From Synechococcaceae cyanobacterium (GTDB taxonomy: Bacteria > Cyanobacteriota > Cyanobacteriia > PCC-6307 > Cyanobiaceae): DNA of 38,409 nucleotides. The stretch is taken from NCBI GenBank assembly GCA_947461705.1, contig CANHMF010000007.1, forward strand, positions 1 to 38,409. Direction: 5' to 3'. The notes below the pieces were generated by a model that searched no databases, was not told the origin of the DNA, and worked only from the letters and a program-made list of their open reading frames with translations. Positions 1-38,409 of the stretch are shown here, piece after piece. The number at the start of each line of letters is the position of its first letter. The stretch's first letter is position 1. Position numbers and translations under genes: made by a program.

Positions 1-914
1 GCCACCCCCGCCAACACCAGATCCCGCAGGAGGCCGGCCAGGCCCTGGAGCACGGCCCCGGGTTCGCGGCCCCGCTCCAGCAGCGTCCGGATGGCTTCAA
101 TCACCCCCATGGGCTCGCTGCTGGCCAGGGACGCCGCCAGCTGCAGCAGCTCTTGCTCCGGCACGGCCCCCACCAGCTCCCACACCGCCATCGGCTCGAT
201 CGGCGCCGGCAGCAGGCTGAGCTGATCCAGCAGGCTCTCGGCATCCCGCAGGCCCCCCTGGGCCCGCTGGGCCACCACGTGCAGGGCTTCGGCGGTGATG
301 CCGATCTGTTCCTGCTCGGCGATCCAGGTGAGGTGTTGCTCGAGGGCATCGAGCGGAATTCGCCGGAAATCAAACCGCTGGCAGCGGCTGAGGATCGTGG
401 GCAGCACGCGCTGGGGGTCGGTGGTGGCCAGCACGAACACCACCCGCGGCGGTGGTTCCTCGAGGGTTTTGAGCAGGGCGTTGAAGGCCGCCGTGGAGAG
501 CATGTGGCACTCGTCCACCACGTACACCTTCCAGCGGGCCTGCACCGGCGCGAAGCGCGAGCGCTCGATCAGCTCGCGGATGTTGTCGACGCCGGTGTTG
601 GAGGCGGCGTCGATCTCGATCACATCGAGGGCATTGCCGGCGGCGATGGAGGTGCAGAGTTCGCAGCTGCCGCAGGGCTCCGGCGTGGGCCCCTCGCTGG
701 CGATGCAGTTGAGCGAGCGGGCCAGGATGCGGGCGCTGGAGGTTTTGCCCGTGCCCCGCGGACCACTGAACAGATAGGCCGGCGCGATTCGGTTCTGGCG
801 CAGGGCGTTGCCGAGGGTGGCGGCGATGGCCTCCTGGCCCACCAGCTGATCGAAGCGCTGGGGCCGGTACTTGTGATGGAGAGGCTGGTAGGCGGAACGC
901 ATGGCTGGGCTCAT
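1..914 (-). CDS. dnaX: DNA polymerase III subunit gamma/tau (partial, 3' end outside window)
   Basis: Clamp-loader ATPase of the replicative polymerase. About 304 codons are present, reading leftward off the window edge, so the ORF track does not list it. Visible in order: the N-terminal HHKYRPQRFDQLVGQEA signature, Walker A GPRGTGKT, a zinc-binding cluster CIASEGPTPEPCGSCELC, a Walker B-like VDECHMLS, the LEEPP stretch and sensor 1 LPTILSRCQRF. Two in-frame ATG codons 12 bases apart (914 and 902) could start it; 914 is used here. The coding frame runs without interruption through the nucleotide-binding core, so no intein sits in this part, although an intein is known in dnaX of some cyanobacteria. 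It lies 24 bases after the LRAT-like gene on the same strand and is probably read from the tig-clpP-clpX direction. Identity is secure; the tau C-terminus cannot be judged. Confidence 0.96.
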   Translation of the reverse strand, partial: MSPAMRSAYQPLHHKYRPQRFDQLVGQEAIAATLGNALRQNRIAPAYLFSGPRGTGKTSSARILARSLNCIASEGPTPEPCGSCELCTSIAAGNALDVIEIDAASNTGVDNIRELIERSRFAPVQARWKVYVVDECHMLSTAAFNALLKTLEEPPPRVVFVLATTDPQRVLPTILSRCQRFDFRRIPLDALEQHLTWIAEQEQIGITAEALHVVAQRAQGGLRDAESLLDQLSLLPAPIEPMAVWELVGAVPEQELLQLAASLASSEPMGVIEAIRTLLERGREPGAVLQGLAGLLRDLVLAGV

Positions 915-938
915 GGGTCGCTACGCCGAATGTGGAGG

Positions 939-1598
939 CTACTGGTCCCGGCTCTCCTCCAGCAGTCGCTCCAGTTTCAGTTCCATGTCCTCCACTTCAC
1001 TCAGTTGGTCGGCGATGGTCTGGGCGGCGAGCCGCAGGGCTCCGAACTGGTCGTCGCCCCAGCGGGCCTCCGCCTTGACCAGCTCCTGTTCCAGCTTCTC
1101 CTGCAGCTTCAGGCGCAGGCCATCGAGCTGTTCGAGGCTCTTGCGGGCCAGGGCCTTGCCCTGTTCCAGGTGTGGGCCATCGAGGTTGATGCCCTTGCGC
1201 AGCAGCAGGCGCGCGCCGGTGAGCACCGCCGCCGGCAGGAACTGGCCCAAGGCGAGGGCGCCGAGGCTGCCGGTGTGCAGCCAGCCCTCCACCTGGGCAC
1301 TGCGGTGCCGGCCGGTCTTGCACCAGTGGGCGAAGTGCTCGCAGTTGTTGAACAGCAGGTTGTAGTTCTGTTCCCCCAGCCGGCCCATGGCGCGCCTCAG
1401 GGTGAGGCCTGGCGCTGAGCAGGGCTCGGTGTAGGTCACGACGCTCACGGCCTCGCCGCGGCTGAAGTCGGAGGTCGTGCTGCGCAGGATCTCGCGGCCC
1501 TCGAGGTAGTGGGCCACGCTGCCGTCGCCCAGGTCGATGCCGTGGTGATTGAACAGCCCGTGCTGGCGGGGAACCTGCAGGTGATCAGCGGCGGCCAT
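939..1598 (-). CDS. LRAT-domain (NlpC/P60-superfamily) protein
   Basis: A 219-residue protein whose N-terminal 110 residues match the LRAT/NC-domain pattern: a His-rich strand (FNHHGIDLGDGSVAHY, residues about 16-31) and, downstream, the hallmark NCEHFAHWC with the presumed nucleophilic Cys. In this permuted papain-like fold the His and Cys residues form a thiol acyltransferase or hydrolase centre. The C-terminal half (about residue 120 onward) is helical and charged and looks coiled-coil, with a hydrophobic stretch (LGALALGQFLPAAVLTGARLLL, about 20 residues) that could insert in a membrane. The substrate is unknown. It sits between clpX (89 bases upstream) and dnaX (24 bases downstream), all on one strand. 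No signal peptide is seen. The family call is good; the function is not known. Confidence 0.85.
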   Translation of the reverse strand: MAAADHLQVPRQHGLFNHHGIDLGDGSVAHYLEGREILRSTTSDFSRGEAVSVVTYTEPCSAPGLTLRRAMGRLGEQNYNLLFNNCEHFAHWCKTGRHRSAQVEGWLHTGSLGALALGQFLPAAVLTGARLLLRKGINLDGPHLEQGKALARKSLEQLDGLRLKLQEKLEQELVKAEARWGDDQFGALRLAAQTIADQLSEVEDMELKLERLLEESRDQ

Positions 1599-1687
1599 GG
1601 GCCAGGCAGAGACGTTGGATTGAGGCTCTCGCCGGCGCTACCGGGGTGGCAAGGGCGGCCGCAGGTCGGCAATCCGGACCCAGGCGG

Positions 1688-3049
1688 TCAGGCTGATTCC
1701 TGCTGCTCCTGCTCCACCAGGCTGGGGTGGGGCACCACCTTCGCCTTGGTGCGTTCCTCCACCAGTTCGCGGGTGATCGTGAAGGCCTTGGTGGTGGTGT
1801 CTGACGGCAGGGTGTACATCACATCCAGCATCAGCTCTTCCACGATGCCCCGCAGGGCACGGGCGCCGGTCTTGCGGCGGTGGGCTTCGGCGGCGATCGC
1901 CTCCACGGCGCCGGGCTCGAACTCCAGGCGCACGTCATCCATGCTGAGCAGCGTCTGGAATTGCTTCACCAGGGCATCGCGCGGCTCGGTGAGGATCGCC
2001 TCCAGGGCGTGGGTATCCAGCGGCTCGAGCACCGCATTCACGGGCATGCGGCCGATGAACTCGGGGATCAGGCCGTACTTCACCAGATCGTCGGGCTCCA
2101 GGTGGCGCAGCACGTGGGCGGCCTGTTGATCCTTGTGGCTGCGGCTGCGGCCCCGGCCATCGGCGGGCACGAAGCCGATGGAGTTGCGGCCCATCCGTCG
2201 CTGCACCACGTCCTCCAGGCCCACGAAGGCCCCACCGCAGATGAACAGGATCTGGCTGGTGTCGATCTGGATGCAGTCCTGGTAAGGATGCTTGCGGCCC
2301 CCCTGGGGCGGCACGTTCGCCACGGTGCCTTCCAGCAGCTTGAGCAGCGCCTGCTGGACACCCTCGCCGGACACATCGCGGGTGATCGAGGGGTTCTCGC
2401 TCTTGCGGGCGATCTTGTCGATCTCGTCGATGTAGATGATCCCGCGCTGGGCCTGGTCCACGTCCAGGTCGGCCTTCTGCAGCAGCCGCAGCAGGATGTT
2501 CTCCACGTCCTCACCCACATACCCCGCTTCGGTGAGGGTGGTGGCGTCGGCCACGGCGAAGGGCACATCGAGCAGCTCAGCCAGGGTCTGGGCCAGCAGG
2601 GTCTTGCCGCAGCCGGTGGGTCCGATCAGCAGGATGTTGCTCTTGTGCAGCCGGGTGGCGGTCTGGCTGGCTTCGCCCTTGCCATCGCCCTGCCAGGCCA
2701 GGCGCTTGTAGTGGTTGTAGACCGCCACCGACAGCACCTTCTTGGCCTCCTCCTGGCCCACCACCTGGCGATCCAGGTGGGCCTTGATGTCCTGGGGTTT
2801 GGGGATCTCGGCGAGGGTGGGTGCGGGCTTGTTGCTCTTCTTCGCTGGCTGCTTGCCCTTGGCTTCCGAGCTCTGGCGCTGGCCACCGCTGGCGGCCTGG
2901 CCATCCACCAGCTCTTCGTCGAGAATCTCGTTGCAGAGATCGATGCACTCGTCGCAGATGTAGACGCCAGGACCGGCGATCAGCTTGCGCACCTGGTCCT
3001 GCGATTTGCCGCAGAACGAGCACTTCAGGTGGGCGTCGAACTTGGCCAT
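1688..3049 (-). CDS. clpX: ATP-dependent Clp protease ATP-binding subunit ClpX
   Basis: AAA+ unfoldase that selects substrates and feeds them to ClpP. At 453 residues it is a little longer than the family norm because of an Ala/Gln/Lys-rich linker (about residues 50-75) between the two domains. The N-terminal zinc domain shows CSFCGKS and CDECIDLC. The ATPase shows Walker A GPTGCGKT, the pore loop GYVGEDVE, Walker B IIYIDEID, the LLKLLEGT segment and the ClpP-docking loop with its IGF tripeptide ([10 protein letters not shown]). The start [13 protein letters not shown] is the usual one for cyanobacteria. clpP lies 103 bases upstream on the same strand; in Synechococcus elongatus clpP2 and clpX are known to be cotranscribed, and the same is inferred here. 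Confidence 0.98.
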
Positions 3050-3152
3050 CGGGCGAAGAAGGGCGGCGAGGGGGCGTCCGGCGAGGGTGGGGCTGTGGGC
3101 CAGAAACTCAAGGATCGGCAGGATCCCGCGCTTCGTCAGCCGTCCTTAAGAA

Positions 3153-3845
3153 TCAAACCGGTGATCCGTCTTCGACGACCCGGTCAATCAGTCCGTATTG
3201 AACCGCTTCCGCCGGGGAAAGGAAGTAGTCGCGGTCGGTGTCTTCGGCGATCTTCTCGAGGGGCTGGCCGGTGTGCTCGGCCATCAGCCCGTTGAGGGTG
3301 TCCTTCAGGAACAGGATTTCCTTGGCCTGGATCTCGATGTCCACGGCCTGGCCCTGGGCCCCGCCAAGGGGTTGGTGGATCATGATCCGGGCATTCGGCA
3401 GGGCCAGGCGCTTGCCCTTGGTGCCGCCGGAGAGCAGGAAGGCGCCCATCGAAGCCGCCAGGCCATAGCAGATGGTCACCACGTCGGGGGCCACCTGCTG
3501 CATGGTGTCGTAGATCGCCAGGCCGGAGGTCACCGAGCCACCTGGGGAGTTGATATAGATCTGGATGTCCTTCTCGGGGTCCTCGGCTTCGAGGAACAGC
3601 AGCTGGGCCACCAGGGCATCGGCCACCTGGTCGTCGATGCCGGTGCCCAGGAAGATGATCCGCTCGCGCAGCAGTCGCGAATAGATGTCGAAGGCCCGTT
3701 CGCCCCGGCCGGATTGCTCCACCACCGTGGGCAGCACGCCGGGGGCCGCACTGGGGCTGGCGATGGTGGCCTCGGGGCGTTGGCCCAGCCAGCGGTTCTG
3801 GATCGGGTGGAGACGCTGGGCGAGGAGGGGGTTGGCGTCGATCAC
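3153..3845 (-). CDS. clpP: ATP-dependent Clp protease proteolytic subunit ClpP
   Basis: Serine peptidase that forms the degradation chamber of the Clp protease. The catalytic triad can be read: Ser in [14 protein letters not shown], His in [11 protein letters not shown] and Asp in [11 protein letters not shown], so this is an active ClpP and not the inactive ClpR paralogue of cyanobacteria. At 230 residues it carries about 30 extra N-terminal residues relative to E. coli ClpP before the conserved [19 protein letters not shown] segment; part of this may be a propeptide, or the true start could be internal. It lies between tig (93 bases upstream) and clpX on the same strand. By position next to clpX it corresponds to the ClpP2 type, which is an inference from gene order. 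Confidence 0.97.
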
Positions 3846-3938
3846 GCGGCCGGAGCTGTTGGCAGTGAGGTCAATCTATGGGGATCGGACCAGGCCGGTG
3901 GTGTGAGCACCGCCCTGGCACCGCTATCCCTCAGTCGC

Positions 3939-5324
3939 TCAGGTGTCGGCCTTGGCGTCGGCGTCCGTGTCGGCGGCCTTCTCGGTGATGGTGCTGTTGG
4001 CTTCCAGCCAGCCCAGCAGCTTCTCGCGCATCAGGTCCTCCTGCACGGCGGCCCGCAGGCGCTGGGGATCGATGTTGGCGGTGTCGCTGAAGCCGCGGCT
4101 CAGTTCCTTCACCTTGTCGTCGATCTCCTGCTCGCTCAGTTCGAGCTTCTCGCTGGCGGCCAGGGCCTTGAGGGCAAGGCTGCGCTTGAGGCGCTCCTCG
4201 GCCTCGGGGCGGGAGGTTTCCCGCAGGCTCTGCACCAGCTGAGGGGTGAACAGTTTCTTCACGTCCATGCCCTGCTGCGCCAGCTGACCGGCGGTCTGCT
4301 CCAGCAGCGACATGATCTCTTCCTGCACGAGGGTTTCGGGTAGTTCCACCTCCAGTTGCTCCACCAGGGCGGCCAGCAGGGCGTCGTGGCGGTTGGAGCT
4401 GTTGCGGCGCTCGGCCTCATCCTTCAGGCGGGCCTCCAGGTCGTCCCGCAGCTCCGCCAGGGTTTGCTTGTCGCTGGCCTGCTGGGCAAAGGCGTCATCC
4501 AGGGCAGGCAGCTCGCGGGTTTTCAGTTCCGTCAGGCTGATTTCGAAGCTGGCCTTGCGACCGGCGGCGTCCTCCTGGGGATACTCCTCAGGGAACTGAC
4601 AGGCCACGGTTTTGGAGTCGCCCGGCTTCATGCCGAGGATCCCTTCCACGAAGCCGGGGATCATGCGGCCGTCCTCCAGTTCCACTTCCATGGCGTCGGC
4701 GCTGCCGCCGCTGATGGCTTCGCCGGTATCCACAAAGGTGCCCTGGAACCCGATCACCGCCACGTCGCCCTCGGCGGCGGCCCGGCCGTCCACGGGCACG
4801 AGGGTGGCCATCTGGCGACGGGATTGCTCGATCAGCTCATCGACGCGGGCGGCATCGAACTCCACCTTCACGGCCTCAGCCTTGAGGCCCTTGGTGGTCT
4901 TGAGGCTGGGCGTGGGTTCCACGTCCATTTCCAGGGTGAGGCTCAGCTCCTGGCCGGGTTCAAAGCGTTCCAGCAGGGATTCGAAGCCACCATCCAGGGC
5001 TGGTTGGCCGATGGCGGGAATCTCGGCCTGCTTGAGGGCATCGCGGAAGACGCTGTCCACCAGGTCTTCGAGGGCGGTGGCGCGGATGCGCACCGGGCCG
5101 ATCTGTTGCAGCAGAACAGCCCGGGGCACCTTGCCCTTGCGGAAGCCGGGCAGCTTGATGCTGCGGCTCAGCTTTTCCACGGCTGCGTCATGGCTGGTCT
5201 GGGTGCGGCCGGCGGGCACCGAGATCTCCACCGCCATGCGGCTGCCGGGACGGGGGCTGGTGCTGACCTTGAGGTCGGCGCCGGTCTTGGCGGTCGGTGC
5301 GGCAGGGCTGGCGGCAGGGCTCAT
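3939..5324 (-). CDS. tig: Trigger factor (ribosome-associated peptidyl-prolyl isomerase)
   Basis: Ribosome-bound chaperone that meets nascent chains at the exit tunnel. The open frame extends to 5450, but conservation starts near [24 protein letters not shown], so the ATG at 5324 ([10 protein letters not shown]) is chosen, giving 461 residues. The ribosome-docking signature is the [12 protein letters not shown] loop (FRK present). A central FKBP-like domain follows ([17 protein letters not shown] and [10 protein letters not shown]), then the long helical C-terminal domain. The extreme C-terminus is a short acidic, Asp/Ala/Thr-rich tail (TDADAKADT). It is the first gene of the minus-strand tig-clpP-clpX series. 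A second plausible start is the Met at MAVEISVP, about 30 residues downstream. Confidence 0.97.
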
Positions 5325-5761
5325 GGAACGGGAAGGCGGGGTATGGCCGAACCGAATCGGCGAGGCAGCCCACGATCCTATGAACTCACCTGTGACGAGC
5401 TCCAACGGCCCCTCGCCAGGACCGTGATGGGCGCGTATTGTTGTCACCAAGAACCACGAGACCCGCTGCGTTTCCCCGAACCGTCAGCGCGCGATAGCCC
5501 CCCTCTCGTCGACCCCTACAGCTTTTCCATTCACGCCAGCTCTTTTCACGATCACCGGACAGCCTTTCCCCATCGCCTCGCCGTTCTGAACGGTCTGCGG
5601 TCAGTTCGCTGCTGATCCCTCAGGCCTCTGCTTTGGCCTTCACGGTTCTGCAGTCATGGTTTTGATGGCAGGCCTGTGCCAGCCAGGTTCTTCAGCAGCA
5701 CCCCTGATCAAAGCCGGACTCCCCGGTTTTCCCCTCTTTCGTTCATCTCTCCCTGCTCCCG
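5325..5761. other. Intergenic region between divergent tig and asd
   Basis: About 437 bases without a supported gene, separating the divergent tig and asd genes and so expected to hold both promoters. The plus strand from about 5510 to 5600 is pyrimidine-rich. A perfect 13-base palindrome, CCGTTCTGAACGG, lies at 5581-5593. ORFs called here (a 62-codon extension of a shadow frame and one at 5656) have no recognisable product and run into neighbouring genes in another frame. No clear -35/-10 pair was identified on either strand; a weak CATAGGAT motif lies upstream of tig on the minus strand. Confidence 0.5.
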
Positions 5762-6853
5762 TTGACCACCGCATCTCCCCGTTCCCTGCCCCAGCGCCCC
5801 CTCAAGGTGGCCGTTCTCGGCGCCACCGGCGCCGTTGGCCAGGAACTGCTGGCGTTGCTGGCTGAGCGTCAGTTCCCTGTGGGTGAGCTGGTGCTGTTGG
5901 CCTCGCCCCGCTCCGCCGGTCAAACCTTGGAGTGGAACGGCCAGACCCTCACGATCCAGCCGGTGAGTGCCGAGGCCTTTGCGGGCGTGGATGTGGTGTT
6001 GGCGTCCGCCGGCGGCTCTGTGTCGAAGCAGTGGGCACCCGTGGCCGCTGCCGCTGGGGCTGTGGTGATCGACAACTCCAGCGCCTTCCGCATGGACGCC
6101 TCGGTGCCCCTCGTGGTGCCGGAGGTGAATCCCGAGGCGGCCTTCAGCCACAACGGCGTGATCGCCAACCCCAACTGCACCACGATCCTGATGACCCTGG
6201 CCCTGGCGCCCCTGGCCGCTCGGCGGCCCCTGCGCCGGGTGGTGGTGAGCACCTATCAGAGCGCCAGTGGTGCCGGCGCCCGGGCCATGGAGGAGCTGCG
6301 CCAGCTCAGCCAAGCGGTGCTGAATGGCGGCACCCCCGAAAGCAGCGTGTTGCCCCACTCCCTGGCCTTCAACCTGTTTCTGCACAACTCTCCCCTGCAG
6401 GACAGCGGCTACTGCGAGGAGGAGCTGAAGATGCTGAATGAGACCCGCAAGATCATGGGGCTGCCCGATCTGCGCGTGTCGGCTACCTGCGTGCGCGTGC
6501 CGGTGCTGCGGGCCCACTCCGAAGCCCTCAACATCGAATTCACGGAGCCCTTCCCCGTGGATGAGGCCCGGGATTTGTTGGCCCGGGCCCCTGGCGTGGA
6601 GTTGATCGAGGACTTTGACGCCAATCGCTTCCCCATGCCCACCGATGTGACCGGCCGCGATCCGGTGGCGGTGGGACGGATCCGCCAGGACCTGAGCGAG
6701 CCCAATGCCCTCGAGCTCTGGCTCTGCGGGGATCAGATCCGGAAGGGCGCTGCCCTCAATGCCATTCAGATTGCCGAACTGCTTCTCGATTCAGCCCAGG
6801 CACCGGCACCGGCTGTTGCTGACACAACGTCTGTTTTGGGGATCACCGCGTGA
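5762..6853 (+). CDS. asd: Aspartate-semialdehyde dehydrogenase
   Basis: Makes aspartate semialdehyde from aspartyl phosphate with NADPH, the branch point to lysine/diaminopimelate, threonine and methionine. The nucleotide-binding [11 protein letters not shown] lies near residue 20. The catalytic Cys is in [10 protein letters not shown] (about residue 140). Later conserved segments are [33 protein letters not shown] and [19 protein letters not shown]. At 363 residues it is slightly long because of the C-terminal Ala/Pro tail. The start is a TTG at 5762: the upstream in-frame stop is at 5705 and no ATG or GTG lies between them. The stop overlaps the GTG start of dapA (GTGA), indicating an asd-dapA operon. 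Confidence 0.97.
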
Positions 6854-7770
6854 CCAGCAGCCCCCTCCGCCCCGGATCTCTCTCCCCGGCCCCCTTTGGC
6901 CGGGTGCTCACCGCCATGGTGACCCCCTTCGCCCCCGATGGCACCGTGGACCTGCCCCTGGCGGCCCGCCTGGCCAGCCATCTGGTGGATCACGGCTCCG
7001 ATGGCCTGGTGTTGTGCGGCACCACCGGTGAATCGCCCACCCTCAGCTGGCATGAACAGCATCAGCTGTTCTCGGCGGTGAAGGCTGCGGTGGGCAACCG
7101 TGCCCAGTTGCTGGCTGGCACCGGCAGTAACTGCACGGCAGAGGCGGTGGAGGCCATTGCCGAGGCTGCCGCCCTGGGCGCCGACGGTGCCCTGGTGGTG
7201 GTGCCCTACTACAACAAGCCTCCCCAGGAGGGCCTTGAGGCCCATTTCCGGGCCGTGGCCGCTGCAGCGCCCCAGCTGCCGCTCATGCTTTACAACATCC
7301 CCGGTCGCACCGGCTGCAGCCTGTCGGCGGACACCACGGCGCGGCTCATGGATCTGCCCAATGTGGTGAGCTTCAAGGCCGCCAGCGGCACCACCGAGGA
7401 GGTGAGCCAGCTGCGGGCCGCCTGCGGTGAGCGCCTGGCCATTTACAGCGGCGACGATGGCCTCACCCTGCCGATGCTCGCCGTGGGTGCCGTGGGCGTG
7501 GTGAGTGTGGCCAGCCATGTGGCCGGCGATCAGATCCAGGCCATGGTGCGGGCCTTCCTGGCCGGCGATCTGGCCTCCGCCCTGGCCGTGCACGAGCAGT
7601 TGCTGCCGCTCTGCAAGGCCCTGTTCTGCACCACCAATCCCATCCCCGTGAAAGCCGCCCTGGAGCTCAGCGGCTGGGCCGTGGGTGCCCCCCGACTTCC
7701 CCTTGTTCCCGCTTCAAGCGACGTGCGCGACCGACTCACTTCCGTCCTGGCAGCCCTGCGTCCTACCTGA
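6850..7770 (+). CDS. dapA: 4-hydroxy-tetrahydrodipicolinate synthase
   Basis: Condenses pyruvate with aspartate semialdehyde, the first committed step towards diaminopimelate for peptidoglycan and lysine. It has 306 residues and starts at a GTG overlapping the asd stop by four bases. TIM-barrel motifs: GTTGESPTL (pyruvate carboxylate binding), [11 protein letters not shown] with the catalytic Tyr, YNIPGRTG, and the Schiff-base Lys in VVSFKAASG where many relatives have IKEAS. The GDD in [11 protein letters not shown] is also typical. Sitting directly after asd, it consumes that enzyme's product, so translational coupling makes metabolic sense. The next gene, rnj, starts 97 bases further on. 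Confidence 0.97.
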
Positions 7771-7867
7771 CGCCAAGGCCTACCGCCTCCGCCGCCGAGC
7801 GGCCCTGAGGCTTCGTTTCAGCCACATCCCCGTTGTTTCGCCGGCCTGGCCGGCACCTCGTTCCTGA

Positions 7868-9895
7868 ATGACAACCCACCCCATCACCCGCAACGGCTCC
7901 GCAGCAACCCATGCCAGCGGTGCCCCCAAGCAGCCCCACCTGCGGGTGATTCCCCTCGGCGGTCTGCATGAGATCGGCAAGAACACCTGTGTGTTCGAGT
8001 ACGGCGACGACATCATGCTGGTGGATGCCGGCCTGGCCTTCCCCAGCGATGGCATGCACGGCGTCAACGTGGTGATGCCGGACACCAGCTATCTGAAGGA
8101 AAACCAGAAGCGTATCCGCGGCATGATCGTGACCCACGGTCACGAAGATCACATCGGTGGCATCGCCCACCACCTCAAGAACTTCAACATTCCCGTGATT
8201 CATGGCCCGCGCCTGGCGCTGGCCATGCTCACCGGAAAGATGGAGGAGGCCGGTGTGATGGATCGCACCATCCTCGAAACGGTCGCCCCCCGCGATGTGG
8301 TGAAGGTGGGCCAGCATTTCTCGGTGGAGTTCATCCGCAACACCCACTCGATGGCCGACAGCTTCTCGCTGGCCATCACCACCCCCGTGGGCACGGTGAT
8401 CTTCACCGGCGACTTCAAGTTCGACCACACGCCCGTGGATGGCGAAACCTTCGATATGGCCCGCCTGGCCCACTACGGCGAGCAGGGGGTGCTGTGTCTG
8501 TTCAGCGATTCCACCAACGCCGAAGTGCCGGGCTTCTGCCCTCCCGAGCGCTCGGTGTTCCCCTGCCTGGATCGCCACATCTCCCAGGCGGAAGGCCGGG
8601 TGATCATCACCACCTTCGCCAGCTCGATTCACCGGGTGGCGATGATTCTTGAGCTGGCCCTCAAGAACGGCCGCAAGGTGGGCCTGCTGGGCCGCTCCAT
8701 GCTGAACGTGATCGCCAAGGCCCGGGAGTTGGGCTACATGCGCGCCCCGGACGATCTGTTCGTGCCGATCAAGCAGATCCGGGATCTGCCCGACCGCGAA
8801 ACCCTGCTGCTGATGACCGGCAGCCAGGGTGAACCGTTGGCCGCCCTGAGCCGCATCTCCCGCGGTGAGCACCCCCAGGTGCAGGTGAAGAGCACCGACA
8901 CCATCATTTTTTCGGCCAGCCCGATCCCCGGCAACACCATCTCGGTGGTGAACACCATCGACCGGCTGATGATGCTCGGGGCGAAGGTGGTCTATGGCAA
9001 GGGCGAGGGCATTCACGTGTCCGGCCACGGCTTCCAGGAAGACCAGAAGTTGATGCTGGCCCTGACCAGGCCCAAGTTCTTCGTGCCCGTGCACGGTGAG
9101 CACCGCATGCTTGTGGCCCACTCCAAGACGGGCCACTCCATGGGGATCCCCGTGGAGAACACCCTGATCATCGACAACGGCGACGTTGTGCAGCTCACCG
9201 CCGATTCGATCAGCAAGGGCGATCCGGTGAAGGCGGGCATCGAACTGCTGGATGCCTCCCGCAACGGCATCGTGGATGCCCGGGTGCTCAAGGAGCGCCA
9301 GCAGCTGGCGGAAGACGGCGTGATCACCCTGCTGGCGGTGGTGAGCACCGATGGCGTGATGGCCGCGCCGCCTCGGGTGAACCTGCGCGGTGTCGTCACC
9401 GCCGCCGACCCGCGCAAGATGAGCCTCTGGGCCGAGCGTGAGATCACCTGGGTGCTGGAGAACCGCTGGCAGCAGCTCTCGCGCAACAGCGGTGGCAAGG
9501 CCCCCGATGTGGACTGGATGGGCGTCCAGCGGGAGATCGAGGTGGGTCTGCAGCGCCGGCTGCGCCGTGAACTTCAGGTGGAGCCCCTGATCATCTGCCT
9601 GGTGCAGCCCGCCCCCGGTGGCACCCCCGCCTACAAGGGCCGTGCCGATGCGGAGCCCGACAGCCGTCCGGCTCCCCGTGGCCGCCGTGATGGCAACCGC
9701 GATGGCCAGCGGGATGGCCAGCGCGACCGCTCCGAGCGGGCCCCGCAACCCCAGCGGGAGCTGGCTGCAGTGGGCGCCCCGGCACCAGCACCGGCTGCTG
9801 TTGCCGCTCCGGTGGAGGCCGCACCAGTCCGGGTTGAAGAGCCGGAGATGCCCGCCAACCGCACGCGCCGCCGCCGCTCCACGGCCGCCAGCTGA
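7868..9895 (+). CDS. rnj: Ribonuclease J
   Basis: Metallo-beta-lactamase/beta-CASP ribonuclease with endo- and 5'-exonuclease activity in RNA decay and maturation. Motif 2 is THGHEDHIGG (metal ligands). Later landmarks are NTHSMADS, GDFKFDHTP, SDSTNAEVPG, the beta-CASP TTFASSIHR, and the C-terminal SGHGFQED and PVHGEHRM. At 675 residues it is longer than the roughly 550-residue core. The extra C-terminus (from about residue 590) is disordered-looking and rich in Arg, Asp, Gly, Pro and Ala, including a short RDG repeat (RDGNRDGQRDGQRD), followed by a basic end NRTRRRRSTAAS. Such tails may bind RNA or partners, which is inference. The stop is one base from that of the convergent TPR-like gene. 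Confidence 0.97.
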   Translation: MTTHPITRNGSAATHASGAPKQPHLRVIPLGGLHEIGKNTCVFEYGDDIMLVDAGLAFPSDGMHGVNVVMPDTSYLKENQKRIRGMIVTHGHEDHIGGIAHHLKNFNIPVIHGPRLALAMLTGKMEEAGVMDRTILETVAPRDVVKVGQHFSVEFIRNTHSMADSFSLAITTPVGTVIFTGDFKFDHTPVDGETFDMARLAHYGEQGVLCLFSDSTNAEVPGFCPPERSVFPCLDRHISQAEGRVIITTFASSIHRVAMILELALKNGRKVGLLGRSMLNVIAKARELGYMRAPDDLFVPIKQIRDLPDRETLLLMTGSQGEPLAALSRISRGEHPQVQVKSTDTIIFSASPIPGNTISVVNTIDRLMMLGAKVVYGKGEGIHVSGHGFQEDQKLMLALTRPKFFVPVHGEHRMLVAHSKTGHSMGIPVENTLIIDNGDVVQLTADSISKGDPVKAGIELLDASRNGIVDARVLKERQQLAEDGVITLLAVVSTDGVMAAPPRVNLRGVVTAADPRKMSLWAEREITWVLENRWQQLSRNSGGKAPDVDWMGVQREIEVGLQRRLRRELQVEPLIICLVQPAPGGTPAYKGRADAEPDSRPAPRGRRDGNRDGQRDGQRDRSERAPQPQRELAAVGAPAPAPAAVAAPVEAAPVRVEEPEMPANRTRRRRSTAAS

Positions 9896-9896
9896 G

Positions 9897-10535
9897 TTAG
9901 CGCAGCACCACCTTCAGGAGCCCCTTGGCCAGTTCCGCCTCCTCGGCGGGATCGAAGGCCAGGGGGCTTTCTGCTGGCGGCTCCTCGGCCGGCTCACTGG
10001 GCTCAGATGCCTCAGACGGCTCAGAAGACGGCTCAGCGGTTGGGGCCGGGGGCGCCGCCACGGGTGCCGCGGCCTTCGGCGCCTGGCCCGATTGCTCCAG
10101 CCATGGACTGGCCGCAGCCGCGGCACCCGGGTTCTGGGGTTGAACGGGCTCTGCGGTGGCGTCTGGTTCCTGGCGCGGCTCCAGCCAGGGCGTGGCGGGG
10201 GCTGCGGCGGCTGCGATCGGCTCGGCTGTTGCTGCCGGCCCGGGACTTGGAGCGTTCTGGCAGAGCCCCAGGCCCTGCTGGGCCAGTTGGCGGTAGGCGG
10301 GGTCGGCGCTCGTGTCGTGAACGGTCTGGTAGTAGCCGGCGGCCCGCTCCGGGGCCCCCAGTCCATACAGATGGATGTGGCCCATCAGCAGCTGGAGCCG
10401 CTCGGCCAGCTCGTCCGCTCGGTCGGCGGGGAGCAGAGGCAGCAGCGCCTCGGCCTGCCGCAGGGCCTCGCTGAAGTTCCCCTCGCCGTAGGCCCGCTCG
10501 ATGTTGATGTAGGCCTGATCCAGGGGGGTGCTCAT
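9897..10535 (-). CDS. TPR-like protein with low-complexity acidic/Pro-Ala C-terminus
   Basis: A 212-residue protein. Residues 1-90 (PLDQAYINIERAYGEGNFSEALRQAE, then AERLQLLMGHIHLYGLG) form helix pairs with the spacing of tetratricopeptide repeats, suggesting a protein-binding scaffold. From about residue 95 the sequence becomes low complexity (Pro, Ala, Glu, Ser), with repeated PWLEP/SPWLEQSGQ units and runs such as SEPSEASEPSEPAEE, ending in a conserved-looking EEAELAKGLLKVVLR. No signal peptide or membrane segment is seen. Its ATG overlaps the tilS stop as ATGA, so the two genes are very likely cotranscribed and coupled. The product is not recognised beyond the TPR-like fold, and a functional tie to tRNA modification is not supported. 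Confidence 0.8.
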   Translation of the reverse strand: MSTPLDQAYINIERAYGEGNFSEALRQAEALLPLLPADRADELAERLQLLMGHIHLYGLGAPERAAGYYQTVHDTSADPAYRQLAQQGLGLCQNAPSPGPAATAEPIAAAAAPATPWLEPRQEPDATAEPVQPQNPGAAAAASPWLEQSGQAPKAAAPVAAPPAPTAEPSSEPSEASEPSEPAEEPPAESPLAFDPAEEAELAKGLLKVVLR

Positions 10536-11617
10536 GGAGTCGGCTGGGGTGGCTGCTGGTTCTGCAGCCCCTGTTTAGAGCTGGGATGGCTCAACCACAG
10601 GTGCTCGCGGTCCCAGTGCAGTGCCTGGCCGTGGGGCAGGGCCCAGGACCCTGGTCCCCGCATGGGGGCCAGCTGCAGCAGCAGGGCGTCCAGTGACCGT
10701 GCGGCGAGGGTGTGCCCGCTGTGCTGCTCCAGCCAGCGGTGCAGCAAGCGGCGCTGGTTGGCTGGATGCAGGGCCATCAAGGCGCGCCGGTCGAGGCGCT
10801 CTGCCGTCTCTGGGGTGGTCGAGGTCAAGGCCCGGAGGCCGAGGTCCGTGAGGTCGTCGCCGGCGTCCTGCTCCGCGGCCAGCCGTTCGCTCAGGGCGCT
10901 GATGCGCTGGCTGGCGCCGGGGTGCAGGGCTTCCAGCACCGGCAACACCTCCGCTCGCACCCGGTTACGACTGAAGCGCGGATTGGCATTGCTGGGATCC
11001 GTCCAGAGGGGCAGGCCCCAGCGCTCGCAGATGGCCAGGGTTTCCCTCCGGCTGAGGTCCAACAGGGGCCGTACCAGGGTGATCGTCGAGCCTGCGCTCA
11101 GGGGCCGTTGCCGTCGCAAGCTGCCCAGCCCGGCGGCGTGGCTGCCGCGGGCCAGCTGCAACAGCAGGGTTTCGCTGCGGTCGCTGGCGGTGTGGCCGGT
11201 GAGCACGTGGTTGCAGCCGATCTGCAGGGCCAGGGCCTCCAGGCGGGCGTAGCGCCAGTGGCGGGCTGCGGCTTCCGTCTGAGGGACGGCAGGGTCGGCC
11301 TGTTCCACGCGGATCGGTAGGCCCTGCTCGAGGGCCCACGCCTGCAGCTCCCTGGCCTGCGCGCCGGCCTCCGCCCTCCAGCCGTGGTTGCCATGCCACA
11401 GGTGCAGGGGCCAGTGGTGGAGTCGCTGCAGGTCCTGGAGGAGCCGGGCCATGGCCATGGAGTCCTGCCCGCCGGACACGGCCAGCAGCAGAGGGCGGCC
11501 CGGAGGCAGCAGCGTGGGGTTGTGCAGCAGCTGCTGGTGCAGCCGCGCGTGCAGGGGGCTCCAGGGCGGCCGTGGCGCATGGGCGACCGGGGGCTCGGAT
11601 GGGAGAATGGGATTCAT
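10532..11617 (-). CDS. tilS: tRNA(Ile)-lysidine synthase
   Basis: Adds lysine to C34 of the CAU-anticodon tRNA(Ile) so that it reads AUA. The PP-loop SGGQDSMAMARLL is clear (about residues 45-57), followed by LWHGNHGWR, the GHTASDRSETLLLQLARG segment and LVRPLLDLSRRE. At 361 residues it has the N-type catalytic core plus a helical C-terminal part. The open frame runs on to 12394, but that extension is the antisense of the Ycf23 gene. The ATG at 11617 (MNPILPSEPP), preceded by AGGA, is the natural start. This start abuts a possible ATG of the divergent Ycf23 gene in a CATATG palindrome, so each promoter must lie within or beside the other gene. Confidence 0.95.
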   Translation of the reverse strand: MNPILPSEPPVAHAPRPPWSPLHARLHQQLLHNPTLLPPGRPLLLAVSGGQDSMAMARLLQDLQRLHHWPLHLWHGNHGWRAEAGAQARELQAWALEQGLPIRVEQADPAVPQTEAAARHWRYARLEALALQIGCNHVLTGHTASDRSETLLLQLARGSHAAGLGSLRRQRPLSAGSTITLVRPLLDLSRRETLAICERWGLPLWTDPSNANPRFSRNRVRAEVLPVLEALHPGASQRISALSERLAAEQDAGDDLTDLGLRALTSTTPETAERLDRRALMALHPANQRRLLHRWLEQHSGHTLAARSLDALLLQLAPMRGPGSWALPHGQALHWDREHLWLSHPSSKQGLQNQQPPQPTP

Positions 11618-11632
11618 ATGTGTCCTGAGCCG

Positions 11633-12388
11633 ATGTCCCGTCTCCACCGTCTGCCCACCCAGCTGCAGCAGGCGCTGGTGTCGCGCCGTCTGCTCAAGGT
11701 GATCGCGGGGCTCACCAACTTTGATGCCGCTTCTGTGGAGCGCATCAGCCGCGCGGCCGGCCTCGGCGGCGCCGATGTGATCGATGTGGCCTGTGATCCC
11801 GCCCTGGTGACCCTGGCTGCAGCCGTGAGCGGTCTGCCCATCTGCGTGTCGGCGGTGGATCCTGAGCTGTTCCCCGCAGCGGTGGCCGCCGGCGCTGCCA
11901 TGGTGGAGATTGGCAACTACGACGCCTTCTACCCCCTCGGCCGTGTCTTTGATGCCGCGGAAGTGCTCGAGCTCACCCGCCGCACCCGCGAGCTGCTGCC
12001 CGAGGTGGTGCTGAGCGTCACCGTGCCCCACGTGCTGCCCCTCGACCAGCAGGAGCAGCTGGCGGTGGATCTCCAGGCCGCCGGTGCCGACATCATCCAG
12101 ACCGAAGGTGGCACCAGTGCCAAGCCCTTCAGCCCCGGCAGCCTGGGCCTGATCGAGAAGGCGGCGCCCACCCTGGCCGCGGCCCATGCCATCAGCCGCG
12201 CCGTGGCCCTGCCCGTGTTGTGTGCCTCGGGTCTCTCGGCGGTCACCCTGCCCATGGCCATCGCCGCCGGTGCCGCGGGCGTGGGGGTGGGTTCCGCCGT
12301 GAACCGCCTCAACGATGAGCTCGCCATGGTGGCGGTGGTGCGCAGCCTGCGGGAAGCCCTGTCGATCGGCGCAACGATTGCCGTTTGA
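11633..12388 (+). CDS. ycf23: Ycf23/DUF561 family protein
   Basis: A TIM-barrel-like protein conserved in cyanobacteria and in red-algal plastids as Ycf23; its biochemical role is unknown. The sequence shows the family pattern LKVIAGLTNFDAASVERISRAA, then ADVIDVACDP, GAAMVEIGNYDAFYPLGR, ADIIQTEGGTSAKP and, towards the C-terminus, PVLCASGLSAVTLPMAIAAGAAGVGVGSAVN, a phosphate-binding-like Gly-rich end of a beta/alpha barrel. The ATG at 11633 (MSRLHRLPTQL) fits the family N-terminus and gives 251 residues; an in-frame ATG at 11618 would add MCPEP. A GAGAATGGG motif at about 11602-11610 is a possible -10 region but lies within the tilS coding sequence only if tilS started further upstream. Divergent from tilS with essentially no gap. 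Confidence 0.88.
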   Translation: MSRLHRLPTQLQQALVSRRLLKVIAGLTNFDAASVERISRAAGLGGADVIDVACDPALVTLAAAVSGLPICVSAVDPELFPAAVAAGAAMVEIGNYDAFYPLGRVFDAAEVLELTRRTRELLPEVVLSVTVPHVLPLDQQEQLAVDLQAAGADIIQTEGGTSAKPFSPGSLGLIEKAAPTLAAAHAISRAVALPVLCASGLSAVTLPMAIAAGAAGVGVGSAVNRLNDELAMVAVVRSLREALSIGATIAV

Positions 12389-12456
12389 CGCCACTGGCTG
12401 TGGTACCAGCGTGAGCCCATGACTACGTTGCGGGGGTTGATCCCTGCCCGTCTGTC

Positions 12457-12885
12457 ATGGGTTCTCTGATGTGGCTTCTGCAGTGGCCGATCCGAGCCAT
12501 TGTGCTGTTGATCGTGGCCTGGCTCCCCCTCGGTGTTGAGGTGAGCAGCTTCCCGATCGCCCTGCTATCTGCCGTGGTCATCGGCCTGCTGGGTACGGTG
12601 CTGATCTGGCCGTTGAAGCTCGTGTTTGGTCCGGTGTGGGCCATCACCAGTCTGGGTGGCCTGATCAGCCCCGTGAGCCTGCTGTTCAACTGGATCATCA
12701 CGGTGGTTCTGTTTGGCCTGGCGGCCTGGCTGATCAAGGGGTTCCGCCTCAAGAACGGCCTGGTGAGCGCGATTCTCGGCGGCGTGGTGTACGCCGTGCT
12801 CTCGGCGATCATCCTGCGGCTGCTGGGTCTCGACGTTGACTTCACGCGGGCGGCAGCGCTGATCACGGCAGCCCCCGTGGCTTGA
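12457..12885 (+). CDS. Small four-helix membrane protein, phage holin superfamily IV-like
   Basis: A 142-residue, very hydrophobic protein with four predicted membrane segments: about residues 8-26, 31-58 (IALLSAVVIGLLGTVLIWPL), 62-92 (GGLISPVSLLFNWIITVVLF) and 104-122. The pattern, with a Gly/Leu-rich second helix and a short KGFRLKNG loop before the last helix, matches the proteins annotated as phage holin family (4TM, superfamily IV), which are widespread in cyanobacterial chromosomes and usually not linked to prophage. No phage genes are nearby, so lysis is unlikely. ATG at 12457 or 12469 could start it. It follows the Ycf23 gene by 68 bases and precedes uvrB by 50. Confidence 0.8.
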   Translation: MGSLMWLLQWPIRAIVLLIVAWLPLGVEVSSFPIALLSAVVIGLLGTVLIWPLKLVFGPVWAITSLGGLISPVSLLFNWIITVVLFGLAAWLIKGFRLKNGLVSAILGGVVYAVLSAIILRLLGLDVDFTRAAALITAAPVA

Positions 12886-12935
12886 GCCGCGCTGGCTGAG
12901 TCACGGCTGGTGCAGTGGCCCCCGAGAATGGGGGC

Positions 12936-14942
<2,007 letters not shown>

Positions 14943-14974
14943 GCCACCATGGGCCGTATTGCCCTGGTCTGTTG

Positions 14975-16492
14975 ATGCCTGTCCGTTCCCTGCTTCGCAC
15001 CGCCGCCGCCACGGCTGTCATCGCCGGTGCCCTGCCGGTGGGAGCCATTGAGCAGGTGCAGATCCGGTTCCCGTTTGTGGACGAGAGCTTCAACCTGAAG
15101 GTGAGTGAGCTGGCTGATCCCCAGGCTCTTCTGAATGGCAACAGCGATCTGGCCGAGCTGGACCGGGCCACGGATGGGGTGATCGGTCGGGGCCTGATTC
15201 AGGTGTTCAAAACACCGCTGCCCATCAGCGGCGGTGTCTTCGACCAGGCCACGGACTCCCCGCTGGTCAATCAGTCGTTGATGGTGCTCTCCTCGATGGG
15301 TGCGCTGGAGGGATTGCCCACCAAGACCCTCACGGCGGCCCAGTTGTCGGCCGCCATCAACAAATCGGCCGTGGGCGGGCAGGTGACTCTGCTCTCCCTG
15401 CTGCAGGCCCTCCCCGGTGACACCGCCCGAGTGGACCTGGCGCGGATGGTGTTTCTGATGAATCGCAATGCCCGCCAGCGGCAGCGCACCGAGCAGCTTG
15501 TGAACAGCCTGCCTTCTGCCAGCAGTGATCCTGGGTTGAGCGGCGCGGGCTCCCTGGCGGTGCAGCGGGGTCAGCTCAGCCTGCCCGTGGCCCATCGCCC
15601 GGAGCCCCTGCAACTGGTGCTGATCCAGCCCACCACCCAGGCCAACGGGCGCCTGGTGGTGATTTCCCATGGGCTTTGGGATGGCCCCGAGAGTTTTGAG
15701 GGCTGGGCCAACCACCTGGCCAGCCGCGGTTACACGGTGGTGTTGCCCTTGCACCCCGGCAGCGACAAGGACCAGCAGCAGGCCATGCTGAATGGTGAGG
15801 TGCCGCCCCCCAGCCCTTCGGAACTGCGGCTGAGGCCCCTGGATGTCACGGCGGTGCTGGACGCTGTTCAGGCCAATCGCCTGCAGGGCCTCAAGGGCGT
15901 CAGCGCCGAGTCCGTGGTGGTGGTGGGTCATTCCTGGGGGGCGATCACGGCCCTGCAGCTGGCGGGGGGCCGGGCCACCGCGGCCGCCCTTCAGCAACGC
16001 TGTCCTGACGTGAACGATCCCGACCGCACCTTCAGCTGGCTGCTGCAGTGCACGTTTGAATCGTCCGTGGATCAGGCCGCGGTGAATGATCCCCGGGTGA
16101 AGGCGGTGGTGGCGGTGAGCCCCCCGATTGGCCTGTTGTTCGATCCCGTGGCCGCTTCGGCCCTGCAGGCCCGCACCCTGTTGGTGAGCGGCAGTCGCGA
16201 TTGGGTGGTGCCCCCCGATCCCGAGGCGCTGGTTCCCTTTGCCGCCACCTCCCCGGCCGGCCATCGCCTGGTGCTGGCCAAGGGCGGCGACCACTTCAAT
16301 CTGCGGGCCCCTGCCAAGCAGGCCGCTGCACCGCTGTCGCCGCTGATCCTGGCCTGGGTGAACGGCGCCTATGCCGCCGGTGCCCAGGTGGCGCCGGCCG
16401 CTGGCGCCCCCAGCCTGCTCCCTCCCAGCGGTTGGGGCAGTGCCGAGATGGTGTTGGTGGATGTGCCCTCCGCCCAGGCCGCTGCCCGCTAG
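14975..16492 (+). CDS. Secreted alpha/beta hydrolase with DUF1400-like N-terminus
   Basis: A 505-residue predicted exported hydrolase. The ATG at 14975 gives a signal peptide (MPVRSLLRTAAATAVIAGALPVGA) followed by EQVQIRFPFVDESFNLKVSEL, the start of the DUF1400-type domain common in cyanobacterial hydrolases. The alpha/beta core begins near residue 210 with VISHGLWDGPESFEGWANHL. The nucleophile Ser lies in VVVVGHSWGAITAL, an Asp is in LVSGSRDWVVPPD and a His in AKGGDHFNLRAP, so the triad is complete. The substrate is unknown; a lipase or esterase acting in the periplasm is the likeliest role. Starts upstream (TTG at 14939) would bury the signal peptide. It follows uvrB closely and is probably transcribed with it. 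Confidence 0.87.
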   Translation: MPVRSLLRTAAATAVIAGALPVGAIEQVQIRFPFVDESFNLKVSELADPQALLNGNSDLAELDRATDGVIGRGLIQVFKTPLPISGGVFDQATDSPLVNQSLMVLSSMGALEGLPTKTLTAAQLSAAINKSAVGGQVTLLSLLQALPGDTARVDLARMVFLMNRNARQRQRTEQLVNSLPSASSDPGLSGAGSLAVQRGQLSLPVAHRPEPLQLVLIQPTTQANGRLVVISHGLWDGPESFEGWANHLASRGYTVVLPLHPGSDKDQQQAMLNGEVPPPSPSELRLRPLDVTAVLDAVQANRLQGLKGVSAESVVVVGHSWGAITALQLAGGRATAAALQQRCPDVNDPDRTFSWLLQCTFESSVDQAAVNDPRVKAVVAVSPPIGLLFDPVAASALQARTLLVSGSRDWVVPPDPEALVPFAATSPAGHRLVLAKGGDHFNLRAPAKQAAAPLSPLILAWVNGAYAAGAQVAPAAGAPSLLPPSGWGSAEMVLVDVPSAQAAAR

Positions 16493-16584
16493 CGCGAGCG
16501 CTGCCGCTTTGCAAGGTCTTTCTGTGGATTTGCCTTCAACCCCTTGAACTCTCGCTAAGCCTGCGTTAATCGCGATGGCAACTG

Positions 16585-18723
16585 GTGGGTCTTTACCTGC
16601 TGCATCTGCATCTCCACGGCCTGTTTCGCAGCCAAGATCTGGAACTGGGCCGGGATGCCGATACCGGCGGTCAGACCACCTACGTGCATGAACTGGTGCG
16701 CAGCCTGGCGGCCCGCCCCGAGGTGGAGCGGGTGGAGGTGGTGACGCGCCAGATCCATGACAGGCGGGTTTCGCCCGACTACGGGCAGCCGCGCGAGCCC
16801 CTGGGTTCCGCTGCTGCGATCCTGCGCTTCCCCTGCGGCCCCCGCCGCTACCTCCGCAAGGAACAGCTCTGGCCCCATCTCGAGGAGATGGCCGATGCCC
16901 TCACCGCCCACATCACCGCGCAGCCACGTCGCCCCGACTGGATCCATGCCCACTACGCCGACGCCGGCTATGTGGGGGCACTGGTGAGTCAGCGGCTGGG
17001 GATCCCCCTGGTGTTCACGGGCCATTCCCTCGGCCGCGAGAAGCAGCGCCGCCTGCTGGCCGGTGGCATGGCCCACGATCAGATCGAGCAGCAGTACGCC
17101 ATCGCTCAGCGCATGGAGGCCGAGGAGCTGGCCCTGGCCCAGAGCTCCCTGGTGGTGACCAGCACCCGCCAGGAGGCGGAGCATCAATACGCCCGCTACG
17201 ACCATTTCCGACCTGAGCTGGCGGAGGTGGTGCCGCCGGGGGTGGATGCCCGCCGCTTTCATCCCCACTGGCTGAAGGCCGAAGACCGGGAGGTTCAAGG
17301 GCTGATCGCGCCCTTCCTGCGGGATCCCGCCCTGCCGCCGTTGCTGGCCATCTGCCGGGCCGAGCGCCGCAAGAACATTCCTGCCCTGCTGGAGGCCTAT
17401 GGCCGTTCGGCTCTGCTGCGGCAACGCCACAACCTGGTGTTGGTGCTGGGCTGTCGCCACGATCCGCGCCAGATGGAGAAGCAGCAGCGGGATCTGTTCC
17501 AGCAGGTGTTTGAGCTGGTGGATCGCTTCGATCTCTACGGCCAGGTGGCCTATCCGAAGCAGCACCGCGGCGAGCAGATTCCCGCGGTGTACCGCTGGGC
17601 GGCCCGCCGCCAGGGCGTGTTTGTGAATCCCGCCCTCACCGAGCCCTTCGGACTCACGCTGTTGGAGGCCGCGGCCAGTGGCCTGCCGCTGGTGGCCACC
17701 GATGACGGCGGCCCCCGCGACATCCTGCAGCGCTGCGGCAATGGCCTGCTGGTGGATGTCACGGATCTCGATGGCCTGCAGGAGGCCCTGGAAACGGCGG
17801 GGTCCGATCCGCAGCAATGGCGCCGCTGGCGTGACAACGGCATCGAGGCGGTGAGCCGTAGCTTCAGCTGGGATGCCCATGTGTGCAGCTACTTGGGCCA
17901 TGCCACCCGCCGCTGCCAGGAGGCCACGCAGCATCTGCTCCCCCAGGTGGACCCCCAACCGCTGACGCTGCCCCGGGCCGAGCGGCTGGTGATGCTGGAT
18001 CTGGATCGCTGCCTGGAGGCCCCTGATGCCGCAGGCCTGGAGCAATTGCGCCAGCGGTTATCGGCGGATCCGGCCAGTGGGGTGGGCATTCTCAGTGGCC
18101 GCAGTTTCAAGGCGGCCCGGCTGCGCTACGCCGATCTGCAGCTGCGCGATCCCCAGGTGTGGATCGTGCAGGCCGGTACGGAGATTCGCTATGGCTCTGC
18201 CGGTGAACTGGATCACGCCTGGCAGGAGCAGATCGCCCGGGGCTGGTGCCGCCAGGGCGTGGAACAGGTGCTTCGGGAGTTGGAGCCCCGGCTCTGCCTC
18301 CAGCCCGAGGCGAATCAGGGCCCGTACAAGGTGAGCTACCTGTTGCAGCCTCCGCCGGAAGGCGTGCTGGAGATGGTGCGCCAGAAGCTGCGCCATCGCC
18401 GCCTGGATGCGCGGCCCCATCTGTTCCGCCACTGGTATCTGGATGTGCTGCCGCTGCGGGCTTCCAGGGCGGAGGCCATCCGCCATCTGGCCCTGCGTTG
18501 GGCCCTGCCCCTGGAGCGCATTCTGGTGGTGGCCTCCCAGGGGGATGAGGCCCTGCTGCGGGGCGAGCCCCTGGGTGTGGTGATCGGGGAACGCCCAAGC
18601 GCTCCCCGGGGGCTGCAACGCCGGCGCAAACTGTTTGTGTCCTCCAGTTCCCAGGCCTGGGGCGTCCTGGAGGGGCTGGATCACTTCCGATTTCTGCAGC
18701 GCTCCGGCGCCGTTCGAGGCTGA
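16585..18723 (+). CDS. spsA: Sucrose-phosphate synthase with C-terminal HAD-like domain
   Basis: GT4-family enzyme that makes sucrose 6-phosphate from an NDP-glucose and fructose 6-phosphate, for osmolyte and carbon storage. It starts at a GTG (16585), the first start after an in-frame stop at 16567. The N-terminus LHGLFRSQDLELGRDADTGGQTTYV is diagnostic for sucrose synthases and SPS. GHSLGREKQRRLLAGG follows, then the donor-site E-x7-E motif EPFGLTLLEAAASG near residue 352. A sucrose-phosphatase-like HAD domain begins near residue 468 (VMLDLDRCLEAPDA) and ends about 700, including PYKVSYLL. The HAD motifs look degenerate (DLDRC; ASQGDEALLRG in place of a GDSxND-type motif), so the phosphatase activity may be lost. 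At 712 residues this is the usual two-domain cyanobacterial length. Confidence 0.93.
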   Translation: MGLYLLHLHLHGLFRSQDLELGRDADTGGQTTYVHELVRSLAARPEVERVEVVTRQIHDRRVSPDYGQPREPLGSAAAILRFPCGPRRYLRKEQLWPHLEEMADALTAHITAQPRRPDWIHAHYADAGYVGALVSQRLGIPLVFTGHSLGREKQRRLLAGGMAHDQIEQQYAIAQRMEAEELALAQSSLVVTSTRQEAEHQYARYDHFRPELAEVVPPGVDARRFHPHWLKAEDREVQGLIAPFLRDPALPPLLAICRAERRKNIPALLEAYGRSALLRQRHNLVLVLGCRHDPRQMEKQQRDLFQQVFELVDRFDLYGQVAYPKQHRGEQIPAVYRWAARRQGVFVNPALTEPFGLTLLEAAASGLPLVATDDGGPRDILQRCGNGLLVDVTDLDGLQEALETAGSDPQQWRRWRDNGIEAVSRSFSWDAHVCSYLGHATRRCQEATQHLLPQVDPQPLTLPRAERLVMLDLDRCLEAPDAAGLEQLRQRLSADPASGVGILSGRSFKAARLRYADLQLRDPQVWIVQAGTEIRYGSAGELDHAWQEQIARGWCRQGVEQVLRELEPRLCLQPEANQGPYKVSYLLQPPPEGVLEMVRQKLRHRRLDARPHLFRHWYLDVLPLRASRAEAIRHLALRWALPLERILVVASQGDEALLRGEPLGVVIGERPSAPRGLQRRRKLFVSSSSQAWGVLEGLDHFRFLQRSGAVRG

Positions 18724-18725
18724 GC

Positions 18726-19742
18726 TCAGATCGGCGGTTCCTGGCTCTTGTACGACGCGTGATTGGGGTTGAGGTCCGGCATCCAGTAGCTGATGTCGTC
18801 GTGCCAGTAGGGCGGTCCCGAGAGACGGCTGGAGGTGAGCTTGGTGGTGCCCATCGCGCTCAGCAGGGTGCCCATGTCCACGGGTGAGAGGTCGGTGCGG
18901 ATGTCGCTGCCGGCGATCTTCAGCAGCTCGGGGATGCGGGTCACCATGGCGGGGTTCGCCAGTTTGCGGAACACCTCTGCCAGCACCAGCTTCTGGCGTT
19001 CCATGCGGCCGATATCCCCCAGTTCATCGTGGCGGAAGCGCAGGAAGCCCTCGAGCTCCTGGCCTTTGAGCAGCTGGCGGCCGGGGTACAGGTCGATGTA
19101 GAGCCCCTGGCTGTTGTCCACGTAGTACATGCGCTTGGGCACGTCCACGTCCACCCCGCCCAGGGCATCGGCCAGGCGCTGCACCGCCTGCAGATTCACC
19201 AGCAGGTAGCGATCCACCGGTGCCGCGATCAGCTTGGTGAGCTCCTGCTTCACCATGGCCACATCGCCGCTGCTGTACAGCGCGTTGGCCTTCATCACGC
19301 CGTACTTGTTGGACTCGATGAAGGTGTCGCGTGGAATCTGGGTGAGTTCGGTGCGGCCGTCCTTGAGCTGCACGGTGAACATCACATCGGTGTTGGTGGA
19401 CACGTTGTCCGTACCCATCACCACGATCCGACGGTTGCCCATGCCGGCCGGTGTCACCAGGGAGGTGAGCACGCCGCCGGGATGGGGCAGGGCCCCCAGG
19501 GCCACCTTCGCCAGCTGGGGCAGCGGGCCGCTCAGGCCATAGCCCAGCCCCATGCCGGCCAGGAACAGGGGCAGCCGGGCCAGGCCGCCGCGTCGGGGGG
19601 GGCGCTTGGCCTGACTGGCCTTGCGTGGCTTGGCGCGCTCCCTCTGGCGGCGGGTTTCCAGATCCGTCACCGTCGCGGTGCGGCCCTGCCTCCGATCGCG
19701 GCGGGGGCGGCTGGGGCTGCGGTTCGGCTGGGCTTGGGACAT
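18726..19742 (-). CDS. LytR-CpsA-Psr (LCP) family transferase
   Basis: A 338-residue membrane-anchored LCP protein; the family transfers lipid-linked glycopolymers onto peptidoglycan or other acceptors outside the membrane. A long basic cytoplasmic N-terminus (residues 1-52, many Arg/Lys) precedes one membrane segment (about residues 53-72, LARLPLFLAGMGLGYGLSG). The LCP domain shows RIVVMGTDNVSTNTDVMF, the Arg-containing QIPRDTFIES, ALGGVDVDVPKRMYY and the motif LRFRHDELGDIGRMERQ, all carrying residues known to bind the pyrophosphate lipid. It ends in a Pro/Asn-rich tail. The stop is two bases from the convergent spsA stop; purT lies 77 bases upstream on the same strand. Possible role: attaching capsule or other surface glycan. 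Confidence 0.92.
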   Translation of the reverse strand: MSQAQPNRSPSRPRRDRRQGRTATVTDLETRRQRERAKPRKASQAKRPPRRGGLARLPLFLAGMGLGYGLSGPLPQLAKVALGALPHPGGVLTSLVTPAGMGNRRIVVMGTDNVSTNTDVMFTVQLKDGRTELTQIPRDTFIESNKYGVMKANALYSSGDVAMVKQELTKLIAAPVDRYLLVNLQAVQRLADALGGVDVDVPKRMYYVDNSQGLYIDLYPGRQLLKGQELEGFLRFRHDELGDIGRMERQKLVLAEVFRKLANPAMVTRIPELLKIAGSDIRTDLSPVDMGTLLSAMGTTKLTSSRLSGPPYWHDDISYWMPDLNPNHASYKSQEPPI

Positions 19743-19819
19743 GGCTGGCTTCTATGGCCGCACCATACGGTTCGAAACCCATCAGCACCAGAGGCGTTTG
19801 GGCCTCTCTGCCAACCGAT

Positions 19820-21001
19820 TCAGCGCACCGTGATCGCAGCCGCGGCACGATCGGCCTTGCTGCGGGCGTCATCCAGGTCGGCGCCACTGGCCAGGGCCAC
19901 ACCCATGCGCCGGTGGGGGCGGGCATCGGGCTTACCAAAGAGCAGCACCTGCACATCGGCCTCGGCCAGGGCCTGTTCCAGGCCATCGACGTGCACGCTC
20001 TCACTGGCGTGCTCCGCCAGGATCACGCGGCTGGCGGCGGAGCCCGTGGAGCGGATTTCGGGAATTGGCAGTCCCAGCACCGCGCGCAGATGTAGCTCGA
20101 ATTCGCTGAGGTTCTGCCCCACCAGGGTCACCAGCCCGGTGTCGTGGGGCCTGGGCGACAGCTCGGAAAACACCACCTCGCTGCCCCCAGCGGCTGTGGT
20201 GCACACAAAGAACTCCACGCCGAACAGGCCGGCACCGCCCAGGTTGTCGGTCACGGCACGGGCCATGGACTGGGCGGCCGCCAGCTGGTCCCAGTCCAGG
20301 TGGGCGGGCTGCCAGCTGCACTGGTAATCGCCCCGCTCCTGAATGTGGCCGATGGGTGGACAGAACAGGGTGGGCCCGGCCCACTGCTTCACCGTGAGCA
20401 GGGTGATCTCCTGCTCAAAGCGCAGGAACTCCTCCACGATCACCCGGGCGCCACTGCCGCGGGCACCGGCCATGGCGGCCTCCCAGGCGGCGTTGATCTC
20501 AGCGGGGCCCTCCACCACGGACTGGCCCTTGCCCGAGGAGCTCATCACCGGTTTCACCACCACGGGCCAGCCCAGGGGTGCGGCCGCGGCGGCCAGCTCC
20601 TCGGCGCTGCTGGCATAGGCGTAGCGGGCCGTGCGCAGGCCCAGCTCGCCCGCGGCCAGGTCGCGGATGCGGTCGCGGTTCATGGTCACCGCCGTGGCCC
20701 GGGCGGTGGGGATCACGGTGAGGCCTTCCCCCTCGAGGTCCGCCAGGGCATCCACCGCCAGGGCCTCGATCTCCGGGATCACCACATCGGGGCGGTGCTG
20801 CCGCACCACCGCCTTGAGCGCTTCGGGATCCGTCATGGCGATCACCTCGGCCACGTCGGCCACCTGCATGGCGGGTGCGCCGGCATAGCGATCCACCGCG
20901 ATGACGCGGCAGCCGAGCCGCTGGGCGGCGATGGCCACTTCCTTGCCCAGTTCACCGCTGCCCAGGAGCATCAGGGTGCGGGGGAAGGGGTGTGGAGCCA
21001 T
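19820..21001 (-). CDS. purT: Formate-dependent phosphoribosylglycinamide formyltransferase
   Basis: ATP-grasp enzyme that formylates GAR with formate and ATP in purine synthesis, the folate-independent alternative to PurN. It has 393 residues. The N-terminus TLMLLGSGELGKEVAIAAQRLG and IAVDRYAGAPAMQVAD are typical of the PurT/PurK family. The ATP-grasp core follows (GWPVVVKPVMSSSGKGQSVV, EEFLRFEQEITLLTV) and then the PurT-specific end: ELSPRPHDTGLVTL, ASRVILAEHASESVHVDG and LFGKPDARPHRRMGVALA. The last three segments separate PurT from PurK. The start MAPHPFPRTLM is accepted; a TATCTC motif about 20 bases upstream could be a -10. The LCP gene follows 77 bases downstream. purU, a formate producer, is also in this window. 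Confidence 0.96.
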   Translation of the reverse strand: MAPHPFPRTLMLLGSGELGKEVAIAAQRLGCRVIAVDRYAGAPAMQVADVAEVIAMTDPEALKAVVRQHRPDVVIPEIEALAVDALADLEGEGLTVIPTARATAVTMNRDRIRDLAAGELGLRTARYAYASSAEELAAAAAPLGWPVVVKPVMSSSGKGQSVVEGPAEINAAWEAAMAGARGSGARVIVEEFLRFEQEITLLTVKQWAGPTLFCPPIGHIQERGDYQCSWQPAHLDWDQLAAAQSMARAVTDNLGGAGLFGVEFFVCTTAAGGSEVVFSELSPRPHDTGLVTLVGQNLSEFELHLRAVLGLPIPEIRSTGSAASRVILAEHASESVHVDGLEQALAEADVQVLLFGKPDARPHRRMGVALASGADLDDARSKADRAAAAITVR

Positions 21002-21055
21002 GGCCGGAGCGCGGAGGCGAGATACTCCCCTGATCCTGCCCCGCCGATCAATCCC

Positions 21056-21226
21056 GTGCCGTTTCCCTCAGTGCTGGCCTTCTCCACGGCCGGCGATGCC
21101 GCCAACGGGCTGCTCAACGGCTGGGATATCGCCACTCTGCAGAAGTGGTCGTTGATCTATCTGGGGCTGTCGTCCCTGGCCTTTGTGGTGGTGTGGGTGG
21201 TGGGTTACCTGCGCAAGCCGGGTTGA
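21056..21226 (+). CDS. Small single-pass membrane protein (56 aa)
   Basis: A 56-residue peptide starting at GTG (21056), MPFPSVLAFSTAGDAANG, then LLNGWDIATLQKW, a 20-residue membrane segment (SLIYLGLSSLAFVVVWVVGYL) and a basic end RKPG. The ORF track only shows it as the tail of a long shadow frame antisense to purT. The composition (soluble Asp/Asn-containing N-terminus, one clean helix, positive C-terminus) looks like a real cyanobacterial small protein, but no family name is assigned. It diverges from purT with a 54-base gap, enough for a shared promoter region, and its last 22 bases overlap the 3' end of the convergent 84-residue gene. Confidence 0.6.
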   Translation: MPFPSVLAFSTAGDAANGLLNGWDIATLQKWSLIYLGLSSLAFVVVWVVGYLRKPG

Positions 21227-21459
21227 TCGATCAGGGTGAGTTGGCGCACCGGCGGTTCCTCATCGATGAACCCGTAGGCCTCGAACACCTCGGCATTGCC
21301 GTGGGTGATGTGTTGGCCGTCGCTGTGGCGCTCGAGTGCGAAGCCCTCGGCCGCCATCCGCCGCATCAGGGCTGCCGCCTCCTCAAAGCGCGCGGCCATG
21401 GCCTCCAGGCTGGCGCAGTCGGCCGTTAGGCCCGTTTCCTTCCAGGTGAAGTAGGCCAT
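21205..21459 (-). CDS. Conserved small protein downstream of mraY (84 aa)
   Basis: An 84-residue protein beginning MAYFTWKETGLTADCASLEAMAARFEE and ending PPVRQLTLIDQPGLRR. It is amphipathic and helical in the middle (MAARFEEAAALMRRMAAEGF) with predicted beta strands after it (FALERHSDG, QHITHGNAEVF). No signal peptide or membrane helix is seen. The ORF track extends it to 21603, but that extension lies out of frame inside mraY; the ATG at 21459 begins one base after the mraY stop codon, so it is almost certainly translated from the mraY message. I recognise it only as a picocyanobacterial conserved hypothetical, from general impression. A role near peptidoglycan synthesis is a guess from position. 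Confidence 0.72.
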   Translation of the reverse strand: MAYFTWKETGLTADCASLEAMAARFEEAAALMRRMAAEGFALERHSDGQHITHGNAEVFEAYGFIDEEPPVRQLTLIDQPGLRR

Positions 21460-21460
21460 C

Positions 21461-22606
21461 TCAGGGCAGCAGCACCAGTCCCACCACCACCAGTAGCAAG
21501 CTGAGGGCCCAGAAGCCCACCACCACCTGCTGTTCGCTGGCGCCCCCCAGCTCGAAGTGGTGATGCAGCGGGGCCATGCGCAGCACCCGCCGGCCCACGC
21601 CATCCGGGCCCTTCGTGGCTTTGAACACCCACACCTGCACGATCACGGAGAGCGACTCGGCCAGGAACACCCCACCCATCACCAGCAGGGGCCAGAGGCT
21701 GTTGCTGAGCAGGCTCACGCCCGCCAGGGAGGCGCCCATGGCCAGGGAGCCCGTGTCGCCCATGAACATCCGGGCCTTGTGGCGATTCCAGAGCAGGAAG
21801 CCCAGCCAGGTGCCGGCCATGGCGGCGCAGAAGCCGGCCATGGCGGGATCCCCTTCGTGGCCGCGCAGCATCAGCTGCAGCCCCAGGCCGCTGAACACGA
21901 TGGCGCCGCAGCCCGCCGCTAGGCCATCGAGGCCATCGGTGAGGTTGGTGGCGTTGCTCTCCGCCAGGAACACGAACAGGCCCAGGGGCCAGATCACCAG
22001 GCCGAGGGGCAGCACCCAGCCCAGGGGGAGAGCGATGTCGCCGGGGTTGGCGCCGCCCAGCAGCTGCTGCCAGGCCGCCCAGGCGAGGAACACCCCAGCG
22101 GACAGGGCCTGCAGCAGCAACTTGCCACGGGGGCTGAGGCCCGTGTTGTGGCCCTTCGTGAGGCTGCGCCAGTCGTCCACAGCGCCGATGGCCATGGTGA
22201 CCAGGGTGATGGCCGCCACGGCCAGCAGCCGTGGGTCGCTCGGGCTCACCAGCCCCCCCACGATCACGCCAACCGGCACCGCCAGCAGGCCGCCCATGGT
22301 GGGGGTGCCGGCCTTGCTCAGGTGGGCCTGGGGCCCCTCGGCGCGGATCACCTGACCCAGCTTGAGGTTTCGCAGTTTGGGGTAGCCCCAGCGGCCCAGG
22401 CCCGCGCTCACCAGGGCGGCCACCAGCAGGGGCACGCTGAGCTGGGGGGCCTGGCTGAACACATCGCTGGCCAGGGCCGCGCCAAACAGCAGGATGCCCA
22501 GCAGCAGCGCCAAGGGGCGACTGTTGCTGGGCATCGAGGCCATCAGCCGGGTGATCGGCCCTGGGGGCCGACGGGTGGAATTCTGGGCCGGTGCGGGAGA
22601 TGCCAA
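21461..22606 (-). CDS. mraY: Phospho-N-acetylmuramoyl-pentapeptide transferase
   Basis: Integral membrane enzyme that moves phospho-MurNAc-pentapeptide from UDP to undecaprenyl phosphate, making lipid I. It has 381 residues and about ten membrane helices. Motifs: [16 protein letters not shown], the first Asp-rich region [24 protein letters not shown] with the catalytic Asp, [14 protein letters not shown], and the C-terminal [11 protein letters not shown] His motif. The N-terminal 25 residues ([21 protein letters not shown]) look non-conserved, and the true start could be one of the Met residues at 22 or 25. The DUF3134-like gene lies 46 bases upstream on the same strand and the 84-residue gene follows immediately. 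Confidence 0.97.
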
Positions 22607-22652
22607 GGGGAGCGGCCGATGGGTCGCGCGTTCGGCCGGACCTTAGGTCGGA

Positions 22653-22925
22653 TCAGTCTTCCCAGTCCTCTTCTGTCTGCTCGTCGGCGGCGTTGTAGTC
22701 CTCCTTCTCGCCCATGAGTGCGGAGAGCTCTTCCTCTTCCACGGTGCTCACGTCGGCGGACGCGGTTTCCTCGTCGGCCACCAGTCGGCCGCTGGTTTCG
22801 AGCCAGCTCAGCAGGTCGGGCTCTTCGCGCAGGGGCAGCACCGGTGCGGGTTCGCTGCGGCCGTAGCGGGTCAGCGACGGATTGATGCCGTCGAGGCTGC
22901 TGAGGCTGTTGCTGAGGGTGCTCAT
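22653..22925 (-). CDS. DUF3134-like small acidic protein
   Basis: A 90-residue protein from the ATG at 22925 (MSTLSNSLSSLDGINPSLTRYGR). The centre, APVLPLREEPDLLSWLETSGRLVADE, is the recognisable DUF3134 core found across cyanobacteria. The C-terminal 45 residues are strongly acidic (Glu/Asp-rich, EEEELSALMGEKEDYN to EEDWED). The longer ORF in the track (to 23285) is an artefact antisense to the next gene. The function of the family is unknown. It is on the same strand as mraY and 46 bases upstream of it, and is divergent from the 91-residue membrane protein gene with about 113 bases between. Confidence 0.82.
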   Translation of the reverse strand: MSTLSNSLSSLDGINPSLTRYGRSEPAPVLPLREEPDLLSWLETSGRLVADEETASADVSTVEEEELSALMGEKEDYNAADEQTEEDWED

Positions 22926-23038
22926 GTATGGATCTGTTCGGACGGGCCTGGGGCAGAGCGCCTGCGGGAGGGCCCTGTCGGAAACTGGTGGGCTACCCGG
23001 CGCTGCAGGGCGCCAATCCATCACCTTAGCTGAGGCTT

Positions 23039-23314
23039 GTGTTGCCCGTCGGTCCCTTGCCTGTTGCCGTTTCCCGCAAGCTGCTGCAGCTCGCCTTGCT
23101 GTGGGGGGGTGCCCTGGGGCTGAGTGGCCTGCTGGTGTGGTCGGGTCGCCATTGGAGCCAGCCGCTGCTGCACCAGGCCTGGGCCCTGGAGCATCCTGCG
23201 GCGCCTGGCTGGTTGGCCCTGGCGCTGGTGGTCCTGCCACCGGCGGGGATGGCCCTGGTGCTGCTGCGTGGCCTGGGGGCTGCAAACCATGACAGGGGAG
23301 AATCGTCCGACTGA
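23039..23314 (+). CDS. Small two-helix membrane protein upstream of argG
   Basis: A 91-residue ORF with two hydrophobic segments: about residues 15-33 (LLQLALLWGGALGLSGLLVW) and 56-76 (GWLALALVVLPPAGMALVLL), joined by a short His/Trp-containing loop (SGRHWSQPLLHQAWALEHP) and ending in a polar tail NHDRGESSD. The GTG at 23039 is the first usable start; TTG codons a few residues on are alternatives. It ends 18 bases before the argG ATG, so cotranscription is likely. The product is not recognised. Support comes from the coherent two-helix design, the position and the lack of any competing gene on the opposite strand; the start is uncertain. Confidence 0.58.
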   Translation: MLPVGPLPVAVSRKLLQLALLWGGALGLSGLLVWSGRHWSQPLLHQAWALEHPAAPGWLALALVVLPPAGMALVLLRGLGAANHDRGESSD

Positions 23315-23332
23315 GCGCATGGAGACGCGTTG

Positions 23333-24538
23333 ATGGGTCGGGCGAAAAAGGCGGTGCTGGCCTATTCCGGCGGAGTGGACACCAGCGTCTGCATTCCTTA
23401 TCTGATGCAGGAGTGGGGCGTGGAGGAGGTGATCACCTTCGCCGCCGACCTCGGCCAGGGCGATGAACTGGAGCCGATTCGCCAGAAGGCGCTCGATTCA
23501 GGGGCCAGCCAGTCGATCGTGGGCGATCTGATCGAGCCCTTCATCACCGAGTTCGCCTTCCCGGCGATCCGCGCCAACGCCCTCTACGAGGGCCGCTACC
23601 CGCTCAGCACGGCCCTGGCCCGGCCGCTGATCGCCCGCCGCCTGGTGGAGATCGCCCGCGAGGTGGGCGCCGATGCGGTGGCCCACGGCTGCACCGGCAA
23701 GGGCAACGACCAAGTGCGCTTCGACGTGGCCATCGGCGCTCTGGCCCCCGATCTCAAGGTGCTCACCCCGGCCCGGGAGTGGGGCATGAGCCGCGAGGAA
23801 ACGATCGCCTACGGCGAGCGCTGCGGCATTCCCTCGCCCGTGAGCAAGAAGTCGCCCTATTCGATCGACCTCAACCTGCTGGGTCGCTCGATCGAAGCCG
23901 GCCCCCTGGAGGATCCCAACGTGGAGCCCCCGGAGGAGATCTATGCCATGACCGTATCGGTGGATGCCGCTCCGGCGGCTCCCCAGATCGTGGAGATCAG
24001 CTTCGAGCAGGGCAATCCCGTGAGCATCGATGGCGAGCGCCTCGATCCCGTGAGCCTGATCCGCAAGGCCAATGCCCTGGCCGGTGGCCACGGTTTCGGC
24101 CGTCTCGACATGGTGGAAAACCGGGTGGTGGGCATCAAGAGCCGCGAGATCTACGAGACCCCCGGGCTACTGCTGCTGATCAAGGCCCACCAGGAGCTGG
24201 AGAGCCTCACCCTCGCCGCCGACGTACAGCGCTACAAGCGCCAGATCGAGGCCAGCTGGGCTGATCTGGTGTATCAGGGCCTCTGGTACGGCCCGCTCAA
24301 GGAGGCCCTCGACGGCTTCATTGACCGCACCCAGCAGACCGTGAACGGCACGGTGCGGGTGAAGCTGCACAAGGGCAACGCCACCGTGGTGGGCCGCAGC
24401 AGTGCCACCAACAGCCTCTATGTGCCCGACATGGCCACATACGGCTCCGAGGACCAGTTCGACCACAAGGCGGCCGAGGGCTTCATCTACGTGTGGGGCC
24501 TGCCCACCCGCCTCTGGGCGGCGGCACGTCGCGGCTGA
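23333..24538 (+). CDS. argG: Argininosuccinate synthase
   Basis: Joins citrulline and aspartate with ATP, the penultimate step of arginine synthesis. It has 401 residues. The PP-loop [15 protein letters not shown] lies at the N-terminus; [15 protein letters not shown], the nucleotide/citrulline-binding [30 protein letters not shown] and [23 protein letters not shown] follow in the expected order. The ATG at 23333 ([14 protein letters not shown]) is preferred to the TTG just before it; GGAG lies about 10 bases upstream. Its stop is six bases from that of the convergent coiled-coil gene. Confidence 0.98.
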
Positions 24539-24544
24539 CGGGGG

Positions 24545-24904
24545 TCAGGCCACCCGGTCGTTGGGACCCATCAACCGCTGGGTGGCCGCCTTGAGACGGT
24601 GGAGCGGTTGCACCGCCGGCAGCGAGGGCCCGCCCCTGCTGCCGGCCGCTGTCTCGGCAGGCGGTGGGGGCAGTTGCCCCTGAAGGCGGTCGCGCAGCTC
24701 GAGGTTCTCCTCGGCCAACAGCCGCTGCCGCTCCAGGAAGGGCTGCAGCCGCTGCTCAAATTTGCGCTCGAAGATCTCCGGCAGCTCATCGAGCAGGGCC
24801 TGCAGCTCCGCCAGCTGGCGCTGGCTGGCGGCCAGTTCCCGTTGGGCGGCCTCGAGGCTCTGGTGCTCAGCAGGACCCTCAGGGCTCAACGGGCTGGACG
24901 GCAA
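24545..24904 (-). CDS. Coiled-coil hypothetical protein
   Basis: A 119-residue protein with a strong predicted coiled coil from about residue 14 to 75 (heptad-like Leu/Ala/Gln: AQRELAASQRQLAELQALLDEL, then FEQRLQPFLERQRLLAEENLELRDRL), a Pro/Ala/Gly linker and a basic C-terminus (LHRLKAATQRLMGPNDRV). No membrane segment. The start is uncertain: a TTG at 24904 is the first usable codon, a second TTG lies 15 bases on, and no in-frame ATG precedes the coil. It begins 27 bases beyond the rpsF terminator, so it is reached by read-through or by its own weak promoter. Conserved position next to argG and rpsF in related genomes is suspected but not checked. Confidence 0.68.
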   Translation of the reverse strand: MPSSPLSPEGPAEHQSLEAAQRELAASQRQLAELQALLDELPEIFERKFEQRLQPFLERQRLLAEENLELRDRLQGQLPPPPAETAAGSRGGPSLPAVQPLHRLKAATQRLMGPNDRVA

Positions 24905-24931
24905 CGGGGATCTCCATCATCGCCAAGCCAC

Positions 24932-24972
24932 AAAAAAACGCCAGGACCAATGGCTCGCATTGGCGTCTGGCG
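24932..24972 (-). terminator. Intrinsic terminator after rpsF
   Basis: On the minus strand the sequence forms an interrupted stem: CGCCAG pairs with CTGGCG and, inside it, CCAATG pairs with CATTGG around the loop CGAGC, followed directly by seven T residues. It begins 23 bases after the rpsF stop. This is the textbook shape of a Rho-independent terminator and it separates rpsF from the coiled-coil gene downstream. Confidence 0.88.
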
Positions 24973-24995
24973 TGGATGGGATTGGCGTCTTGGCC

Positions 24996-25367
24996 TCAGG
25001 CCTCGACGGTTTCCAGGGCAGCGGCGTCGCTGGTGGCGGTGGGCACCGGGCCGCTGCGGGGAGCGGGCACGGGGCCGTCCTGCTTGACGGTGAGATAACG
25101 GATCACGTCCTCGCTGAGGCGCATGGCGCGCTCGAGGGTGGCCACCTGCTGGCCGTCACCGTTGTGCACCAGCTGCACGTAGATGCCTTCCTTGTGCTTG
25201 GCGATGGGATAGGCCAGGCGGCGCTTGCCGCGCATCTGGCAGTCGAGCACCTCGGCGCCGGCTTCAGTCACCAGGTCGCGGTACTTGGCGACATGGGTTT
25301 CCACCTCTTCCTCCGGGATGTCCGGACGAAGGATGTACATCGTTTCGTAGTAGGGCTGCTGCGACAT
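24996..25367 (-). CDS. rpsF: 30S ribosomal protein S6
   Basis: Small-subunit ribosomal protein that binds with S18 near the platform. It has 123 residues. The family pattern is clear: [18 protein letters not shown] at the N-terminus, [24 protein letters not shown] in the middle and [17 protein letters not shown]. The C-terminal 25 residues are Pro/Ala/Thr-rich and variable, as in other cyanobacteria. It lies 117 bases downstream of tic20 on the same strand and is followed by a strong hairpin terminator. The usual bacterial partners rpsR and ssb are not adjacent, which is normal for cyanobacteria as far as I recall. Confidence 0.97.
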
Positions 25368-25484
25368 GGCTTTCGCGATCCGACGTGGGCGCCGAAGTGG
25401 ACGGTGGCTGGCGGAACCGGTCTGCGGGAGACCTGCCCGACCAGCGGCGGATTAACTACCTTATCGCGCGGGGGGCGGGCCCCC

Positions 25485-25952
25485 TCAGTAGAGCTGCATC
25501 CGCACGGCCTCCGAGAGGCTGGGAATGTCCGCTTCCTTGCCCCGCACGCACTGCACCACGGCAAACAGCACCAGCAGCAGCACCCCCAGGAACACGCTGT
25601 TGGCCAGGGTGCGCACGGCGAAGTTGCCACCCAGGGGGGCCAGCACGATGTTGAAGGCCAGCGACAGCACCACCAGCACGATGTCCAGCAGGATTGCCTG
25701 CAGCACGTTGAAACGCAGGAAGTAGGGCACCCGCTGGTTGCGCACCACAGCCAGGAACAGCACCAGGAAGAGCAGGAACCCGCCGAAGGGCACGGCCTGC
25801 TGCAGCAGCACCAGCGGCAGGGCCGGCAGGCTCAGCCACTGCAGGGCCGGAAACAGGTTGGTGAGGGAACGGCCGAAGGGCAGGCCATCGCTCCAGGGCA
25901 GCAGATAGGCCAGCAGGGCCAGCAGGCGCTGCCAGGGGGGGATCTCAGCCAT
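25485..25952 (-). CDS. Tic20 family membrane protein
   Basis: A 155-residue membrane protein with four hydrophobic helices (approximate residues 8-20, 39-68, 82-107 and 113-135). The family hallmarks are the N-terminal WQRLLALLAYLLPWSDGLPFG and the central VPYFLRFNVLQAILLDIVLVV. Tic20 is a component of the protein import channel of the chloroplast inner envelope; the cyanobacterial homologues (also called Ycf60 in red plastids) have an unclear role, perhaps as a small transport or assembly factor. The start MAEIPPWQRLLALLAY is standard. It lies between aroE (48 bases upstream) and rpsF on the same strand. Confidence 0.93.
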   Translation of the reverse strand: MAEIPPWQRLLALLAYLLPWSDGLPFGRSLTNLFPALQWLSLPALPLVLLQQAVPFGGFLLFLVLFLAVVRNQRVPYFLRFNVLQAILLDIVLVVLSLAFNIVLAPLGGNFAVRTLANSVFLGVLLLVLFAVVQCVRGKEADIPSLSEAVRMQLY

Positions 25953-26000
25953 GGGGGGCCCGGAATTGGCTCGAGGCTAAGGGGGCTGCTCGGCTGCCGT

Positions 26001-26900
26001 TCACTGGCCGTCGAGGTGCTGCAGCAGGGCCTTGCGCATCACGTCCACGGGGACGTCCGTCTGCCCGCTCCACAGGCGCAGGGCTGCGGCGCCCTGCTGC
26101 ACCAGCATCTCCGTGCCATCGATGCTGCGGCAGCCCCGTTGGCTCGCCTGGGCGAGCAGCCGGGTCGGCCGCGGCGTGTAGATGATGTCGTACACCACGG
26201 TGCTGGCCTGGAGCGCATCCAGCTCGCCGGCGTCGAGGGGACAGGCCGCTGCGGCGTCAGGGTTGCTGGCGGAGGCCATGCCCACGGGCGTGGTGTTCAC
26301 CAGCAGATCGCAGGCGGCGATGGCCTCCGCCAGGGCCGTGCCGTCTTGGGCCCAGTGCAGGGGTTGGAGCTGCGGGGCCCAGGCCTGGCAATCGTGCTGG
26401 AACGCCTCCAGGGCTTCGGGCCTGCGGCCCGCCAGCGCAATGGAGCTGAAGCCCAGCTCCACCAGGCCCGCCACCACGGCCCGGGCACTGCCGCCGCAGC
26501 CCAGCACCACCGCCCGCTGGCCTGGGGCGGTGGTGCCGCGCAGGGGAGCGATGAAGCCCTCCACATCGGTGTTGGTGCCGAACCAGCCACCCCCATCCAT
26601 CGGCACCAGCACATTTACGGCCCCCAGCCGCTGCGCCAGCGGGCTGAGCTCCCGCGTCAGCGCGGCCACGCTGTGCTTGTGGGGGATGGTCACGTTCAGG
26701 CCGCGGCAGCCCATGGCCTCCAGGCCCTGCACCACCGTGGCCAGCTGCTCGGCCGGGGCGGGCAGGGCCAGGAACACCCAGTTGAGGCCCATCTCGCACA
26801 GGGCCGCGTTCTGCATCACCGGCGAGAGGGAATGGTGCACGGGATGGCCCAGCACGCCTGCGATGGCTGTGGTTCCCGAGAGGCTGAGGGGCGGTGTCAC
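26001..26900 (-). CDS. aroE: Shikimate dehydrogenase
   Basis: NADPH-dependent reduction of 3-dehydroshikimate to shikimate in aromatic amino acid synthesis. It has 299 residues. The substrate site shows GHPVHHSLSPVMQNAAL and the catalytic Lys in GLNVTIPHKHSV, with the partner Asp in FGTNTDVEGF. The NADP-binding domain shows VLGCGGSARAVVAGL, the NRTxxK-type segment is replaced by LAGRRPEAL, and NTTPVGMASAS follows. The C-terminus has the expected GTEMLVQQGAAALRLWSG. It is divergent from dnaK with a 95-base gap and leads the aroE-tic20-rpsF series. Confidence 0.97.
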   Translation of the reverse strand: MTPPLSLSGTTAIAGVLGHPVHHSLSPVMQNAALCEMGLNWVFLALPAPAEQLATVVQGLEAMGCRGLNVTIPHKHSVAALTRELSPLAQRLGAVNVLVPMDGGGWFGTNTDVEGFIAPLRGTTAPGQRAVVLGCGGSARAVVAGLVELGFSSIALAGRRPEALEAFQHDCQAWAPQLQPLHWAQDGTALAEAIAACDLLVNTTPVGMASASNPDAAAACPLDAGELDALQASTVVYDIIYTPRPTRLLAQASQRGCRSIDGTEMLVQQGAAALRLWSGQTDVPVDVMRKALLQHLDGQ

Positions 26901-26971
26901 GGCAGCTCCTGTTCGGCAACCACACCTAGCCCCACAACGGGCCTGCTGTTGAGGATGCCTTCAGTTCAGAA

Positions 26972-26986
26972 CCCCCCTTCGGGAGG
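26972..26986 (+). promoter_or_regulatory. Hairpin covering the dnaK ribosome binding site
   Basis: The leader CCCCCCTTCGGGAGG can fold into a short stem closed by a C(UUCG)G tetraloop, in which the GGGAGG Shine-Dalgarno element pairs with the C run, with one A-C mismatch. The SD is nine bases before the dnaK ATG (26996). Hiding the SD of a heat-shock gene in an imperfect stem is how RNA thermometers work, so this is a candidate; the stem is only five pairs long and no experiment supports it. Confidence 0.4.
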
Positions 26987-26995
26987 CAGTCATCC

Positions 26996-28891
<1,896 letters not shown>

Positions 28892-28897
28892 TCTGAC

Positions 28898-28920
28898 GAG
28901 CCCTGACTCTCACGGGGCTC
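28898..28920 (+). repeat. Inverted repeat just after dnaK
   Basis: GAGCCC at 28898-28903 pairs with GGGCTC at 28915-28920 around an 11-base loop, beginning six bases after the dnaK stop. No T run follows directly. It may stabilise the 3' end of the dnaK transcript or act together with the terminator a few bases on. Confidence 0.5.
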
Positions 28921-28927
28921 GATCAGC

Positions 28928-28955
28928 AAAAAGCCCCCCATCCGGGGGGCTTTTT
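28928..28955. terminator. Bidirectional terminator between dnaK and pstS
   Basis: A perfect hairpin: GCCCCCC pairs with GGGGGGC around the loop ATCC, flanked by AAAAA on the left and TTTTT on the right. It therefore works for both converging genes, dnaK on the plus strand and pstS on the minus strand, whose stops lie 37 and 22 bases away. Confidence 0.93.
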
Positions 28956-28976
28956 CATGGGCCGTCGTGGCGGGGC

Positions 28977-29981
28977 CTACTGGCCCACGGACTCCAGGGC
29001 GGTGCGGGCCTTGCTGAGCACGGGCGCGGGCAGCGTCACGAAACCGAGGGCCGGGGCACCCGCCTGGGCCGTGTCAGAGAGGGCATAGCGGAAGGTGGTT
29101 TGCAAAGGAGCCAGCTTCGCGCCGTTGCCGTTTTTGTAGAGCAGGATCCAGGTGAAGGTCACGATCGGGTAGCCCGCCTCTGGGTTGGGGTCGTTGCCGG
29201 TGAGGTCGGGGCCCAAGTCGATGCTGGCGAGGGCTTGGGCGGCTTCCGCCGTGGTGGGTTTGGCGAAGGTGCCGCCCCTGTTCTGGATGGCTGCGGCCTG
29301 CAGGGCCCCCTGGATGTAGGCCGCTTCCACGTAGCCGATGGCACCCTTCACCTGCTGCAGGCTGGCGGCCACGCCCTCGTTGCCCTTGGCGCCAATGCCC
29401 GTGGGCCACTTCACGGATTTGGCCGCTCCGGGGCCTGCTTTCCAGCTGGGGCTGAAGGCCGAGAGGGAATTCGTGAAGTTGTAGGTGGTGCCGGAGCCGT
29501 CGGAGCGGAACACCACCTTGATGGCCTGGTCGGGGCAGCCCAGCTCCTTGTAGTTCTTGATCGTGCCCTCGAAGATCCCCACCAGCTGGGCCTGGGTGAG
29601 CTTGAGGCTGCAACCGGGGTTGTTGTAGGCCACCGCGATGGCGCCCGCTGTCATCGGGACCTGCACCACGCCCCGCTTTACGGCGGCGGCTTCGGCGGCG
29701 TCCAGGGGCTTGTCACTGGCGGCGAAATCCACCGTGCCGGCTTCGAACTGGCGCACGCCTGCCCCGGACCCCACCGACTGGTAGTTCACCCGTACATCAC
29801 CTTTGCCGGCCAGGTCCTGGAACCAGCGCTGGTAGATGGGTGCCGGGAACGTGGCACCTGCCCCCTGGAGGTTGCCGCCGCCGCCTGATGGGCTGTTGCC
29901 ACCACAGGCGGTGAGGCTGAGGCTGCCGAGCAGGCCGAGGGCGGTGCCCAGGGGTGCGAGGCGGCGGCAGGAGAAGACCAT
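28977..29981 (-). CDS. pstS: Phosphate ABC transporter substrate-binding lipoprotein PstS
   Basis: Periplasmic phosphate-binding protein that feeds the PstCAB importer. It has 334 residues. A lipoprotein signal (MVFSCRRLAPLGTALGLLGSLSLTAC, Cys about residue 26) is followed by a Gly/Ser linker and the family start LQGAGATFPAPIYQRWFQDLAG. Phosphate ligands lie in SVGSGAGVRQF, AASDKPLDAAEA and RSDGSGTTYNFT. No pstC, pstA or pstB is beside it, so it is an orphan binding protein; cyanobacteria often carry several pstS copies away from the permease. No convincing Pho box (direct 8-base repeats) was seen in the 72-base space upstream, so phosphate regulation is not shown by the sequence. Confidence 0.96.
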   Translation of the reverse strand: MVFSCRRLAPLGTALGLLGSLSLTACGGNSPSGGGGNLQGAGATFPAPIYQRWFQDLAGKGDVRVNYQSVGSGAGVRQFEAGTVDFAASDKPLDAAEAAAVKRGVVQVPMTAGAIAVAYNNPGCSLKLTQAQLVGIFEGTIKNYKELGCPDQAIKVVFRSDGSGTTYNFTNSLSAFSPSWKAGPGAAKSVKWPTGIGAKGNEGVAASLQQVKGAIGYVEAAYIQGALQAAAIQNRGGTFAKPTTAEAAQALASIDLGPDLTGNDPNPEAGYPIVTFTWILLYKNGNGAKLAPLQTTFRYALSDTAQAGAPALGFVTLPAPVLSKARTALESVGQ

Positions 29982-30053
29982 GGTTGCTGAACCGTGGAGA
30001 CGCAGGAAGGCTTGGCAGGCCGAAGCGCGGGGCTCTGACTGCCGGTGATCAGG

Positions 30054-31118
30054 CTAATCCTGGGCTTCGAGCCTCTCGGCCACCCATTCCGCGCTGGCCG
30101 GGGCCAGCAAGACGCCATTGCGGTAGTGGCCGGAAGCCAGCAGCAGTCCGGGTTCCAGCTGTTCCAGCAGGGGGGCGGGCCGGCCGCAGGGGCGAGCCCG
30201 CAGGCCCTGCCACTGCTGCAGCACCGTGGCCTGCTCCAGCCAGGCGGGAGCCTGCCCCCCCAGCAGTCGCAGCTCCGTGAGGGCCTGGTCACAGGCCTGG
30301 TCGCTGTCGGGTTCCACGGTGGCCCCCAGCCAGAGGTGGCCATTGGCGCGGGGCACCAGGTTGATGCCGTTCCAGCTGATGGAGCCGGGCCAGCCGCTGG
30401 GGTCAGGGCAGCCTGCCGGCAGTTGCAGTTCCAGCGCCTGACCCAGGACGGGCGCCTGGGGGCGGTCGTGGCCGAGGGGGGCGAGCAGAGCGGGGCTGCC
30501 CAGGCCTCCGCAGATCACCAACCACTGGGCCTGCAACCACGGGCCTTCGGCCAGGGCCACCCGCCAGTTACCCCCCACCCTGGCGGGCCGTTCCAGGGCC
30601 ACGGCGGTTGCGGGCATCAGCTCCAGGCCCAGCCGCAGTCCATCGGCCCGTAGGGCCCCCAGCATGGGCAGTGGATCCAGCTGGCCATCCTCTGGGGAGA
30701 GCACACCCCCCTGGGCCGCAGCCGGCACGGTTGGCTGCAGGGCGGCCAGGGCGTCCCGGTCCAGCCATTGCAGGGCGATGCCGCGTTGTACGCGGTCCTC
30801 CACCCAGCGCTGCTGGGCCAGGGCCTCCTGGCTGTCGGCGGCTAGCTGCAGCAGTCCGGGGCGCCAGGGCAGCTGGTGGCCGCGGCTACTGAGCTCTCTG
30901 CGCCATGCCCCCCACAGCTGGTGGGAGCGTTGCCGCAGTCGCCAGCCCCGGCCGCTGGAGAGGCGATACACCTGGGCCATCAGCAGGCCCAGGGCGGCGC
31001 TGCTGCCAGCGCCGGCTCGTTGGGCTCCCGCGGCACAGGGGTCCACCAGGGTCACGCCGTGGCCCCGCTGCAGCAGCAGCCAGGCCACGGAAAGGCCCAC
31101 CATCCCGGCGCCGATCAC
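30054..31118 (-). CDS. FAD-dependent amine/glycine oxidase (DAO family, ThiO-like)
   Basis: A DAO-family flavoenzyme. The dinucleotide-binding motif VIGAGMVGLSVAWLLLQRGHGVTLVDP sits at its N-terminus. GAGSSAALGLLMAQVYRLSSGRGWRL, SPEDGQLDPLPMLGAL, WLVICGGLGSPALL and a C-terminal flavin-contacting LLASGHYRNGVLLAPASAEW follow. The GHYRNGVLLAP segment is typical of glycine oxidase ThiO, which supplies the imine for thiazole synthesis of thiamin; D-amino-acid oxidase or another amine oxidase remains possible, as no thi gene is adjacent. The start is a problem: the GTG at 31118 would cut off the first beta strand (SVLVIGAG), while the next standard start upstream (GTG at 31259) lies 65 bases inside psbQ. 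The shorter form is listed; the protein probably begins at an unusual codon between these. Confidence 0.82.
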   Translation of the reverse strand: MIGAGMVGLSVAWLLLQRGHGVTLVDPCAAGAQRAGAGSSAALGLLMAQVYRLSSGRGWRLRQRSHQLWGAWRRELSSRGHQLPWRPGLLQLAADSQEALAQQRWVEDRVQRGIALQWLDRDALAALQPTVPAAAQGGVLSPEDGQLDPLPMLGALRADGLRLGLELMPATAVALERPARVGGNWRVALAEGPWLQAQWLVICGGLGSPALLAPLGHDRPQAPVLGQALELQLPAGCPDPSGWPGSISWNGINLVPRANGHLWLGATVEPDSDQACDQALTELRLLGGQAPAWLEQATVLQQWQGLRARPCGRPAPLLEQLEPGLLLASGHYRNGVLLAPASAEWVAERLEAQD

Positions 31119-31194
31119 GAGGACCGACTGGGGCTGGTGGGCCTGGGGGGAAGAGGGCGCGGTGATCGGGACGGGCCTCGCGATCCGGAGCGGA

Positions 31195-31701
31195 TCAGTT
31201 CTGCTTGAGGTCGGCCTGCACCTGGGCGGGCAGGGCCTGGGCGTAGAGACCGAAGCCACTGGCCACCTTGATGTAGGCCTTCCGCAGGCGCTCGCCGTCC
31301 TGCAGGCGAGCGGCTTCATCGAGCTCGGCGAAGGCGGCCTTGAGGTTGTTGGCCCGCTTGGTGGCCTCGGGACGGTCGGCGGGCAGCAGCCGCTGGTTGA
31401 TGTAGAGCATCTCGCGGCCCACTTCCTGCATGGGGCCGTGGATCAGGTTGCGGGTGAACACCCAGTTCTTGTCGTTCACCAGGGCCGCCAGTTCGGGCAG
31501 GCGGTCGCGGGCGGCCAGGAAGCCCTCGGCCTGGCGGTCGATGTAGGCGATGTCCTCGGGGCTGAGGCTGGCGGCGCGGGCCTTGCCGCTGTCGCAGGCT
31601 GCCAGGCCGAAGCTCAGCACCACGGCCAGGGCCAGCAGGGTGAGGCGCTTGAGGGCGGTGGAGAGCTGGGACAGCAGCGCGGGCAAGGGCTGGGCGGCCA
31701 T
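31195..31701 (-). CDS. psbQ: Photosystem II lipoprotein PsbQ (CyanoQ)
   Basis: Lumenal extrinsic subunit that stabilises the oxygen-evolving side of photosystem II. From the ATG at 31701 it is 168 residues: a signal peptide (ALKRLTLLALAVVLSFG) and lipobox LAAC near residue 36, as expected because cyanobacterial PsbQ is a lipoprotein. It continues with the four-helix-bundle pattern SPEDIAYIDRQAEGFLAARDRLPEL, NDKNWVFTRNLIHGPMQEVGREM, INQRLLPADRPEATKRANNLKAAF and the C-terminal helix. The ORF track adds 22 upstream residues (MSDRNRLERITL) that do not fit a signal peptide. A TAAAGT motif about 25 bases upstream of the ATG may be its -10. It diverges from purU and is followed closely by the flavin oxidase gene. 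Confidence 0.94.
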   Translation of the reverse strand: MAAQPLPALLSQLSTALKRLTLLALAVVLSFGLAACDSGKARAASLSPEDIAYIDRQAEGFLAARDRLPELAALVNDKNWVFTRNLIHGPMQEVGREMLYINQRLLPADRPEATKRANNLKAAFAELDEAARLQDGERLRKAYIKVASGFGLYAQALPAQVQADLKQN

Positions 31702-31843
31702 GGCGGGCACAACAGATTGCGGGACTTTACCCAGGGTGATTCGCTCCAGCCGGTTGCGGTCGCTCACTGCAATGCGCGGCGGCAGGCCTGGGCCGTGGCG
31801 CCTCCTGCCGGCACAATGCCCTCACTGACGGCGTTCTTCCGCC

Positions 31844-32716
31844 ATGACGGGCCCTACCGCCATCCTGCAGATGATCTGCCCGGATCAGCCCGGGCTGGTG
31901 CGGGAGCTCTCGGGCTGGGTGGCCGCCAACGGCGGCAACATCGTGCATGCCGACCACCACAGCGATCAGGGGGCCGGGCTGTTCCTCAGTCGGATCGAGT
32001 GGCAGCTCGAGGGGTTCGGTCTGCCCCGGGAGGCGATCTGTCCCACGGCCCGAGCCCTGGCGGAGCGCTTGGGCGGGGAATACAAGGTGACCTTCTCCGA
32101 TGACCGTCCGCCGGTGGCGATCTTTGTGAGCAAGCAGGACCATTGCCTGCTCGATCTGCTGTGGCGGGTCCGCACCGGTGAGCTGCCCATGCAGGTGCCG
32201 CTGGTGATCGCCAACCATCCCGATCTCGGCTCGATTGCTGAGGAGTTCGGGGCGCGCTTCGCGCATGTGCCCATCAGTGCGGCCAATCGCGAAGAGGCCG
32301 AGGCCCGCCACCGGGCCCTTCTGGCGGAGCACCAGATCGAACTGGTGGTGTTGGCCAAGTACATGCAGGTGCTCACCCCCAACTTCCTGGCCAGCTTTGA
32401 TCCCCCCGATGCCTTTCACCGGGTGATCAACATTCACCACTCCTTCCTGCCGGCCTTCAAGGGGGCGCAGCCCTACCACCGGGCCTGGGAGCGGGGCGTG
32501 AAGCTGATCGGGGCCACCGCCCACTACGTGACCGAGGAACTGGATGGGGGGCCGATCATTGCCCAGTCCACCGTGGGTGTCGGCCATCGCGATGAGGTGG
32601 ACGACCTGATCCGCAAGGGCCGCGACACCGAGCGCCTGGCCCTGGCCAGGGCCGTGCGCCTGCACCTCAAGCGCCAGGTGATCGTCTATCGCGGCCGTAC
32701 GGCGGTGTTCGAGTAA
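31844..32716 (+). CDS. purU: Formyltetrahydrofolate deformylase
   Basis: Hydrolyses 10-formyltetrahydrofolate to formate and tetrahydrofolate, balancing one-carbon pools. It has 290 residues. An N-terminal ACT domain (TAILQMICPDQPGLVRELSGWVAANGGNIV) is followed by the formyltransferase-type catalytic domain: VPLVIANHPDL, LVVLAKYMQVLTPNF, the active-site segment INIHHSFLPAFKGAQPYHRAW and ATAHYVTEELDGGPIIAQ with its Asp. The ACT domain and the GDE/DGGPI context distinguish it from PurN. A CACAAT at 31812-31817, 27 bases upstream, is a plausible -10. The TAA stop overlaps the ATG of the next gene (TAATG). Formate released here is the substrate of PurT, also in this window. Confidence 0.96.
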   Translation: MTGPTAILQMICPDQPGLVRELSGWVAANGGNIVHADHHSDQGAGLFLSRIEWQLEGFGLPREAICPTARALAERLGGEYKVTFSDDRPPVAIFVSKQDHCLLDLLWRVRTGELPMQVPLVIANHPDLGSIAEEFGARFAHVPISAANREEAEARHRALLAEHQIELVVLAKYMQVLTPNFLASFDPPDAFHRVINIHHSFLPAFKGAQPYHRAWERGVKLIGATAHYVTEELDGGPIIAQSTVGVGHRDEVDDLIRKGRDTERLALARAVRLHLKRQVIVYRGRTAVFE

Positions 32717-34047
32717 TGACGTTGTCCTCCGCTGCCAGCGCTGGCCCGTGGGCGGCGGCGCAGCGGCTGCTGGGCCAGGGTCTGGCGGGTCTTGATGGCG
32801 AGCGGCCCGAGCCTGCCCACCCCCTGGCCTGGCGCTGTTTCCAGCTGGGCCTGTTCTTCCTCGCCTCCAGTGCCCTGATTGCTGGCGTGCTGTTGTTCGT
32901 GGCGCTGCTGCTGGGCAGCCGCAACCGGGAACCCTGGTGGCAGGACCGTTGTAACCGCTGGTTGGCGGCGGCGGCGCTGCTGATGCTGGTGGGCTGCTTC
33001 GGGGCCAGCAGCGGCCCCCTGGCCTGGGTGGGGCTTGGCAATTGGCTGCCGTTTTTCTGGGCTTTCTGGGGCTACCAGCCCTATCTGGCCACCCCCGCGG
33101 CCCGACGGCGGGTGGCCCTGTGGCTGGTGGCCGGCACGGTGCCGGTGATCGTCACCGGCCTGGGGCAGCTCTGGTTCGGCTGGCACGGGCCGTTTGAGGT
33201 GCTGGGCGGCGCGATCATCTGGCATCTCAAGCAGGGCGGGCGGCCCCGGGGCCGCCTCTCCGGCCTGTTCGACTACGCCAACATCACGGCCGCCTGGTTG
33301 GCCCTGAGCTGGCCCCTGGCCCTGGCGGCCCTGTTGGAGTGCTCGCGGCGCTGGCGCCAGGCCTGGGCTGAGGCGGAATCCCGCTGGTTGCCGCTGTTGC
33401 TGGCCCTGGCGCTGGTGGTGAGCCAGGCGGCGGCGCTCTACCTCACGGATTCCCGCAACGCCTGGGGGGCGCTGGTGTTGGCGGTGCCGATCGTGGCTGG
33501 GCCCTTGAGCTGGCCCTGGCTGTTGCCGCTGCTGGCCCTCACGTTGGTGCCGGTAGCCCTGGCCTGTCTGCCGGGGGTCCCGGAGCTGCTGCAGGGGGTG
33601 GCTCGGGCCCTGGTGCCCGAGGCGATCTGGGGGCGGCTCACGGATCTGAAATTCGCCAACCGTCCCCAGGAGATCACCCGCCTGAGCCAGTGGTCCGTGG
33701 CCGTGGGGCTGATCGCTGAACGCCCCTGGCTGGGGTGGGGTGCGGCGGCCTTCAGCGTGATCTATCCCCTGCGTACGGGCAAGTGGCATGGCCATCCCCA
33801 CAACATCGCCATCGATCTAGCGATGAGCCATGGCTTGGTGGTGGCCGTGATCGTGGTGGGGTTGGTGCTGTGGCTGCTGATCCGCGCGGCCCGGCTGGGC
33901 ATGGCCCAGGGCACGGTTTTTGAGCGGGCCTGGTGGGCGGCGGCCCTGGTGCTGGTGCTGCTCCACGGCACCGACATCCCCATGTATGACAGCCGCATCA
34001 ACATCGCCGGCTGGGTCTTGCTGGTGGGCTTGCGCTGCCGGATCTGA
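32716..34047 (+). CDS. O-antigen ligase/polymerase-like membrane protein
   Basis: A 443-residue multi-spanning membrane protein (about 10-12 helices) of the O-antigen ligase / Wzy_C superfamily, which also holds the cyanobacterial IctB-type proteins. The hallmark is the long loop with LTDSRNAWGALVLAVPIVAG and later AERPWLGWGAAAFSVIYPLR followed by HGHPHNIAIDLAMSHGLVVAV, with the His-Pro-His-Asn cluster placed as in WaaL-like enzymes. The N-terminal 40 residues are soluble. It starts in overlap with the purU stop (TAATG), so it is translated from the same message, yet purU is a soluble folate enzyme; the pairing may simply reflect compaction. Likely role: joining or polymerising surface polysaccharide. 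A bicarbonate role, once proposed for IctB, is not supported here. Confidence 0.82.
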   Translation: MTLSSAASAGPWAAAQRLLGQGLAGLDGERPEPAHPLAWRCFQLGLFFLASSALIAGVLLFVALLLGSRNREPWWQDRCNRWLAAAALLMLVGCFGASSGPLAWVGLGNWLPFFWAFWGYQPYLATPAARRRVALWLVAGTVPVIVTGLGQLWFGWHGPFEVLGGAIIWHLKQGGRPRGRLSGLFDYANITAAWLALSWPLALAALLECSRRWRQAWAEAESRWLPLLLALALVVSQAAALYLTDSRNAWGALVLAVPIVAGPLSWPWLLPLLALTLVPVALACLPGVPELLQGVARALVPEAIWGRLTDLKFANRPQEITRLSQWSVAVGLIAERPWLGWGAAAFSVIYPLRTGKWHGHPHNIAIDLAMSHGLVVAVIVVGLVLWLLIRAARLGMAQGTVFERAWWAAALVLVLLHGTDIPMYDSRINIAGWVLLVGLRCRI

Positions 34048-34050
34048 GGC

Positions 34051-35595
34051 TCAGCCGGCCGCCAGGGCCTCATCGCGGTGTTTCTGCAGGGTGGCCTTGG
34101 GCAGGGGGCCTTCGAGATGCTCCCAGGGGAGAACGCGATCGGGCCTCCAGCTGGCGTGGATCACGTCGTCCCAGCCGGGTAGCGCGGGCGTTGCGTCCTT
34201 CGCCATCTCTCGGTAGGCCTTCTTCCAGCCCCCCAGGCTTTCGTGGCTGCCGCGGGCCGCGGCGATCACCGGTGCCAGGCGGCGGTCGCTGCGGGAGAGC
34301 AGGGCCTGGATCACGCTCCAGCCGTAGCTCTCGGGCCGCAGCTCGATGCCCTTGGGCTTGAGCCGCTTGGCCAGCAGCTTGAGCCGCTTGTCGGCTTCGG
34401 GGCGCACGCCTTCCCATTGGAAGGGGGTGTGGGCCTTGGGCACGAAGGTGCTCACCCCGAAGGAGAGTCGCAGACCGGGGGTGGCCTTCTTGAGATCCAG
34501 CAGCAGCTGGGCCGTGGCCTCCACGTCGGCCTCGTCTTCGCTGGGCAGCCCCACCATCCCGTAGAGCTTCAGGCCCGTGAGGCCCCCCTCCTTGGCGTAG
34601 CGGGCTGCGGCATAGATCTCCTCGGTGGCCAGCTTTTTGTTCACCACCTCCCGCATCCGCTCGCTGCCGCTCTCGATGGCGATCGTGAGCGACTTACTGC
34701 CGCGCTTGGCCAGGATGCGGCCCAGCTCGGGCGTCACGGTGGCGGCCCGTACCGAGCTCACGCTCACGCGGGTGCCATCGAAGCGGTCCTGGTCGAGCCA
34801 GGCCAGCAGGTCGGCGAACTGGGGGTGCTGGGTCACCGAGGCTCCCAGCAGCCCCAGGCGCTGGGTGGCACCGAGCCCTTTCTCCACGGCCGGGATCAGG
34901 CCATCGTCGAGGCTGGGGGTGCGGAAGGGCAGGGTGAGGTAGCTCGCCAGGCAGAAGCGGCACAGCTCCGGACAGCTGCGCACCACTTCCACCATGTGGA
35001 TGGAGGGCCAGGCCGCCTCCGGGGTGATCACCGTGGAGTGGCTGAGGGTGTTGCCGCGCCAGGTTTGTTTGGCCGTGGTGGCAGGGATGCCCGGTTCTGT
35101 GGGCTCAACTCCCAAGAGATCGCCCTCGCTGGAGTAGCGGGGGGCATAGAGGCTCGGCACGTACACCCCCGGCACCTGGGCCAGTCGCCGCAGCCGCTCG
35201 GGCCTGGGGGCTTCCCGGCACTCCTGCAGCGCTTCCACAAAGGCGGGCAGGAGCAGCTCACCATCCCCCAGCAACACCGCATCAAAGAAAGGGGCCAGGG
35301 GCTCAGGGTTGGCCGTGAGCACCGGGCCGCCCCCGAACACGATTGGATCGGCATTGCCCCGCTGGCTGGCCCAGATCGGGATGCGTTGCTGCTCCAGCAG
35401 GTCCAGCAGCACCGGCCCGTCGAGTTCCCAGCTCAGCGACAGGCCGAACAGGTCGCAGTGGCGGTGCGGTGGGTCGCCTTGGTCGGTGAACAGGCGCCGC
35501 ACATCCACATCAGGCCGCTGGGCCAGGGTGGCCCACACCACCTGATATCCCAGGCTGGTGATCCCCACGGTGTAGGTGCTGGGGAAGGCCAGCAC
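34051..35595 (-). CDS. B12-binding-domain radical SAM protein
   Basis: A predicted radical SAM enzyme with an N-terminal cobalamin-binding-like domain (LAFPSTYTVGITSLGYQVVWATL to DPIVFGGGPVLTANPEPL) and a radical SAM core whose cluster motif is CPELCRFC (VRSCPELCRFCLASYLTLPFR, about residue 215). Further on are LTIAIESGSERMREVVNKKL and LKLYGMVGLPSEDEADVEA. The motif spacing and the size of about 514-530 residues agree with the uncharacterised TIGR03960-like group common in cyanobacteria; the substrate is unknown, although related enzymes modify RNA or make cofactors. The listed GTG (35595) is the only standard start, but in-frame coding looks to continue upstream to two CTG codons (35637/35640) preceded by AGGAA. 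It converges on the polymerase-like gene with three bases between stops. Confidence 0.9.
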   Translation of the reverse strand: MLAFPSTYTVGITSLGYQVVWATLAQRPDVDVRRLFTDQGDPPHRHCDLFGLSLSWELDGPVLLDLLEQQRIPIWASQRGNADPIVFGGGPVLTANPEPLAPFFDAVLLGDGELLLPAFVEALQECREAPRPERLRRLAQVPGVYVPSLYAPRYSSEGDLLGVEPTEPGIPATTAKQTWRGNTLSHSTVITPEAAWPSIHMVEVVRSCPELCRFCLASYLTLPFRTPSLDDGLIPAVEKGLGATQRLGLLGASVTQHPQFADLLAWLDQDRFDGTRVSVSSVRAATVTPELGRILAKRGSKSLTIAIESGSERMREVVNKKLATEEIYAAARYAKEGGLTGLKLYGMVGLPSEDEADVEATAQLLLDLKKATPGLRLSFGVSTFVPKAHTPFQWEGVRPEADKRLKLLAKRLKPKGIELRPESYGWSVIQALLSRSDRRLAPVIAAARGSHESLGGWKKAYREMAKDATPALPGWDDVIHASWRPDRVLPWEHLEGPLPKATLQKHRDEALAAG

Positions 35596-35645
35596 CGCCC
35601 GCAGCGCTCCGGCTGCGGGTTGGGCGGGCTCAAACAGCAGGGTTT

Positions 35646-35682
35646 CCTGGTTCAGGGAGCGATCAGAACGGTTGGAACCAGG
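35646..35682. repeat. Inverted repeat upstream of the radical SAM gene
   Basis: CCTGGTTC at 35646-35653 and its exact complement GAACCAGG at 35675-35682, with a 21-base spacer. It lies in the 5' leader of the minus-strand radical SAM gene, immediately before the AGGAA that may serve its CTG start. It could be a protein-binding site or an mRNA hairpin; no T run follows. Confidence 0.5.
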
Positions 35683-35784
35683 CTCTCACCTGGCCTTGCT
35701 CAGAGGCTCCAGGCCACGCCATCGATCACGTAGCCACGGGACGGGACGAACGGAGCATCCCCGGCAGCGGCTGAGAAGCCATAG

Positions 35785-36093
35785 GTGGACGATCTGACGG
35801 GCAGTTTCAGTCTTGGTTCCACGGTCTTGATCGGGGACCTTGATACAGGACAGCAAGCGAAGATTCGTTTTCCCGATGATCGGGATTCCTTGCTAACTCA
35901 TGCTGCCCTTACGGGATCTGGGCGAATCGCGGCAGCAGCCATACCATCGCCGGCGGCGGTGAAGAAGCGCTGTGGCCAAGGATGCGACAAGGTGGGGTTG
36001 GTTTGTGTCTACCTGGTCGATGAGGGTGCAGTGACAGGTTGTTTTCCGGCTGCGCCACCTACCCGTATCGCAATCGCGAGCGGGTCGATCTGA
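35785..36093 (+). CDS. Doubtful ORF in low-GC gap
   Basis: A 102-codon open frame from a GTG at 35785. The N-terminal half (GSFSLGSTVLIGDLDTGQQAKIRFPDDRDSLL) reads like a real beta-rich protein; the second half is Cys- and Ala-rich (KKRCGQGCDKVGLVCVYLVDE) and not protein-like in any family I know. There is no clear ribosome binding site. It overlaps the putative minus-strand gene remnant (35700-35822). It ends 34 bases before the TTG start of the C39-like gene, on the same strand. Either a small lineage-specific gene or chance; the latter is slightly more likely. Confidence 0.25.
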   Translation: MDDLTGSFSLGSTVLIGDLDTGQQAKIRFPDDRDSLLTHAALTGSGRIAAAAIPSPAAVKKRCGQGCDKVGLVCVYLVDEGAVTGCFPAAPPTRIAIASGSI

Positions 36094-36127
36094 TTAGTCG
36101 TTTTTTGGGGGATTTAGTGTAGGTGGC

Positions 36128-37153
36128 TTGACTTCGCTGGATTTCGTGGCGAAGCTTGGAGATCTGCTCGTTTCAGAGCTTTGCATGGGTGAGTCAATGG
36201 CCTCGCAAAGGCTCAGCATGGATAGCGTGACGGGTCTGCCTACTGATGCTGTGCAAGGGCTGCTGATTCGTGAGCAGTGGGATAGTAACTGGGGCTATTG
36301 CGGTGAAACAAGTCTGATTGCGGCCGGCATGACATTTGGCCAATACGCCTCGCAGTTCACGGTCAGAGAGCTGGCCTCTCCGGGCATTCCCCAGGTCAAC
36401 GAAGCATCTCAGTTGCTCCTGGGGGTCAATGACGAAGTGGCAGCTCGCGCCATGCATTTAATGGCCAGCGAATACAGCAGCTCGGGCAACCCGCCGGGCC
36501 GGGCAAGAGAGCGTGGGTTTCTCACCTGGATTCGCGATCGGATTGATTCGGGTGCAAGGGTAGTCCTGGGTGTCTATATCAAGGCTGCACATGATGCCGA
36601 GTATGACCATATTGTGCCGGCTGTTGATGTTGTGACTGGTGGCGTCAAGGCAGGTCGATCTTCGCTTAAGGACCGATTCTTCTTTGCGGATAACTATGGC
36701 CAGCTTCTGAGTGGCAGGTTTCGCAATCTTCTGCGTGACCGCCGTGCTGCGAATGCGTCATCAGCTCCGCCCTATTCAATACCCAGCGGTGTCAAGAACT
36801 ATGCAGTGGCGATCGGCGGAGTTGCCGATCGCGATCAAGTAACCATCCCCGTGAGGCTTCAAGCGAGTCGTAACGATGAGCCCGTGCTGTCTGAAGCTGC
36901 TGTGCATCCACCCACTCCGGAGCCGCTTGGGATCCGTGCAACGGTTTTGATTGCCGATCAGAATCAGAGTTATAATGTTTACCGCTACGACGACTTCGGC
37001 AAAGTACCAGAAGCTTCTTTCAATGCTGCTGCCGCTAATGCCATTCAGTCTTGGGTGATCCCCGCCCATTCAGGTGGGTCTGTGTCCTTCGATATCGATG
37101 TTCTAACCAGCGATACTGTCGTGTTTCGTGCTGTCCCGAGCACTGCCCTCTAA
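36128..37153 (+). CDS. Papain/C39-like cysteine peptidase-fold protein, orphan
   Basis: A 341-residue protein not assigned to a named family. Residues about 45-195 carry a papain-like arrangement: REQWDSNWGYCGETSLIAAG with Cys58 at the head of a helix and Gln50 before it, His161 in YDHIVPAVDV, and Asp188/Asn189 in FFADNYG, as in C39-like peptidases. The C-terminal 120 residues (VKNYAVAIGGVADRDQVTIPVRL to SDTVVFRAVP) look all-beta and may form a sandwich; SYNVYRYDDFGKVPEASFN is a striking segment. No signal peptide or membrane helix. The TTG at 36128 follows AGGTGG and an in-frame stop at 36095; ATG at 36185 is an alternative. GC is visibly lower than in the neighbours, and codons such as TTG, ATA and AGT are commoner, suggesting transfer. 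I have an unverified impression that similar proteins occur in some eukaryotic microbes. Whether it cleaves peptides or another bond is unknown. Confidence 0.72.
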   Translation: MTSLDFVAKLGDLLVSELCMGESMASQRLSMDSVTGLPTDAVQGLLIREQWDSNWGYCGETSLIAAGMTFGQYASQFTVRELASPGIPQVNEASQLLLGVNDEVAARAMHLMASEYSSSGNPPGRARERGFLTWIRDRIDSGARVVLGVYIKAAHDAEYDHIVPAVDVVTGGVKAGRSSLKDRFFFADNYGQLLSGRFRNLLRDRRAANASSAPPYSIPSGVKNYAVAIGGVADRDQVTIPVRLQASRNDEPVLSEAAVHPPTPEPLGIRATVLIADQNQSYNVYRYDDFGKVPEASFNAAAANAIQSWVIPAHSGGSVSFDIDVLTSDTVVFRAVPSTAL

Positions 37154-37194
37154 GGGGTTGTCTGGCCGCCACTTTCTTGGAGGATTCCTGTGCC

Positions 37195-38409
37195 TCACAC
37201 CTCCGCGAGCACCTTCGCCTCCTCCTCGGAAGTCACCACCCGGCCGGCATCCTCGAAGCCTTCGATCTGATCGAAGTTGAGGTAGCGGTAGAGCTCGGCG
37301 CCCTTGGGATCGATCTTGGCGGCGGCGATGGCCAGGTATTGCTCCTTGGTGGGGATGCGGCCCAGCTGCGCACACACCGCCGCCAGCTCGGCGCTGCCCA
37401 GGTACACCTGGGAGCCGTTGCCGAGGCGGTTGTTGAAGTTGCGGGTGCTAGTGGAGAACACGGTGGTGTTGTCCTCCACCCGTGCCTGGTTGCCCATGCA
37501 CAGGGAGCAGCCGGGCATCTCCATGCGTGAGCCGGCCTTCTCGAAGATGGCGTAGTAGCCCTCCTGTTTGAGCATCTCCTCATCCATGCGGGTGGGCGGG
37601 CAGACCCACAGGCGTGCACTGTTTTCGCCCTGGCCTTCCAGCACTGTGGCGGCGGCGCGGTAGTGGCCGATGTTGGTCATGCAGGAGCCGATGAACACCT
37701 CGTCGATGGGCTTGCCTGCTTCCTCGGAGAGCAGCTTGACGTTGTCGGGGTCGTTGGGGCAGGCCAGGATCGGCTCGGTGATGGCATCGAGATCGATCTC
37801 GATCACAGCCGCGTATTCGGCATCGGCGTCAGCCTCCAGCAGCTGGGGATCGGCCAGCCAGGCCTCCATGGCCTTGATACGGCGTGCGAGGGTGCGGGCA
37901 TCGCCATAGCCACGGGCGATCATGTTTTTCAACAGCGCCACATTGCTGCGCAGGTATTCGCTCACCGTGTCCACCGAGAGCTTGATGGTGCTGCCGGCGC
38001 AGGAGCGCTCGGCGGTGGCGTCGGTGAGCTCAAAGGCTTGCTCGAGCTTCAGATCGGGCAGGCCCTCGATCTCCATGATTCGGCCGTTGAACACGTTCTG
38101 TTTGCCTTCCTTGGCCACGGTGAGCAGGCCCTGCTGAATCGCCACGTAGGGGATGGCATTCACCACATCGCGCAGGGTCACGCCCGGCTGCAGCGAGCCG
38201 GAGAACTTCACCAGCACCGATTCGGGCATGTCGAGCGGCATGGCGCCGATGGCGGCGGCGAAGGCCACCAGGCCCGAGCCGGCTGGGAAGGAGATGCCTA
38301 GGGGGAAGCGGGTGTGGCTGTCGCCGCCGGTGCCCACGGTGTCGGGCAGGAGCATGCGGTTGAGCCAGCTGTGGATGATGCCGTCGCCGGGGCGCAGGGC
38401 CACACCGCC
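37195..38409 (-). CDS. acnB: Aconitate hydratase B (partial, 5' end outside window)
   Basis: TCA-cycle aconitase of the bacterial AcnB type, converting citrate to isocitrate through a 4Fe-4S cluster. About 404 codons of the C-terminal part are present, with the reading frame open to the window edge. Cluster and active-site segments are clear: [39 protein letters not shown] (one cluster Cys) and [15 protein letters not shown] (two Cys), then [27 protein letters not shown]. The C-terminus [13 protein letters not shown] is complete. Its stop is 42 bases from that of the C39-like gene, with which it converges; no hairpin terminator was seen in that gap. Confidence 0.98.

Follow-up and report, generated by a model that had tools for sequence, protein, structure and literature searches.

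A putative C39-like cysteine hydrolase gene inserted beside acnB in a Synechococcaceae cyanobacterium

The C39 peptidases of bacteriocin exporters (PF03412; MEROPS C39) are among the described enzymes closest to the gene considered here. One of them, the protease LahT, has a solved structure, in which Cys27 is on helix 1 and the histidine and aspartate (His101 and Asp117, 16 residues apart) are on strands 4 and 5 (PMC6363468). Non-catalytic C39-like domains also occur in type I exporters (PMC6363468).

The window, by which we mean the whole stretch of 38,409 nucleotides that was analyzed, comes from a draft genome of 2.24 Mb with a completeness of 89%. Its gene content suggests a Cyanobium-type picocyanobacterium. 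We predict that one of its genes encodes a two-domain cysteine hydrolase of an exported type, consisting of a papain/C39_2-like catalytic domain and a C-terminal beta-sandwich, and that the window copy was acquired recently without an export signal. The probability that we assign to this reading is about 0.75.

The gene and its insertion site

The features at and around the gene are as follows (positions are those of the window).

34051-35595, minus strand: flanking gene for a radical SAM protein (Radical_SAM_N2, from Pfam), conserved in position in 15 genomes
35785-36115, plus strand: decayed remnant of a resident hotspot gene (a 102-aa ORF and a second frame), recognized by comparison with the intact gene of locus L057
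36122-36157, plus strand: last approximately 12 codons of the resident gene, GGLTSLDFVAKL, with an in-frame read-through into the insert
36128-37153, plus strand: the ORF as first described, with a TTG start, 341 aa and an intact reading frame
36197-37153, plus strand: most likely coding part of the cysteine-hydrolase-like gene (alternative ATG at 36185); homology to L004 and L005 begins downstream of 36197
37195-38409, minus strand: 3' part of the flanking aconitase gene (acnB-like; Pfam Aconitase), with full-length matches that are 92-98% identical across the genus

A preliminary description of the locus had reported an intact ORF with three motifs resembling those of papain-fold enzymes. 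Both the ORF and the motifs (GYCGE, EYDHIVP and ADNYG, at the residues given for them) are real. The TTG start at 36128 is another matter: it overlaps the tail of the decayed neighboring gene and is probably too early. The true start is probably either ATG 36185 or ATG 36197, which would give a protein of 322 or 318 aa, and a GGTGAG ribosome-binding-like site can be read directly before ATG 36197. Because the TTG sits in the neighbor's tail, residues 1 to 10 or so of the 341-aa version are outside the family.

Compared with L057, the remnant of the neighbor consists of two pieces that overlap and lie in separate frames: one has 47% amino acid identity over 87 aa, and the other, which contains one internal stop, has 49% over 69 aa. 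Positions 36122-36157 have 83% DNA identity over 35 bp (E 5e-5). The L057 gene, from the equivalent gap of another genome of the genus, ends in GGLTPLDFVAQL-stop, beside acnB, and the ends of the L055 and L062 genes are similar. Since the resident tail ends at 36157 and the acnB-side homology picks up again at 37195, the inserted piece is about 36158-37194. The resident gene itself (VDDLTGYFSL...GGLTPLDFVAQL) has no Pfam match in its L057 copy; it looks intact in the relatives (L055, L057 and L062) and is decayed in the window.

Fifteen further genomes of the genus have the end of acnB and the start of the radical SAM gene in this order, separated by a spacer that ranges from 67 bp to approximately 4.5 kb and contains varied ORFs. 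This gap is a place where the genus swaps single genes. Its cargo (window 35595-37195; L050-L064) includes chloride-channel-like and PIN-domain-like proteins, which were named by eye.

The base composition of the insert is also distinctive, and the low-GC pocket mentioned in the preliminary description is real. The GC content is 0.555-0.594 over 35.5-37.5 kb (0.555 in the 36-37 kb step) versus about 0.63-0.73 elsewhere in the window, and the GC3 of the cysteine gene is 0.55 versus 0.88 in both the radical SAM and aconitase genes. The gene is horizontally acquired, with foreign codon usage, and is a recent insertion in the acnB/radical-SAM hotspot.

Relatives and export signals

The gene had been called an orphan, a term that holds within the genus, where it is present in one of the 25 genomes, but fails beyond it, where relatives occur in the same taxonomic family and in other phyla. 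The search at the family level found matches in four of 400 genomes, the window's own included (the others are G041, G091 and G475, the last with a copy truncated by a contig end), and in a broader sample of the phylum the window genome is alone (1/339). Matches were found in 12 of 299 genomes of the class Thermoleophilia, to which the L002 genome belongs, and in three of 297 genomes of the corresponding phylum sample, all three already present in the class search. Plasmid pOV14c of Ensifer adhaerens OV14 has two near-identical copies (L003, 8001-8936, and L006, 8001-8939) about 32 kb apart; both share the same in-frame internal TAA, and the plasmid table lists no gene there. The duplication probably postdates the stop. 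Searching plasmids with the complete L002 protein yielded mainly RTX repeats and not the catalytic domain.

No family member was found in a phage collection, in IMG/VR or in four scans of viral contigs. When tested as a defense or phage protein, the gene had no PADLOC match and one insignificant PHROG match (E 0.096). A phage origin is unsupported, there being no relative in the phage collection or the viral contigs.

In the phylogenetic tree G041 and G475 form a cluster with Ensifer (100/99) that is separate from the window, G091 and the Thermoleophilia members. Pairing of the window protein with that of G091 is not supported, and a long branch (1.24 changes per site) leads to the window protein. 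The tree grouping and the patchy distribution together point to repeated horizontal transfer. At the G041 locus (L028, 2949-7082) a membrane-fusion-like gene and a gene for a C39-bearing ABC exporter lie approximately 2.2 kb from the family member, which is probably a coincidence; this type of neighborhood is absent from the other loci examined.

The preliminary description also noted that there is no signal peptide. This is correct for the window copy but not as a trait of the family, in which the lack is limited to the window copy and one relative. By hydropathy and inspection, the Thermoleophilia members, L005 and the Ensifer copies have a hydrophobic signal segment ahead of the domain, and in several of them this segment includes a lipobox-like LSGC. 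Every relative inspected at its N-terminus has an export signal except L004, the G091 copy; in L014 the signal sits further upstream in its ORF. The L002 protein (5677-7281, Thermoleophilia) has RTX nonapeptide repeats between the signal peptide and the catalytic domain (Pfam HemolysinCabind, E 1e-26), an arrangement that seems unusual for an enzyme of the C39-like type, and by inspection L014 has RTX-type repeats in the same place.

These patterns can also be read in another way, namely that the window copy is a dead or dying passenger, which lost its signal peptide and promoter when it was inserted in the hotspot and is still open by chance. The recent insertion beside a decayed gene, the missing export signal, the long branch and the restriction to a single genome of the genus would all fit such a history. 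Two observations make us regard it as possible but not favored: about 320 codons have stayed open at 56% GC with all of the invariant residues retained, and the G091 copy, to which the window protein is most similar, is likewise devoid of a signal peptide and yet has a GC3 of 0.89, as if it had long been kept there. Rather doubtful, in our opinion, is a reading in which the proteins are a separate family of exported papain-fold enzymes with their own C-terminal beta domain, spread horizontally between distant phyla, and with an activity other than ordinary peptide hydrolysis (e.g., cross-linking, or an amidase acting on a surface polymer).

Catalytic residues and family identity

The domains and proposed catalytic residues of the window protein are as follows.

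36260-36760, plus strand: papain/C39-like catalytic domain (approximate limits), from a profile alignment to Peptidase_C39_2 and the invariant triad
36299-36301, plus strand: proposed nucleophile, Cys58 (GYCGE), invariant in 13/13 members
36608-36610, plus strand: proposed general base, His161 (EYDHIVP), invariant in 13/13 members
36689-36691, plus strand: proposed third residue, Asp188 (ADNYG), invariant in 13/13 members
36770-37150, plus strand: C-terminal beta-rich domain ending FRAVPSTAL, conserved in all members

Cys58 and His161 had been proposed as catalytic, together with either Asp188 or Asn189, and the invariance of Cys58, His161 and Asp188 in all 13 aligned members agrees with this proposal as far as these three are concerned. 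Asn189 is not conserved. Because the position after the aspartate varies (Asn, His or Leu), the third catalytic residue is Asp, not Asn. Likewise invariant in the 13-member alignment are a Gln eight residues before the Cys, a Trp, the block GYCGE and, in the C-terminal part, the block RAVP. The stretch from Cys to His is 103 residues in the window protein and up to 118 in relatives, and the distance from His to Asp is 16 residues in four members (L015-L018).

Intact close pairs of relatives have dN/dS values of 0.14-0.34, which indicates that the family is under purifying selection; the window copy itself has no close relative. A random ORF was considered and rejected, as homologues with 38-46% identity to the window protein keep the Cys, His and Asp and dN/dS is low between the intact relatives.

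A different suggestion would be that the protein is a pseudoenzyme, with a non-catalytic papain fold, or that it has some other fold, with the Cys and His binding a ligand or metal. There is a precedent in the non-catalytic C39-like domains of type I exporters (PMC6363468), but those domains have no such Cys. In the present family all three of Cys, His and Asp stay invariant across a deep divergence, and we consider the suggestion improbable.

Scans against Pfam, NCBIfam, PHROGs and PADLOC and sequence searches of the PDB gave no significant match (Pfam and the PDB were also tried with profiles). The Pfam model for Peptidase_C39_2 (PF13529) matches two other genes of the same genome and leaves the window gene unmatched at E values up to 10. 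A more sensitive comparison was made between the profile of the catalytic domain and profiles built from the genome matches to three Pfam families. The best match, of moderate strength, was to Peptidase_C39_2, with a score of 32.1 and a probability of 52%, the confident part being about 40 columns around the His; the controls scored at most 25.4 (160 column shuffles), 13.8 (reversed alignment) and at most 22.7 (unrelated real families). In an extended alignment the Gln, Cys and His are each in register. Against the ABC-type C39 profile the score was 25.2, and none of 100 shuffles exceeded 19.1; on the same scale, the C39_2 and C39 profiles score 70 against each other (97.5%).

The transglutaminase-like alternative of the preliminary description, i.e., an enzyme that cross-links or deamidates proteins, would share the Cys-His-Asp order, and transglutaminases are distant structural kin of papain, but we judge it highly improbable, because the comparison with Transglut_core (PF01841) scored 13.5 (probability 0.3%), under several shuffles (maximum 23.7), and the PF01841 matches in its genome do not include the window gene. 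A bacteriocin-processing C39 unit had already been dismissed from the sequence and is rejected: searching its genome with PF03412 does not recover the window gene, which has no ABC domain, and its flanking genes are those for radical SAM and aconitase proteins.

The suggestion of an undescribed cysteine hydrolase family is supported by the invariant triad and the Peptidase_C39_2 match; since the Pfam, NCBIfam and PADLOC models all miss the family, the label is a fair one. A literature search for the family or its motif found no paper on either and no enzymatic data for any member.

AlphaFold2 obtained no fold for the whole protein with two sequences, those of the window and L002 (pLDDT 33). 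The C-terminal domain alone gave a low-confidence beta-sandwich (pLDDT 58, pTM 0.59), and a Foldseek search with this model gave no significant match (best E 0.019, TM 0.41-0.45), so that no homology is drawn from it.

Predicted activity and comparison with known families

As a two-domain cysteine hydrolase, the protein would work as follows. The N-terminal domain is predicted to have a papain fold resembling Peptidase_C39_2, in which Cys58 would attack an amide (or ester) bond while His161 activates and Asp188 orients; the conserved Gln50, which precedes the Cys by eight residues, may contribute to holding the oxyanion. The C-terminal approximately 125 residues presumably form a beta-sandwich that probably serves in binding or packing. 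Because most of the relatives have a Sec or lipoprotein signal, the ancestral role was probably the extracytoplasmic cleavage of peptide or amide bonds. The window copy, a recent arrival between the decayed resident gene and acnB and without an export signal, may be in the process of being lost.

The window gene is a member of a rare and so far unnamed bacterial family without a Pfam model. This family is plausibly a new one among enzymes, but it is no new kind of system. The finding would overturn nothing, as this kind of enzyme is already familiar. A family defined by tested residues and about 17 sequences means that proteins now listed as hypothetical can be annotated and assayed.

Among the known families, transglutaminase-like core proteins (PF01841) have the same Cys-His-Asp order and no profile similarity. 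The C39 peptidases of bacteriocin exporters, including LahT, have the Cys-His-Asp triad, and some members of the new family even share the LahT spacing of 16 between His and Asp; the window gene differs in having no ABC transporter domain and is missed by the PF03412 model. Peptidase_C39_2 is the most similar of the three and has the same order, Gln...Cys...(G-x-x-V-hydrophobic-G)...H-I-V...D. The window gene has a longer stretch from Cys to His and its own C-terminal domain, and the Pfam model misses it. We conclude with moderate confidence that the protein is a papain-fold cysteine hydrolase of the C39-like type, which belongs beside PF13529 rather than inside it.
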